The notes beneath the pieces were generated by a model. It made no database searches, was not told where the DNA came from, and was given only the letters and a program-made list of their open reading frames with translations. The translations under genes were made by a program, and so were the position numbers. Positions 1 to 64,000 of a stretch of 64,000 nucleotides of DNA are shown here, piece by piece (the stretch's first letter is position 1; every line of letters starts with the position of its first letter). The DNA comes from Candidatus Woesearchaeota archaeon (GTDB lineage Archaea > Nanobdellota > Nanobdellia > Woesearchaeales > UBA9642), in contig BPGB01000002.1 of NCBI GenBank assembly GCA_026002815.1, positions 62,001 through 126,000 on the forward strand, read 5' to 3'.

Positions 1-72
1 TTTTTCATCTTTTTTGTTCTCACCCCCTATTATTCCCACTTTTTTCTAAAAGCACTACATTATTATGAAATT

Positions 73-522
73 CTATTCTATATTTTTTTCTAATAAATCC
101 AAAATCGTTTGAATTTCATTCTTCCAATCACCTTCAAACCGATAACCACGATCATCAATATATAAATCCGCCGGATATTTCTTATATGTTAAATCATCAT
201 ACGGAATATCATATTTATCTAACCATTGTTTAATATCTTCAATTTGCTGTTTTCGATCATCATTTACTCCGGGACAAATTCTAGCCGTATAAATAATAAT
301 TTTATAACCTTTATTTTTTAATGTTTCTAATGCTTCTTTCGCTCCTTCAAATGGTTCATCATAAACTTTTCCATTATGAAATCCTTTTGAATATTTATGA
401 ATCGTACCATCAAAATCTACCATTACTGTTTTTTCAAAAGGACTTATTTCCTTTTCTCTGTGCATATATTGATTGATTTGTTCAACAAGTTTTCTCTTTT
501 TCATATAGTTCAAAATCCTCAT
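73..522 (-). CDS. HAD-like hydrolase / nucleotidase-like protein
   Basis: 149 aa; HAD motif I 'MVDFDGTIHKYS', 'KIIIYTAR' motif II-like, 'DLYIDDRGYRF' acidic motif. Confidence 0.8.
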   Translation of the reverse strand: MRILNYMKKRKLVEQINQYMHREKEISPFEKTVMVDFDGTIHKYSKGFHNGKVYDEPFEGAKEALETLKNKGYKIIIYTARICPGVNDDRKQQIEDIKQWLDKYDIPYDDLTYKKYPADLYIDDRGYRFEGDWKNEIQTILDLLEKNIE

Positions 523-591
523 AATATAATAATATTCTTCCTTTTTTTTTGTTTCTCACTTCCTATTTTTTCCAATTTAAAAAATCAATAG

Positions 592-612
592 CTATATATA
601 TAAATTAGTGAT
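592..612 (+). promoter_or_regulatory. Conserved AT-rich 21-bp element upstream of plus-strand unit (copy P1)
   Basis: CTATATATATAAATTAGTGAT; near-identical copies at 3281, 58177 and 56912, each upstream of plus-strand ORFs. Confidence 0.55.
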
Positions 613-647
613 TAGAGATATTTCCCCCCCCCCTCAGGAGGTGCCGC

Positions 648-782
648 ATGTGGCATATCATCCGCCGGCCGGCCTCCGAGAAGCCCTTTTGGGTTCTCGA
701 GAAGGCGACCGGGTTTGTGGCCTTCCGAGCCAAGACCCTGGAAGAAGCCAGGGCTTGGATTCGGGACAACACGCCCCGGTAG
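648..782 (+). CDS. Small GC-rich hypothetical protein (44 aa)
   Basis: ATG after AGGAGG (tcAGGAGGtgccgcATG); translation MWHIIRRPASEKPFWVLEKATGFVAFRAKTLEEARAWIRDNTPR; strong GC codon bias in AT-rich surroundings. Below the ORF-track length cutoff. Confidence 0.65.
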   Translation: MWHIIRRPASEKPFWVLEKATGFVAFRAKTLEEARAWIRDNTPR

Positions 783-853
783 CCGTGGCCCGGCCCTGAG
801 ACCTACGGGGTCTCGGGGAGATGATCCCGCCTGGCAACAGAAAAGGGATCATA

Positions 854-882
854 AGGACTACGGTCGTAGTCCTAAATTTTTT
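854..882 (+). terminator. Rho-independent terminator
   Basis: AGGACTACG-GT-CGTAGTCCT perfect 9-bp stem followed by aaaTTTTTT. Confidence 0.8.
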
Positions 883-938
883 CCCTTAAATTTAAATTTA
901 ATAAAAATACATAACAGTTGTTTTTGTTGAGGAAAAAC

Positions 939-1277
939 ATGCTAAGGTTAGATGACTTAGAAGTAGGGGATTCGATCAAGGATCTCCCAGGATATAAAAT
1001 AAAAAAAGGATTGTACGTAATGAAATATAGAACATCATTACGTACATTACTAAAAAAAGAATATTTCAATCTAGAATATCTATGGTTAACATTTAAATTC
1101 TTTTTAAAATCAATTGATTTAAAAAAGAAAAATAGAATTGTGGTTTTCGAATTACCAATTCAATTTAATGCAGACAGTCTCTTTTTAGGGGCTGTCGCCA
1201 GAATAGACGGAGTGATTGATCGGTTTGACCAGAAAACCAATTCAAATACATATATCATTACCTTGGTCAAACCGTAA
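939..1277 (+). CDS. Hypothetical protein
   Basis: ORF 918..1277; start at 939 (MLRLDDLEVGD...) preferred because of 'tgaggaaaaac' upstream. Confidence 0.6.
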   Translation: MLRLDDLEVGDSIKDLPGYKIKKGLYVMKYRTSLRTLLKKEYFNLEYLWLTFKFFLKSIDLKKKNRIVVFELPIQFNADSLFLGAVARIDGVIDRFDQKTNSNTYIITLVKP

Positions 1278-1344
1278 AAATGAAAAATAAGTTACAAATA
1301 AAATAATATAATAAGCTAGTCTTTAAAAATTCGAGGAGTAGAAT

Positions 1345-1584
1345 ATGCTTCAAAGGAAGATTATTGAAAAATTAAAAAAAGGCGAAGTCGTGGATTTAAA
1401 CGGGCTAAAAGTGATCCAGGATGAAGGGCCACTACAACCAGGTGACATTTATGTTGCGGAACGCAATACAGGCCCTAAATTACTAACTGTAAAGAATGTC
1501 GATAATGGCATCGTGATTCCTACGACTCCCGATTATTGTTACAATATTTGGGAATGTGTGAAAGTCAAAGAAGCCGACCATTAA
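1345..1584 (+). CDS. Hypothetical protein (79 aa)
   Basis: ORF with 'cgaggagtagaat' RBS; colinear in plus-strand cassette. Confidence 0.6.
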   Translation: MLQRKIIEKLKKGEVVDLNGLKVIQDEGPLQPGDIYVAERNTGPKLLTVKNVDNGIVIPTTPDYCYNIWECVKVKEADH

Positions 1585-1607
1585 TCCCTTAAATAAGGAG
1601 TTAAAAA

Positions 1608-1916
1608 ATGGTTACCAGGTTTGCAGATATCCTTGTTTTAATCTGGGATGAAAAAAACTTCATTGACGAAATTATTAATTTCGTCGGGGAGACCACCACA
1701 GAAACAGAAGAAGAAAAAATTGAAAAACGGCTGATGCTCCAAGTGGCATCAGCTTTAAAAAATGAAGAGCAAGAAAAGAAGTTGTTTGACGGTTTCACAA
1801 AATACCTCGAAAAAGGTAGTTTGTGTATTATTGCTAATAAGGATGTAAATTCAAAGCGTCCTTTTAGTAATATCTATAAATTTGAAAATGGAGTAATTTC
1901 AATTTCTGCAATCTAA
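1608..1916 (+). CDS. Hypothetical small protein, putative member of tandem paralogue cassette
   Basis: ORF with aaggag RBS; shares N- and C-terminal signatures with the next three ORFs. Confidence 0.6.
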   Translation: MVTRFADILVLIWDEKNFIDEIINFVGETTTETEEEKIEKRLMLQVASALKNEEQEKKLFDGFTKYLEKGSLCIIANKDVNSKRPFSNIYKFENGVISISAI

Positions 1917-1976
1917 TTAATTTAAATGGGGAGGTTTCATTCTCTTCCCCTATTTTCCTTTTTAAGGAAATAAATC

Positions 1977-2231
1977 ATGAGAATGAAAAACGCAGAAGTG
2001 TATATAGTATGGATTAGCCCTAACATTAAAAAGGACATAAAGGAACAATTAATCAAAAATTACCCTGAATATAGTCAAATTTTAGAAGAAACAATAAACC
2101 AACTCAGCCAAGGACAAGAATTATTTGACCGCGTCTTATTTCATCATTTTAACATGAAAATCGAATTTCCGCGCCCGTTATGGAAAGTTTTTAGAATGTC
2201 AACAGGATATATCGAACTAAACATCTATTAA
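1977..2231 (+). CDS. Hypothetical small protein, putative member of tandem paralogue cassette
   Basis: ORF colinear; 'AEVYIVWISPNIKKDIKEQL ... STGYIELNIY'. Confidence 0.6.
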   Translation: MRMKNAEVYIVWISPNIKKDIKEQLIKNYPEYSQILEETINQLSQGQELFDRVLFHHFNMKIEFPRPLWKVFRMSTGYIELNIY

Positions 2232-2257
2232 TTACCACCATAACCAAAAAGGAGGTC

Positions 2258-2539
2258 ATGATGGAAGTCAAAATTCGTGCATTCGCTTGGGGATCTTGGG
2301 ATGAATTCAAAAAAGAACTGGAACTGTTTGTAAAGAACGCAGAATTCGAGAATTCTTGGCGGCAGAGGGCATTCGAATATTTCTTGGAGGAACTGAACAC
2401 GAAATCGATCTTTTCATATGTAAATGAGGATTTATTATTTGCAAGGACTGATTTGACACTCCCGACTACCTCTACCGAACGGGGATATCGGGAATATGAA
2501 TTCCTTAATGGTTGGGTATCTATGTACTTTAAATCTTAA
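2258..2539 (+). CDS. Hypothetical small protein, putative member of tandem paralogue cassette
   Basis: aaaGGAGGtc RBS; 'VKIRAFAWGSWDEFKKELELF ... FLNGWVSMYFKS'. Confidence 0.65.
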   Translation: MMEVKIRAFAWGSWDEFKKELELFVKNAEFENSWRQRAFEYFLEELNTKSIFSYVNEDLLFARTDLTLPTTSTERGYREYEFLNGWVSMYFKS

Positions 2540-2566
2540 TCATACCTTAGCAAAAGAGGAATAAAA

Positions 2567-2953
2567 ATGGAAACAGTAAAGATCAAAAGTATTGCAATTG
2601 TTTGGGGAAATATAAAAAAATTCATTGAAGAAGTAACTGAACATCTAAACCAAGAACGTAAAGATAGAAAGGATAAATATATAAATCTAGGTTTATCGAA
2701 TATCATGTCAGCTATAAGGAATAGAAACATTCCTTTTGAAGAAAAGGAGATTAAAATAGTTACACCTACCCTCGAAAATGGAGATAAGGAACAAATCCCA
2801 CCTACCTTCAAAGAAATTGAAGAGGAGATTAAAGAAGTTGCGCCGAATATAGTATTAATTCGGTGCGTGAGAAACATGTATCTACCATTTCTCATTCATG
2901 AGAATATTTTGTTTAAGAATGGAATGGTGTTTGTCTTCTCAGAAGACAAATAA
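2567..2953 (+). CDS. Hypothetical small protein, putative member of tandem paralogue cassette
   Basis: 'VKIKSIAIVWGNIKKFIEEVTEHL ... FKNGMVFVFSEDK'; RBS aagagga. Confidence 0.65.
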   Translation: METVKIKSIAIVWGNIKKFIEEVTEHLNQERKDRKDKYINLGLSNIMSAIRNRNIPFEEKEIKIVTPTLENGDKEQIPPTFKEIEEEIKEVAPNIVLIRCVRNMYLPFLIHENILFKNGMVFVFSEDK

Positions 2954-2972
2954 ATACATTATCACTATTATT

Positions 2973-3003
2973 AAATGCTCCCTCCTTGGGAGCATTTTTT
3001 TTA
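2973..3003. terminator. Bidirectional terminator between convergent genes
   Basis: AAATGCTCCC-TCCTT-GGGAGCATTT then T-run; flanked by plus gene ending 2953 and minus gene ending 3018. Confidence 0.85.
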
Positions 3004-3017
3004 ATCTTTTTTTATTT

Positions 3018-3278
3018 TTATTCTTGTTTTAAACTTTCCAAATATTCTTTACCAAATTTTAATTCTATTATTTTCTTAACAAGATCATAAGTTTCATTTA
3101 ATAGGGGATGATCTTTATATGATTTAGGAAGACGAGTATATAACCATATTAAATCTAACCGTTTACATAATGTAACATTCATTCTATATAAATTATCTTG
3201 AAGTTTGGAATTAAGATTAATAAGAGTCGCTTCTTTTTCTGTCATAATATTCAAAATTCCTTTTATAAATAAATTCAA
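3018..3278 (-). CDS. Hypothetical protein (86 aa or shorter)
   Basis: ORF between terminator and divergent promoter region. Confidence 0.55.
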   Translation of the reverse strand: MNLFIKGILNIMTEKEATLINLNSKLQDNLYRMNVTLCKRLDLIWLYTRLPKSYKDHPLLNETYDLVKKIIELKFGKEYLESLKQE

Positions 3279-3280
3279 TT

Positions 3281-3301
3281 CTATATATATAACATAATGA
3301 T
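3281..3301 (+). promoter_or_regulatory. Conserved AT-rich 21-bp element (copy P2)
   Basis: CTATATATATAACATAATGAT upstream of plus ORF 3338. Confidence 0.55.
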
Positions 3302-3337
3302 GGGAAAGTCCAACTTTTTTATTTAAAGGAGAAAAAA

Positions 3338-3628
3338 ATGGGCTATTTAATCTTCAAACTTATCTGCAAAAACAAAGGTCGGGGGTGTGATCATCGGGAG
3401 GAGATCAAGACCCTCCCGATTCCCCCCGGTTGGGAAGTAATTCTTGGGGGAGGCCGAGACCCTGAGGTTTTGGCCTTTAACCCCACCCTGTACGAGGCGG
3501 AGTATCTCTCCGCCCGTCGCAACGTATCCTACATCGAGGGCGAAGTGGCGAGAATTGCCACTTCCCCTCACAGTTGCTCAAAAATCAAAAAGCACCAGTC
3601 GTGGGTACTGGTGCGAAAGGAGGGTTAG
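3338..3628 (+). CDS. GC-rich hypothetical protein (96 aa)
   Basis: ORF with 'aaaggagaaaaaaATG' RBS, own element P2 and own terminator; codon usage GC-rich. Confidence 0.65.
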   Translation: MGYLIFKLICKNKGRGCDHREEIKTLPIPPGWEVILGGGRDPEVLAFNPTLYEAEYLSARRNVSYIEGEVARIATSPHSCSKIKKHQSWVLVRKEG

Positions 3629-3646
3629 AAAATGTGAAGAAATAAT

Positions 3647-3670
3647 AGCGGCGTAAAGCCGCTTTTTTTA
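3647..3670 (+). terminator. Rho-independent terminator
   Basis: AGCGGC-GTAAA-GCCGCT followed by T-run. Confidence 0.8.
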
Positions 3671-3691
3671 TTTATTTTTTTGTAAATTTTT

Positions 3692-3735
3692 TGAAAAAAT
3701 AAGAGGGATCTCCTTTTACAGAGATCCCTCTTATT
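3692..3735 (-). terminator. Terminator downstream of tail sheath gene
   Basis: AATAAGAGGGATCTC ... GAGATCCCTCTTATT; on minus strand followed by T-rich tract. Confidence 0.8.
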
Positions 3736-3762
3736 AAATAAATAAACTTATAACGTTAATTT

Positions 3763-5730
3763 TTATTCAACATAAAAACGGAGTTGAATCCGTTCAGTTG
3801 TACGAGTGGGTTCTAATGAAACGTTAATATGGAATGTCTTAGTCTTACGTTCATAATCTGTAGCGCCCACTTCAACACGATATGAATATAGACCACGATT
3901 TCTCTTAATATCTTCAAGGAAATTAATAACTTCTGCGGAAACTGCGCTCCAAGTCACTTCATCATTTTCTTCAAAAATAAATCCGCGAGCAAATTCTTTT
4001 AATGCTCTTTCGACATAAAGAACAAGACGAGTAATATTAATATCCTGTAGTGGGCCAGCCTTAACTTGAGTTGTAAGCTGGCTCCAAGGCGCATAACCTT
4101 CCTTAAACTTAGCAATTGTATTTACCTGATTGAGATAAAGTTGATCTCTATCTCCTTGACGTGGAACATATCGGGTCTCTTTGATATTTTGAATAGCGGT
4201 ACGATTAAAACCAGCCGGGGCCGCATATAATGAGGCTACCGTATCATTTCTAGGAATAAGATATGACATATGATATGACGGAGCTACCCAAATATCTTGA
4301 CCTGTGAATTGATCGTAAACTTTTGAATAATTGTCATAAACTGCCACAAAATAAGAATTAAATGGAAGTGTATTATCTCTCACATTAATAGCATCTGAAG
4401 CTGACGCATTATCACCCATGTCTAAAATTGCGATACAATCTTTGCGAAGTTCATACGCTAATTGGGCAATTGAAGTTTTAACAGTATTTGGATAACCAGC
4501 GTCAAATACGACATTAAAATAATAATTTTCTGTATCTACAACTGCTCTTTCATAAGCAGATTCAGCGCCAGCTACAAATCCAATAGCCTTTGGATTCTTT
4601 AAATTCCCAGTATAAGCGTTAGCTAAAATTTGATCGGCAACATTCGTATTTAATGTACCATTTGTATTAATCAAAGATCCATCAGAACCATATCTAAAAG
4701 GCACTGGTGATATAAATTGAGTCGAAATATCGACATCTGATTTTTTAATAATATAAGAAACAATATTATTTATATCAAATGAAGCATCTTTGGTTGCGAA
4801 ACCCACAGTTGTTCCTAACTTACTTGTATATAATTGAATTTTTGTTGGATCGGCAAGCGTAGTATTTGTGGCAGTCCACCCTGTGGCTTTTCTTCCCCGA
4901 CGATCATACATAATTATGTAATAGCCAGCTTTCCAATCTTCAAAATCTTGTCCGCTATCTGTCAAAGTTGTAGTCACATTATCTAATGAAAGTGTGCCAA
5001 CTTCACGATCATAAATTCTGAATGCCTCGTTATAACCAGAAGCAATATTACCATTGTCTGTTTCAGTCAATGCACGTAAAATAGTAGAATATTTTTCTAA
5101 TACATAAGGAAGATAAAGAGATTCTCCATCTGTCCCAGTCGCATTAGGATCAAATGAAACTGTAAATGATTCAATAATTATATTTGAACCATCATCTTGA
5201 AGAGCATATACATCCATAATATATTCATCGTTTGCGACAGGATTACTCACAGGAGTAAATTTAACAGATAAATTATTATAATATTGACCACGACCAATCG
5301 CATATAAAATACAAATCGGATAACCGGTTCCACCACCATATGATGTAAAATCTCTTAAATTGGTTTTAAGTTCTTCTAATGAATTCATATCTGGTAACTG
5401 TTCAACAGTTACCAGCCCATCCACAATTGAAATTCTAATATTCGCATATGTGGCGTCATCGGGTAAAGCACGTATAAAATAAAGTGAACCAGCCTCACTA
5501 AGAAAATTAAATGCATTATAAAGACCCTGACTATAAAGACGCCCGTATTTATTAATATTAGGTTTACCAAATTCACCAATTAAAGCTTCTTGACTAGAGA
5601 TAAAACGAAGTTTATTATCTTCGCCCTTTTCTGTTAGGGCTACGATAAATCCGACCGTGCTTGGTACGGCACTTACGTAATTCCCTAACTGAATAATTTG
5701 GGAATAAACACCAGCAGATTCATTTGCCAT
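3763..5730 (-). CDS. Contractile tail sheath protein
   Basis: 655 aa; typical N-terminus (MANESAGVYSQIIQLGNYVSAVPSTVGFIVALTEKGEDN...) and C-terminal domain '...YSYRVEVGATDYERKTKTFHINVSLEPTRTTERIQLRFYVE'. Confidence 0.9.
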   Translation of the reverse strand: MANESAGVYSQIIQLGNYVSAVPSTVGFIVALTEKGEDNKLRFISSQEALIGEFGKPNINKYGRLYSQGLYNAFNFLSEAGSLYFIRALPDDATYANIRISIVDGLVTVEQLPDMNSLEELKTNLRDFTSYGGGTGYPICILYAIGRGQYYNNLSVKFTPVSNPVANDEYIMDVYALQDDGSNIIIESFTVSFDPNATGTDGESLYLPYVLEKYSTILRALTETDNGNIASGYNEAFRIYDREVGTLSLDNVTTTLTDSGQDFEDWKAGYYIIMYDRRGRKATGWTATNTTLADPTKIQLYTSKLGTTVGFATKDASFDINNIVSYIIKKSDVDISTQFISPVPFRYGSDGSLINTNGTLNTNVADQILANAYTGNLKNPKAIGFVAGAESAYERAVVDTENYYFNVVFDAGYPNTVKTSIAQLAYELRKDCIAILDMGDNASASDAINVRDNTLPFNSYFVAVYDNYSKVYDQFTGQDIWVAPSYHMSYLIPRNDTVASLYAAPAGFNRTAIQNIKETRYVPRQGDRDQLYLNQVNTIAKFKEGYAPWSQLTTQVKAGPLQDINITRLVLYVERALKEFARGFIFEENDEVTWSAVSAEVINFLEDIKRNRGLYSYRVEVGATDYERKTKTFHINVSLEPTRTTERIQLRFYVE

Positions 5731-5764
5731 TTTTTAAATCCTCCAAGGATAATTCAATGCATAT

Positions 5765-6454
5765 TTAGAAATAAAGATACCAAACAAAAACAATTTGTCT
5801 GGACGCCTTAACTACTGTAGGAAATGTCAATCTTGCAAAAAGATGAAATGGACCATTCGGATTTCCTTTAGTTGAATCGGCGGGATCAGGCGGACTAGTA
5901 AATAACCCCGCTTCACTAAATGAAATTCCATCAGCATATGAAATATCAATATTAATCGTAACTTTAGCTATTAAATACCGGCTATCATTTTCAGTATCAG
6001 GTACGAATTCAACAGTATCTAATTTAAGTTTATAAAATCCTTCCCCATCCGGAGCACTCGAAGTTCGATAATCCCCAAGATTTCCATCTCCTGTCGCCCC
6101 ACCTAAAAATTTCTTTTCACTTACAAGATTTGTATCTGTAAGCGTTGGAGGTAATGGATTTAAAGGATCTCCAACCGGAGTCCCACCACTTCCAATTCCA
6201 AACCAATAAATAAATTCATCTGTAGTATGTGGAATTTGAGGAACTATATTACGTCGATTAAAAATTCTTGACGCTACATATTCCCGTGCTTGATAAACAA
6301 CTAAATTAGATTTGGCAATTAATTTTTTATTGCCATTTTCATCATATTCATAAACTTCTACAAATCCTTTAGGACGATCTTCTTTCGATTCCTTTTTATC
6401 TTTGCAACGAGAACATACATCGTATGCTTGAAAAACTAGTGGTTTTTCTTCCAT
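5765..6454 (-). CDS. Phage structural protein of unknown role (CxxC near N-terminus)
   Basis: 229 aa; 'YWFGIGSGG', 'FSEAGLFTS...FHLFARLTFPTVVKASRQIVFVWYLYF', a pattern common in tail/baseplate-associated proteins. Confidence 0.5.
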   Translation of the reverse strand: MEEKPLVFQAYDVCSRCKDKKESKEDRPKGFVEVYEYDENGNKKLIAKSNLVVYQAREYVASRIFNRRNIVPQIPHTTDEFIYWFGIGSGGTPVGDPLNPLPPTLTDTNLVSEKKFLGGATGDGNLGDYRTSSAPDGEGFYKLKLDTVEFVPDTENDSRYLIAKVTINIDISYADGISFSEAGLFTSPPDPADSTKGNPNGPFHLFARLTFPTVVKASRQIVFVWYLYF

Positions 6455-6495
6455 TAAACTATCTCCTAATCTTATCGGATAAAATAAAAAATCCC

Positions 6496-6515
6496 ATTCA
6501 ACTCTTTGTTCTCAC
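6496..6515 (-). promoter_or_regulatory. Conserved GTGAGAACAAAG element (copy C)
   Basis: Minus strand GTGAGAACAAAGAGTTGAATG, ~42 nt upstream of ATG at 6454. Confidence 0.6.
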
Positions 6516-6525
6516 TTCCACTTTT

Positions 6526-6660
6526 TCAATTTTCTTCCTCTTCTTCAAAAATAAAAACATCAAGACTAAATTCTGCCCCACAATTAATACAAGTAAGCAT
6601 ATTTTTATATTTATCATAAGTTACATGTTCACAAAATGGACATTTAAAATCAATTAACAT
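6526..6660 (-). CDS. Small zinc-ribbon-like protein (44 aa)
   Basis: Translation MLIDFKCPFCEHVTYDKYKNMLTCINCGAEFSLDVFIFEEEEEN; two CxxC knuckles; ggGAG upstream. Below ORF-track cutoff. Confidence 0.7.
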   Translation of the reverse strand: MLIDFKCPFCEHVTYDKYKNMLTCINCGAEFSLDVFIFEEEEEN

Positions 6661-6707
6661 AATTCTTTTTCACTCCCTTCTATTTAATAAAATTTATAAT
6701 TTATAAA

Positions 6708-7151
6708 TTATATCGAAATTAGTTTCGATTCATATTCTTTTTTATATCTATTTAATTTAGATGTCAATAATAAAATTTTTCTTTCAAGTAATTTGTTTTG
6801 TTTTTTTGTTTTAATTTTTTCTAATTCCTGAATTCGCTTTTCAAGAGATAAAATTTTTGCAGATAAAATACACAATTCATATTTTTTTGGATCATTTATA
6901 AATGATTGACATATAGAAGTTGTGCTATTCATATATTTCATATATACGTCATATGATGATCTTAATGTAAGATAAAGAAATAAAATTTTTGGATCAGCCA
7001 TACGAGCAATAAGAGTTAAAACCCCAGTTGAATGAAAAATAGGGGTCACATCGACCCCTATTTCACTAAATACATTTAATATATCTTTTATTTCATTTAT
7101 ATAGTTTTTAATTTTCATTTTTTCCAAATTTTTTCCTTTAATTTTTGCCAA
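6708..7151 (-). CDS. Hypothetical protein, coiled-coil C-terminus
   Basis: ORF 147 aa; start may be the internal ATG (MKIKNYINEI...). Confidence 0.6.
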   Translation of the reverse strand: MAKIKGKNLEKMKIKNYINEIKDILNVFSEIGVDVTPIFHSTGVLTLIARMADPKILFLYLTLRSSYDVYMKYMNSTTSICQSFINDPKKYELCILSAKILSLEKRIQELEKIKTKKQNKLLERKILLLTSKLNRYKKEYESKLISI

Positions 7152-8713
7152 GGTGATTTATTTAATTGATTAATATTATCATTATCATTATCTACATTTT
7201 TATTCACCGAATCATCTTCCGTTGTTTGATTATCCAATTTAATCACATTAACTGATTCAACGATGGGATTAATCCCTTGTTTAACCCACTCTAGTTTTAC
7301 AGAAATATCTTCCATTACCCAAGCGTCAATCATAAAATCATTAATATATCTATACGAAAGATAGCCGTACCCATTTTCACCCCATCGTGAACCCCATGAA
7401 TTTTTGAATTTAAAAAGTTGTCGTTCACGATCATATCCAACTAAACAAACTGCATGTCCACCATAATGTAACCAGGGATTTCTTGGATATGGAACAATAC
7501 CATTTTGGCCTACATAAAAGATTTCTTCAAAACAAATAATTCCAATTACAACTGGACCTTTAGAATATAGACTATATTCTAATTCTGGAATAGAAGTAAT
7601 TCGATAATATTTACCTCCAAAATTCCAACGAGCTATTAATTTAGCCCAAGGTGTTGGTTTTCCTAACTCTATATCACTATATACCCAACCTTCTTCAGGA
7701 GGAATCCCTTCTTTTTGTAAAACTTTTAATGCATAACGAATTGAAGTTCCTTCTTCATTGGGCCAAGGATCAATCTGTTTTGCTTTATGATAAATCCATT
7801 GCTCACTTAAATCATATTGTTCATTTTCTCTTCGATAATATTTTCCTTGTTGGACTTCGCGTAAATATTCTTTTCTTTCTTGCCATTCTTTTACGGCAGT
7901 AACAGCAAAACCTACACACGAATTTCCTGAAATAAGAATTTTATCATAACGTCTTGTAATAAGAATTCCATTTGGAATTTCTGCACAATATACCATACCA
8001 TCGTAATTTTTAAAATCTAAATCCTTTTTAGGATCTAATACAAGTGTCTTAATATTTGACTTCATTAAATCATCTTGATTTGTTACATATGGAATACTAA
8101 ATATAAAATCAATAGTTTGAATTTTCTTAAAAACATAATAATCTTCAAATTTTTTAATTTCATTTAACCATCGTTTCAAATACATACGATGATCAGGGGT
8201 AAGCATAAAATTCAAAGAAGGATGTTTACTTATATACATTGGCCCCCGATAATAATATTCAATAATATGAATTGGTTTCTGATAAATAATTTCATTTGTT
8301 TCTCTATCGATTGTCGCAAATAAATCATCTTTTGTCGTATCTTTAAAATACTTCCATCCATCTTTTGTTAATACTTCTGTCTTTTCATCATGACACCCTT
8401 TACGTCCCTGATCTTTCACAGGAGACATTTCGGGTGTATAATCAATTTTCGATGGAAGTTCAGTCCGTAATGGAACAAAACTTTTTAAAAGGAAGTCTCT
8501 TTTATCAGGATCATCAAATTTATAATTAAGAGGTTTACCAAAAACATCTGCGGTTTTTGATTCCAATGGTTTAACAATTTCAAAGTCGATAGAACCAGAA
8601 GATTTTAAGTATTTTAATTGATTAATTACATTTAAATCTGTAATTTCTACTTCCGAATCTTGCGCATATAATTTCCCACCTACGGTAGAATTTGTTTTAA
8701 ATCGAATAATCAT
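7115..8713 (-). CDS. Papain-like (C1-type) cysteine peptidase interrupted by an intein
   Basis: Extein 'SPVKDQGRKG//SCVGFAVTA' (nucleophile Cys), 'HYGGHAVCLVGYD' (His), 'FKNSWGSRWGENGYGY' (Asn); intein residues 107-264 between. Confidence 0.88.
   Translation of the reverse strand: MIIRFKTNSTVGGKLYAQDSEVEITDLNVINQLKYLKSSGSIDFEIVKPLESKTADVFGKPLNYKFDDPDKRDFLLKSFVPLRTELPSKIDYTPEMSPVKDQGRKGCHDEKTEVLTKDGWKYFKDTTKDDLFATIDRETNEIIYQKPIHIIEYYYRGPMYISKHPSLNFMLTPDHRMYLKRWLNEIKKFEDYYVFKKIQTIDFIFSIPYVTNQDDLMKSNIKTLVLDPKKDLDFKNYDGMVYCAEIPNGILITRRYDKILISGNSCVGFAVTAVKEWQERKEYLREVQQGKYYRRENEQYDLSEQWIYHKAKQIDPWPNEEGTSIRYALKVLQKEGIPPEEGWVYSDIELGKPTPWAKLIARWNFGGKYYRITSIPELEYSLYSKGPVVIGIICFEEIFYVGQNGIVPYPRNPWLHYGGHAVCLVGYDRERQLFKFKNSWGSRWGENGYGYLSYRYINDFMIDAWVMEDISVKLEWVKQGINPIVESVNVIKLDNQTTEDDSVNKNVDNDNDNINQLNKSPWQKLKEKIWKK
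7922..8395 (-). other. Mini-intein (about 158 aa) within papain-like peptidase
   Basis: Starts C107 (CHDEKTEVLTKDGWK, block A), 'FMLTPDHRMYL' (block B TxxH), 'VYCAEIPNGILITRRYDKILISGN|S' (blocks F/G), Ser at +1. No room for a homing-endonuclease domain. Confidence 0.88.
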
Positions 8714-8728
8714 CTTCTAGTTCTCCTT

Positions 8729-9280
8729 TTATCGAAGTAAATCAATCAATTCTTTATCTTTCATAAGATCTTTTAAAAGCAATTCTTCATCTTCCGTTAA
8801 AACACTCTTTTGAGATTTTTTAGATTTTTGCTGTATAGAACTATTTTGTTGCATCTTCGCTTTTCTATTTTCCAATGATTTATTTTCAGAGTTTTGAATA
8901 TATTCCATAACCTTCTCTAACAAGATTAAAGACTTATCTGGTTTTTCAATTTCTTCAGGTTCTTTATTATTTTTTTGTTCATCAACTTTAGTATTATCAT
9001 TTTTTAAATTTTGAATGTTATTAACATTATTAGGAATATTATTATCAGATAATACTTTTTCTATATGAGCTACTTTATATTTAACACGACTCCAAATATA
9101 AACTGCAACTGCAATTGCTTGTGAAAGATATGTAAGAACCTTTTCAATATTATTTGAAATTTGATCTGGTTTTAAACTAAATAAATTACCATCAATGCCA
9201 AATGATGTAATAATCAAAAATGCAATTACCAACCAAAATTCTGTAGTCTTGATTCCACGAGTCAGATTTCCCAAATTCAT
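8729..9280 (-). CDS. Small membrane protein, possible holin
   Basis: Two N-terminal hydrophobic segments (EFWLVIAFLIITSFG; VLTYLSQAIAVAVYIW) and long charged tail; adjacent to peptidase. Confidence 0.4.
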   Translation of the reverse strand: MNLGNLTRGIKTTEFWLVIAFLIITSFGIDGNLFSLKPDQISNNIEKVLTYLSQAIAVAVYIWSRVKYKVAHIEKVLSDNNIPNNVNNIQNLKNDNTKVDEQKNNKEPEEIEKPDKSLILLEKVMEYIQNSENKSLENRKAKMQQNSSIQQKSKKSQKSVLTEDEELLLKDLMKDKELIDLLR

Positions 9281-9295
9281 GATTTTTCTCTCCTT

Positions 9296-10516
9296 TTATT
9301 TAGATAAAATTGGGGATAAAAGACTTTCTTCATTAATAGTATGTTTGTAATTCATCCAGTCATTTTCAATTTCTCTAAACATATAAAATTTAGCCATAAA
9401 ATCTTTCAATGTTCCACGATTTTCATCAATTGTGGCTTCAATAATATATCCTCCAACGTTAGGAACTAACCCTTTACGTTTAAGATAATTTGTACTTCCT
9501 TCAAACGTTCCACATTGCATCCCACAAATACCACCAAATAAGGCTTGCATTTGAATATGCAAATGACCGGCAAAGAAAAATCTTAAATCTGTATATTCTT
9601 TTGTACGATCTGAGAGTTTATATAATTCGTCAATTGAAATTCGTTCAATTCCTTTTTGTAAACGATATGAAACGGAATAGGGACACCCGCCAGATGGATG
9701 CCAAAGTTTTGCAGACACATTAGGAATCAATTGAATTGTTGCTTCATCAAAACCAAGGTAATGAATATCATCTCGTTTATAAGAAAGATAACGAATGGCA
9801 TTATGACCAGATTGTTTAATAAATGAATAATCGTGATTTCCTCCAATCATATACCATTGAAAACCTTTAGGAAGATTTAAAAGACAAGATTGTTCTTGCT
9901 CATCCGCACCTAAAGCATAGAGATCCATATTCTGTCCAGGATAAACATTATGTCCTGCTAGAATATCCCCGGCTACGAGAATATGTTGTACGCCACGCTT
10001 TTTGCAAATTTCCGCAAATTCATTCAATGCGGTAATTTGACATGCGGTTGAACCGAAATGTAAATCAGACACCACACCAAAAATAATTTCTTTATCATTA
10101 CTAATGGGCTTATCATGTACACGATCCACATCATGATGAATTGATTTTTCTTTTGAAATCATAAAATTAATAACAGAAATTTCGTGCCCATAAGAACGAT
10201 ATTCATTAATGATATTTCCAAGAACTTCCGGTGAGCATTTTAAATAATTACAAAAATCAATGACACTAATTGGTTCCTTAGAAGACTCTAAAATATCCAT
10301 AAAAAGTCTTTTTTGACGTACATATAACTTATTATCATCTGAATAACTATTTTCCATTCTCTTTTTAACTTTATTCACATATTTTTTAAATTTTTTAATG
10401 TCATGAACAACTACATTTTGAGGAAAAAGTTTCCTCGCACGTTTTATTAATTCTTCAACATCTTCATGTAAATAATTTTTAATAAATTCAGATAAAGTAA
10501 GATAATGACAATTCAT
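9296..10516 (-). CDS. Calcineurin-like metallophosphoesterase
   Basis: 'VVSDLHFGS', 'LVAGDILAG', 'IGGNHDYSF', 'FFAGHLHIQ'. Confidence 0.9.
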   Translation of the reverse strand: MNCHYLTLSEFIKNYLHEDVEELIKRARKLFPQNVVVHDIKKFKKYVNKVKKRMENSYSDDNKLYVRQKRLFMDILESSKEPISVIDFCNYLKCSPEVLGNIINEYRSYGHEISVINFMISKEKSIHHDVDRVHDKPISNDKEIIFGVVSDLHFGSTACQITALNEFAEICKKRGVQHILVAGDILAGHNVYPGQNMDLYALGADEQEQSCLLNLPKGFQWYMIGGNHDYSFIKQSGHNAIRYLSYKRDDIHYLGFDEATIQLIPNVSAKLWHPSGGCPYSVSYRLQKGIERISIDELYKLSDRTKEYTDLRFFFAGHLHIQMQALFGGICGMQCGTFEGSTNYLKRKGLVPNVGGYIIEATIDENRGTLKDFMAKFYMFREIENDWMNYKHTINEESLLSPILSK

Positions 10517-10539
10517 TTATTTTCTCCTTTTCATGAAAA

Positions 10540-13500
10540 TTAAACTCTTGTTAGTTTAAATGAACTTACATGACAATTTGAAATACCAACTGAATTAAAA
10601 CTTGATGTATTTCCATCACTTAAATTATACGTACCATAAAATGTTCCGTCAATATATATTGAAATGCTTATTGAAGGTGCAGATGTCCTGTCAAAAATAA
10701 TTTTTAAAGTATGGCCTCCTGGACTATCAAAAATTTCATTTGCATTGGTTAGAACTGTTGCAGAATAAACTGGCAAACCAGAATGAAATACATTTATTAT
10801 TAAGTTATTAGGATCGAAAGATTTTCTACTTAAAGTTATCCGAGTTGTAGTTTTATTAACAGAGGCGATAATAATAGAAAAATATTGAGAAAGAATTGTG
10901 GTTTCAATTTCATATTTATTTTGCGTTGAAATATTAAATTTATCTACCCAAAGTGTCCCAAAATCCGTTGATACCGATCCAGACAATAAATTAAATGCAT
11001 TTGGTGTAGTTGTATACCATGAATGTCCCGTCTCGGTAACATGTTCTAATATAGTTGTTTCTGATGAATGAAAATTAAACTCATCTAAGAAATATGATGC
11101 ATTTGGATCATATACTCCTAATGTATAATTTTGAGTCGTCAAGGAATCTGCGGCTGCCCGTACTTCAACTGTTACATAATTTTTGCCGATATTTGATGAA
11201 GTTGGATTCCATGAAATTAAACCGGTGCTGCTATTAATTGTCATCCCACTAGGTGATGAAATTAAAGAATATGTAAGAGTTCTATTTAAAGGATCGATTG
11301 CGTTTACATCATATGAATATGATGTATTCACTTCCACAAAATGATTTGGAGATGAAGTTATTACCGGATTATCTTTAAAAAGAATAATTTCGCATACGTC
11401 ATTCATCCAAGGACAGTCAAAAATCTGATTTGCGTCATAATCTAACCATCCTGTCGCTTGAATAGCGTATATTACTTCACCACTCGTGCTATCTAATTCG
11501 TATCTATTATACATTGGAGCGTCTAAAACATCAATCTCAACTTCATTGATATGAGGCCCATTTACTGTATAATCCGCAGAATTTATTGTACTTAATCCAA
11601 TTCCACCATATCCAGCCCCGTAAATATATTCTGTCACATTTGTATCTTGAATTAAATCATATGTTATTATTAATGATCCATTTAAATAAATTTTAAATTT
11701 TCTGTTAATTAATTCGGCTTTTATTTCAAATGTAGAAGTTGTAATTGGGAACGGATTCAAATTTGTTCCATATATAATTTCTTCTGATTGTCCAGAAAAT
11801 TTCTGAACAATCCATATTTTTACAGATTTACTTGTAGCTGAAAAATATTGAAATTTAACTGCATAGTATTCTGGATCGCCTGAAAAATCACGACCTCTTA
11901 GAATTAGATATCCATATCCATTTTCACTATATCCATAAACATTTGCACGAATTCGGAAATTATATCCAATTGATTGTGTATTATAATAATACGCTGGAAT
12001 TTCATTTGCCGTTTTATCGACAACACGATTTAAATAAATATGTAAATTAGAAGATCCTGTAAACGGTTTCCAAGCACCACCATAGAATGTTGGAGTATGA
12101 TCTTGTAATAATGTATTATTAGCATTTGTAAAATTATCTAATACTCTATTTTGTTCAAAAATTTCTCTTTGACATGCTAAATATTCAATTGTACCATAGT
12201 TTTCAAACATTTCATAATTATCTTTATCATCAACTACGCCAATATCAAAATAGCTTCCTGTATCCCAAAATTCATATGGATCAGTTAACCGACCACTTTT
12301 GTTTTCAGGTTCACCATCAACATAATTTTGATCATAATAATTTGGTTTACTGTCCATAATCAAATAGTCATAAGCATGAAATTCTTCTTTAATAAAACCA
12401 ACATCTTCAACAATAATCGATTCAAATAAAGGCGTATTAAACAAATACGCAATATCAGCTTTACCTTGAATAAATCGTGCCCGCATGGGCTTAAAAAAAT
12501 TCAAAATCGTTTCTATATCTTTAAATAGATATTCACCTCCAATCATAATAGCGCCAATATTCGGAAAGTCAAGACGAATATTGGACATTACCCAATTTAC
12601 AAATTCTGTAAACAGCGCAATTAAACCATTTATTGGCTCGCCCGTTGAAAATAATTCATCAATATAATTTTTAATTTCTGGATTAAATGTTTCTAATATA
12701 GTTTCTTCAGATATAACTGGAAATGCTTCTAGAAATAAATGATAATTTAGGATATTAATTGTGTGATCTTCTATATATTTATCAAAATTTTGCTTTTTTA
12801 TTTGATTTGCTCGTAATCCATCTTTAGCTACAGGGCGACTTGTAATTTGACTATATTCTTCAATAATTTTATCATAATCTTTTTCTGAAGCAATTTCGAT
12901 ATCACCATGATAAAAATTAAAAATATCGATGGGAAGAGCCTCTATGAGACCCTTTGAAGGTGATATTGGTCTTGGAGATGGATCATAAACCGTATAATCA
13001 TTATTCAAAAATACAATATGCGTCGCTACCCCATAATCAGCACCAATATATGGCATTATATATAAACTATTCTTATCATAATCTATATATCGAATAGATC
13101 CATAACCATAAAAAAGATTACCACCCGAATTGGTAAATTTTACTAATTTATTTTCCAAATCATTAGTGACAGTATAGCTTTGTGGAAAAACAATGACATA
13201 TTTAGAACCGAATGATAATCCTAGTTCTTCCGTTACATATTTTCTTAACCCATATAATATAGACATATATAATTCTAATAGAGATAAATAAATACCACTT
13301 GATGAATTAATGATTCTATAGCGAATTACATAATCATTATATGTATCAGAAGCTTGAATTGTTACCGGAGAAATATCATTTCCAAGAATAATTTTTTCAA
13401 TTGTTGCGGTGTTACCATTTCCATCGGAAATAGTTTCACCTTCCTTCATAGATTTTGCTTTTGTATTAGAAACCGTAATTCGAGAATATGAAGAAGATAA

Positions 13501-14343
13501 AACTTCGGTTGAAATTCCTGAAGTATCGGCGGTAATTGTAGACCCAATATCAAATTTTCCATTTTTATCTTTTAAAATTAAATTTGCAAATATTCCTTCA
13601 TGATATTGTGTATGAATTAATCTATTAATAATAGATAATGTACCTTCAAGAATTCGTTGAGAATAATTGGGACGATAAGAAAAATAAGGAGTTTTTGTTG
13701 GAATAGAAATTTTATTTGCTAAGATGAGATTTTTCATCTCATCTTTTGAAAGCATCCAATGTGCATCACCAGCTACAACATCATCATATTGTAAATCAGG
13801 CCATTTCGTAGCTGTTTTCGTATCTGTACTAACTGTTTCAGATCGAAAAATAAGATCAAAATCGCCTCCATATCCCCCCTCAATAGGAATAGCAGTTAAC
13901 CAATACTCAACTAAATCAACATCTGTAAAACCTAAAAATTCTAATAATTTTATAATCGTATTTGCTGTTCCTTTACCTTTGTATAATTTAATCAATTCTA
14001 ATAAAAATTTTTGTTTTGTGAATAAAGGCCGATTAAGAAAATTATATCCTAAACTTAATAATAATTCATCTAAAGCTGATTCTGGAAGAGCATATACATC
14101 AGAAATTTGACTCTGAAGAGTTGTTAATGTTCTATGAGTTGAATACCAATCAATAAGAAATTTTCTTAAACGTTTATAGTCTTCTGTCGAGTGAACAATT
14201 TGATCAATAACCGTTGTAAATAACACTCTCACTTTTTCTCTTTCAGATTCAGATAGAATCTGAAAAACTTCTTCTAATTCTAAAAAATTAGATTTATCTT
14301 TCAAATATTGAAAGATTGCAAGAAGATCATCAACTGTAAACAC
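10540..14343 (-). CDS. Large baseplate/tail protein with Ig-like and LamG-like C-terminal modules
   Basis: 1267 aa; N-terminal tail-protein-I-like region ('KQKFLLELIKLYKGKGTANTIIKLLEFLGF'); 'NPVITSSPNHFVEVNTSYSYDVNAIDPLNRTLTYSLISSPSGMTINSSTGLISWNPT' is a putative Ig (cadherin-like) repeat. Confidence 0.65.
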   Translation of the reverse strand: MFTVDDLLAIFQYLKDKSNFLELEEVFQILSESEREKVRVLFTTVIDQIVHSTEDYKRLRKFLIDWYSTHRTLTTLQSQISDVYALPESALDELLLSLGYNFLNRPLFTKQKFLLELIKLYKGKGTANTIIKLLEFLGFTDVDLVEYWLTAIPIEGGYGGDFDLIFRSETVSTDTKTATKWPDLQYDDVVAGDAHWMLSKDEMKNLILANKISIPTKTPYFSYRPNYSQRILEGTLSIINRLIHTQYHEGIFANLILKDKNGKFDIGSTITADTSGISTEVLSSSYSRITVSNTKAKSMKEGETISDGNGNTATIEKIILGNDISPVTIQASDTYNDYVIRYRIINSSSGIYLSLLELYMSILYGLRKYVTEELGLSFGSKYVIVFPQSYTVTNDLENKLVKFTNSGGNLFYGYGSIRYIDYDKNSLYIMPYIGADYGVATHIVFLNNDYTVYDPSPRPISPSKGLIEALPIDIFNFYHGDIEIASEKDYDKIIEEYSQITSRPVAKDGLRANQIKKQNFDKYIEDHTINILNYHLFLEAFPVISEETILETFNPEIKNYIDELFSTGEPINGLIALFTEFVNWVMSNIRLDFPNIGAIMIGGEYLFKDIETILNFFKPMRARFIQGKADIAYLFNTPLFESIIVEDVGFIKEEFHAYDYLIMDSKPNYYDQNYVDGEPENKSGRLTDPYEFWDTGSYFDIGVVDDKDNYEMFENYGTIEYLACQREIFEQNRVLDNFTNANNTLLQDHTPTFYGGAWKPFTGSSNLHIYLNRVVDKTANEIPAYYYNTQSIGYNFRIRANVYGYSENGYGYLILRGRDFSGDPEYYAVKFQYFSATSKSVKIWIVQKFSGQSEEIIYGTNLNPFPITTSTFEIKAELINRKFKIYLNGSLIITYDLIQDTNVTEYIYGAGYGGIGLSTINSADYTVNGPHINEVEIDVLDAPMYNRYELDSTSGEVIYAIQATGWLDYDANQIFDCPWMNDVCEIILFKDNPVITSSPNHFVEVNTSYSYDVNAIDPLNRTLTYSLISSPSGMTINSSTGLISWNPTSSNIGKNYVTVEVRAAADSLTTQNYTLGVYDPNASYFLDEFNFHSSETTILEHVTETGHSWYTTTPNAFNLLSGSVSTDFGTLWVDKFNISTQNKYEIETTILSQYFSIIIASVNKTTTRITLSRKSFDPNNLIINVFHSGLPVYSATVLTNANEIFDSPGGHTLKIIFDRTSAPSISISIYIDGTFYGTYNLSDGNTSSFNSVGISNCHVSSFKLTRV

Positions 14344-15191
14344 TAGTTTATCTCCTCAGAATATGGATTATTCTTCTCATTTTTATAATAATCAAAAATT
14401 AACTGCATAATATATGCTTCATAAAAAACAGCCAATAGATTTCCTGTCTTAGCTATAGAATTATTCCAGTCAATTTTTTCAGTTCGTTTGTTTGCCATAA
14501 AATCTAAATAAATATACATCAATTTTCCTAATTCTGTTAAATTATCGAAATTATATTTCGATTTAAGATAATCTGATGATTCTGTATATCCATTTGCTAA
14601 ATAACCATTTTCAAAATAATCGGCTTTTGAAAAAATAACAGGTTTATCTTCAAAATATCCATTTAAAATATATCCACTTGCTAAATACGGAGAAGAACCT
14701 GTTTTATATTTATGAATATCATATAATAATGAAACATCTGTTCCAGTGATTCCAAAAATATTATTTGTGCCTGCAGTATTTGGAACAAATAATCTGGCAG
14801 ATTTGGGATATAACATCGCATGACGAAGAATATTTTTAGGCCATTGAGATTTATCCGTAACTTCTGAATACATATATGAAAATTTCTTTCCAGCCCATTT
14901 TTCATTAAATAAAAGTTCAATGAATGAATATGTTGTTAAACCTTTTTCTACATATCCTTCCGTAAAATATCCTTTTGTAATATAAGATGTAATATAATCA
15001 AATCTTGAATCTTTAATATTTACATTAATAGGGAGGGGATAAAATTCTTTATTGAGAGAAGATTTGATAATAAAATTATGAATCCAATATAACAAATCGG
15101 GTAATATGACCTTACCTTCAATATCAATAATTTGATCTGGAAGGATATAATTATCTTGATCATAAAGATAATATTGTTGGATGTATCCCAT
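14343..15191 (-). CDS. Baseplate-associated structural protein (hypothetical) with GYxxxGY repeats
   Basis: 282 aa; overlaps the start of the 1267-aa gene; three Gly-Tyr repeat blocks. Confidence 0.5.
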   Translation of the reverse strand: MGYIQQYYLYDQDNYILPDQIIDIEGKVILPDLLYWIHNFIIKSSLNKEFYPLPINVNIKDSRFDYITSYITKGYFTEGYVEKGLTTYSFIELLFNEKWAGKKFSYMYSEVTDKSQWPKNILRHAMLYPKSARLFVPNTAGTNNIFGITGTDVSLLYDIHKYKTGSSPYLASGYILNGYFEDKPVIFSKADYFENGYLANGYTESSDYLKSKYNFDNLTELGKLMYIYLDFMANKRTEKIDWNNSIAKTGNLLAVFYEAYIMQLIFDYYKNEKNNPYSEEIN

Positions 15192-15220
15192 TTATTTTTT
15201 CCTTATAAATAAAGAAGTTT

Positions 15221-15243
15221 CCCCATCAACCCTTTGTTCTCAC
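15221..15243 (-). promoter_or_regulatory. Conserved GTGAGAACAAAGGGTTGATGGGG element (copy D)
   Basis: Minus strand GTGAGAACAAAGGGTTGATGGGG, ~30 nt upstream of start at 15191. Confidence 0.65.
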
Positions 15244-15274
15244 CCCTATTTTCCCCTTTATCTTAAATATACAT

Positions 15275-15318
15275 AAAAAAATTCCCCCCTTAGAATTTTT
15301 AATTTTCTAAGGGGGGAA
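15275..15318 (-). terminator. Terminator at end of fibre operon
   Basis: TTCCCCCCTTAGA ... TCTAAGGGGGGAA; minus strand followed by TTTTTT. Confidence 0.8.
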
Positions 15319-15350
15319 AATAATAAAAAATTATAATTTAATATCTTTTT

Positions 15351-15602
15351 TTATAATCGTTCGGATAAGAAATTATAAATCTGTACTAAAGTATCCTTTA
15401 ATTGTATTTCATCATTACGTACCCGCATAATTAACCCTTCTACGTCTGTATGAAAAACTTCATAAAATTCTTTTAATATTTCGCGACCAACATTATAACT
15501 TATATTATTTCTAATTCGAATTGCATCTCGTCTAAGTTGAGTAAAATCTTTATTTTGAATAGCTGGAACATCCATTCCCAAAAAAATTTCATTCAAAGTC
15601 AT
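15351..15602 (-). CDS. Hypothetical protein (83 aa)
   Basis: ORF colinear with upstream fibre genes. Confidence 0.6.
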   Translation of the reverse strand: MTLNEIFLGMDVPAIQNKDFTQLRRDAIRIRNNISYNVGREILKEFYEVFHTDVEGLIMRVRNDEIQLKDTLVQIYNFLSERL

Positions 15603-15627
15603 TATTTAATGCCTCCTTAAAGTTTAA

Positions 15628-17178
15628 TTAAAGCACAATTTTCTTCCAATCTGCCCCATCAAATTCATATTCAACTTTAATTCCATTCGTATTTAAAGTA
15701 TCATCAGTTCCTGGGGCACCACCATTAATTGTATAACCCATAGGATTAACATAAATGGGATTTGTCGCTGCATTATTACCAACATCATAAATTCGAACAC
15801 GATCCCCATGTCCAAAACCTTGTGAATCATCTAAATAAATTCGAATAAAACCACTTGTTGTATCACAAAATAAAGTTGCAGGGTGTGAAATATAATGATT
15901 ACCAGATGTCGTAATTGGAATAGCCGCTCTTCCTTCTGAATTTGCAACAATATATTTAGTCGTGCCAACATATGCTGTACATGATCGAAAAATAGATTTA
16001 GCAGTTGTATAAGATTTGAATCCTATTGGCATAGCCGAAACATTAATAAATCGACAAGATCGAAATTCACACGCTACATCTGCATAACCATATGTATAAA
16101 AATCAATATTATTTTCTAAATTAAATGTACAATTTATATATTTAGACGCTGGGGCCGGAGCTTGATTACCAACCATATATACATTTTCAAATGTGCTAAA
16201 TGCTGGTAAATCGGCGGTTATTCCAATAAAATAACAATTTTTGAAACGACCGTTCATTCCATCATCATTGGCCGTTAAATATATTGTAGATGTTGTATCA
16301 TTTTCAAAATAAACATTCTCTAGAATAGGTTCTATCCAACCACTTCCATAACCCACATATAATTCTTCATTTTTATTGCATTTAAAATTTATATTTTTAA
16401 ATAATGTATGCTTATGTGCAACTTCAATACTAATATATGTATATGTTTGTGTAGAACCTAAATAGGCATGAGAAAGTTTTAACCAATTTGATCCCACTTC
16501 TATAATTTCATAATAACGATCTAATTCAAGAATCCATCCCGGCTTAACTCCATATACATTAAAATCAATACCCGAAGGGGCATTTAATGTTACGATATCA
16601 ACTCCTGATGTCGCATCTAAATCACATCGAAAACGTGTTCTAGTCCATTCATAATTTGAAGAAGTTGTTAACTGAACATTTCTATCCACTTGAATTTGAT
16701 TACCGGAAGGAAATCCAGTTATTCTAAAATATTGATGGCTTGGTTCTCCATATAATGCGATAAAATCGCCAACTTGAATACCTTCAGTAGCCAAATTCCA
16801 ATCACCCGTTGTTATAGTAATTACATTTGTCCCAGCCGTCGAACTATATTCAAGATTTCCTCCCGGTCTAAAACTACTATTCACCTCAAATAAAAATCTA
16901 TAATTATCAAAATCAATAATAGTTTTTCTCATATCTTCACCGTATAAAATAAATGGTCGAGTATAATCAATAACATGATCCGAGGTTAACGTATATGTTC
17001 CATTTTTTAATAAAAGAGCTTGATTCCCATCAGCTAAAGCTGCATTTAAATCAGTGTAATCACCACCCGGACCGACTGTTTTCAAATTTTCAGAAATTTC
17101 AAAAACACCTCTATGCATATGAGTTTTTGTTGCGCCTAATGTTTCTAAAACAATTTCTGATCCTTTTATAAAAGCCAT
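15628..17178 (-). CDS. Tail fibre / receptor-binding protein, beta-helix type
   Basis: 516 aa; 'GGDYTDLNAALADGNQALLLKNGTYTL' pectate-lyase-like entry and C-terminal module shared with neighbours. Confidence 0.7.
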   Translation of the reverse strand: MAFIKGSEIVLETLGATKTHMHRGVFEISENLKTVGPGGDYTDLNAALADGNQALLLKNGTYTLTSDHVIDYTRPFILYGEDMRKTIIDFDNYRFLFEVNSSFRPGGNLEYSSTAGTNVITITTGDWNLATEGIQVGDFIALYGEPSHQYFRITGFPSGNQIQVDRNVQLTTSSNYEWTRTRFRCDLDATSGVDIVTLNAPSGIDFNVYGVKPGWILELDRYYEIIEVGSNWLKLSHAYLGSTQTYTYISIEVAHKHTLFKNINFKCNKNEELYVGYGSGWIEPILENVYFENDTTSTIYLTANDDGMNGRFKNCYFIGITADLPAFSTFENVYMVGNQAPAPASKYINCTFNLENNIDFYTYGYADVACEFRSCRFINVSAMPIGFKSYTTAKSIFRSCTAYVGTTKYIVANSEGRAAIPITTSGNHYISHPATLFCDTTSGFIRIYLDDSQGFGHGDRVRIYDVGNNAATNPIYVNPMGYTINGGAPGTDDTLNTNGIKVEYEFDGADWKKIVL

Positions 17179-17198
17179 TATCTATTTCCTCATTTATT

Positions 17199-18590
17199 TT
17201 AGAATATACTCCATTGATTATTGCCTTGATAAACGATAGTTACCGCAGCATAATCTTGGTTTAAAACAATTGAACCTTGCCCATCTATCGTATGCCCAAT
17301 AGATGAAGCATTAATCGTGATATTATTTGTACCCGCATTTCCGGAAATATCTTTGATAGTAAATTTCTTTCCAAGTCTAAATTTTTCAGACGGTTCATTT
17401 AATGTAAGTGTTATAGCAGATGTTGACGTATCGACACCAATATATTCTCGGGTTCTCATATAAAGATCAGAATTAGAAATAATAATTTTCATTGATGTAA
17501 GAGTGTCTTTTAAATAAACATCATAATTATTTGATGTTTTTACATGACCATTCAAATCCAATAAACCATAGGTCATTATTTCATAAGCTAAATCCAAAAA
17601 ATGCACGTCATCACCTGTTGTCCAACAATTTCTAAATGTAAGAGTTGAACTAAAAGGATGTCTGATTATCAAATCTGTACTAAGACTAATTTCAGCATTC
17701 ATAACAAAACAATCTTTCAAAGCTAAAATATTGTTATTATTAAAATAACCACCATTAATATAACAATTTTCTAAATATGTTCGATAATGAACAAAACAAT
17801 CTTCAAAAATACAATTTTTCCAAATCGGGTTTTCAGCAGTACAATTCCAATAACCAAAATCTAATGCTTGATTTGTTGTTGATTTAAACTTAACATTTTC
17901 ACAGACACAATTTTCCATAGGATATATCTCTGTATTCCACGCATCAAAATATATATTCTGAGTGGAATCATAATGAAATGTTAAATTTTTACAAATAAAA
18001 TTAGCTTTTATATATCCAGATGGTAAAACTATAATTCTTACGTTTTGTGAACCAGATGTAAAATGATTTAATGGGACATAATTTGGTTCGGCAACCGTAA
18101 TGCTTGTCGAATCAACGGCTGTTACAGTTACCCAATGCGAAAAAGATAGATAATAATAATCAACATGTATTTTTATAACATCATTAACTGAAATCGAACC
18201 TGAAGGATCTGTGTCAAAAGTTAATTTTCCTGTTGATCTATCAAAAGAAATAACATTAAAACCATTATAATATGGGACAGCCGGATATGTTCTAGTGTCA
18301 TCCATATCAAATATACAATATGTAGTGCTATCCGCTAAAACTTTAATGACTGTATTTTCCATAGATTGACCATATAATTCTAAAGATGAATTAGCCGTAG
18401 AATCCCATGTATACCCAGCTCTTTTTCCAGATAAATCCCAAGTATGAATACCATCTGTAAGTAAAATTTTTCTTTTTCCTGCGTCCAAAGCGGATTGTAG
18501 AGTTGTATGAGTTCCATTTCCATTTACGTCTACAATTGCATCAAACATAATTTCTTCATAATTTGTAACCTTAGGTATTTTATATGCCAT
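17199..18590 (-). CDS. Tail fibre / receptor-binding protein, beta-helix type
   Basis: 463 aa; 'GNGTHTTLQSALDAGKRKILLTDGIHTW' and C-term 'DISGNAGTNNITINASSIGHTIDGQGSIVLNQDYAAVTIVYQGNNQWSIF'. Confidence 0.7.
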   Translation of the reverse strand: MAYKIPKVTNYEEIMFDAIVDVNGNGTHTTLQSALDAGKRKILLTDGIHTWDLSGKRAGYTWDSTANSSLELYGQSMENTVIKVLADSTTYCIFDMDDTRTYPAVPYYNGFNVISFDRSTGKLTFDTDPSGSISVNDVIKIHVDYYYLSFSHWVTVTAVDSTSITVAEPNYVPLNHFTSGSQNVRIIVLPSGYIKANFICKNLTFHYDSTQNIYFDAWNTEIYPMENCVCENVKFKSTTNQALDFGYWNCTAENPIWKNCIFEDCFVHYRTYLENCYINGGYFNNNNILALKDCFVMNAEISLSTDLIIRHPFSSTLTFRNCWTTGDDVHFLDLAYEIMTYGLLDLNGHVKTSNNYDVYLKDTLTSMKIIISNSDLYMRTREYIGVDTSTSAITLTLNEPSEKFRLGKKFTIKDISGNAGTNNITINASSIGHTIDGQGSIVLNQDYAAVTIVYQGNNQWSIF

Positions 18591-18630
18591 ATTTTTTCCT
18601 CTCCTTTTTATTTATTTTTTTAAAAAATAA

Positions 18631-20031
18631 TTAGATAACAAACCAATTTTGACCATCAAAAATTAAAGTCACGGAAGCATAATTCTGATTAATCACCAAA
18701 GATGATTGACCATCTATTAATGTCCCATCTGATGTATTTACGGTAATATTATTCGTAGCTGCGTTCCCATTATCTTTTACTATAATATAATCACCACGTA
18801 AAACTTGCTCTTTTTTCGGTAAAGTTATCGTAACCGGTGATGAAGTTGTATTTGCTATTTTAACTTTATGAAAATAGTCGCCATTATTATTATCATATTT
18901 AATTTGCCCAACGAAATGCGCACTAAAATCCTCATTAGCAGGAATCAAATGATAATTTGAAGGAGTTTGACTTAAATCTCTAAAAAAGTTAGATAAGATA
19001 ACAGGACGAGCATAATAATCCGCACCTGATACTCCTCCTGAAGTTCGAATAGGAACACCATCTTGATGGTCTCTTAAATAAAATTTATAACCCTGATGAC
19101 CTAATAAAAATAAACCTCCATCAGAAAAATCAAATTCAGATAACTCATTATTTATAGTTTGTGTAATAACTGCTATACCATTTGGCACTCTTCCAACAAA
19201 CTTTGCCAGTGTCGGTCCATTAAATAAAATTTCAACCTGTTCAAAAAATGAATCTCTACTTACCCTTCCCCAATTATACGCATAATATATAAGATTCCCA
19301 GTTGTTGCTTTTATATTATATAGAACATTTTTAATTTTTTGATGAATAACAGCAAAATCATCAGAAGGATGATCATATATAATTTGATTACCACCACCAG
19401 AATAAGTTACATTCATCGTTAAATTACGTAAAATAATTGAAGGAGGATTATTTTGATCAAGTTTATATATTTCAATATCATATGGAGCCGGAGCAGAAGT
19501 CGTATCCGTTAACGCCCAACAATCATATTTAAAAGTTAACGAGGTCGAATCTACTGTTTCGATTTCCCATAAACCGGCAGAAAAAGTGACTTCTCGGGCA
19601 GGTTCTCCAAATCCGACTATATCACCAACAGAAAAAAGAGTAGTTAAATTAGGATATGAACCGCCTGTAATCGTTAATTTTCTTAATGACCGATTATAAT
19701 AATAATCAGTCGATAAAATTGCAATATTTGTAGGGGGTGTAATTCCAGAAACATCAAATATTTTATTAAATGAAGTTCCATCTAAAGAAACATTTATCTG
19801 AACATCACTTCGTCTATCGGTAATACCTTCCATTAAAATCATATCGCCATCATTTAAAGTAATAGGAGAAGTTATTGTATATGTGCCGGGTTTAATTAAT
19901 AATTTTCTTTTTCCTGCAGATAAAGCGGTTTGAATATTCGTATAATCACCATTCCCACCCGCATCAATCAAAGCATCATATCTTTGATCAAATTTAGAAG
20001 GAGTTGCAACAGGACCAAATTTATATGCCAT
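18631..20031 (-). CDS. Tail fibre / receptor-binding protein, beta-helix type
   Basis: 466 aa; paralogue of the 463-aa ORF at both ends. Confidence 0.7.
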   Translation of the reverse strand: MAYKFGPVATPSKFDQRYDALIDAGGNGDYTNIQTALSAGKRKLLIKPGTYTITSPITLNDGDMILMEGITDRRSDVQINVSLDGTSFNKIFDVSGITPPTNIAILSTDYYYNRSLRKLTITGGSYPNLTTLFSVGDIVGFGEPAREVTFSAGLWEIETVDSTSLTFKYDCWALTDTTSAPAPYDIEIYKLDQNNPPSIILRNLTMNVTYSGGGNQIIYDHPSDDFAVIHQKIKNVLYNIKATTGNLIYYAYNWGRVSRDSFFEQVEILFNGPTLAKFVGRVPNGIAVITQTINNELSEFDFSDGGLFLLGHQGYKFYLRDHQDGVPIRTSGGVSGADYYARPVILSNFFRDLSQTPSNYHLIPANEDFSAHFVGQIKYDNNNGDYFHKVKIANTTSSPVTITLPKKEQVLRGDYIIVKDNGNAATNNITVNTSDGTLIDGQSSLVINQNYASVTLIFDGQNWFVI

Positions 20032-20069
20032 ATTTTTTTCCTCTTTGATCTGTTATTCTATTTATTATT

Positions 20070-23000
20070 TTATAATACAATCCACATATTTAATGTAGAA
20101 TTATAAATTAAAGTAATCGATGCGTAATTTTCATTTATAATAAATGAAGATTGACCATCGATTGTACTTGCAGTTGGAGAAAGTGTGATTGAATTTGTAG
20201 AAGCATTACCACTCACATCTTTAAAAATTAATTTTTTACCATTAATCGATGTTGATGGTAATGTTAACGTAATAGGAGTCGAATGATTTGTTAATATAAT
20301 TTGGTCATCTAGTCGTAATGTTTCCGATGTTGTTACAGTTCTTTGAACAGGATTTTGAGTCCAATCATCAAAAAATCCTGAAACAATATACGTTCCAGAA
20401 TCTCGTAAAATACCAGTATTACCACTATATCTAGTTCCTTTATGTATATAAATCGGGGTAGTATAAGAGGAATTTTTATAGTGGCAATTTAATATATACG
20501 CAGATGAATAACCGAATACTTCACTAATGTTTGTCCTAGTGGTTGTTTTTTGCTCAAAAACACAATTTTTAAATCCTAATGCATATGTAATTTGTACTCC
20601 ATCAATTAAACAATTTATAAATTCTGCGTTTGCATATATATCACCATTTGTTGAAGAATATATTTCACAATCTTTAAAAATATATTTATTGACCGGCCAT
20701 CCATCATAATCAAAATTATCCACGTCATTAAAAATGACATTATTAAATTCAATCTTTGAAAAATAAGGATAACCTGAAGCATTAAAATTTAAAAATTCAT
20801 TTGTCGTATCTGTAAATGTAATATTTACATTTTTAATTAAAAGGGATAGTGGATTAATTCCAGAGGATGATACCCAAAAATTCTCTGGTGCTATTGGATC
20901 TATAATATTTTCAGTAAAAGGCAATTGTTCTGTAATCGTTATGGATGTCGAATCAATAGCAGAAACAGTATATTTTCCTAAAGCATAACCACTAGAAAAT
21001 CTATCTCCAAAATATAAATAATCTCCAACATTAATATTTCCAGTATAATCGGCTGATGTATAGATTTTCTTATTTGTAATATCCACCACTGTTCCTGAAG
21101 ATGTGGTTTGCCCTGAAAATACTTTTGTCGCGGCGGTTGCTTTAAAAGTCGATGCAGTTGGAGTCCCAATATTAATATTTACATTATTTCCTAAACCGAT
21201 AATTTCTAAAGAATCACCATCTGAAAAATCAAAAATTGTATCTGTCCAAACATATGTACCATCTTTAAGACCTATCTTTCTATGTCCAGAAGCAATAGCG
21301 GTTTGAACGGCATTCGTTCCATCTACCGCAGCATCCACAATAATATCAAAATCTGAAACGATATAATTATCTAATGTTTCTAAAGCTTTCTGGACTGTAT
21401 TATCTGAAGACCTTAAAGCTCCATTAAAATTCGTTGTCGTTACCGTAACACCTGTCGCATCCGTTGAGAATGTGTGGGTATGATCATCTAATGTTTCTAA
21501 TGCTTTCTGAATATCGGTATCCGTACCAGAAAGAATTCCATTAAAATTCGTCGTTACGGTAGAAATTTCAGAAGCTGTATGTCCATGAGCACTTAACGTT
21601 TCTAACGCAGTTTGGACATCTGTATCTGCGCCGGATAAAATTCCTGAAAAACTAGCCGCATTTGTAGAAGTCTCAGATGCCGTATGAGTATGATCATCTA
21701 ATGTTTCTAATGCTTTCTGAACATCGGTATCTGAAGTAGACAATTTGCCATCAAAATTTGTCGTAATTGTAGTAATTGCTGTCGCATCAGGAGCCGGATG
21801 GGTATGATCATCTAATTTATCCAACGCAGATTGAACATCTATATCCGTATTATCTAAAATTCCATTAAAATTCGTTGTATTTGTATAAATAGCCGAGGCT
21901 GGATGATCTGGATCTGCCAATCCACTTAAAGCTCCGTGATCAGAGGCAACAAATGCGGTTGTCGGTAATGACGATACACTTCTATAATCATCTATTTGGG
22001 CAATCCGAGCTTTAATTGTCGTTGCATATCCACTTGAAGTTTTATAAATTATACGATAAAGCAATTTAGTTTCAGTAAATGGAAAATCTCCTAAATTCAT
22101 GCCTGCCCATGTATTATTACTTATTGCATCGACTAAAGAAGAATCTTCTCTTTGACCTTGAATGGCTTTGATTGGATTTGTGGGAGAATTTGTCGCTAGA
22201 ATCCAATACGCTACGAAATAATTATTCGTAGCTTCGACTTGTGTCCAATTCGTTCCATCAAAATTATTATATGCAATTCTTCCAGAACCAGTTGTCAATG
22301 CAACAAAATTCGTAGCCGTTTCTTCGACCCATGCACCATTTGTTCGGCGCATAACTGGTATTTGAGCCGGTTTCGCTAAAACTTGTTCAAATGGATTTGA
22401 TGGAGAAGCCGAATGTGTAATAAAATGTTCTAAATCTTCGTCGGCAATTACTCCACCAGAAGATAAATCGAATTGAACATCATCATCTAAAGCATCAGAA
22501 TCTAGCGTATATCCAGACAAACTAAATCCGGATACATAACGTGTTCCAGTTGTCGTATGTAAATATTTATGTGTGGCCCAATCCATAGAAAGACCATGAC
22601 GTTCTTCCAAGAGAATATATTGTTGTGTCGCAGAATTCCAATAAATCGCTACAACAGGAACATGAATAGATAAATCCCAAGGAGATAAAGATTCGGTCAA
22701 AACACCAGAAGAATTATAATAAATAAAATGTATACCATCGGTATCAGAAATTACTATATTTTCTGGACCAGTTTTTGTAAATTTATTTCCATAATACCAA
22801 ACATCAAAACTCGTTGAAGCTGGTTGAATTGTAAATGTTCTTGATGTTGAATCAAAAGAATATGTCGAGTCCGTTAAATTCGGAAAACCGGTAGGTTCTT
22901 TGGCAACTTGAAGAGCTTCCGTTGAAATATGCGTATGATCATCTAACGTTTCTAAAGCTTTTTGAACATCGGTATCCGTACCGGAAAGAATTCCATTAAA

Positions 23001-23822
23001 ATTCGTTGTAATCGTATTAATACTCGTAGCATCCGCACCTGTGAACGGATGAGTATGACCGTCAATTGTCGATAAAGCGGTTTGAACATCCGTATCAGAA
23101 GCAGATAAAATTCCCACGAATCCTGTGGCGTCCACTGAAGTTTCAGCCGCCGTATGACTATGATCATCTAAAGTATCTAAAGCTGTTTGAATATTGGTAT
23201 CTGAAGCAGAAAGAATCCCATCAAAACTGGCCGTATTTGTTGCGATCACATTTGCCGCAGGAGCCGGATGAGTATGATTATCAATTGTCTCTAACGCAAA
23301 TTGCACATTAGTATCTGCACCGGATAAGATTCCATCAAAATTTGTTGTAATTGTTGTTATTCCCGTGGCATCAGTTGAAAATGCGTGGGTATGTGTATCC
23401 AATGTTTCTAAAGCTTTTTGAACATCCGTATCAGAAGCAGATAATATTGTCGTAAATGCTGATGAATCTGTCTTTACATATGCCGCACCGTTTTTAAATT
23501 CGGCCCAACTATTCATATTATCAGCATATGCAATCATAGCCTGATTGAAGGCTTGTTCGCCTGCGTATGTAATCCATCCCACAGGAATATCTGGATCAAA
23601 TGGAGCCGCAATAAACCCATCATTCCACCCAATATCAGCAGGTGGTGTAATATCATCATCAAAATCAACTCGAATCCATCGTTGGGTTCCCGAAATTGGT
23701 CCTTGAGTATCTAACCCAATAACTTTATATCGAGCATAATTTTGGGAACCTAAATCAAAAATAACAACCGAATTTAAAACAATATCGTTAACATCTCCAT
23801 TTGATAAAGGAATATTAATCAA
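20070..23822 (-). CDS. Long tail fibre with HxH repeats and C-terminal beta-helix; natural N-terminus lies one frame away
   Basis: 1250 aa from a TTG; repeats '...NFNGILSGTDTDVQKALETLDDHTH...'; homology to the 1347-aa fibre continues upstream of 23822 to a cryptic ATG at 23895 in another frame. Confidence 0.75.
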   Translation of the reverse strand: MINIPLSNGDVNDIVLNSVVIFDLGSQNYARYKVIGLDTQGPISGTQRWIRVDFDDDITPPADIGWNDGFIAAPFDPDIPVGWITYAGEQAFNQAMIAYADNMNSWAEFKNGAAYVKTDSSAFTTILSASDTDVQKALETLDTHTHAFSTDATGITTITTNFDGILSGADTNVQFALETIDNHTHPAPAANVIATNTASFDGILSASDTNIQTALDTLDDHSHTAAETSVDATGFVGILSASDTDVQTALSTIDGHTHPFTGADATSINTITTNFNGILSGTDTDVQKALETLDDHTHISTEALQVAKEPTGFPNLTDSTYSFDSTSRTFTIQPASTSFDVWYYGNKFTKTGPENIVISDTDGIHFIYYNSSGVLTESLSPWDLSIHVPVVAIYWNSATQQYILLEERHGLSMDWATHKYLHTTTGTRYVSGFSLSGYTLDSDALDDDVQFDLSSGGVIADEDLEHFITHSASPSNPFEQVLAKPAQIPVMRRTNGAWVEETATNFVALTTGSGRIAYNNFDGTNWTQVEATNNYFVAYWILATNSPTNPIKAIQGQREDSSLVDAISNNTWAGMNLGDFPFTETKLLYRIIYKTSSGYATTIKARIAQIDDYRSVSSLPTTAFVASDHGALSGLADPDHPASAIYTNTTNFNGILDNTDIDVQSALDKLDDHTHPAPDATAITTITTNFDGKLSTSDTDVQKALETLDDHTHTASETSTNAASFSGILSGADTDVQTALETLSAHGHTASEISTVTTNFNGILSGTDTDIQKALETLDDHTHTFSTDATGVTVTTTNFNGALRSSDNTVQKALETLDNYIVSDFDIIVDAAVDGTNAVQTAIASGHRKIGLKDGTYVWTDTIFDFSDGDSLEIIGLGNNVNINIGTPTASTFKATAATKVFSGQTTSSGTVVDITNKKIYTSADYTGNINVGDYLYFGDRFSSGYALGKYTVSAIDSTSITITEQLPFTENIIDPIAPENFWVSSSGINPLSLLIKNVNITFTDTTNEFLNFNASGYPYFSKIEFNNVIFNDVDNFDYDGWPVNKYIFKDCEIYSSTNGDIYANAEFINCLIDGVQITYALGFKNCVFEQKTTTRTNISEVFGYSSAYILNCHYKNSSYTTPIYIHKGTRYSGNTGILRDSGTYIVSGFFDDWTQNPVQRTVTTSETLRLDDQIILTNHSTPITLTLPSTSINGKKLIFKDVSGNASTNSITLSPTASTIDGQSSFIINENYASITLIYNSTLNMWIVL
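21360..21880 (-). repeat. In-frame ~39-aa tandem repeats (TNFNGILSxxDTDVQKALETLDDHTH)
   Basis: Multiple degenerate copies visible in protein and DNA. Confidence 0.75.
22925..23430 (-). repeat. In-frame ~39-aa tandem repeats in same fibre
   Basis: Second block; near-identical stretches to repeats in the 1347-aa fibre. Confidence 0.75.
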
Positions 23823-23925
23823 TACATCCCACTGATTCCCGGAGACATTTGATTTATTATAAATTTGAAATCTTGCGCCTTAATAATTTTGCCATTTTAA
23901 TGTACCCTCGTATTTTTAATTTTTG

Positions 23926-26900
23926 CTATGATCCGACTACAGAAGTATGAAGTCTTACGTAATAAACTACACCGTTCGTTGATCCTACCCACCAAATTCG
24001 ATCATGAACCGTAGAATCTTTTCTTACGGCAAAACTTTCAATAACTCGTGGATCAGCCGAACCATTCCAAATGGTTATATCAGGATATTCAAATGTGGTA
24101 TCGCTTGAATTTCCTGGATGGCATACGACTTCAACTCTTTGACCATTCGATGTATATTTAAATTTCGCACCTAATAAAATAACACCTGCCGGAATTGAGA
24201 AAGCACCAACTTGTGGAGTTCCATCAGTCCAAGTAAAATCAACCCCAGGACCGGTAGCGGTAATAATACAATCTGAATAACTTGCCGCAATGTAAACTTG
24301 AATTCCACTTCCTCCCGAAGGAGTCGTATATACGATAGCATTCGCAGTCGAATCATAAGTTAAAACTTTTCCATCACCTATTCCTGAATCATCGATCGTA
24401 ACCCCTTTAATTCTGTCAGCATTCCATTGTGCTGTATCTTTTCCAACCTGAGTCGCTGTTACACTATGTGGGTTTGACGTATTTGAAATATGCGAATCAT
24501 AAGCAGAGTGAGTATGATCATCTAATGTTTCTAACGCTTTTTGGACATTATTATCCGAACCGGATAAAATTCCATTAAAGTTAGTCGTAATTGTCGCTAT
24601 ACCCGTAGCATCGGTTGAGAATGCGTGGGTATGATTATTTAACGTTTCTAACGCTTTCTGAACATCAGTATCAGAAGCGGAGAGAATATTATTAAAATTA
24701 GTAGTTATCGTATTAATACTTGTTGCGTCTGCGCCTGTAAATGGGTGTGTATGACCATCAATCGTAGACAGCGCAATTTGAACATCCGTATCCGTTGCCG
24801 AAAGAATTCCACTAAATCCTGACGCATTTACAGATGTTTCTGCCGCAGAATGTATATGATCATCTAACGTTTCTAAAGCTTTTTGAACATCGGTATCAGA
24901 AGCAGAAAGAATCCCGTTGAAATTTGTCGTAATCGTAGTAATTCCCGTAGCATCGGTTGAGAATGCATGTGTATGACCATCAAGCGTAGCTAGCGCAGTC
25001 TGAATATCAGTATCAGTCCCCGAAAGAATACCGACGAAACCAGTCGCATCAACCGAAATATCTGCGGCTGTATGAGTATGATCATCTAACGTATCTAAAG
25101 CTTTTTGAACATCGGTATCAGAAGCAGATAAAATTCCGTCAAAATTCGTTGTAATTGTTGATATATCTGTAGAGTCATTAGGAAATACATGAGTATGATC
25201 ATCTAATGTTTCTAAAGCGGCTTGAATATTCGTATCTGAACCAGATAAGATTCCATTAAAATTCGTCGTATCCGTTCCAATATCATTTGCTGATAATACG
25301 ACAACCCCAACTTTATTATTTACTGAAACTACAGATTCGGAATTATCAATTTTAACCCATCTATCTCCTTCGGAAACAATCCAGTCTCCAACTTGCCAAT
25401 CCGAAATTCCATCAACGATCACATTTCCAGCTACCGTAACACGGTAATACCAACCTTTATTTGAAAGGTCTGCTATTGGTATCGCCGGTGTATTCGTAGA
25501 AGCATCCCAAGTTCCTTGGAATTCTAATCCAGATAAAACGCTATCTGGTAATTGAGAAGTTGGAACTTTACCATTCGTATCTAATGTTGCGACACCATTT
25601 GCAATACCTTTTTCAGATAAAGGAATCGCTTGAACATCTGCGGCTGTTAAGGCATCGGTTCCATCAAATCTGTGAGAAGCCGCATGTGCTAATGGAGTTC
25701 TGGCATTTGTCAAACGAGCATCTGAATTTGTCACATATCTATTTGAAGCATTTGGTGTTCCACTTGTACCTAATAATGCAGATTTTTCATCTGTCGTTGG
25801 AAAACGACCATCAGAAGCTAATGCATATTCGCCATGCGTATGATCATCTAAAGCTTCTAAAGCTAATTGAACATTTATGTGACCTGAATTTAAAATTTTA
25901 TCAAAAGTATTCGTAACTACGGTTACGGAATCGGCAGAAGACACAGAAGTTGTGTCATACATAGTGGGATCAATTTTTCCATTCGCACCTAATTTAATTG
26001 GTTTTCCGGCATCTGCGACCCCAGCCGAAGTAGCAATAAATTCAGATTTTAAATAATATGATGTATTATGATCATGAGTTGAAATTTGTGTAGTAACATA
26101 ATTTTTAACTGCGTTTATCGTTGGATAAAATGTATCACTTTCATTTCCAAGAATTGAAGTTTTCTTATTCGCTACAATTTCTAATCCAGAAACCGCGCCA
26201 GTTTGACCATTTACTGAGGTTACGGATTCTGTATTTTTAACTTGGTCCCATGAGGTTCCGTTTGAAATAATCCAGTCTCCAACACCCCAATTTGAAACTC
26301 CATTAATGTTTGTATTACCGGCTACGGAAACTTTATAATACCAACCTTTATTTGAAGAATCTGCCACAGGAATTGCCGGAGTATTTGTATCCGCATCCCA
26401 TGTACCTTTATAAATAACCGCACCAATTAAACTATCGGGCAATTGGGAAGATGGGACTTTTCCAGATCCGTCTAATGTCGCAACCCCACCCGGAGCGCCT
26501 TTTTCTGAAATTGGTACAGCCCCAACTTGTGCCGCTGTTACGCTATGTGGGTTTGATGTACTTGAAATATGATTTTGAATATTTGCGTTGGCCGGTTCAG
26601 CCCCAATATCAGCCGGGGTTAAAGGATCAGTCCCGCCAGTTTTATGTGACGCCGCATGCGCCAATGGAGTTCTAGCATCTGATAAACGAGAATCGGCATT
26701 GGTTACATATTTATTTGCGGCACTTGGTGCCCCTGCGGTTCCGGCAAGAGCAGCTTTTTGATCCGTAGAAGGAAATCTTGGATCACTATCAGCCGCAAAT
26801 CCAGTATGTCCAGAATTTGCATAATCTAAATTAGAAATTGATGCATGATCAATTGAAGCTTGCGTAAAATGAATTGTATTATTTGATAAATGTGTATCAA

Positions 26901-27969
26901 TTTCAGAGTGAGTTTTCGTACCAGCCCCAATAATATTTTGATGATTAATTGAAGTTTCTGTAAAATGAATTGAACTATTTGAAATATGAGTATCGATTTG
27001 AGAATGTGTATTTGTCCCTTTATTTAAAATATTATTATGATCAATTGAAGCTTGTGTAAAATGAATTGTCGCATCATTTATATGGTTTGAATATGTTGGA
27101 TGTGTATGATCATCTAATTTTTCTAAAGCTAATTGAACATTTGTTTCTGTTGAAGTTAAAATATTATTAAAATAAGTCGTATCTGTGCTAATATTTACAG
27201 CATTTTGTGGAATTGGAGGTAAAAGAGAACTATCTACTTTTCCGCTTGAATTCGTTTTAATTGGTTTATTAGCGTCCGCTATCCCACTTGAAACCGAAAT
27301 AAATTGCGTTTGATCATAATATTCGCTATGAATATGATTTGCATCCGCAGCCCCAATACCGGCTGGGGTAATAACATCTGTCCCACCAATTTCATGAGAA
27401 GATGCATGAGACAACGGAGTTCTCGCATCGGTTAATCTTGGGTCTGTATTGGCGACCGCCCCAATATCCGCAGGAGAAATTGCATCAGTTCCATCAAATC
27501 TATGAGAAGCCGCGTGAGGTAAAGGTTCTTTTGGATTAATAACCAAAGGATCTGTTTTCGTAACATAAACGTTTGTAATTGTTATTTTTTCTACGTTAGC
27601 CGCATAAGCTGTCATTGCCGGGCTTAATGCAAATTCTTCTGGATAAGTAATCCATACATTTGGAGAACCCGTTTTAACCGGATTTGCAATTAATCCATCT
27701 GCCCAAGATGGTGTTGGAGGAGTCCCTTCGTCATCCGGTGTAATTGTTATCCATCTTTGGGTTCCAGAAACTGGACCCTGCGAATCCAATCCAATAACTT
27801 TCCAACGAAAATAAGTCTGAGATCCTTGATCTGTGATAACCGCAGCCCCTATTTCAATATCGTTAACATTTCCATTCGCTGGAGGAATATTTATTTGTAA
27901 ATCCCAAGTTCCATCCCCATTATCAATTTTATTATAAGTATTAAATCTTGCGCTTAATTTTTTAGCCAT
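23926..27969 (-). CDS. Long tail fibre with HxH and 'IHFTxxSIDHNNILNKGT' repeats
   Basis: 1347 aa; N-term MAKKLSARFNTYNKIDNGDGTWDLQINIPPANGNVND; shares C-terminal ~120 aa with the 579-aa ORF. Confidence 0.8.
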   Translation of the reverse strand: MAKKLSARFNTYNKIDNGDGTWDLQINIPPANGNVNDIEIGAAVITDQGSQTYFRWKVIGLDSQGPVSGTQRWITITPDDEGTPPTPSWADGLIANPVKTGSPNVWITYPEEFALSPAMTAYAANVEKITITNVYVTKTDPLVINPKEPLPHAASHRFDGTDAISPADIGAVANTDPRLTDARTPLSHASSHEIGGTDVITPAGIGAADANHIHSEYYDQTQFISVSSGIADANKPIKTNSSGKVDSSLLPPIPQNAVNISTDTTYFNNILTSTETNVQLALEKLDDHTHPTYSNHINDATIHFTQASIDHNNILNKGTNTHSQIDTHISNSSIHFTETSINHQNIIGAGTKTHSEIDTHLSNNTIHFTQASIDHASISNLDYANSGHTGFAADSDPRFPSTDQKAALAGTAGAPSAANKYVTNADSRLSDARTPLAHAASHKTGGTDPLTPADIGAEPANANIQNHISSTSNPHSVTAAQVGAVPISEKGAPGGVATLDGSGKVPSSQLPDSLIGAVIYKGTWDADTNTPAIPVADSSNKGWYYKVSVAGNTNINGVSNWGVGDWIISNGTSWDQVKNTESVTSVNGQTGAVSGLEIVANKKTSILGNESDTFYPTINAVKNYVTTQISTHDHNTSYYLKSEFIATSAGVADAGKPIKLGANGKIDPTMYDTTSVSSADSVTVVTNTFDKILNSGHINVQLALEALDDHTHGEYALASDGRFPTTDEKSALLGTSGTPNASNRYVTNSDARLTNARTPLAHAASHRFDGTDALTAADVQAIPLSEKGIANGVATLDTNGKVPTSQLPDSVLSGLEFQGTWDASTNTPAIPIADLSNKGWYYRVTVAGNVIVDGISDWQVGDWIVSEGDRWVKIDNSESVVSVNNKVGVVVLSANDIGTDTTNFNGILSGSDTNIQAALETLDDHTHVFPNDSTDISTITTNFDGILSASDTDVQKALDTLDDHTHTAADISVDATGFVGILSGTDTDIQTALATLDGHTHAFSTDATGITTITTNFNGILSASDTDVQKALETLDDHIHSAAETSVNASGFSGILSATDTDVQIALSTIDGHTHPFTGADATSINTITTNFNNILSASDTDVQKALETLNNHTHAFSTDATGIATITTNFNGILSGSDNNVQKALETLDDHTHSAYDSHISNTSNPHSVTATQVGKDTAQWNADRIKGVTIDDSGIGDGKVLTYDSTANAIVYTTPSGGSGIQVYIAASYSDCIITATGPGVDFTWTDGTPQVGAFSIPAGVILLGAKFKYTSNGQRVEVVCHPGNSSDTTFEYPDITIWNGSADPRVIESFAVRKDSTVHDRIWWVGSTNGVVYYVRLHTSVVGS
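24490..25290 (-). repeat. In-frame ~39-aa tandem repeats with DDHTH motif
   Basis: About seven consecutive copies. Confidence 0.75.
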
Positions 27970-27997
27970 TGTATATAATCCTCTTTAATTTAAAAAT

Positions 27998-29737
27998 TTA
28001 TCCTTGAACAGAGGTAACAATATTAACTATATATTTAGCACCATTTGAAGATCCTACCCACCAAACTCGATCGTGAACTGTAGAATCTTTTCGCACCGCA
28101 AAACTTTCAATAACTCGTGGATCAGCCGAACCATTCCAAATTGTAACATTTGGATAACGGAAAGTTAAATCTGACGCATTATTTGGATGACATACGACTT
28201 CAACTCGTTGACCATTTGAAGTATATCTAAAAGAAGCTTGATATAAAGTCACACCATTCGGAATAACAAATGAACCTACCTGTGGTGTCCCATCTGTCCA
28301 AATAAAATCGATCCCAGGACCAGATGCTACAATAAAACAATCCGAATAACTTGCGGCTGTGTATTCATATAAACCGCCACCTCCACCACTCGAAGGTGTC
28401 ACATAAACAATTTTATTACCTGTTGAATCGTAAGCTAAAACTTTTCCATCACCTATTCCTGAATCATCAACCACAACTCCTTTAATTCTATCGGCATTCC
28501 ATTGAGCCGTATCTTTTCCAACCTGAGAAGCCGTTACTCCATGTGGATTCGAAGTTGTGTCATTAATATGAAAATCAATTTGATTATGTGTGAATGTTCC
28601 CTTATTTAAAATATTATTATGATCGATTGAATTTTCTGTAAAATGAATTGAAGAATCTGCTATATGTGTATCAATCTGAGCATGAGAATTTGTACCTTTA
28701 TCAGATAAATCATTATGACTAATATCTGTTTTTAAGAAGTGAATCGAAGTTGAGTCAATATGTGAATCAATAGATGAATGGGAATACGTCCCTTTATTTA
28801 AAATATTATTATGATTAATTGAAGCTTCTGTGAAATGAATTGAAGTATTTGATGTGTGACTTGTCAAATCGGTTGAAGAAGCAAATCCGGTATGCCCTGA
28901 ATTCGTATAATCTAAATTCGATAAAGCGGAGTGATCTGTCGTTCCACCCGAAGCCGTAGAAGCAATAACAAGTTGATTTCCATCAAAAGTTAATGTTATA
29001 TTAGCGCCTTCTTTAAATGTAAAGGTATCCGTACTGGTAGCTGCCGCAACAGTACCAATTAAACCTCCTAATGAATTTCTAGCAGAAATTCCAGAAAATC
29101 CGTTTGGAAATACAATATTTGAAATTTCTCCTTGAACAAAAGCAGTTGTGGCAATTTGTGTCGAATTACTTCCGGCTGTTGGTGTTGGAGCCGTAGGAGT
29201 TCCCGTAAAATTAGGAGAAAGTAACGGGGCGGCTCCAATATCCGCAGGAGAAATAGGATCGCTTGATCCTGCAGCATGAGTTGCGGCGTGTGGATTCGGA
29301 TCTCTAGAATCTGTTAATCTCGGATCTGAATTTGTCACATATCGGTTTGAATTACTAGGTGTTCCATGAGTACCTTGTAATGCTGATTTTTGGTCTGAAG
29401 TCGGAAATCTTGAATCAGTCGAAGCCGCGAACCCAGTATGTCCAGAACTTGCATAATCTAAATTATTTAAAGCCGCGTGATTCGTAATACCTGAAACAGA
29501 CGCCACAGCGTTTTGAACGAAAGCTGTTGTGGCAATTTGAGTTGTGTTCGTTCCAGGAGCGGCTGTTGGAGCCGTAGGAGTTCCCGTAAAATTAGGAGAA
29601 TTTAATGGCGCTTTTGACTGTAATGCATTTTCTACGGTAGATAAATCTGTATCTAAACCGGTCAAATTACCATCCATTTCATCCCAAGTTAATTCAGAAC
29701 CTTTACCAGTTCTTGTAACAATAGTTCGTGTACCCAT
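27998..29737 (-). CDS. Tail fibre protein
   Basis: 579 aa; 'NFTGTPTAPTAAPGTNTTQIATTAFVQ' repeats typical of tail fibres. Confidence 0.8.
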   Translation of the reverse strand: MGTRTIVTRTGKGSELTWDEMDGNLTGLDTDLSTVENALQSKAPLNSPNFTGTPTAPTAAPGTNTTQIATTAFVQNAVASVSGITNHAALNNLDYASSGHTGFAASTDSRFPTSDQKSALQGTHGTPSNSNRYVTNSDPRLTDSRDPNPHAATHAAGSSDPISPADIGAAPLLSPNFTGTPTAPTPTAGSNSTQIATTAFVQGEISNIVFPNGFSGISARNSLGGLIGTVAAATSTDTFTFKEGANITLTFDGNQLVIASTASGGTTDHSALSNLDYTNSGHTGFASSTDLTSHTSNTSIHFTEASINHNNILNKGTYSHSSIDSHIDSTSIHFLKTDISHNDLSDKGTNSHAQIDTHIADSSIHFTENSIDHNNILNKGTFTHNQIDFHINDTTSNPHGVTASQVGKDTAQWNADRIKGVVVDDSGIGDGKVLAYDSTGNKIVYVTPSSGGGGGLYEYTAASYSDCFIVASGPGIDFIWTDGTPQVGSFVIPNGVTLYQASFRYTSNGQRVEVVCHPNNASDLTFRYPNVTIWNGSADPRVIESFAVRKDSTVHDRVWWVGSSNGAKYIVNIVTSVQG

Positions 29738-29790
29738 TTATTTACCCTCTTAAAAATTAAGATTTTTAATTTTCATTTTTATATACATTC

Positions 29791-29814
29791 CCCCATCAAC
29801 CCTTTGTTTCTCAC
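29791..29814 (-). promoter_or_regulatory. Conserved GTGAGAAACAAAGGGTTGATGGGG element (copy E)
   Basis: Same as copy D plus one A; ~54 nt upstream of start at 29737. Confidence 0.65.
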
Positions 29815-29855
29815 AACATTTTTATCTAAAATTTCAGATTTTAAATAGATTATTA

Positions 29856-30239
29856 TTAAAAAAGAATTGGTTCGGAAGGAATTTCAATAACATATTTGGT
29901 AGGTAATTTTGAAGGGATATTTGACACACCAGGGGGAACTTCTTTATAAGAAGTAATTAAAAAACCTTTTTTATCAAAAAAATAAATATCAATAGGAAAG
30001 GTCATTCCAACTGTATGGAATGACCTTTCCTTCTCGTTAGGGAATTTAAAAAGAAATACTTTTCCAGTAGGAACATCTATTTGATATCGTAATAAACCAA
30101 TTTCAATATCTTTTGGAGTATCATAAATAATAATATTATTTTCTGGAAATTTACTTAATATATCTTTTATATGACGAACGTGATCATCCTCAAAGAAAAG
30201 TTGTTCAAGATAAATATTTAAATTTTTATATCTTAACAT
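29856..30239 (-). CDS. DUF192-like protein
   Basis: 'HTVGMTFPIDIYFFDKKGFLITSYKEVPPG...KYVIEIP' matches the DUF192 signature. Confidence 0.75.
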   Translation of the reverse strand: MLRYKNLNIYLEQLFFEDDHVRHIKDILSKFPENNIIIYDTPKDIEIGLLRYQIDVPTGKVFLFKFPNEKERSFHTVGMTFPIDIYFFDKKGFLITSYKEVPPGVSNIPSKLPTKYVIEIPSEPILF

Positions 30240-30250
30240 TTTTTAACCTT

Positions 30251-31033
30251 TTAGTTGAAAAAATATAGTGCCATTCCATTCCAGAGCATATGAACTATAA
30301 CAGCTAAAATAAATCCCGTTTTTCCTTTAACTAAAACTTCGATTACTTGATTTTTCTTTTCTTTAACGTCAACATCCATTTTATGAAGGAATACTGTTAA
30401 TAAATGGAAAACAAGAACCGCGAGTCTTGTAAGTATCGATTCCAAAGTAAATGGCATTCGTAATAAATATAAAACCATTTCCGTTGCAGCAAAAATACTT
30501 GTATATAGCCAGGGAATATTATTTTTTGTCGCAACTCGTTTTGCCCATTCTTCAACTAATGGTCCAACTAAAACTATAGAAAAGATTTGAACAAATATTG
30601 TTGCCGCAGTTAGTCCAAAAATATTAGCTATTGCTGTACCAATAAACATAGTTCCTAAAATCATAATTATAGTAGAAAAGAAAATAACTTTAAAAAATAA
30701 AATTACCGAAAATAAAATAGGCTTTGCGCCTTCGAGAGATTCCTTGTCAATTAAAATTTTTTCTTTCACTTCATCAATTGCTTTTCTAAATATCTCTGTC
30801 GCCTGTTTGCCTACCGCTTTAGAATTTCCACTTTCCATATTTTTCTTAATAAGCTTGGCAACTTGTTTAGCCGTAATTTTTGCCTTCTTTTCTATTACTT
30901 TAGGATCTATTTTATTTTCTTTTAAAAATTTTCGCATTGTTAAAATCTTTTTTTCTAGAACATGTATTTCTTTTTCTAAATCCAATCTTTTTGGTAAATT
31001 GAAACTAAGTTCTATTAATAGTTCCTTGTTCAT
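30251..31033 (-). CDS. Putative CPBP/PrsW-superfamily intramembrane protease
   Basis: 260 aa; coiled-coil N-term then TM segments; 'GPLVEEWAKR', 'FAATEM', 'VFHLL', 'HMLWNGMAL' resemble EExxK/R, FxxxE, H and HxxxN motifs. Confidence 0.6.
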   Translation of the reverse strand: MNKELLIELSFNLPKRLDLEKEIHVLEKKILTMRKFLKENKIDPKVIEKKAKITAKQVAKLIKKNMESGNSKAVGKQATEIFRKAIDEVKEKILIDKESLEGAKPILFSVILFFKVIFFSTIIMILGTMFIGTAIANIFGLTAATIFVQIFSIVLVGPLVEEWAKRVATKNNIPWLYTSIFAATEMVLYLLRMPFTLESILTRLAVLVFHLLTVFLHKMDVDVKEKKNQVIEVLVKGKTGFILAVIVHMLWNGMALYFFN

Positions 31034-31069
31034 TTTTTTTATCTTCCTTCTATTTCTAGTTTTTAAATT

Positions 31070-31747
31070 TTATTTTAAATTAGCTACTTTTTGCATTAAA
31101 TCTTTTTTCTTTTCTTCCAATTTTGTTAAATTTCTTTTCATTTTTTCAATTTCTGCTGCGGATGCTCCTTCTTTCTGAGCTTTAGATATTGCTGTATTAT
31201 AATCTTTAATTGTTTTATCAATTAATTCTATTGATTTTTGAATCGTTTCAATTTTTGAATCTTCTTTTTGACTGGGATCAGTTGTTGCTTTCTTTAAAAT
31301 ATTATAAATTAATAAAAGAAAATTTACAAATAAACCAATAGTCCAAACACCATATGAAAGCATAGTAAACAAAACAATTCCCGGAGGAAATAAAGCTGTT
31401 CCAATAATAACAATTGCCCAACCAGTCGCAACAATAAGAATAGCCCGGGCAGCATATTTGATTAATTCCCAAATAATCGTTCCAACCAAACCTTCATTGA
31501 GCATTTCCAGATTTTCTTTTATGGCAACTTTTTTCTTTTTGGCCTTATCAACTAAAGCTTCAGCCCTTTTAATAGTATCCTTAGATACACCAGCTTTTAT
31601 TGCGTCCGCTTTCATTCTACTAAATACAGATAATAATTTTCTAAAAGCAGATAAACCTTCGGTTAGTTTTAAATTAGGTGGTGCTTTTTCTAAAAGCATT
31701 TCAGCCTTACCAAGATTATAATAGAATTCAATTAAAAAAGTATTCAT
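31070..31747 (-). CDS. Coiled-coil membrane protein, possible virion internal protein
   Basis: 225 aa; helical N-term, two hydrophobic segments, LTEG and LNEG tetrapeptides. Confidence 0.55.
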   Translation of the reverse strand: MNTFLIEFYYNLGKAEMLLEKAPPNLKLTEGLSAFRKLLSVFSRMKADAIKAGVSKDTIKRAEALVDKAKKKKVAIKENLEMLNEGLVGTIIWELIKYAARAILIVATGWAIVIIGTALFPPGIVLFTMLSYGVWTIGLFVNFLLLIYNILKKATTDPSQKEDSKIETIQKSIELIDKTIKDYNTAISKAQKEGASAAEIEKMKRNLTKLEEKKKDLMQKVANLK

Positions 31748-31774
31748 TTTTACTTTCCCCTTTAATTATAAAAT

Positions 31775-32254
31775 TTATGTCTTTCCTGATAATATTTTAT
31801 TTAATAACGGACTAGCTAAAAACATACCGGGACTAACTAAATTCATTTTGATTACATCCCAATTTAAAACTCGAATGTCTGCATAATTACATGCATATAA
31901 TTCGAGTTCGGAACAATACCATTTATTAATATCATTCATCTTTTCTTTGTTCGTCACAAAACCCATAATTCCTTTATAATCATACCCTTTTCCTTCTTGA
32001 GTTCTTTTAAAATAATTAAATTTTTCATATTGTTCATCGGTACATTCTAATTCAAAAATATCATACGGTGTCCCTTTTTTATGATATGAAGGATATAAAT
32101 ATCCAACTTTATGTCCTTCATATGCTCCATAACCTTTTAATGTATCGATATTAAGACACTGTTCAACATGTGAATATTCAGAACGCGTCCAGTATTTAAT
32201 TAATTTAGATACTAAACTTATTCCTTTATAACCTGTAAAATATAATTTAGGCAT
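31775..32254 (-). CDS. NlpC/P60-like (permuted, YiiX-type) cysteine hydrolase
   Basis: 'RSEYSHVEQCL' and 'KWYCSELELYA' catalytic-type His and Cys motifs, 'YDIFELE'. Confidence 0.7.
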   Translation of the reverse strand: MPKLYFTGYKGISLVSKLIKYWTRSEYSHVEQCLNIDTLKGYGAYEGHKVGYLYPSYHKKGTPYDIFELECTDEQYEKFNYFKRTQEGKGYDYKGIMGFVTNKEKMNDINKWYCSELELYACNYADIRVLNWDVIKMNLVSPGMFLASPLLNKILSGKT

Positions 32255-32267
32255 TTATATTTTTCCT

Positions 32268-32666
32268 TTATTTCATTTTTTGTACTTGTTTAGCTAATCT
32301 TTCCTCAGCTTTTTTAAGTTTTATTTGTAACTTGGCGAGTGTATTATCTGCTTTTTGACTGCATTTTTCTGGATTTTTAGATTTTGGACAGATTCTTTTT
32401 TTTGCATCTTGAGTTATTTTTATAATTTGTTTGATTTCTGCAACTGTTTCTTTTGCCATACATAAATCTCTTTTTTTACCAACATGAAATATTCCACATT
32501 TTTTCGATTTTTTATCTGCTAATGCCCTAATAGAACGATAAATCGCCCAACCTCCTACTCCCACTAATAGCCAAGAAAATAATGTTCTACCCCAACCTTC
32601 ATTTAAAATTTTAGAATCTTCATCTGATAAATTATAAATTTCTGTAATAAGTTTTTCTTTTTTCAT
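32268..32666 (-). CDS. Cys-containing coiled-coil membrane protein
   Basis: 132 aa; short N-term, LNEG, TM, 'CPKSKNPEKCSQK' coiled-coil. Confidence 0.55.
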   Translation of the reverse strand: MKKEKLITEIYNLSDEDSKILNEGWGRTLFSWLLVGVGGWAIYRSIRALADKKSKKCGIFHVGKKRDLCMAKETVAEIKQIIKITQDAKKRICPKSKNPEKCSQKADNTLAKLQIKLKKAEERLAKQVQKMK

Positions 32667-32667
32667 A

Positions 32668-33309
32668 TTATTTATCCTCTTTTTTTTCTAATTTTTTAGT
32701 AAATTTCTTAACAAAATCCTTATGTTTTTCAATCTTTAATTTTAATTTACTTATTTTAGCATCAAGTTTAGCTTCACATACTTTAGGAGATTTTGTATAT
32801 TTACATTTACCTCGTATTGCCTCTATTTTTTTAATAGCTATATCATATTCTTTAATATATCCTTTATGATAACATATACTATATTTATAATTATCTTTTA
32901 TAGTACCGTACCATTTTTCTTTTTTTGGAGGTTTACCACATCCTTGTTCAATTTTTTTCTTTATTCTTTTATTATCTATTATAAACGCAATTAATTGTAA
33001 TAAAGCTGCAATAGTTATTGCTTCAGGAAAAGCTTCTTTAAAATATATTTCATTAATAGATTGTATTTTTTCTAAATTTTTCATATATATTGTCCTTTCT
33101 AATAATGGGCTTTTATGGTTAATATTTCGTTTTTCCATTTCATCAACTAAAATTTGATGAATATCTTCTAACCATTTTTTCATTTTTTTACTCGGAAACC
33201 CGGCAGCTTTCGCACCACCCCACAATTGATGAACTCGTTTATGTAAATTCATCAATTCTTTTTTATCAATTTTTTTAACTGATTGTGGGTTGATATCTGC
33301 CAAACGCAT
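32668..33309 (-). CDS. Paralogous Cys-containing coiled-coil membrane protein
   Basis: 213 aa; hydrophobic segment and 'CKYTKSPKVCEAKLDAKISKLKLKIEK' tail. Confidence 0.55.
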   Translation of the reverse strand: MRLADINPQSVKKIDKKELMNLHKRVHQLWGGAKAAGFPSKKMKKWLEDIHQILVDEMEKRNINHKSPLLERTIYMKNLEKIQSINEIYFKEAFPEAITIAALLQLIAFIIDNKRIKKKIEQGCGKPPKKEKWYGTIKDNYKYSICYHKGYIKEYDIAIKKIEAIRGKCKYTKSPKVCEAKLDAKISKLKLKIEKHKDFVKKFTKKLEKKEDK

Positions 33310-33342
33310 TTATTTTTTATATCTCCTATAATTTGTTATATT

Positions 33343-33510
33343 TTAATCACATGTTTTACATTTTGATGGATCTTTTGTATCCACAAATCGTCCTAATTTT
33401 TCTTTTACTTTCCGATATGCTTCAATTTCCATTTGCTCTTTTAATGATAATTCACGCTCATCCTCTTCAAAACCAGAAATCATTTCGTCAATATAACTTC
33501 TAGAATTCAT
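33343..33510 (-). CDS. Small protein (55 aa) ending CKTCD
   Basis: Translation MNSRSYIDEMISGFEEDERELSLKEQMEIEAYRKVKEKLGRFVDTKDPSKCKTCD; aggag upstream; below ORF cutoff. Confidence 0.65.
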   Translation of the reverse strand: MNSRSYIDEMISGFEEDERELSLKEQMEIEAYRKVKEKLGRFVDTKDPSKCKTCD

Positions 33511-33527
33511 TGAATATCCTCCTAAAA

Positions 33528-34481
33528 TTATTGTACCGAATTTACATCGAGCATCTTCTTTATTGTATCAAATAAAGAACTTATATCCGCACCTTCACTC
33601 ATCATTTCAGCGCGTTCTAATAACATATTCTGAAATTTCTTATTTTGTACACCTTTAGATTCCATATACTTAATAATATCTTCTTTTGTTTTTACTTCAT
33701 TTTCATTAATAACAGTTTTCGGCTTGATAGGTTTTTTATTCTTTGTTTCTTTAATAGATTTTTTCTTTTTTATAGTTTTTTTAGGAGAGGGTTTTATAGA
33801 AGACTTCAAGGAAGAAGATTTTGATTCTTTAATTATTTTTTTCGCTTTTTTCTTTGGGGGTGGTGAATCAGATTTCTTTTCTTTTAATTCCATCTTCTGC
33901 AATTTAGCTTTAACTCTTTGCAAAACAAAATTATGAATTTTTTCTTCCTCTTCTTCTTGTTCTTTTAACTTCTTATCAACTAAGAAATCATTCGTATCGT
34001 AATCTATATCATCCATAGTGGTACGCTTACTAATAGGAGGAGTGGGGGATTCAAACCCGGCTATATTTGCCGAAACATTTTCATCTAAATCGTTTTCTTC
34101 TTCAACGTCCATGCATTGAACCATTGGCTGTGAAGAATGCATTTCTTCATGTGGCATATCATCTTCAGATTGAATAGTAGCCTCAATTTTAATTGATTTC
34201 TTAATAAAAATATTATCTTCCCAAGGAGACAGATAATATCCGGCACCATATACATCTAATCTTCCTTTTGTGGTAACATCTCCTAATAGATGTTTTCCAA
34301 CAATTTCATCAAGAGGAGGAATTTCAACCCGAATAATATTATTCTCAATTACACCCTTAAATCCCAATTCAACACCATTAACCATAAAACGAATAAAGGC
34401 CGAAAGATCTTCCGGCCTTATCCCATCAATAGAAACATTAAATTTTAATCGTTTTGGTTCTGAAGATATCAATTTGATCAT
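33528..34481 (-). CDS. Lys-rich structural/scaffold-like protein (hypothetical)
   Basis: 317 aa; N-terminal beta-type domain, Lys-rich linker, C-terminal helical segment. Confidence 0.45.
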   Translation of the reverse strand: MIKLISSEPKRLKFNVSIDGIRPEDLSAFIRFMVNGVELGFKGVIENNIIRVEIPPLDEIVGKHLLGDVTTKGRLDVYGAGYYLSPWEDNIFIKKSIKIEATIQSEDDMPHEEMHSSQPMVQCMDVEEENDLDENVSANIAGFESPTPPISKRTTMDDIDYDTNDFLVDKKLKEQEEEEEKIHNFVLQRVKAKLQKMELKEKKSDSPPPKKKAKKIIKESKSSSLKSSIKPSPKKTIKKKKSIKETKNKKPIKPKTVINENEVKTKEDIIKYMESKGVQNKKFQNMLLERAEMMSEGADISSLFDTIKKMLDVNSVQ

Positions 34482-34487
34482 TTCATT

Positions 34488-35084
34488 TTAAACTCTCTCT
34501 ATTTGGAATTTAAATTTATATCGTTCAATAATTTCTTTCACCCATTTGTTAGATAATTTTTCAATATCTAATCTCATTAATACCGCAGGGGCATTATTCA
34601 TACCTTTAATTGAATCTAATTTTTTAGCTACAGTATCCATGTTTAAAATTTGCCTATAAACTTTTTCATGCTTTGGATTAAAAGTAAATAAAGCTGTTTC
34701 AATATTCCCTATTAGCATTTCTTCCACAACAGCTAAAATTAAATTAAAAACAACAGTCATATTTTTCCGATATTCATAATCTGTAACAATTCTCCACGAA
34801 GCTGCTAATCTACGTCCTTCATCTCGAACTTTTTGTGTTTCTTCAGGAAAATCTATATCTGTATGTAATTTAAAAGGACCATCTAATGTCCAAGATATAG
34901 TCCCTATTAATTTTTGTTTATCATAAATACCTATTGTTGTTGTTTCTAAAATATTATCTAAATGAGGGTATAAAGAAATCATTTCTTCGGGATTCGGTTG
35001 AATATATCCTTCACGTAAATATTCTTTATATGTTAAATGATAAACTTCTTTTAATTCTTCTTGATTAATGTATTTTAATAACAT
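34488..35084 (-). CDS. GNAT-fold protein resembling FeeM-type N-acyl amino acid synthase
   Basis: 'IGIYDKQKLIGTISWTLDGPFKLHTDIDFPEETQKVRDEGRRLAASWRIV' and 'FNPKHEKVYRQILNM...NNAPAVLMRLDIE'. Confidence 0.55.
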   Translation of the reverse strand: MLLKYINQEELKEVYHLTYKEYLREGYIQPNPEEMISLYPHLDNILETTTIGIYDKQKLIGTISWTLDGPFKLHTDIDFPEETQKVRDEGRRLAASWRIVTDYEYRKNMTVVFNLILAVVEEMLIGNIETALFTFNPKHEKVYRQILNMDTVAKKLDSIKGMNNAPAVLMRLDIEKLSNKWVKEIIERYKFKFQIERV

Positions 35085-35131
35085 AAAAAAGGGCCTCCGT
35101 GGAGAGTAGATTTTTTATTTTTCTCCACGGA
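35085..35131 (-). terminator. Terminator
   Basis: TCCGTGGAG ... CTCCACGGA; minus strand followed by GGCCCTTTTTT. Confidence 0.75.
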
Positions 35132-35139
35132 TTTGTTAC

Positions 35140-35334
35140 TCACTCTTCTGTTACATTTAAGACACGAATTTTATCTTTACGTGGGTAAATTTCTTCCTCA
35201 CTTATGGAAATAATTTTCACACTTGGTTTTGGATATTCTTCATATTTTGTAATGACTCCACCCGTTCCTTGGGTTTGGACAATCGTTTGTTCCGCAGGTG
35301 GAGCAAACATACCCATTGTAGCAATATTAACCAT
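35140..35334 (-). CDS. Hypothetical protein (64 aa)
   Basis: ORF stop/start-overlapping with the next gene. Confidence 0.6.
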   Translation of the reverse strand: MVNIATMGMFAPPAEQTIVQTQGTGGVITKYEEYPKPSVKIISISEEEIYPRKDKIRVLNVTEE

Positions 35335-35831
35335 TATACTTTAACCTGCTTCCAATATGTAAATTTACCAGGACCATCGCCCTGAACCGTTATTTCATAT
35401 TCTCCAATCACATTATTATTCGTTCCAACAGATAAAGCATTTGAATAAATACGTACTCTAGCCCCAATAAGATTATTATTAGAATCATAAATTGGATTAT
35501 CGATATAAAAATTCTCATGTAAAAGCCCTAGTGCTCGTTTTAAATCATTTTGGATAGGATCTGTTAAACTTTTTATATCATCATAAAAATTTTCATTTGT
35601 AGACGTTTGATATCGATTATCCACTTCATCTGTATTTGCATCTACGAAAAAAATATAAGATTTTGAAGGATCGTATGTTGAAAAATCATAATAATATTGA
35701 CCATTCGCTAGTTCCGTCATAATCTGATCATTCAAAATGATCGTATTTGATGGCAATTCCCGTATCTGTAATTTTGGAGACAAACCAGATTCAGGAATTC
35801 CATTTTTTGTAAATGACGAAACAATAAACAT
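35334..35831 (-). CDS. Phage structural protein (hypothetical)
   Basis: 165 aa in late block; beta-rich. Confidence 0.55.
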   Translation of the reverse strand: MFIVSSFTKNGIPESGLSPKLQIRELPSNTIILNDQIMTELANGQYYYDFSTYDPSKSYIFFVDANTDEVDNRYQTSTNENFYDDIKSLTDPIQNDLKRALGLLHENFYIDNPIYDSNNNLIGARVRIYSNALSVGTNNNVIGEYEITVQGDGPGKFTYWKQVKV

Positions 35832-35847
35832 TAGTTTCTCCTATTTT

Positions 35848-36177
35848 TTAGGTAATTGTTATTTCTAGCGAAGTAATATTTCCATTATTGTCATATTGCA
35901 ATGTTTTGGTCAAAACTTTAGATGATTTAAAATTCGTTAATATTACAGAAGTAATATCCCCTTTATTATTATATGTAAAAACTTTTGAAAATAATTGATT
36001 CGTTTTTGTATTATTTTCGTAAATGTCAATTCGAGTTATGTTATTTTTATTATCATAAGAAAATTCTTTATAATATGTCTTATATGATAAAATAAATTCG
36101 TTTTCTAATTCTAATATGCGCTTATCTTCAATTGAAAATGGACTCGATGTTATTGGGTATGTTTGAATAACAGCCAT
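35848..36177 (-). CDS. Small protein with YD-like repeats
   Basis: 'FSYDNKNNITRIDI', 'FTYNNKGDITSVIL', 'LQYDNNGNITSLEI'. Confidence 0.6.
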   Translation of the reverse strand: MAVIQTYPITSSPFSIEDKRILELENEFILSYKTYYKEFSYDNKNNITRIDIYENNTKTNQLFSKVFTYNNKGDITSVILTNFKSSKVLTKTLQYDNNGNITSLEITIT

Positions 36178-36200
36178 TTAAACAATTTCCTCATTTTTTC

Positions 36201-36220
36201 TATCAAACCTTTGTTCTCAT
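36201..36220 (-). promoter_or_regulatory. Conserved ATGAGAACAAAGGTTTGATA element (copy F)
   Basis: ~24 nt upstream of start at 36177. Confidence 0.55.
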
Positions 36221-36230
36221 TTTCATTTTT

Positions 36231-36455
36231 TCACATATTTTCTAACGATTTCTTTTCTAATTTATATTTTTGGATCAAATTAGCTAAATCAACAATAAAC
36301 TTATCCATATTTAAATATTCTTTATTTGAAATAATCATTGTTGTGATAACTTTTAATTGACGATCAAAATTCGGATCGGCCTTTGTCTTTGCCATTGGAC
36401 AAGGGCCTTCCACGGGAGGGTGAATAAAACCACATTGAGGACATTCCATAGACAT
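36231..36455 (-). CDS. Small zinc-binding-like protein
   Basis: 'MECPQCGFIHPPVEGPCPM' CxxC. Confidence 0.6.
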   Translation of the reverse strand: MSMECPQCGFIHPPVEGPCPMAKTKADPNFDRQLKVITTMIISNKEYLNMDKFIVDLANLIQKYKLEKKSLENM

Positions 36456-36482
36456 TTCTCAATTCTCCTTTCTAAAATAAAG

Positions 36483-38129
36483 TTAAAGTATAATCGGAAT
36501 ATATTTCGTTCGATTGTCAATATTAATAATATTATCTTTAATATAATTATGATCGATAACCGTAGCGTTTGTACCCACAATATATGAAAATTCTACGTTT
36601 CCATAATCAGGAGGAACGGTAGCAGAACTATTATCATCTGTGATAAGAGTTCCTATCACGTTAATTTTTGTTATTGTAATTCTTTGTAAATATTCTCTTA
36701 ATGTCAAAATTTTAACATTTTTGGATAATGCATATGAAATAAATTGATCAAATTCAGTTGTTGTAAATTTTGTTGGATCTGAATCTGAAATCCCATCAAA
36801 CAAAAGAAACAGATGACCACCGGTTTTAATTGCAATATCTATTTCATCTAACATGTAATCTAAATCATGTTCATCATCTTTATACATATGATGGTAAATA
36901 AATAAATTATTCGGATGATAATTTAAGCCATCTTTTTTTATGAAAGTTCTATCAAAAACTGAATTTACTAAAATACCATTTAGTGTATTAAATAATGTGT
37001 GAGTTACATCATATGATGGAGAGAATAATATTGTTTTTAAGTCTAATAATAAATTTGAAGTTCGTTGAATTTCATAAGGAATTAGATTATAAATTGTATT
37101 ATAACTTAATGAAGCTAATTCTAATATAGCATGAAAAGATTGTGTTATTAAATCGGCACGAAATGGATAAATAGGAACGATAGACCATTGATTTTTAATC
37201 AAATCAGTTACTTGACTTGAAGTCAAATAATTATTTATATTTAAATAATCTATATCTAAACATAAAGTTCCAGGTAAAGAATATGAATCTAATATTGTTT
37301 TTAAATTATATACATCTTGTGAAATAGTTGAACCTATAATAATTATAGGTTCAGAAAAATAATTTATATAAGGATCACTAACATAAACTTCAACTGGACC
37401 GTTAGAAGTTGTTTCGCAAACAATTTCGGTTTTGGTAAATATAGAAGGTAATGTGCCTCCGTTAATAGATGTAAAAGAGGCTTTATTAGCACCAATTTCT
37501 AATATTAAAGAATGTTTAGCCCATGTAAATGGCATATCAAAAGATTCAGTTAATTCTACATAAACACCCTTTGTTTTATTTGCATCTTCCCATAAATAAA
37601 ATTTAAAGGATTTAAGATTTTCAGGATAATCGGTCAATATCCAGAAAACAATGTTTGTAGTTCCTGTTGTATCAAACCCAATTGGAAAATCAGCTTCATA
37701 TGTAACTATATTATTAGCTGCAGAATTTTCAAATATTAAATATGGTCTTTTAATATCAAATTGATTTAAAAACTCTTTAGAATCTGTTTTAATTTCACCA
37801 TTCCCATTAACTGACCAATTAAGACTTGTCCATGAAAATGAAGGATTATTACCTAAATTAATTCCTAAACCACCTTTATTATATACAATAGAACCTGGGA
37901 TACCAAGATATTTTAATTTCCATCCATTTTTTAAAATATAAACGATATCTGTTGCAATCCCTTCACCGAGGGTAAAATTACCTACTGCGTTCATTGGAAC
38001 ATCAAATGATATTCCCTCATTTTCACTCCATTCAATCACTTCTGTATATAAATCTCTCAAATCAATAGTAGTCATATATTCAGGAATACCTATTATTTTT
38101 TTATAAGGATCAAATTTAAAATGCCCCAT
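36483..38129 (-). CDS. Structural protein with degenerate polysaccharide-deacetylase-like C-terminal region
   Basis: 548 aa; phage structural N-term ('TIDLRDLYTEVIEWSENEGISFDVPMNAVG'), C-term 'LPGTLCLDIDYLNI...YHHMYKDDEHDLDYMLDEIDIAIKTGGHLFLLFDG..TEFDQFISY'. Confidence 0.5.
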   Translation of the reverse strand: MGHFKFDPYKKIIGIPEYMTTIDLRDLYTEVIEWSENEGISFDVPMNAVGNFTLGEGIATDIVYILKNGWKLKYLGIPGSIVYNKGGLGINLGNNPSFSWTSLNWSVNGNGEIKTDSKEFLNQFDIKRPYLIFENSAANNIVTYEADFPIGFDTTGTTNIVFWILTDYPENLKSFKFYLWEDANKTKGVYVELTESFDMPFTWAKHSLILEIGANKASFTSINGGTLPSIFTKTEIVCETTSNGPVEVYVSDPYINYFSEPIIIIGSTISQDVYNLKTILDSYSLPGTLCLDIDYLNINNYLTSSQVTDLIKNQWSIVPIYPFRADLITQSFHAILELASLSYNTIYNLIPYEIQRTSNLLLDLKTILFSPSYDVTHTLFNTLNGILVNSVFDRTFIKKDGLNYHPNNLFIYHHMYKDDEHDLDYMLDEIDIAIKTGGHLFLLFDGISDSDPTKFTTTEFDQFISYALSKNVKILTLREYLQRITITKINVIGTLITDDNSSATVPPDYGNVEFSYIVGTNATVIDHNYIKDNIINIDNRTKYIPIIL

Positions 38130-38160
38130 TCACATTATCTCCATTTTTTAAAAAATTTCA

Positions 38161-38208
38161 TAAAAAAAGAAGGGTGAAAACCTCTAAAGATAGAAGTTTT
38201 CACCCTTC
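38161..38208 (-). terminator. Terminator
   Basis: GAAGGGTGAAAAC ... GTTTTCACCCTTC; minus strand followed by TTTTTTT. Confidence 0.8.
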
Positions 38209-38249
38209 ATTATAATGAATAATATAAATAAATCAAGTATAAATTATCT

Positions 38250-38414
38250 TTATTTTGATGCCTTTTCTTGTGCCTCAGCCTCTTTTAATAGAATTTTCAA
38301 TTCAATTAATTTTTCTTGATATTCTTTAATTTCATTTTCAAAAATTTTAATATGTTCCTCAATTCGCTTGATATTTTTCCTTAATGCATCTGGATCATAT
38401 GTTACATTAGCCAT
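38250..38414 (-). CDS. Small coiled-coil protein (54 aa)
   Basis: MANVTYDPDALRKNIKRIEEHIKIFENEIKEYQEKLIELKILLKEAEAQEKASK; ggaggtg RBS; below ORF cutoff. Confidence 0.65.
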   Translation of the reverse strand: MANVTYDPDALRKNIKRIEEHIKIFENEIKEYQEKLIELKILLKEAEAQEKASK

Positions 38415-38428
38415 AATTCACCTCCTTA

Positions 38429-40318
38429 TTATTGAACAATTGTGTCAGGTGTACGAATTGCGGCCACACGCATCCCTGTTGATGTGATTGTTGATTCTAC
38501 CTCGAATGGGAGAATTCCTTTCTTTCGTACACGAACAAGAACGGGAATATCTGAAGAATAAATTAATTGATTTGTTTTTTCGCTTCCCGTGGCGATATCA
38601 TCGATAATTGGAACATAAATAGATTCACCATTCGTATAAGCCTTTGAAGTTGTGGTTGTTAATGTAAACGTCGAACCAGTCCATGAAGAATATTGATAAA
38701 GATCTTCAGACCCATTCGGATTAATTACACGGACATATCCACTCATTGGAGTGTCAGAACCAATAGCCTCAACCGTAATAAGTGAAGTTGAACCTGAAGA
38801 ATTCGACGCATGTGCTGTATATTGATTCTTATAAATATCACCACCAACACCCGTAAGTCTGAATACCGCAACACGGTCACCAGATACGAGTGAAGTTACC
38901 GTTACGGATACAACATTCGGAGGTGTCTGTTGTACACCATTAGAGTCAATAAGCTGGAAGTTCTTTGCGTCAGCGGCTTGATAATTTTCAAGCCAAACAC
39001 CACGAGCACCGAAGAACGTACCACCGGCAAATGTACCGAATGGAGATTGTTTTACCGGGTTATAAGCAGAATTTGCGCTAATATATTGTTCGCCGTTAAC
39101 TCCATTTAGATTTACCGTAGAACCATTTCGTGTTACATATTTTAAATATTCATAAACTTTAGAAAGTGGCGCTTGATCGCAATCAATCACAACGTCATAT
39201 GGACGTGAGCCATTACCATTATTTAAATCTTTTGAAACCGAACCGAATGTAATGGAAATATTATATGTAACTCCGTTACCGTAATTTGCTACTACGGCTT
39301 CGGTAGATTGGTTATTAAGGTCATTTGTCGTAGCTAATGGTACGGCGTTTCGACCACCTGAAGATAAGTCAATTTCGAAGTGGTCATAAAGATGACCGAA
39401 ACGACGTAAGAAACATGTTACCTTAGCATTATCAATTTCAGTTCCATCCCAGTCTGTAACTCGAATAAGAACGTCAATATGCCCATAAGGCCACCATCCA
39501 TTAATTTTTTGACCATTTTGAACGACATAAACTTCACCGTATTCCTTAACCGCATTACCGCCGGAATAATTTTCATTTAAAGTTCCCACTAATGTAAAAG
39601 TCGAACCTGACCATGAAGAATATTCATAAGCACGCTCAATAATACCGCCATCATCTACAAGATAAATCCAACCTGAACTTGGAGTTTGATCGTCAATCGT
39701 TTCATTTACGACTACAGATCCGGCTCCAATGCTATGAGCCCCATTTAATGTATATTCTTCAGCCGCAATAGAACCGAGAGAATAAATATTAGCCCATAAT
39801 TGTTCACCCGTTACGCTGGGCGATGCCAAAGTTACCCCGGTATCTACGGTAGCCACTTCAATGTTCGTAGTAGTATTTGAAAAAGTATGCGCGGTCGTTG
39901 ACATACGTACAAAACATTGGAGCGTAGCCGCATTATAATATAATACGGTTCCCGTATCTGCAGGCGATCCACCTACATAAGCGATTGTGTCGCCCTTCGT
40001 AGGAGCTTGAGATGGAGTTCCCGCAAAAGTTAAAACTCTAATTCCGTCATCATAAGTTGACGCATCCCATCCAGATGTTTTGATAGCACCGCCTTCAATA
40101 TATTGAAATGATGGCTCATCCATAAACCAACCATTAATCAATGTATATTCGGTCGGCGTTTGTGCGGACATTGGAACGGGGTCGTCCATTTGAGATAATT
40201 CATCGAATAAATCTTGAAGTGCCGAATACATCTGATTTGCAGTATAAACTGTCGTACCGGACGTATGTGAGATCATCTTATTTTGATAATCCACTGTAAA
40301 ATCATCTAAAAACGCCAT
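38429..40318 (-). CDS. Phage structural protein
   Basis: 629 aa; 'MAFLDDFTVDYQNKMISHTSGTTVYTANQMYSALQDLFDELSQMDDPVPMSAQTPTEYTLINGWFMDE'; C-term module shared with the next ORF. Confidence 0.6.
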   Translation of the reverse strand: MAFLDDFTVDYQNKMISHTSGTTVYTANQMYSALQDLFDELSQMDDPVPMSAQTPTEYTLINGWFMDEPSFQYIEGGAIKTSGWDASTYDDGIRVLTFAGTPSQAPTKGDTIAYVGGSPADTGTVLYYNAATLQCFVRMSTTAHTFSNTTTNIEVATVDTGVTLASPSVTGEQLWANIYSLGSIAAEEYTLNGAHSIGAGSVVVNETIDDQTPSSGWIYLVDDGGIIERAYEYSSWSGSTFTLVGTLNENYSGGNAVKEYGEVYVVQNGQKINGWWPYGHIDVLIRVTDWDGTEIDNAKVTCFLRRFGHLYDHFEIDLSSGGRNAVPLATTNDLNNQSTEAVVANYGNGVTYNISITFGSVSKDLNNGNGSRPYDVVIDCDQAPLSKVYEYLKYVTRNGSTVNLNGVNGEQYISANSAYNPVKQSPFGTFAGGTFFGARGVWLENYQAADAKNFQLIDSNGVQQTPPNVVSVTVTSLVSGDRVAVFRLTGVGGDIYKNQYTAHASNSSGSTSLITVEAIGSDTPMSGYVRVINPNGSEDLYQYSSWTGSTFTLTTTTSKAYTNGESIYVPIIDDIATGSEKTNQLIYSSDIPVLVRVRKKGILPFEVESTITSTGMRVAAIRTPDTIVQ

Positions 40319-40391
40319 TGGATTTAAATCCTCTTAAAAAAATTTTTATTTTTTATATATTAACTTATTTTCAAAAATTCTCATATATTTG

Positions 40392-41930
40392 TTATGTTGC
40401 AATTGAATCTTTTATCCAAACCGCTGTTACGTCTAAACCGGATGACGTTATCGTTCCTGTCGTTACAAAAGGAAGATATCCTTTATATCTAGCTTTTATA
40501 ATGACAGAAACATCGCCTAAATAATTATACGTTGTAGTGGCTTTATAATATCCTGAATTTAACTCATCTGTTTGATTCGCATAATCAGATAGAATAGCTG
40601 TGCCATCTGAAATTTTTTCAACTCGAACCCGAACATAATCCACTGGTTCCGCTCCAGTTTTCACTCCTCTAATCGTAATAGGAACCGAATTATTTATAGT
40701 CGTTGTCCCACCGCCTGTATTTTCATATGTAGATGCGTTTGATCCATTAATCAAATTAAGGATTAATGATCCCGTACTTGAATTTTCAATATCATATGTA
40801 TTTGATAAAAATTTAATATTATCTAAAGTATATGTTCCAGTATTTGGAAAATGAATACCGTGTACACATGAAATAATTGAAACACCAGAAACATTATGTG
40901 ATACAGAATCTATTCTAATACCACGATTTAATGCATTAGAAATTGTTGAATTTTGAATTTTACAAGTATTTGCTAAAATTTCTCCACATTTGTCAAATGA
41001 ACAGTTTAAAATTTCATTATTTACAGAATCAGGTGGTAATGAAATAGTGGATGCATTTTTAATTGTCGTACCATATAATTTGAAATTTATATTTGAGTCA
41101 TTTGCATTAAATGCAAATTGTTTTGTTCCAGCAGTTGAAATAAAACAACCATTAATACCACTTGTTCCTGATTTTTCCCCTAATTGAAAATCCGTAACAA
41201 CACCTGATCCACCTACGATATTTATATTATAAGCATTTGCATTAACAGGAATATCTTCGAAAACAATAATTTGACCGCTATCTTTAAAATAAGTATCTGT
41301 TACACCATTTCCAAATTGGAGAGTTCCACGAATATAATATACGCCACCTTTTTTAGAAACAATACCATATGCATTTGCTTTATCGATTTGATAAATTTCT
41401 TCAAATGTTCCCGGATTAGATTGAGTCCCTCCGGTAATAATTAATTTATTACCATGTCTAACGCCATCAACCCATGTATTATCTACGTTACGTTGTTGTG
41501 AAAGTAAATTAATTCGAATACCTATTGTTGTAATTGCCGACCAATTTGGAATCGTTCCGGCATTTGGTGTTGATTGTGTATCAACGACTAACTGAATCCA
41601 GCCCCCTGCATATGTATCTGCGCCTTCTAAATACCAATATCCTGTATTCGTTCCATCCCCAATAAAAACTTGTAATCCTCCATTCGCTTTTGTATTCATT
41701 CCTGAGGATGTATTTGTATTTACCCAAATACGAAGATGTGTATTCGTTAAATTTAAATTTAAATTAGATCTTGTAAAATCATTATTTCCAACCGTACGTA
41801 AAGCCGCACCTAATGAAGATGTTCCTTCAATATAGAAGTCATTATATACTTCGATTGAGTTTGCAGACCAGTTTGTAATCGATGAACAATTATCAATTAA
41901 AACAAGATCTGTCGCAACATTAATTGGCAT
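40392..41930 (-). CDS. Phage structural protein, beta-helix-like, shared C-terminal module
   Basis: 512 aa; N-terminal LamG-like and parallel-beta-helix-like middle. Confidence 0.55.
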   Translation of the reverse strand: MPINVATDLVLIDNCSSITNWSANSIEVYNDFYIEGTSSLGAALRTVGNNDFTRSNLNLNLTNTHLRIWVNTNTSSGMNTKANGGLQVFIGDGTNTGYWYLEGADTYAGGWIQLVVDTQSTPNAGTIPNWSAITTIGIRINLLSQQRNVDNTWVDGVRHGNKLIITGGTQSNPGTFEEIYQIDKANAYGIVSKKGGVYYIRGTLQFGNGVTDTYFKDSGQIIVFEDIPVNANAYNINIVGGSGVVTDFQLGEKSGTSGINGCFISTAGTKQFAFNANDSNINFKLYGTTIKNASTISLPPDSVNNEILNCSFDKCGEILANTCKIQNSTISNALNRGIRIDSVSHNVSGVSIISCVHGIHFPNTGTYTLDNIKFLSNTYDIENSSTGSLILNLINGSNASTYENTGGGTTTINNSVPITIRGVKTGAEPVDYVRVRVEKISDGTAILSDYANQTDELNSGYYKATTTYNYLGDVSVIIKARYKGYLPFVTTGTITSSGLDVTAVWIKDSIAT

Positions 41931-41946
41931 ATATCAAATACCTCTT

Positions 41947-42282
41947 TTATTCCCATACTTTCCCAAATAAAGATTTAACATTTATCCATCGTTCAATTCC
42001 TTTTCCAACCCCTTCAATTATTTTAACTTTAACTCTATATGTCTTTTTCGGAACTTCATCCCATTCTCTAGCTATTATTTTTAAAACAATAGGATAACCA
42101 GCATAGGGACCATCTAAAATTTTTAAATATAACGTATCAATTTCGATGGGTTCTTTTTTATAAATTACATCTTCTACTTGGCATGTAAATCCCCAAGGAA
42201 ATTTAAAAACGAACCCTTTTTTAATCATAATTAAAGCCTCGTTAATTCTTATTATGTTTCTCCAATGTAACCTGTAATTCAT
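41947..42282 (-). CDS. Hypothetical protein (start probably at internal Met)
   Basis: ORF in late block; likely start MIKKGFVFKFPWG. Confidence 0.5.
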   Translation of the reverse strand: MNYRLHWRNIIRINEALIMIKKGFVFKFPWGFTCQVEDVIYKKEPIEIDTLYLKILDGPYAGYPIVLKIIAREWDEVPKKTYRVKVKIIEGVGKGIERWINVKSLFGKVWE

Positions 42283-42601
42283 TTACTTGTCTTTGAATTC
42301 CATCAACTCTTTCCTTAACCTTATTTAAATCATCTTTAACGTCTTTTAAATTATGATCTATTATTTCAACTTTTAAATTTTGTTTCGCTACTTCAGATTG
42401 AATATCATTCATTTTATTTAAAATACTAAATACACCAGGAGAAATGACAAAAATTAAAGATATCAACGTACCTATCAAGAATCTTGAAATAACTTTAATC
42501 CATTTCAAATCATTATGAATTTCTTTTAAAACATCAATATCATTTTGAAGTTTTTCAATGTCATTTTCTAATATTTGATGTAATTCACATTTTTCTGCCA
42601 T
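42242..42601 (-). CDS. Coiled-coil protein with one TM segment
   Basis: 'FLIGTLISLIFVISPGVFSIL' flanked by coiled coils; next to M15 peptidase. Confidence 0.6.
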   Translation of the reverse strand: MAEKCELHQILENDIEKLQNDIDVLKEIHNDLKWIKVISRFLIGTLISLIFVISPGVFSILNKMNDIQSEVAKQNLKVEIIDHNLKDVKDDLNKVKERVDGIQRQVNELQVTLEKHNKN

Positions 42602-42632
42602 TTATATATATTCTCCTAATTTATTTTTATTT

Positions 42633-43184
42633 TTATTTAAATGGATACAAAGCTTTTAAATCATTCAATGTTACTTTAGTATAAAAATGAGTCTTATCCC
42701 GCAATTTAATATCTTTTGTATATTTACCTTTTTTATATGCTGCATGAATCCAACCATCAGGAAACCATTCCGCAATTAATTCCGTATATTGTAATTCTGT
42801 GTGTATATATTCAATAATATCAATTAATTTTACGTCATCTTTTAATGGAATAAAATCTGCGGCATATCCAAATAAATGGTAACTTTTAATTGATCCTTTA
42901 ATAAGACGATTTAATTCTTCACAACGATAACCTGAAGTGATTCGAATAGGACCAAATTTATTTCGAACGGGTTGAAGTATATTTACAGCAAGTTCTTCAA
43001 TATTATGAATTACTTTTTTAGGGGGAGTATTATCAATACGATATCTTATAGCAATAGGGGAGAAAATAAATTCTTTATATTTAAAATTAGGGGCATTAGG
43101 AATAATCGCATTCCAATCAAACTTTTTTACTTTTCTTTTTTCTAAACGAACTATATATTTTTCAAAAAGATTTAAAAGTCCCAT
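42633..43184 (-). CDS. M15-type peptidase (endolysin-like)
   Basis: 'GPIRITSGYRCEELNRLIKGSIKSYHLFGYAADF...GWIHAAY'. Confidence 0.8.
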   Translation of the reverse strand: MGLLNLFEKYIVRLEKRKVKKFDWNAIIPNAPNFKYKEFIFSPIAIRYRIDNTPPKKVIHNIEELAVNILQPVRNKFGPIRITSGYRCEELNRLIKGSIKSYHLFGYAADFIPLKDDVKLIDIIEYIHTELQYTELIAEWFPDGWIHAAYKKGKYTKDIKLRDKTHFYTKVTLNDLKALYPFK

Positions 43185-43453
43185 GTTGTTCTCCTTTTCT
43201 CTTGAAGTCTCTGAATTACCTCACCCGGCATTTTGCCATTTAATATTTTTGCATATAATCGCAAAGAATCTTTTAATAATTGATAATTTTCTAAAAATTT
43301 ATAAATATTATCAATTAATAATAATTCATATGGTTCCGGGTCGGTTTTTTCTTCAAGAGCTTCACATAAACATTGAATTGATGCAACAAGATCTTTTGAA
43401 TCTGTGCCGCTTAATTCATTTAGAATAGTTTGAAGAAGCATTTGTTTAGACAT
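43172..43453 (-). CDS. Hypothetical protein
   Basis: ORF overlapping the M15 gene start. Confidence 0.55.
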   Translation of the reverse strand: MSKQMLLQTILNELSGTDSKDLVASIQCLCEALEEKTDPEPYELLLIDNIYKFLENYQLLKDSLRLYAKILNGKMPGEVIQRLQEKRRTTWDF

Positions 43454-43495
43454 AATGAATTTATTTTCTCCCCATTGTCTAATATTTTTATAAAA

Positions 43496-43717
43496 TTAAG
43501 AACTTATATTTTTTATTTTATTTTTCATATCTTTAACTTTATTTCTAAAATTTTGACATTCTTCCGGCATTTCAATATTAAGATGTTCATATAAATTTTC
43601 GATTGCTTTCCATAATAATGCGAATTCCGTATCTGGATCAACTAACTGTGTACGAATATTCTGATCTAGAACCTCTTTTCGAACTTCTGGATTTTCAAAT
43701 TTTTTTCTAATTTTCAT
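43496..43717 (-). CDS. Hypothetical protein
   Basis: ORF 73 aa in the late block. Confidence 0.55.
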   Translation of the reverse strand: MKIRKKFENPEVRKEVLDQNIRTQLVDPDTEFALLWKAIENLYEHLNIEMPEECQNFRNKVKDMKNKIKNISS

Positions 43718-43788
43718 TATGATATACTCCCGAATGAAAACCTGTTAATTCCATGTATTTGTTATAAACTATTTATAAAATTTATTTT

Positions 43789-44295
43789 TTATTCACCCAC
43801 TTCAATAATTGTTGGAAACATAAAATAATTTTTATCGCGTGTAATAGAAACTTCAAATTTTGTTGGGACGGGGCTTTCTAGAGAAAATTCACCATTTTGA
43901 ATAATATAATCTTCACCATCTACAGTTAAAATAATCGAGTCTATAATTAATTCACGATTTTCATTTATACATTTATATTTGATTTCGGTTGGGAACTTAT
44001 CAATTAACATTAAAGATACTAATTTCTTTTTAATTAATTGATTATTTTCATATTTAAAAATAATTCTAGCTTCACCTGTTATAAAATTATCTTCTACTTT
44101 TATAATTTTATAATTTTTTCTTTCTTTTTCGGGAATATTATAACTATTTAAAATATAATTTAATGTTTCGTCAGACATACTAATATTAAAAGGATTATCA
44201 TATATAACCGATTGTAATATTTGACCCGTTATTGTATTGAAAACAATTTGTGACGCCATCGATTTATCTCCTTTTATGAACCGATTGCGATCCAA
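43789..44295 (-). CDS. Hypothetical structural protein; probable start MASQIVFNT near 44259
   Basis: ORF 168 aa. Confidence 0.55.
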   Translation of the reverse strand: MDRNRFIKGDKSMASQIVFNTITGQILQSVIYDNPFNISMSDETLNYILNSYNIPEKERKNYKIIKVEDNFITGEARIIFKYENNQLIKKKLVSLMLIDKFPTEIKYKCINENRELIIDSIILTVDGEDYIIQNGEFSLESPVPTKFEVSITRDKNYFMFPTIIEVGE

Positions 44296-47200
44296 TAAAT
44301 TCTGGAATTAGGATCGGTTGTTGTTTCCGTTCCTGTATAAAAATTAAGACTTAAAATTCTAAAAGTATCCCAACGTCGTCTATCATAATTAGATAAAGAA
44401 TATGTTGGAAAATAAGTTTCTAATGGATATTTTACATTTGATGTGAACTGCCCTGCATAAACCCCTCGAACAATTTCAATTCTAATTTTTGCTCCAACAG
44501 AAGTTAATACAATTTCTTTATCGTTAATTACATCATAATATTTATTAGATGGATAATTATATGTATATCGTGTCATATAAGTATATGTACCATATTCTTG
44601 AATCATTACAGTATAATTATACCTTTGTTGTAAAACATGGCTATATTGCTCAGGGTAACGAGTGCTAGTAGTCGTATCATATCCAGGTGGATAATAATAT
44701 TCTCTAGTATATCCTGGTAAAACAGCAAAAGAAATGCGTAGTGAAGCTGCGTTAGAAGGTGGCGTAAAATCAAATCTCCATCTATTTGTATATCCTGAGA
44801 CTAAATAAGCATTTTCAATAATATCATATGGAATAGATATATTATGATTTATAGGATTACCTGCGGATGTTGTATGGTATAATCTTGGTTTAAATCCAGA
44901 AACACTAACATCTATTGGTTCCATTTTAATAAATTGATCAACAGTACTGTAATTCTTTTTATACATTTGAGCACTATTTACAGCTAATACAATACTCGGC
45001 GGATTTTTAAATGGCGGATTAAATGTCACAGTCGTATTATCATTTGTTACCCCACTTTCAATTCTTGAAATATAATTGCGTGTATACCATGTCGATGATG
45101 ATGTACTCGTTCTATATTCAAAAGTTAAAGCACCGGAATTTAAAACAGATCTTTCTGTGGAATTATTTGCTGTAGCCGCATTATAAGATATAACCTTACC
45201 GTCACTAAAAATACTAATTAAATTATTATCTAAATCAAAAAATGAAGAACTTCCAGTAGCTCTTAAAATGCCTGTCGTAATAGATCCGGCATCTAAATTT
45301 GTAACGGTTATTTTACTTGCGTCTAAAACTCCCGTATTTATTTGATTTGCCGTAATATTACCCGTATATATACCATTTGAATCTATATGTGTTCCTTTAA
45401 TTTCATCTATTTTTTTAATAACCAGTGTTTTCGTAATTCCACTCGTCGCTGTCGTAACTGTAATTTCACATTGATCACTAGTCATATATCGAGCGCCTGA
45501 AGGCGGTGAAGGTGGTAATGTAACTGGGTATATTCTAAAAGAACTGGCATTAAGAAAAGTCGTGTTAGAATAATTAGAATTTAATCCAGTTGTCGTAACT
45601 TTGACACTTTCTCCATTTGTTTTAAATGAAATATCTGTATATTCATAATTAAAATCAAGATTTGTTGGGTTATTTCCGACTCCCACTTTTTTAACGAAGA
45701 AAATTCCCTTTGAAGAATTTATTTCTAAATAGGCTCCGCTAGCACCTGATGGACCTGGCGGACCTTGTGTTCCATCATAAACTTTAGCGATTGTTATGAT
45801 ATCATACGCTGTTCTAGATCCGGATGTCGCCCTAATACGAAAAGAAAGAGTTCTATGTGATCCCCAAATAGTTGACCAATTATTGGTACCAGTTGTTCCG
45901 GTTGTATAAACGATTAATGTAGAACTTGTAGCGCCAGTAATAACGGTCCATGTCGCAGAAGAAGGAGGTTTATATTCCCATTGATAAGTTACGGATGTAG
46001 CTCCATAAATAGCGGCGGCTAATGTAATTGAAGTTGGAACCGGCGACGTTGCACCCGCAGCGTATTTAAAAACTTGATCGGCAGACGCAATTTTAACATA
46101 AAAAGCATCTAATCCATTTGTTCCCGATGGTCCCTGGGGACCAGTCGCACCCGGAATTCCCCGTCTAACACGAGTAATTGAAAATTTCTTTTCAACTGTT
46201 TTCCCATTCGGTAGCTTAACTGGAATTGTACATGAACCAGTATCTGAGGATGTCGAAATAGAACTTAATTTAACAATTCCGGAAGAATCACGAGTAAAAG
46301 TATAACCAGACGTAGGATTAGTCGGGAGTCCGACATAAAATTGATCCGGACCCGGTGATGTATTATTTACAAATGTTAATTGTGTCCCACCTCTAAAAAC
46401 AAGAACATTTGTGGTTGCTTGCGCATAGTCTGTCGAAGAAACAACTCCATTGTGATCTGATGGAACGGTATGTGCTTCGTTTGTTAAAATAACAGTATAC
46501 GCATCTTCTCCGATTGCGCCATCTCGGACAACCGAGATCATCGCTTCATCTTCGTCGATAAGAGTTGACGATGATATAGAACCAGAATACATATAAACTT
46601 TTACTTTGGCATATTTTGTAAACGTATAGGTTGACTTTATATCTATATTGGCAGATGCACCAGTAGTGCTAGAAACTACTGTAGTTTCTGTTCCGCCATC
46701 TCTTGAAATCGTAAGTCTATAATATGCAGTGCCAGACAAATAACCTTTTTTAGTCCAGCTTGCCGTAATTGAATCTATATCTCTTGCCCCGGAAGCTGAA
46801 TATCTCACAACATAATTTGATAATGTTAGATTGACAACGGCTTTATCTTTCACTTTATTTACACTAAAAATTGCTTTTAACGCGGGGCCGTTTATAATTT
46901 GAATTGGAATTTCACATGTCGCAGAATCAGATGATGTCGTGTTGACACTTTGAACGGAAACTTCATCATTTGATTTACTAAAAGTCCACCCCGTTCCCGT
47001 TTTAAGAACTGGCGTTCCGACTGTAAAATGCGTATTCACTGTAAGTTGGGTAGGGCCATTATAAACATAAACTTTTGTTTTCGCTGGCGTCAATTCACTT
47101 GAAGCAACGGCACCGTTAGAATCCGCAATTACGGTATGAGACGGGTTATCTAAAACTACGGAATATGCATTTTGACCAGCTACTCCCCCCACAACTTTTG

Positions 47201-50200
47201 TGATAGAAACAACGTCACTTATTCCGCTGGCTGTCGCTTTAAATGCGACTGATTTATATGTTCCCCAAACATTTGACCAGTTAATATTATTATATATTCC
47301 ATCTGGATAAACAGTTAACGAAGATCCTGAAACATTTACTCCGCTCGTTGTTTTAAGATCTACCCATGATACTCCACCATTTGTACTATATTGCCATGTT
47401 ACCGTAGCGGAATAATTCATATTTACAGATAATTTAATAGATAATGGTGTAGCCGAAGTATCGGTAGGAGAAGAATATTCAAATGTTTGCCCACCTTCGG
47501 CAATTAATCTTAAAAGTTTCGGTTCTGAACCATCAGCACCTCGTTTTGATTTTGTGACAGTAAATCGACGTTTTACCGATATACCATTATCTAAACGAAT
47601 CGTAATATCAGCGTAGGCCACATCAGCGGTCATCGCTGTGCATGTAATTTCACCAGTCGTAGTATTTAAAGAAAACGTTCCATTGACCTGTGAAATATCA
47701 GATAAAGTATATCCAAATCGATTTGACACTGGAGTTTGAGTATTTGAATATGTATGTTCTACATTTTCTTTCAAAACTCGAACTTGTGTTGATGCTCCAA
47801 CAAAAGTCGTTACCACACCATTTGCTTCGGCTGGAACGATATGAGATTCATTCGTTAAGAAAACAGAGTATGATTGTGCGGGATCGCCTTTTTTACCGTC
47901 TTGAATTTTTGAAATTGTTAATTCGTCGATATCAATTTTTGCCCCGGTATTACCGTTATAAGCTTCAACTTTAAAATGAACTGTACTTGTAAATTTTGAA
48001 AAATTTGTTGTGGCAAATGTATATGAAGTATTTGTGCTTTGAGTTAATACTTGTTGAAATGCTTGATTATCATATTTTATAAATAAATTAAATTTTGGAT
48101 TTGGAATATTTTGAACCGTAAAGGTTAATGTAATATTATTGTTATCACTAGGATAAATAAAACCATTCGAATCATAATGGAGTAAATATTTATCTGCGGT
48201 TAATGTGACAAATCCACTATTTTTAGCTTTATCGACTGAAAATCGTTTTGTGATTTTAAAACCATCGGCAAATAAAATATCAAAATCACATACCACTGAA
48301 TCTGAAGATCCTACGGCATCAACATAAATAGCTCCGTTCGCCATATCTTCTTTAAAAACCCAAGTTTGATCACTTGATCTTATATTTGTGATTGAAAATG
48401 TCCCGGATGTGGGGGTATCATCACCAGAATATGTTAAAGGTTGATTACCTTTTGACGCAAAAACATTTGTCGTAGCCGGAGAATTTAAACCGATTTGTCC
48501 AGGAAGAGGATTACCACTAGAATCACATGCAATTGTATGTGATTCGTTATCAATAATAACACCATATGGACTTATCCCGTCCGTGCCATTTTGCCCAGGT
48601 TCGCCTGGCGGACCTTGAACTTGTTGAATTTTCGTAATTGTAAACGTGTCTTCATCAATTAATTTGCTAATATCAAATGCATCAAAAACTTCGGCTTTAA
48701 AAGTCGCTTTCTCAACGAAAGTGTCAATATATGTTTCGGGTGGAATATAAGTCCAAGTTATCCCATTTCCAGCGTCAATTAATAAATTATAAGTATTTTG
48801 ATTATCATATTTTACGTACCATTTTATATATGGCGTTCTAACGTTTCTAACCAATGCATTAAAATGCACTTCATTTGGATAGCTAAGAACCCCCGCTTCG
48901 TTATAAACGATTATTGTGGCATCCGCTGCTATATCTATAGCGCCGGAATCAATTTTTCTATCCAATGACCATATTTTAGGGAAGATACTTCCATCAGGAA
49001 GTTTAATTTTAATTTCATATATACCCGCTAAGTCAGCATTGTTATTAAGAGTTTCGACATATAATGTATCTCCAATATTTGAAATAGTCCATCCATTTCC
49101 ACCAGAAATAAATCCCGAACCTGAATCAATGGTAAATTCCCCAGTGGCGGGAGTTGCCGATGAAGTATATACAAATTGAGTACTATCATATGTTACGCTT
49201 ATTTTCGTTATAGCGCGACCAGTAGCCCCAATTTCATTTTCAAGAGGTAATCCTATAGAATCGCATAAAACAGTGTGAGATTCATTTGATAATACGATTG
49301 AATATGTGCCAACCCCGTCTCTACCACGAATATTTTGAAATTTGGTAATAGTCTCTGTATCGGAATCAATTAATTGGGTTGGATTTGAATTACTATATAC
49401 TTCTACTTTAAATGTGGCAATTTTATCAAATGTTTCTGAAATAGTTGCGGGTGGAGTATAAATTAAAAGTGGATCGGTGTCTGAAAGAATATTAAACGAT
49501 CCATCATCATATTTCACATACCATTTATATGTCGGATCAGAAATATTACTCGGGGACGCACTTAAAGTAATTTGGGTTGGGCTTACTAATTGCCCATCTT
49601 CATCATAATTGATAATACGGGCATCTGTAATTAAATTTACAAAACCGGCACCTAAAGATTTATTAACGCTAAATTGTTTTGTAATTATCGTACCATCTGA
49701 AAAAACAACGTCAAAAAGAATACCCGCATTTGTACTCGATTGTGAAGCAATCGAGTTAACATAAACACCACCACTTGTTGTATCTTCAAAAACCGACCAG
49801 CCTTGTCCGGTTCCAGGAATAAAACGAATATTTTTAATCGCAAATTCTTGGAATCCCGGCGTATCAGATGAAACATAAGTATATTCGGTAGTTCCATTAT
49901 ATGCGGTGACTAATGTCGATGCTCTAGATCCTAAACCTACCTCTCCATTTTTAGGAATTCCAGCCGCATCTGTTTCAATAGTATGACTTTCATTTGATAA
50001 GAGAACTGAATATGAATGTCTACCGCCGTAAGATTTATATGCGTTAAAAGTAACGTTTATAATTTCACCGTCAGGGAAAATAACAGGAATATCCGCCCAA
50101 GCGGTATCCGTATAAATATTTGTAATTGAAACTTTTCCAGTCCCTATGTCTAATTCTACGTCAATCCCTGTTTCCGCAATTGCCGTTGAATCAATTGTAA

Positions 50201-52193
50201 AATACCCATCAGAAGGAGGTGAACCTGTCGGAGCTTCCCAGGTTAGTCTCTGCCCATTATAAAAAACCACAAAATCTGTAAACGCACTAACAAATGCCCC
50301 AGGTAATGGATTTCCTAAATAATCACATGAAATACCATTTGATGGATTTGTTAATCCAACCGTTTTATTACCTTTCGCATCATATACTTTATAAAGTGTA
50401 ATAATATCTTCTTTAGGTTGTCCTGTTGATTCTGCAACTGTGACTCTATATGTTCTAAAATCCTCTGAAAAATCCGTATGGGTTACGACAAATTGAGTTT
50501 GACCATCGTTTCCTACGATATGTACCCAGTCGGCAGTAGTTGAATCCCAAAAATACCATTTATAATCAATCTCACCAATATTATATTTTGTCGCTTTTAA
50601 AGTAATGGTTGGATTAGTAATTTTACCGTCAACATCATATTTAAAAACTATACTTTCGGAATTTAAAACAATATAATTCGCTGTTCCGGTTGGACCTTGT
50701 AAACCATCTTGAATATGGGCTAAAGTAATAGTATCTGTAATTTCTCCCTCTAAGGGATCATTTATCGCAATTCTAAATGTTCTAACACCTGAAGAAAAAT
50801 TGGGAACGGTATCATTGGTTCCACTAATTTCAACTATGTCAACTCCTGAAGCGAATGTCGTTGACCAGCCACCCAACCCTCCATTAAGGGTCGTATCCCA
50901 ATATTGCCATTCTAAATCTGCTGTATTTAAATTATAAAGATAAGCCTTTAATGTAATTTTACCATCTGCGGGATAAGAAAGAGTCGTATCTGAATCGTGT
51001 TTAAAAACCAAACCTTCTAATGAAGATAACGAAACTAATTTTGAAGCTCCATCTTTACCATCATAAACTTTCTTTAAAGCCCAATTAAACGGACCCAATA
51101 CGATACCTTCTTGGGTTTGGATTGTGACGGGAATAGTAGCGGAATCCGCAGTAATATCAGTGACTTTAATTATACCAGTTGAAGTATTGATTTGGGCTGT
51201 GGAATTAAATCCAGCTATAATCCCACCTGAATGCGCGATTCTATATGTAAATGCTCCATTCAAATTTTCATCATATGAATATGATTGCAAACCATAAAAG
51301 ACAACAATAGAAGTCGTTGCATCAACGAGAGAATTCGGTTTTAATGTTCCATCATAATAAACTGGAATATTATGAGTTGGATTTGTAAAAAGAACGGTAT
51401 ATGAGTTTTCACCACCACTTAATTTAAAAGGATCAGACCAGTCACTCCATAAAACTCCATTTCGAGTCGCAATAGATGACCAAACTGCGCCTACCGGACT
51501 AAATGTCCATTCATTGTCAAGATCGCCCTCTTCATTTACCAATCCAGGAGGATTCGTTGGTAATGGTGGTAATAAAGGGCTTGAGTTATAAATAATTTTA
51601 ATTTCTGTAGAAAGATTTAATTTTGATGTATCATCTAAATTTTCCCAACGAATCACCCCTTCGCCAAAAACAAGATCTCCCGAATTATCTTTATTAAACC
51701 ACATTGCAAATCGATTAGGATCATTACCACCACCTAATTTAATAAATTCGGAATCCAGATCAATAATCATTCCTTCCATTGTTGATGGATCTGGATTGTT
51801 TTCGGTATTTTTAAATCGAGTAGATTTTATTTTTCCACCCCAAACTTCACCTAAAGCACCATCATCTCCGATACCCCCAATTGATTCCCAGGCAGTTTCT
51901 CCACCTTTATAAAATTTAGATTTATTTGCCGCAAAAATAATTTTCCCTTTATGTTTCGAAACTTCAAATGTCGGTAAAACAGGTATAAATTCAATAAATG
52001 TAGGAGAATAAATACGAGTAATGGCTAAATCTGTAGGATCGGTATCATGAAGATTTACAATTTGATAACTTCCGCCTACATTGCCTATTTCCACAACTTT
52101 TAAAAGAAGATATTTTTTATCTGATAAAAGTGATTTTTGATGTGGTTTTAAAACCGAATAATACGCAACTGGGGGGCGGTTTAGTTTTCGCAT
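44274..52193 (-). CDS. Giant tail fibre/tip protein with alternating Ig-like modules and collagen-like linkers
   Basis: 2639 aa; eight 'NESHT' modules, 'GPPGEPG', 'GATGPQGPSG', 'GPPGPSG', and 'GNITANQINTGVLDASKITVTNLDAGSITTGILRA' typical of tail tip/fibre C-termini. Confidence 0.8.
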   Translation of the reverse strand: MRKLNRPPVAYYSVLKPHQKSLLSDKKYLLLKVVEIGNVGGSYQIVNLHDTDPTDLAITRIYSPTFIEFIPVLPTFEVSKHKGKIIFAANKSKFYKGGETAWESIGGIGDDGALGEVWGGKIKSTRFKNTENNPDPSTMEGMIIDLDSEFIKLGGGNDPNRFAMWFNKDNSGDLVFGEGVIRWENLDDTSKLNLSTEIKIIYNSSPLLPPLPTNPPGLVNEEGDLDNEWTFSPVGAVWSSIATRNGVLWSDWSDPFKLSGGENSYTVLFTNPTHNIPVYYDGTLKPNSLVDATTSIVVFYGLQSYSYDENLNGAFTYRIAHSGGIIAGFNSTAQINTSTGIIKVTDITADSATIPVTIQTQEGIVLGPFNWALKKVYDGKDGASKLVSLSSLEGLVFKHDSDTTLSYPADGKITLKAYLYNLNTADLEWQYWDTTLNGGLGGWSTTFASGVDIVEISGTNDTVPNFSSGVRTFRIAINDPLEGEITDTITLAHIQDGLQGPTGTANYIVLNSESIVFKYDVDGKITNPTITLKATKYNIGEIDYKWYFWDSTTADWVHIVGNDGQTQFVVTHTDFSEDFRTYRVTVAESTGQPKEDIITLYKVYDAKGNKTVGLTNPSNGISCDYLGNPLPGAFVSAFTDFVVFYNGQRLTWEAPTGSPPSDGYFTIDSTAIAETGIDVELDIGTGKVSITNIYTDTAWADIPVIFPDGEIINVTFNAYKSYGGRHSYSVLLSNESHTIETDAAGIPKNGEVGLGSRASTLVTAYNGTTEYTYVSSDTPGFQEFAIKNIRFIPGTGQGWSVFEDTTSGGVYVNSIASQSSTNAGILFDVVFSDGTIITKQFSVNKSLGAGFVNLITDARIINYDEDGQLVSPTQITLSASPSNISDPTYKWYVKYDDGSFNILSDTDPLLIYTPPATISETFDKIATFKVEVYSNSNPTQLIDSDTETITKFQNIRGRDGVGTYSIVLSNESHTVLCDSIGLPLENEIGATGRAITKISVTYDSTQFVYTSSATPATGEFTIDSGSGFISGGNGWTISNIGDTLYVETLNNNADLAGIYEIKIKLPDGSIFPKIWSLDRKIDSGAIDIAADATIIVYNEAGVLSYPNEVHFNALVRNVRTPYIKWYVKYDNQNTYNLLIDAGNGITWTYIPPETYIDTFVEKATFKAEVFDAFDISKLIDEDTFTITKIQQVQGPPGEPGQNGTDGISPYGVIIDNESHTIACDSSGNPLPGQIGLNSPATTNVFASKGNQPLTYSGDDTPTSGTFSITNIRSSDQTWVFKEDMANGAIYVDAVGSSDSVVCDFDILFADGFKITKRFSVDKAKNSGFVTLTADKYLLHYDSNGFIYPSDNNNITLTFTVQNIPNPKFNLFIKYDNQAFQQVLTQSTNTSYTFATTNFSKFTSTVHFKVEAYNGNTGAKIDIDELTISKIQDGKKGDPAQSYSVFLTNESHIVPAEANGVVTTFVGASTQVRVLKENVEHTYSNTQTPVSNRFGYTLSDISQVNGTFSLNTTTGEITCTAMTADVAYADITIRLDNGISVKRRFTVTKSKRGADGSEPKLLRLIAEGGQTFEYSSPTDTSATPLSIKLSVNMNYSATVTWQYSTNGGVSWVDLKTTSGVNVSGSSLTVYPDGIYNNINWSNVWGTYKSVAFKATASGISDVVSITKVVGGVAGQNAYSVVLDNPSHTVIADSNGAVASSELTPAKTKVYVYNGPTQLTVNTHFTVGTPVLKTGTGWTFSKSNDEVSVQSVNTTSSDSATCEIPIQIINGPALKAIFSVNKVKDKAVVNLTLSNYVVRYSASGARDIDSITASWTKKGYLSGTAYYRLTISRDGGTETTVVSSTTGASANIDIKSTYTFTKYAKVKVYMYSGSISSSTLIDEDEAMISVVRDGAIGEDAYTVILTNEAHTVPSDHNGVVSSTDYAQATTNVLVFRGGTQLTFVNNTSPGPDQFYVGLPTNPTSGYTFTRDSSGIVKLSSISTSSDTGSCTIPVKLPNGKTVEKKFSITRVRRGIPGATGPQGPSGTNGLDAFYVKIASADQVFKYAAGATSPVPTSITLAAAIYGATSVTYQWEYKPPSSATWTVITGATSSTLIVYTTGTTGTNNWSTIWGSHRTLSFRIRATSGSRTAYDIITIAKVYDGTQGPPGPSGASGAYLEINSSKGIFFVKKVGVGNNPTNLDFNYEYTDISFKTNGESVKVTTTGLNSNYSNTTFLNASSFRIYPVTLPPSPPSGARYMTSDQCEITVTTATSGITKTLVIKKIDEIKGTHIDSNGIYTGNITANQINTGVLDASKITVTNLDAGSITTGILRATGSSSFFDLDNNLISIFSDGKVISYNAATANNSTERSVLNSGALTFEYRTSTSSSTWYTRNYISRIESGVTNDNTTVTFNPPFKNPPSIVLAVNSAQMYKKNYSTVDQFIKMEPIDVSVSGFKPRLYHTTSAGNPINHNISIPYDIIENAYLVSGYTNRWRFDFTPPSNAASLRISFAVLPGYTREYYYPPGYDTTTSTRYPEQYSHVLQQRYNYTVMIQEYGTYTYMTRYTYNYPSNKYYDVINDKEIVLTSVGAKIRIEIVRGVYAGQFTSNVKYPLETYFPTYSLSNYDRRRWDTFRILSLNFYTGTETTTDPNSRIYWIAIGS

Positions 52194-52521
52194 ATTGATA
52201 AGTTAAACAGACGTAATAATATCCAGTTGTATCTAAAGGAGGCGGCTTCGCTCCACCAGGAGTATCGGACACATAAAAATCTTGATCTGCTAAATTAATA
52301 ATAAATTCTTCTTCAATATGAATAACCACATCTGACATAAATGCCACACCTTTGGAAACTTTTAAAATTGTGGAAGTTTCCTGTGTAACATTTAAAGCGT
52401 CTGTTGCAAAAATACAATTTTTATCGCCGGTAATAGCTTTTGTTAAAGAGTTAACTACGTTTGAACTATATTCGGTAAACGGATCTACCGTTCTAGTTTG
52501 TTGTGGAATGACATTAGCCAT
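52117..52521 (-). CDS. N-terminal fragment of the giant fibre (frameshifted from 44274..52193)
   Basis: 134 aa; aligns to residues 1-~110 of the 1266-aa ORF; continuation is in the 2639-aa ORF frame. Confidence 0.75.
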   Translation of the reverse strand: MANVIPQQTRTVDPFTEYSSNVVNSLTKAITGDKNCIFATDALNVTQETSTILKVSKGVAFMSDVVIHIEEEFIINLADQDFYVSDTPGGAKPPPLDTTGYYYVCLTYQYAKTKPPPSCVLFGFKTTSKITFIR

Positions 52522-52526
52522 TTATA

Positions 52527-53006
52527 TTATTTCTCCTCTAAATCAAAATCAAATATTAAGGCATGAATATTTTGAATAGACGTTTCTTCATTTTTAATTA
52601 AGTTTTCATATTCTTTATATTTTCTACGAATATTTTTTATAAAAAATATCATTTTATTTAATGTTTCATCATCATACAACCCAGCTAAAATATTTAATTG
52701 TTTATGGATAGGATATTTGGATAAAATTAAATATTCTGTATATTCCTTTAATTCTTTTAATTTATTTTCAATTATTTTTTGTTTGTTTATAAAAAATGTA
52801 TCTTTAACAAATGAATGAAAATTTCGAGGAATTGTTATATTTTCATCGTATGAAATAATAAGACTATTATTATCTAAAAAAATATTTTCTAAAGAAATAT
52901 TAATATTAAATTTTTGAAAAATAAGTTGCCTAAAAATATCATAATTGAATTCGATCATATTATCTTTAATTTGTTTATCTTTTAACTTAATTTTCATTTT
53001 TTTCAT
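52527..53006 (-). CDS. Hypothetical protein (159 aa)
   Basis: ORF between two structural genes. Confidence 0.6.
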   Translation of the reverse strand: MKKMKIKLKDKQIKDNMIEFNYDIFRQLIFQKFNINISLENIFLDNNSLIISYDENITIPRNFHSFVKDTFFINKQKIIENKLKELKEYTEYLILSKYPIHKQLNILAGLYDDETLNKMIFFIKNIRRKYKEYENLIKNEETSIQNIHALIFDFDLEEK

Positions 53007-53021
53007 ATATTTAATTCCTCT

Positions 53022-56000
53022 TTAAGAAGATGTATACCAAGGAATTGGATCGCTTACATTTGTGACAACCGTTGGAATATTATCACTCGATGGATAATGT
53101 GCAAAATAAAAAAGTTTACTTATAGTTCTATCCGCAAAATATTCTAATCGAGATGTACCATTCCCTCTATGTTCTAATGTAACTAATGCAAGTCTTCCTC
53201 TTGCTAAACTACTCACATCGACGTAATGTAAAATCATTTTATATCCACCAGCATAATCACCATTTACACGCTCATTTCCATTTAAAATAGACATACTTGG
53301 AGTTGGATTCGAATCATCAAATACATGTAAAGTAATTCTTGAATATATATTATCATTCGTATTTGCCGGACGAGTTCTCCAAGCAACAAGTAGATAATTA
53401 TTAGAAGTATAAGTACCAAAATCTGGAATAATTGTCAAAAATCGATAAATTTTAGAAAATGATCCCGAATTAATTGAATAATCAAAAGTGTATAGTGTCG
53501 AAAAGGGAGTCCAATCTATCTGTGATTTTCTTAAATCGTCTAATTCAAACCCGAATGGGATTCTATTATCTCGTTCAATTTCAATTGCGCCTAAATTAAT
53601 ACTTCCACTTAAAAGCCTTACAGATGGCTCAACTTCTACATAAAGACGAGCATATACAAACCCGGATGTTCCAATCCCAGGTATAGTAAATGGAAATTCA
53701 TAAAAATTAATCCCATTAAAAATTGAATTATTATTTTGATCCCATCCGGGAAATGACATAATTTTTGTTTTATATATTTCAGTATCATCTGCTTGTCGAT
53801 AAGATAAATAAAGAGTGAATGGTATATGATAATCTTGATTAACAAAAATTCGACATTTATAAATCCCTGGAGTTAAAGCTATGGGTTTTGAATAAATTTC
53901 TTTATTATCTGTATCAAACGCCCCCATAGTTACTTGGACTTTATATTGGCCTTTTATGCTATATGTTCTTGACGAGGTTACTGATGTATAAATATCACCT
54001 TCCCAACCCCCAGTAATCATATCTCCTGATAATGAACCATAATCCATCCAACGTGAAGGTTTTAAATTAATATGACCACCCGAGTGTGGTGCAAATAAAC
54101 AAGAATCATAATTTTCAAAATCACCGGAAATAATAGAATCTAAAATTGTTTTATCTACATTTGTTAATAAACTATTTTCTTGAGGTTCAACTACTTTTCC
54201 TAAAAGATTTTTACCATCATTTGCTGTCACAAAAACAGAATTCGAATTATTTACAATTAACTCTAAATCATCTGCAGTAACTTCATTTGGAAATTTAAAA
54301 CATAAATTATAATTAAATGAATCAAATTTAGAATCATATCTTTGATAATTTTGTAAATAAGCATTAATCCTTTCATATGGAACTTTCATAATAAATGATG
54401 GAAAGTTTGAATCAAACCCACTATAATTTGAAACAATATATAAGTTACCATTTATATTTAAAAATTTAATTAATTTTTGTAATGAATTTTCTTCACGTCG
54501 TAAAATGGCCGTATTTAATACAGTTGTATTGTTATATGGTTCATTTGGATCATATCTCGTCCATTTAAAATCTCTAGTAAAAACTCTTCCAATATCTTTT
54601 TTAGGGCTAATAACAATAATATCACGAGATGTCGAAGATGAAGAATTTAAAATCCCTATAAAAGAATTTGCATATGGAATTAAAGTTGATTTGGGGGATA
54701 ATGAATCATTTGTATATTTTACTCCAATATCACTTTGATTATTTAAATTAAAATCAATAATATCTCCGGCTGAGGAATACGCAGGGGATAAAAAGGATGC
54801 TCTTAAATTAATGTCCGAATTATATGATGACAATACAACTAAAGATGCATCTTGATATTCTAATCGAGTGGTATCAACATTCGTCGTTCCCAATGAATAA
54901 ATTGTGGAAATATTATTATCTAAATTAGAAATATCGATATCCGTAAATGTTTTGGAATCTAAATTTAAAATTTTAATGTTTTTTTGTGTGTGTGCAAACG
55001 CAATATTACCTGAAAACCAAATTGGGGACCATAAAGTACCTGTGTGAGTAAATATATCTAAATTGTGATTAACCCTATTATAAACAACAATTTTAAATTC
55101 AGTATCATTATTATCTGGAAATATAGCGATAATATTATTTGATGATGAAAAAATATAACATGACGATATTAAAGATGAAAATGTTGTGTTAATTCCGTTT
55201 ACTGTGGTTATATAAGTAGAATATTTATCATATGTCATTAATGTATCTAACGATCCATTAATCGGAATTTGGGATATAAATACTTTTAAAGTTATGGTGT
55301 TAATAATAAGAGCATAAACATAATTATCATCGGCATCTAAAGCCACAATTCGACTTGTTGATAAAGGTTCCATTAAATCTGAATATTTAATAGTATAAGC
55401 ATTTGCTGAAAGTGATTGTCTCCCTAATTTAAAAGAACTTTCATGTGAACTTTTTGGAAAACGAGGATATGGATAATCGTGAGATTTATCATTAGCTAAT
55501 AAAAGAATATCTGCTGTCCCGCCAGGCGAACCACCTGTTATTGCATATCCTAAAAAGATAGATCCTGGATAATTAAATGAAGTTGCAGTCCCAGGTTCTT
55601 TTTCACTTAAATATAACGGTGTTCCGGGTGAAAAAATAAAACTTTGACTATCAATTTTAACAGTAACTTTTCCTAGTCTTTTAATAAATCCATTTATCGA
55701 AGATTGAATTACCACACCTAAAACTGAAGGGTTTTGATCAATCGATGATGCAATAAGAGTATTTCCTGTGGTAAAAGTTACGATTGTTCCAACGTCAAAT
55801 CCAGATGTATCAGCTTGCGAAATATTATCAGACTCTACACTACTCGTAGACGATCCTTTAATTCGTAATAAAATATCGACTTTTCCAGAATTCGATTGAG
55901 TTAATGCAATACCAATTGGAATATCATCTAAATCGCCAATATTTGTAACTTTACCGTTTTCTGTGGATGAAATATAAAGCAAATCTCCGGCATTAATTGT

Positions 56001-56822
56001 TATGCCAGATTCTACATTTACAGTCATTCGCCCAGAATATATAACAGTCCCTACGCTTCCAGAAGTTTCTACAACACCGATTATATTATCAATATCTGAA
56101 GGTCCGGTAATTGGAGTTGCTTGTGTACCTGCGGAATCTGCAAATTTAAACAAATCCCCAGGATTACAAGCACTCGTATTCATTGTATATTTTAATTGAG
56201 TAATTTTTTCCCATCCGCTTGAATTTCCAAAATATATACCACCATCATTCTCTGAAAAAATGATCATTCCTGTATGAATATTTGCATTAAATGTAGGTAA
56301 ATTTGGATAAATTCCAGCGAAGAAATCAACATATTGTCTTGAACCATTTGTCAAATCATTTAAATCAGAATTCTCAACTGTATCAATAACATAAACACCA
56401 GAAGATTGAATAATATTTAAAACGCCAATAAAAAGAAGTTTATTTGCGGTAACTAATCCGTGTTCATTTGGTTTTAAAATAACAAAACCGGCTTGGGGAG
56501 CCGGTCTGGAACGAGAATAATTATATTTTAAACAAACATAATATTTACCTGTAGCCGTAGTCGTTCCATTTGAAAAAAATGAATTCGTACTTGTAATGTC
56601 AATTACGGTATCATTGGTCACTTTAATCAATACATTATCAATAATACATGAACCGGCTGATACTTTAAATGTCGTATTAGATAATTTCGTTAATTGAAAA
56701 TCATTATAATTTAAAATTACATTTTTACCACGAGTTAGAATTTGAGAAAATTTATTGACATTAGCAGAATTTCGGTCTGAAAAAGGATCAATTGTTCGCT
56801 CTTGTGTCGGATAAATTGGCAT
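53022..56822 (-). CDS. Large tail/baseplate structural protein
   Basis: 1266 aa; N-term 'MPIYPTQERTIDPFSDRNSANVNKFSQ' shared with the 134-aa ORF. Confidence 0.65.
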   Translation of the reverse strand: MPIYPTQERTIDPFSDRNSANVNKFSQILTRGKNVILNYNDFQLTKLSNTTFKVSAGSCIIDNVLIKVTNDTVIDITSTNSFFSNGTTTATGKYYVCLKYNYSRSRPAPQAGFVILKPNEHGLVTANKLLFIGVLNIIQSSGVYVIDTVENSDLNDLTNGSRQYVDFFAGIYPNLPTFNANIHTGMIIFSENDGGIYFGNSSGWEKITQLKYTMNTSACNPGDLFKFADSAGTQATPITGPSDIDNIIGVVETSGSVGTVIYSGRMTVNVESGITINAGDLLYISSTENGKVTNIGDLDDIPIGIALTQSNSGKVDILLRIKGSSTSSVESDNISQADTSGFDVGTIVTFTTGNTLIASSIDQNPSVLGVVIQSSINGFIKRLGKVTVKIDSQSFIFSPGTPLYLSEKEPGTATSFNYPGSIFLGYAITGGSPGGTADILLLANDKSHDYPYPRFPKSSHESSFKLGRQSLSANAYTIKYSDLMEPLSTSRIVALDADDNYVYALIINTITLKVFISQIPINGSLDTLMTYDKYSTYITTVNGINTTFSSLISSCYIFSSSNNIIAIFPDNNDTEFKIVVYNRVNHNLDIFTHTGTLWSPIWFSGNIAFAHTQKNIKILNLDSKTFTDIDISNLDNNISTIYSLGTTNVDTTRLEYQDASLVVLSSYNSDINLRASFLSPAYSSAGDIIDFNLNNQSDIGVKYTNDSLSPKSTLIPYANSFIGILNSSSSTSRDIIVISPKKDIGRVFTRDFKWTRYDPNEPYNNTTVLNTAILRREENSLQKLIKFLNINGNLYIVSNYSGFDSNFPSFIMKVPYERINAYLQNYQRYDSKFDSFNYNLCFKFPNEVTADDLELIVNNSNSVFVTANDGKNLLGKVVEPQENSLLTNVDKTILDSIISGDFENYDSCLFAPHSGGHINLKPSRWMDYGSLSGDMITGGWEGDIYTSVTSSRTYSIKGQYKVQVTMGAFDTDNKEIYSKPIALTPGIYKCRIFVNQDYHIPFTLYLSYRQADDTEIYKTKIMSFPGWDQNNNSIFNGINFYEFPFTIPGIGTSGFVYARLYVEVEPSVRLLSGSINLGAIEIERDNRIPFGFELDDLRKSQIDWTPFSTLYTFDYSINSGSFSKIYRFLTIIPDFGTYTSNNYLLVAWRTRPANTNDNIYSRITLHVFDDSNPTPSMSILNGNERVNGDYAGGYKMILHYVDVSSLARGRLALVTLEHRGNGTSRLEYFADRTISKLFYFAHYPSSDNIPTVVTNVSDPIPWYTSS

Positions 56823-56872
56823 ATGTTTACTCCTCTTACTTCATTTTTAAGAATATTTATTTAACAAATTTT

Positions 56873-56894
56873 CCCTCAAGCTTTTTGTTCTCAC
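56873..56894 (-). promoter_or_regulatory. Conserved GTGAGAACAAAAAGCTTGAGGG element (copy G)
   Basis: ~51 nt upstream of start at 56822. Confidence 0.6.
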
Positions 56895-56911
56895 AATAAA
56901 AATCCCTATCA

Positions 56912-56932
56912 CAATATATATAACTTAATGAA
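56912..56932 (+). promoter_or_regulatory. Conserved AT-rich 21-bp element (copy P4)
   Basis: CAATATATATAACTTAATGAA upstream of plus ORF 56968. Confidence 0.5.
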
Positions 56933-56967
56933 TAATAAGTTCAATTTCTTTTTTAGGAGAAAAAATT

Positions 56968-57087
56968 ATGAAAACTCGTGTTCAGCCCATCAGAAAGACT
57001 TGCACTATGATTATAAAAAATAAAAAGAAAGAAAAGGAGAAAAAGAAATGTAGGAAAAAGATAAAAAAAGAAGACTACGATGATTAA
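56968..57087 (+). CDS. Very basic Lys-rich peptide (39 aa)
   Basis: MKTRVQPIRKTCTMIIKNKKKEKEKKKCRKKIKKEDYDD; 'taggagaaaaaattATG'; terminator overlaps the stop. Confidence 0.5.
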   Translation: MKTRVQPIRKTCTMIIKNKKKEKEKKKCRKKIKKEDYDD

Positions 57088-57112
57088 GAAGTCATCGTAG
57101 TCTTCTTTATAT
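57070..57112. terminator. Bidirectional terminator
   Basis: GAAGACTACGATGA ... TCATCGTAGTCTTC with flanking A/T runs; convergent genes. Confidence 0.85.
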
Positions 57113-57124
57113 TTTTGTTTAATT

Positions 57125-57640
57125 TTACTTTTTATCAAGCCAAGAAAGAAATTGGTCATACGTCTCAAAAGAAAGGTATGTCCAACCGCACGCAAGAAAA
57201 TTATGTTCTTTGAGATGTTCTCTTGGGTCACGTTTATGATTAGAATGATAAAGGAGATCAATAGCAATTTTACGTTTTGGAATTGAAAAATCAACAATGA
57301 AAAAGAAATCATAATCTTGATTTAAATATTTGTCATGAGCATATCCTATGACAACTTCTGAATTAAATTTATTTTCAATTGCAGATTTGATATCTTGAAT
57401 TGATGTTAAATTCATTTTTGGGGTTATGGTTTTAATTTCTTCTTTTGGTTCTTCTATTTTATTTTCGCTACCATCTTCATCTTTATTTACTTTTTTAATT
57501 ACACGTATAGGAGAATTTGGAAAGACTTCTCTGTATTCAGCTATAGTAGTATCATGTTCTTTGAGAAGATGGTTTTGAGTAATCTGTTTGAAATATTTAC
57601 CGCAAAGTTCACATTTAACTTTTTCTAATTCAAAATTCAT
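57125..57640 (-). CDS. Ros/MucR-type zinc finger plus VSR/DUF559-like nuclease-like domain
   Basis: 'VKCELCGKYFKQITQNHLLKEHDTTIAEYREVFP' and 'FFFIVDFSIPKRKIAIDLLYHSN...LKEHNFLACGWTYLSF'. Confidence 0.6.
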   Translation of the reverse strand: MNFELEKVKCELCGKYFKQITQNHLLKEHDTTIAEYREVFPNSPIRVIKKVNKDEDGSENKIEEPKEEIKTITPKMNLTSIQDIKSAIENKFNSEVVIGYAHDKYLNQDYDFFFIVDFSIPKRKIAIDLLYHSNHKRDPREHLKEHNFLACGWTYLSFETYDQFLSWLDKK

Positions 57641-57722
57641 TTGGTTTCTCCTTCTTTTATAGAGATATTAAAGGACATTTATTTGTTAAATAAAAAGTGA
57701 AAATAGAAGGAGGTGAACGACA

Positions 57723-58118
57723 ATGATCGATAAAATTAGTCCAACAATTATTCGAAAAGCGATAGAAGAAGCTAAGAAAAGTTCTCATAAAAGCCATCGC
57801 CTCGGTGCTGTAATTTTTAGTAATGGAACAAAAATTATTTCTTGGGGTCATAATCACTCTCAACGGGCTGCCAGAAGAGTGAATAGTAAATATTTAAAAT
57901 GGCCTAAGACAATCCATGCGGAAGTCGATGCAATATTAAAAAGTCGTACCGATTTAAAAAGAAAAAAGATTTTGGTGGTACGGATCAATAATCATGATCA
58001 ATTTCTTTTAGCAAAACCATGTGAATGGTGTCAACTATATTTAAAATACGTTGGTATTCGGCATGTTTATTATTCAATAAATAAGTATCCTTATATTGAG
58101 TATATGCGCCTCATTTGA
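57723..58118 (+). CDS. Cytidine/dCMP deaminase-like protein
   Basis: 'KTIHAEVDAILKS...LLAKPCEWCQLYLKYVGIRHVYYS' zinc-deaminase motifs. Confidence 0.85.
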   Translation: MIDKISPTIIRKAIEEAKKSSHKSHRLGAVIFSNGTKIISWGHNHSQRAARRVNSKYLKWPKTIHAEVDAILKSRTDLKRKKILVVRINNHDQFLLAKPCEWCQLYLKYVGIRHVYYSINKYPYIEYMRLI

Positions 58119-58176
58119 GAATGTCAAGGAAGAGACAATATCGATTGTCTCTTCTTTTTTTTAAAGAAATATCATT

Positions 58177-58197
58177 CTATATATATAACTAAGTGAT
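58177..58197 (+). promoter_or_regulatory. Conserved AT-rich 21-bp element (copy P3)
   Basis: CTATATATATAACTAAGTGAT upstream of plus gene cluster. Confidence 0.55.
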
Positions 58198-58315
58198 AGG
58201 CAGAGTTAGTTTATTTTTTTACCTAAAAAAGGAGGTGATAATAACCATAAAAAATATTTTTTAATAAAAGAATATTAGTCTCTAAAACCCTAAAAGGAAT
58301 AAAGGAGAGGAAAAA

Positions 58316-58753
58316 ATGGCGGATACAATTCTTACATTGAATAATGTGATTCGGTATTATCCTCCTTTGGAAGAACTTTTTAACCCGGTAGCTGGTATTT
58401 ACATTGTAAAAAACGACGACCAATTGGAAGTTTGGTTTTCCAATGACGAATATAACAATTGTATTTTAATTAATAAGGATAACTCAGATAAATTATTGAA
58501 ATATTTAGAAGAGATTCTAAATATTTCGGCATTCGACCTTAATAATCACTACGAACCAAAATACAAATCTATTATTTTACATGAATATGATACGATGGTA
58601 ATGAATGTTCGATTTTATCGAGTGGATAATGATTTAACATTTACGATCCTGCTTAATGAACAGGGTCGAACAGAACATGAGGTGCATAGGGAATTTTTTA
58701 AAGATCTATATGATCTAATCAAAATTGTAGTTAAAGGAGAAAAAAATGATTGA
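58316..58753 (+). CDS. Hypothetical protein (145 aa)
   Basis: ORF with aaaggagaggaaaaa RBS. Confidence 0.65.
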   Translation: MADTILTLNNVIRYYPPLEELFNPVAGIYIVKNDDQLEVWFSNDEYNNCILINKDNSDKLLKYLEEILNISAFDLNNHYEPKYKSIILHEYDTMVMNVRFYRVDNDLTFTILLNEQGRTEHEVHREFFKDLYDLIKIVVKGEKND

Positions 58754-58964
58754 AATTAGGTGCGATAAGTGTAATAGAGTGATCACAACATTGAGTGATC
58801 AAGAAATCGATTTAATTATAAATCGATGGGAATCTAATTTAAAGATAACAGGTAAAAGAAAACCTGATTATACAAAAATGTTAGAATATTTTATAAATGA
58901 TCTGATAGAAATACATAAAGATAAAAACTGTAAAGTTCATTATTTAAATGTTTCACGGAGGTGA
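58746..58964 (+). CDS. Hypothetical protein with CxxC
   Basis: 'MIEIRCDKCNRVI'; aaaggagaaaaaa RBS. Confidence 0.65.
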   Translation: MIEIRCDKCNRVITTLSDQEIDLIINRWESNLKITGKRKPDYTKMLEYFINDLIEIHKDKNCKVHYLNVSRR

Positions 58965-58969
58965 AAGTC

Positions 58970-59518
58970 ATGGAAGTAGTAATAAAAAACGTGAAACCTC
59001 GACCACACAAAAATATTCAAGAATATTATAAGATTATTAGATCAAAAGATATGATTAAAGAAAGGAAAGAATATACAAATAGAAAATATAATAAATGGAA
59101 GAGTTCGTTAACTGATAAAAAAGCAGGAACAAGTTTTCTTCTGTGGCTTATTGGGGGGACTGCTGCCACAGCAGGAATACCAATTTTAGGACTTGCATCT
59201 TTGGCAGGTATCGGGGCTACACTACTAGCTTATAAAGGAGATGAGAAAGAAAAATATAAAGAATTTATGTTTGAATCATTGGAAAAAATATTGCCAGAAC
59301 AAGCTATAGAAGTTTATTATCCGACTCAAAATTTGCCTGATGGTAGTAAGATAATTTTCAAACCGGATAATGTAAATGTTCCATGTCCATATTGTGGTGG
59401 GATACACATCATTCCAACCACAGTAGGACAATTTAAGTTTAATTGTTCCGATGATAAAGTTCTTATCATCGAAACATGGCCTGAAGAAGAATGCCAATAT
59501 GTAGGTTTTTGGAGGTGA
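58970..59518 (+). CDS. Small membrane protein with C-terminal CxxC domain
   Basis: Start MEVVIKNVKPRPHK after cggaggtgaaagtc; hydrophobic 'FLLWLIGGTAATAGIPILGLASLAGIGATLLAY'; 'VPCPYCGGIH'. Confidence 0.65.
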   Translation: MEVVIKNVKPRPHKNIQEYYKIIRSKDMIKERKEYTNRKYNKWKSSLTDKKAGTSFLLWLIGGTAATAGIPILGLASLAGIGATLLAYKGDEKEKYKEFMFESLEKILPEQAIEVYYPTQNLPDGSKIIFKPDNVNVPCPYCGGIHIIPTTVGQFKFNCSDDKVLIIETWPEEECQYVGFWR

Positions 59519-59522
59519 TAAA

Positions 59523-59945
59523 ATGTCAAATAAACCAGTCATTATTCCAAACCAGATGGTGATACCAAATTTACCATCTGCTCCTTCTTCTACCCCAGGT
59601 ATCCCTCAATTACCACAAAAACCATTAACCCCACAACAACAAATGGGGTTAGCAATTTTATCAGGACTTGATCCAAACCAAATTTCGAAGATCACAATCA
59701 CAAACGGAAAACAAAGATATAGTACAGATAATTGGGGGGATGTAAAACCTTCGACTTATACATATGATGATCCTGATAGTCATTATGAAATCAGGATTGA
59801 CAAGGATTATATTTATGTACCGTTAATCGATGGATCAATGATTTCAATTCCAAATCGACCTGGAAGGTACATTGTTGGACAAACTGTGATCGTGGTAGAA
59901 AAAAATAATTCGGAAACATTCATCCGAACTTATTATGCAGACTAA
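59523..59945 (+). CDS. Hypothetical protein (Pro-rich N-term)
   Basis: ORF with ggaggtgataaa RBS. Confidence 0.65.
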   Translation: MSNKPVIIPNQMVIPNLPSAPSSTPGIPQLPQKPLTPQQQMGLAILSGLDPNQISKITITNGKQRYSTDNWGDVKPSTYTYDDPDSHYEIRIDKDYIYVPLIDGSMISIPNRPGRYIVGQTVIVVEKNNSETFIRTYYAD

Positions 59946-59959
59946 CTAAGGAGAAAGAA

Positions 59960-60379
59960 ATGATTACTTTGATAGGAGAAAGAGTCGAAGTAAAAGGGAA
60001 CATTAATCCTGAAGTAAAATTTCCGGAACCACAACCTTCTCCTCAATTTCAAGGAACATTCGGTAAACTAAATACATCGCCAAATAAACCGAACCTTTCT
60101 TCTTTAAAGAAGAAAGATTTTGATCCATTTTTCGATAAACATGTAAAGAAAGTAACTTTAATTGATGATGAACAAGATATTGATAGTGAACTTGATCCTG
60201 TTACTAGAAATATTATTAAAAGATTTCTAGAAAGAATGTTAGACTTTAAATATAAAAATTTAAAATTAGATGATATTTTGACAGAAGGGGAAATTGTAGA
60301 TATGGTAGAAGAAATTGGGCAGGTTATTGGTGAAATGTATGGAATTGCAGAAATTGCCTTAGAAATGAATAACAAATAA
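59960..60379 (+). CDS. Hypothetical protein
   Basis: ORF with aaggagaaagaa RBS. Confidence 0.65.
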   Translation: MITLIGERVEVKGNINPEVKFPEPQPSPQFQGTFGKLNTSPNKPNLSSLKKKDFDPFFDKHVKKVTLIDDEQDIDSELDPVTRNIIKRFLERMLDFKYKNLKLDDILTEGEIVDMVEEIGQVIGEMYGIAEIALEMNNK

Positions 60380-60404
60380 AAAAGAAAAAAGGAGACTAAA
60401 AGAT

Positions 60405-60596
60405 ATGCCCACCCCACAGGACCGGAAAGTTCACAAATTCATTTTATATTTAATAGAAAATGAAGCAATTCCCGGTCCTGTAGGTTATGATTTAATTGAT
60501 TTTATTAATAGAACAGCGGTCGAAAGATGCAAACAATGTCAATATTACAAAGAATATAAAGAGAAACAAACTAAAGAAGATAAAGATAAAAAATAA
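60405..60596 (+). CDS. Small CxxC protein (63 aa)
   Basis: 'ERCKQCQYYKEYKEK'; aaaggagac RBS. Confidence 0.6.
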   Translation: MPTPQDRKVHKFILYLIENEAIPGPVGYDLIDFINRTAVERCKQCQYYKEYKEKQTKEDKDKK

Positions 60597-60615
60597 AAAA
60601 ACCCGCCTATATTAT

Positions 60616-60676
60616 CCCGGACAGGAAAATATCATAATAATAATTCATATTATCATACGATATTTTCCTGTCCGGG
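60616..60676. repeat. 18-bp perfect inverted repeat with 25-nt AT-rich loop
   Basis: CCCGGACAGGAAAATATC (60616-60633) and GATATTTTCCTGTCCGGG (60659-60676). Confidence 0.9.
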
Positions 60677-60702
60677 AAATTTCTTTTCCCCCCTAACACC
60701 TA

Positions 60703-60891
60703 GTGAGGATGAAAATGGAAGTGTTTATTTGGGTATCGATTCTATTCGCTACATTTTTCGCGTTTGCAAACATTATTAAAATGTTCCAAACAGATTGGCT
60801 AGAAAACATGATGGTTAGGATTGTCAGATTCACGTTTATTGTTATTACGATTCTATATATCGTATGGGGAGTAATACTACTAACAACGTAA
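60703..60891 (+). CDS. Small two-TM membrane protein
   Basis: 'VFIWVSILFATFFAFANII' and 'IVRFTFIVITILYIVWGVILL'. Confidence 0.65.
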   Translation: MRMKMEVFIWVSILFATFFAFANIIKMFQTDWLENMMVRIVRFTFIVITILYIVWGVILLTT

Positions 60892-60896
60892 GATTT

Positions 60897-60922
60897 AAAT
60901 GCCCCCATTGGGGGCTTTTTTT
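60897..60922 (+). terminator. Rho-independent terminator
   Basis: GCCCCC-ATT-GGGGGC then TTTTTTT. Confidence 0.85.
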
Positions 60923-60949
60923 CCTATAATTTTTTTGGAGAATTTTATT

Positions 60950-62860
60950 ATGAGTTATATATGCCAAATATGTCGGAAAGACTTTAAAAGCCCTAAAGGA
61001 TTAGCAAAGCATGTGAACCAAAAACATAATATTTCATCTGAAGATTATTATGCACAATATATTAATTCTAATCCAATTCGATTTTGTCCATATTGTTTAG
61101 AATTGGATAATATAGAAACTCCATTAAGTTTTACTAATATCATCGAAGGATATAAGAAAACATGTAGAAAGCATTTGTATTTAAATGAAGAACGAGATCA
61201 AAAAATTAAAGAATCTTTAAGTAAATATGGTGGGGCTCCATTAAAAGATCCGAGAATTAAAGAGAAACAACAAAAAACATTAGAAGAACGATATGGAGTT
61301 AAAAATCCTTCTCAGGTAAAGGAATTTATAGAAAAAAGAAATAAAACTAGAGAATTAAAGAAAGAAGAAATTAGTAAAAATATTTCCCAAGCATTATGTA
61401 CTTCAGAAAAATTCAAAGAATCAGTTGAAAGAAAAAAGGAAACATTTTTAGAAAAGTATGGCGTAGATAATCCATCTAAATCGGATATAGTTAAGGAAAA
61501 AATTCGGCAAACGTTTTTAGAACGATATGGTGTAGAAGCGCCAATGCAAATAGATGAAATAAAAGAAAAAGCTAAGAAAACGAATTTGGAAAAGTATGGA
61601 GTTGAAAATCCTTTACAATCTGAAGTCATTAGGAAAAAAATTGAAAAAACAAATCTAAAAAAATACGGAGTTAAAAGCACATTATTAATTCCGGAAGTTA
61701 AAGAAAAAATTAAAAAAACTATGTTAAGGAAATATGGTGTAGATCGTTTTAGTAAAACAAAAGAATTTAGTCAGATAATAAAAAATAAAAATAAAGAACA
61801 ACTTTTTAAATATATGGATATTTTTCTTAAAGAAAATAATATTGAATTAATATCAGAATATACTAATGCGATAGACAAAAATCTAGAATTTAAATGTCTT
61901 ACATGTCAAAATAACTTTACTGATAAATGGTTTAATCTTAGGGCTAGAATTTATAAATGTCCTTATTGTGCTCCGGAATATGGAAAATCATCTATCGAAA
62001 ATGATATTTATGAATATATAAAAAGTTATATTGATGTTCCAATTCTAAGGAACGTTAGACCATTTGAAAATAATAGATTAGAATTAGATTTATATATTCC
62101 GGATTTTAATTTTGCAATTGAATTTAATGGTGTTTATTGGCATTCGGAATTTATAAGAAACAATAAAAATAGACATTTAATAAAAACCAGATTATGTGAA
62201 AAAGAAAATATTTCACTTTTTCATATATTTGATGATGAATGGTTATATAAACAAGATATTATTAAATCTATGATTTTAACCAAATTAAATCTTATTCAAA
62301 CAAAAATATTTGCGAGACATTGTATAATAGAAGAAATTTCATCATCAGAAATAAATCAATTTTATGAACAGAATCATTTACAAGGATATGCTTCTTATAA
62401 AGATCAAAAACATATTGTATTAAAATATAATAATGAAATTGTTTCAGCTATAACATTTAGTCAATCTCGATTTTCAAAACAATATGAATGGGAATTATTG
62501 AGATTTTGTAATCAAATAAATACAATTATTCCTGGTGGGTTAACTAGATTATTTAAATATTTTGTTAAAAATTATAATCCAACAAGTATTGTATGTTATT
62601 TAGAAAGACGATTAGGAATTCCATCAAAAGGATATGAATATTGTGGTTTTCAATTTAAAGAATTTACAAAACCGGGATATTGGTATGTGCATCCTAAAAA
62701 TAAATATCAAAGAGAATCTAGATTAAAATATCAAAAACATAAATTAGAAAAATTATTAGAATTTTTTGATCCAGAATTAACAGAAGAAGAGAATATGGAA
62801 TTAAATGGATACGCTAAAATTTGGGATTGTGGACAATATGTTTTAGAATGGTATAAATAA
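60950..62860 (+). CDS. Probable free-standing homing endonuclease (Zn finger + NUMOD-like repeats + nuclease domain)
   Basis: 'YICQICRKDFKSPKGLAKHVNQKH'; repeated 'KTxLEKYGVxNPxQSxxxKEKI'; 'LELDLYIPDFNFAIEFNGVYWHSE...LFHIFDDEW'; 'ELLRFCNQINTIIPGGLTRLFKYF...WDCGQYVLEW'. Confidence 0.7.
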   Translation: MSYICQICRKDFKSPKGLAKHVNQKHNISSEDYYAQYINSNPIRFCPYCLELDNIETPLSFTNIIEGYKKTCRKHLYLNEERDQKIKESLSKYGGAPLKDPRIKEKQQKTLEERYGVKNPSQVKEFIEKRNKTRELKKEEISKNISQALCTSEKFKESVERKKETFLEKYGVDNPSKSDIVKEKIRQTFLERYGVEAPMQIDEIKEKAKKTNLEKYGVENPLQSEVIRKKIEKTNLKKYGVKSTLLIPEVKEKIKKTMLRKYGVDRFSKTKEFSQIIKNKNKEQLFKYMDIFLKENNIELISEYTNAIDKNLEFKCLTCQNNFTDKWFNLRARIYKCPYCAPEYGKSSIENDIYEYIKSYIDVPILRNVRPFENNRLELDLYIPDFNFAIEFNGVYWHSEFIRNNKNRHLIKTRLCEKENISLFHIFDDEWLYKQDIIKSMILTKLNLIQTKIFARHCIIEEISSSEINQFYEQNHLQGYASYKDQKHIVLKYNNEIVSAITFSQSRFSKQYEWELLRFCNQINTIIPGGLTRLFKYFVKNYNPTSIVCYLERRLGIPSKGYEYCGFQFKEFTKPGYWYVHPKNKYQRESRLKYQKHKLEKLLEFFDPELTEEENMELNGYAKIWDCGQYVLEWYK

Positions 62861-62880
62861 TCTTTAAAAAAATTAGATAA

Positions 62881-62921
62881 AAATTCCCCCCTAGCAAAAA
62901 TGCTAGGGGGGAATTTTTTTT
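62881..62921. terminator. Bidirectional terminator
   Basis: AAATTCCCCCCTAGCA-AAAA-TGCTAGGGGGGAATTT, T-run; between convergent genes. Confidence 0.9.
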
Positions 62922-62938
62922 GTCCTAAAAGCTAAATT

Positions 62939-64000
62939 TTAGCTTTCAGTAATGGTAAGGGTAGCAATACCAGCCGGACGCACAGTATTAGAAGCATAGC
63001 GACTTAAAATCGTAAGTGATGGGCGGCTACCCAGGGGGTAGGGGTGGAGAACTGCGGGCACATATGGGCAATACAGGTACACGCACTTAAGCTCTTCAAC
63101 GGGCTTATAAACGAGTACCATAGTACCCTGTGGCACCACGGCGCTGGTAAGGACTTTCCACTTACCACCGGCTACGGTAGCGGACCGATAGCCGAGGTCA
63201 CCATTCAGGCTTGAAGTGCCGGTATAATTGAAGCCCTGAAGGTCTTCAAGAATTGACACGTCAAGTGGGTTAGCCAGAATGGTATTGGCAGCGTCAATAT
63301 TCGTATCGGTGTATACCTGAGCAGAAAGCTTGTTCAGCACAGGAAGAATATTTTCGTGCCAATACTTAGTACCCCAGGTATAACCAGCGGGTGGGGTACG
63401 ATCGAAAGTACCTGAATGTGAAGCGCCGTTAAGAGTGCTGTTTGCGCTAATAAGCGCGTTTACGATTTCGCGGTCGATGTCAAGAGCGATCTGCTGACCA
63501 AGGATGTTTACGATCTCAGCCTGCATGGAAACGTCAAACAGAGCGCGCATATCTTGCTCAATATTGATGCTCCATTCAGCGGAGATCTGGCGATCCTTAG
63601 CATACAGACGGACCTTATCTACCACGAGGGTTACTTTTGAATTTACTTTATTCTCTTCCAGGCTGATTGTGGTTTTATAGTCGAACGCGGTAGCACCGCC
63701 GGTCGCACGAGCCTGTGAAGCTGACACAGTACCATTTAAGAAGTCAACCTTACCGGAAATCACGTCCGTATTACCGGAAGTGGGGAAGGTTACGCTAAAT
63801 GAGAAATGACCTTCTACAGCCACCTCTTCATTTACGGTTACGGTGTCGGTACCGTCAGTCACGCTTGTAATCGTGAAAGTACGGTTGAGATGAGCCTGAT
63901 CCTTGGTAAGAGAAGCAGCACCAAGAACGTCAAGAGTGTCATTCGTAGCAAACGTAAAAGTACCGGTAAGAGGAGTACCAGCGGTTGAACCACCGACTGA
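62939..64000 (-). CDS. Major capsid protein, T4 gp23-like (5' end outside window)
   Basis: 'SAEWSINIEQDMRALFDVSMQAEIVNILGQQIALDIDREIVNALI' and C-term 'CPYVPAVLHPYPLGSRPSLTILSRYA'; reading frame remains open to the window edge (listed start GTG 63862 is internal). Confidence 0.82.
   Translation of the reverse strand, partial: SVGGSTAGTPLTGTFTFATNDTLDVLGAASLTKDQAHLNRTFTITSVTDGTDTVTVNEEVAVEGHFSFSVTFPTSGNTDVISGKVDFLNGTVSASQARATGGATAFDYKTTISLEENKVNSKVTLVVDKVRLYAKDRQISAEWSINIEQDMRALFDVSMQAEIVNILGQQIALDIDREIVNALISANSTLNGASHSGTFDRTPPAGYTWGTKYWHENILPVLNKLSAQVYTDTNIDAANTILANPLDVSILEDLQGFNYTGTSSLNGDLGYRSATVAGGKWKVLTSAVVPQGTMVLVYKPVEELKCVYLYCPYVPAVLHPYPLGSRPSLTILSRYASNTVRPAGIATLTITES

Follow-up and report, generated by a model that had tools for sequence, protein, structure and literature searches.

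A predicted class 1 mini-intein adjoining the catalytic cysteine of a papain-like protease in a large phage

The window (the whole stretch of 64,000 nucleotides analysed here) lies within a 211-kb contig of a 1.7-Mb metagenome bin, and the contig is known from one metagenome-binned sequence only. Genes for a T4-like major capsid protein, a tail sheath and tail fibre were identified in the window, so the DNA is that of a large contractile-tailed phage; no terminal repeat was seen in the 211-kb contig. One minus-strand ORF encodes a precursor of 532 amino acids, in which a papain-like protease is split by an insert of 158 amino acids (Table 1). The gene directly upstream of it (8729-9280, minus strand) encodes a small, possibly holin-like protein that probably has a membrane segment; this protein is conserved in the closest relative of the locus (L001, 41%). 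The window also carries a cytidine/dCMP deaminase gene (57723-58118, plus strand; PF00383, E 6e-12) and a DUF7487 / PHROG homing-endonuclease-like gene of 653 amino acids with a zinc-finger-like N-terminus (60899-62860, plus strand), which is beside the Gp23-type major capsid gene starting from 62939.

Table 1. Features of the interrupted protease gene (positions in the window)
Feature	Position	Strand	Basis
Intein-interrupted papain-like protease gene	7115..8713	-	ATG 8713, stop 7115-7117; Peptidase_C1, phrog_16701
N-extein, residues 1-106, with SPVKDQGRKG and oxyanion-hole Gln102	8396..8713	-	Alignment to intein-free L001-L010
Predicted class 1 mini-intein, residues 107-264 (C107-N264), 158 aa, 19.1 kDa	7922..8395	-	12 invariant residues; AlphaFold2 + Foldseek Hint fold
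Intein block A CHDEKTEVLTKDGW, Cys1 = C107	8354..8395	-	Alignment A3/A5
Intein block B LTPDHRM; T66, H69 (precursor T172, H175)	8183..8203	-	Invariant in A3/A5
Linker, intein residues 79-130, endonuclease position in relatives	8006..8161	-	Alignment; low-confidence model loop 87-118
Intein blocks F and G YDGMVYCAEIPNGILITRRYDKILISGN; F:4 Cys C137 (precursor C243), penultimate Gly263, terminal Asn264	7922..8005	-	Alignment A3/A5
C-extein, residues 265-532: S265 = Ser+1, C266 catalytic, His420, Asn438, disordered tail	7118..7921	-	

By translation, the insert starts with CHDEKTEVLTKDGW and ends with ILISGN, after which the protease continues with SCVGFA. Excision of residues 107-264 gives SPVKDQGRKGSCVGFAV, in which Gln102 stands six residues before the catalytic Cys. 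This translation agrees with the residue placement in an earlier, sequence-only reading of the same DNA. The interval given there for the insert, 7915-8398, was at the right place but a few bases too wide, and included Gly106, Ser265 and Cys266. The computed masses were 62.7 kDa for the precursor, 43.7 kDa for the spliced protease and 19.1 kDa for the intein, the last two being near the ~43 and ~18 kDa expected in that reading. GC content of the insert is 25.5%, compared with 32% in the exteins.

The C-terminal part of the precursor matched Peptidase_C1 (PF00112) with E 1.4e-12, at 48.6 bits well above the cut-off of 20.7, and the PHROG peptidase family phrog_16701 was matched with E 8.7e-21. 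The nearest solved structure to the exteins is xylellain (PDB 3ois), a bacterial papain-like protease which is alike but has no intein (sequence E 1e-17; fold of the precursor model E 1.1e-14). The papain active site pairs Gln19 with Cys25. In the precursor the papain set is complete (Q102, C266, H420 and N438), with His420 and Asn438 invariant in alignment A1, and Gln102 and Cys266 are 164 residues apart.

The empty site was found in many homologues. A scripted census of viral contigs and bacterial genomes gave at least 131 distinct uninterrupted homologues, and the spacing from Gln to Cys was six in 130 of these 131, with Ser directly before the catalytic Cys in 114. A few extra homologues outside the pattern of the script were uninterrupted by eye. 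The intein-free homologues in A1 read VK[DNS]Q..LG/SC[VT]GFA across the junction (marked here by a slash), so the papain segment which had been proposed to be restored by removing residues 107-264 is matched with both the alignment and the spacing, and the Cys after the junction, whose lack in intein-free homologues would have spoken against the earlier reading, is present in them. L001 is the closest relative found. It is insert-free, reads SPVKDQKNLG/SCTGFA, and shows 68% identity in A1 (60% in the N-extein and 67% in the C-extein). Synteny is also kept over most neighbouring genes: those for metallophosphoesterase, membrane protein, sheath and further structural proteins are in matching order with 41-79% identity. 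In L001, the protease is separated from the next gene common to both loci by an NMN-adenylyltransferase-like gene, a P-loop kinase-like gene and an unknown gene (10766-12383, plus strand), which are absent there in the window.

The first ~75 amino acids of the insert showed 39-51% identity to intein N-termini in many phages, and a search with the insert matched 30 phage loci. Identity to the Lak-A1 intein was 48.7% (E 2e-13), and BLAST against another phage locus (L013) gave 51% over the N-terminal 76 amino acids and 55% over the C-terminal 29. Both ends could be read in 23 relatives in alignment A5 (the intein of the window excluded) and in one more, from a Lak phage, in A3. These relatives (about 24-25 phage inteins) are 321-453 amino acids long, and in them a LAGLIDADG endonuclease region separates block B from block F. 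The profile of the family hits both solved inteins and I-DmoI-type / LAGLIDADG endonucleases. Twelve residues are invariant in the family (C1, G13, G51, T66, H69, Y131, G133, Y136, C137, R148, G157 and N158). The intein of the window kept all 12 of them and lost the endonuclease, and a linker of 52 residues replaces the far longer LAGLIDADG region of the relatives.

C107 stands at position 1 of the insert, N264 is terminal and S265 is at +1, and the positions of the block B TxxH (LTPDH) and of block F (YDGMVYC) are invariant across about 24 phage inteins. The phage class 1 inteins compared (24 viral-contig loci and the Lak phage) have the same Cys1, T-x-x-H (mostly TP[ND]H), YDGMVYC-type block F, Gly-Asn end and Ser or Cys at +1, whereas the element in the window is only 158 amino acids, has no LAGLIDADG region and is hosted by a papain-like protease. 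Thus the blocks A (Cys1), B (TxxH) and F, the terminal Asn, the Ser+1 and the lack of a homing-endonuclease domain, all noted before, were confirmed. Two features had escaped that reading, namely a penultimate Gly in place of His and a Cys at position F:4. The penultimate Gly is present in every aligned relative, and Ser+1 and Gly-Asn are normal for the family; F:4 Cys together with Gly-Asn is found throughout the family, whose members reside in many other proteins. Cys is the second most common residue at F:4 (PMC4031507). The Gly-Asn C-terminus is also the likeness that we draw to the RDF intein in gp51 of Bethlehem (PMC5050341). The F:13 His, a helper in many inteins, was not evident in the intein of the window.

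AlphaFold2 modelling of the intein on A5 gave pLDDT 77, with values >90 in most splicing blocks and <50 in the loop 87-118. The best Foldseek match of this predicted model was the 6zgq intein (E 2.9e-7, prob 1.00), and the best 50 matches were all Hint-fold proteins: inteins, bacterial/ciliate intein-like (BIL) domains or hedgehog domains. On the insert alone, TIGR01445 scored E 0.046, at 14.7 bits below its cut-off of 24.5, and Pfam gave no match; a curated intein model is a detection tool and no biochemical definition, and at E 0.01 TIGR01445 matches just 6 of 24 family members. Therefore the intein was identified by its relatives and fold, and the Hint domain expected earlier is matched at the level of predicted structure but not of profile score. 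Assignment to class 3, which is defined by the lack of a position-1 nucleophile and by a WCT triplet (B:12 Trp, F:4 Cys, G:5 Thr) (PMC5050341), was rejected, since Cys1 is present and WCT is absent (B:12 Met, F:4 Cys, G:5 Ser). Judging by its relatives and its modelled fold, we place the insert among the class 1 mini-inteins and derive it from a phage intein family that bears LAGLIDADG. The earlier view of a mini-intein adjoining the catalytic Cys of a papain-like protease in a phage contig, where the nucleophile comes directly after Ser+1, is supported.

A second interrupted protease was found in L104 (IMGVR_UViG_3300048796_000091), a 55.7-kb phage contig with head-tail adaptor and DHFR genes. 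Its papain-like protease ORF of 671 amino acids (2726-4708, plus strand) is interrupted in the identical active-site segment, as NQGETGS/C...VHN/CTGNAS, by an insert of 410 amino acids which matched Intein_splicing (E 2.5e-21) and HNH_3. An intein-free relative (L144, 48%) reads QGQLGSCTGN. The L104 element differs from that in the window (158 amino acids, Ser+1) by its length, by bearing HNH and by its penultimate His. Because the insertion is one residue further downstream, the role of +1 nucleophile falls to the catalytic Cys in L104. No significant similarity was found between the L104 insert and the window intein; the two inteins are unrelated, and therefore the active site was invaded at least twice.

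The sequence-only reading had suggested that the element may be fixed. This is not matched with its distribution: the closest syntenic relative and at least 131 distinct homologues are insert-free, and a second copy of the allele was not found. The intein is sporadic, not fixed. Exact junction-peptide scans of IMG/VR (HN/CTGNA, GN/SCVGFA and QGxxG/CHDE) revealed neither another protease with an intein nor a second copy of the allele; the HNCTGNA match was L104 itself, and the remaining hits were either short reads out of frame or unrelated proteins. In two alignment-based scans (best 80 loci each), L104 was the sole second interrupted protease among the matches listed, and more may exist. Other genomes of the bin's family gave no match. 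Among huge phages, the protease of LR756511 is uninterrupted, and what the L104 query hit in LR756508 and LR756501 were inteins hosted by other proteins. The match in L057 extended over 1.7 kb, yet the protease there is uninterrupted and the insert is in the adjoining metallophosphoesterase. This intein-like insert in another large phage (L057:4799-6868, plus strand) is in a GNH motif (GNHGR/C...SGN/SSGHE), and curated intein models did not match it.

On the residues kept and the predicted fold, it is very probable that the mini-intein undergoes standard class 1 splicing between Gly106 and Ser265, one residue before Cys266, and that it is a tolerated parasite. Cys107 would begin with an N-S acyl shift at Gly106, aided by the block B TxxH. 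The N-extein would be taken over by Ser265, then Asn264 would cyclise, with Gly263 replacing the usual His, and an O-N shift would link Gly106 to Ser265. The products would be the intein of 19.1 kDa and a protease of 43.7 kDa with Gln102 and Cys266 again at papain spacing. From papain chemistry, the precursor should lack protease activity, because the intein parts the oxyanion-hole Gln from the catalytic Cys. A possible obstacle is the catalytic Cys at +2, which might disturb the step at Ser+1. AlphaFold modelling of the full precursor was poor across the intein, and geometry was unreadable there.

By analogy, the intein of the window probably splices fast and spontaneously. Complete splicing in E. 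coli was shown for a mycobacteriophage intein whose penultimate residue is Gly, and changing this Gly to His slows splicing (Kelley et al., PMC5050341). As the nearest analogue in the literature, that intein speaks for spontaneous splicing in the present case too. For this reason the intein of the window is best read as a tolerated parasite which lost its endonuclease. Its placement at the active site would be explained because such sites are conserved and imprecise loss there ruins the enzyme. Phage inteins generally insert beside conserved catalytic residues (PMC5050341), so the location alone gives no sign of regulation.

The sequence-only reading had raised a timing switch operated by redox, metal or temperature. 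In such conditional splicing the intein would keep a potentially toxic protease as a zymogen until a cue (redox, temperature or assembly) frees it. The catalytic Cys beside the junction would be an ideal control site, inhibitory disulfides are conceivable among Cys1, F:4 Cys and Cys+2, and other inteins are redox-responsive (for example PMC6195587). The loss of the endonuclease while all splicing residues stay, and the second, unrelated intein at the same active site in the L104 phage, also fit with this idea. However, the sequence gives no hint of regulation or of a sensor; F:4 Cys and Gly-Asn occur throughout the family in other hosts and therefore are no adaptation to the protease; the Gly-Asn phage intein of PMC5050341 splices completely without a cue; and essentially all relatives are intein-free. 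So we regard conditional splicing as quite unlikely. It is very unlikely, too, that the pair are natural intein-zymogens, that is, that two unrelated inteins were independently recruited at the catalytic Cys segment, one adjoining the Cys and one using it as nucleophile, with splicing timed by a cue to the stage of infection.

The Hint domain might instead be degenerate or capable of cleavage only, as in bacterial intein-like domains; it would then not ligate the exteins and would leave the protease dead or split. An ageing element would fit with the endonuclease loss and the AT-rich insert, and the penultimate His is absent. But all 12 invariant residues and Ser+1 are intact, the exteins retain the full papain triad in an open frame, and the penultimate Gly is universal in the family, which makes this reading very unlikely as well. 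Hardly credible is an element retained as a domain of the mature protein, or an intron removed at the RNA level: phage in-frame insertions unrecognisable as inteins exist, such as the methylase element of ShiLan (PMC11855218), and the ShiLan methylase gene, though not necessarily its published element, matches the first ~75 amino acids of the insert at 39%, but here the in-frame protein itself has the blocks A, B, F and G together with a predicted Hint fold, and an insertion kept between Gln102 and Cys266 would destroy the papain site.

Splicing of a class 1 mini-intein is thus the reading we prefer. Inteins exist in the protease Lon. A chloroplast ClpP intein is known as well (PMC5784728, citing Wang and Liu 1997). 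As in the window, a protease is interrupted there and the intein must leave for a working enzyme, but neither ClpP nor Lon belongs to C1; both are serine proteases from different clans. Open-access literature on inteins in papain, cysteine protease, phage and peptidase, of which our coverage was partial, gave no case in the C1 (papain) family, and so the present one counts, provisionally, as previously unreported. With it, papain-like cysteine proteases are added to the enzymes that inteins have entered at their catalytic centre, in this family twice and by unrelated inteins; in L104 the protease's own catalytic thiol must serve as splicing nucleophile. The two loci offer a simple system with loss of activity as readout for asking whether active-site inteins are tolerated parasites or also regulators. 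If splicing is spontaneous, as expected, the window holds a clean but ordinary example. As a compact Gly-Asn element of 158 residues, the intein of the window may also serve as a tool.

Outside the window, the same contig holds two further inteins that have HNH-like regions (G000:C2:131116-131358, minus strand, and 199789-200016, plus strand; L139 and L140). By reading of the sequences, one host was named as a portal-like protein and the other as a ribonucleotide reductase. A LAGLIDADG-type intein in a DegT/DnrJ-like aminotransferase (G000:C6:20655-20900, plus strand; L141) lies on another contig of the bin, which probably does not belong to the phage contig.
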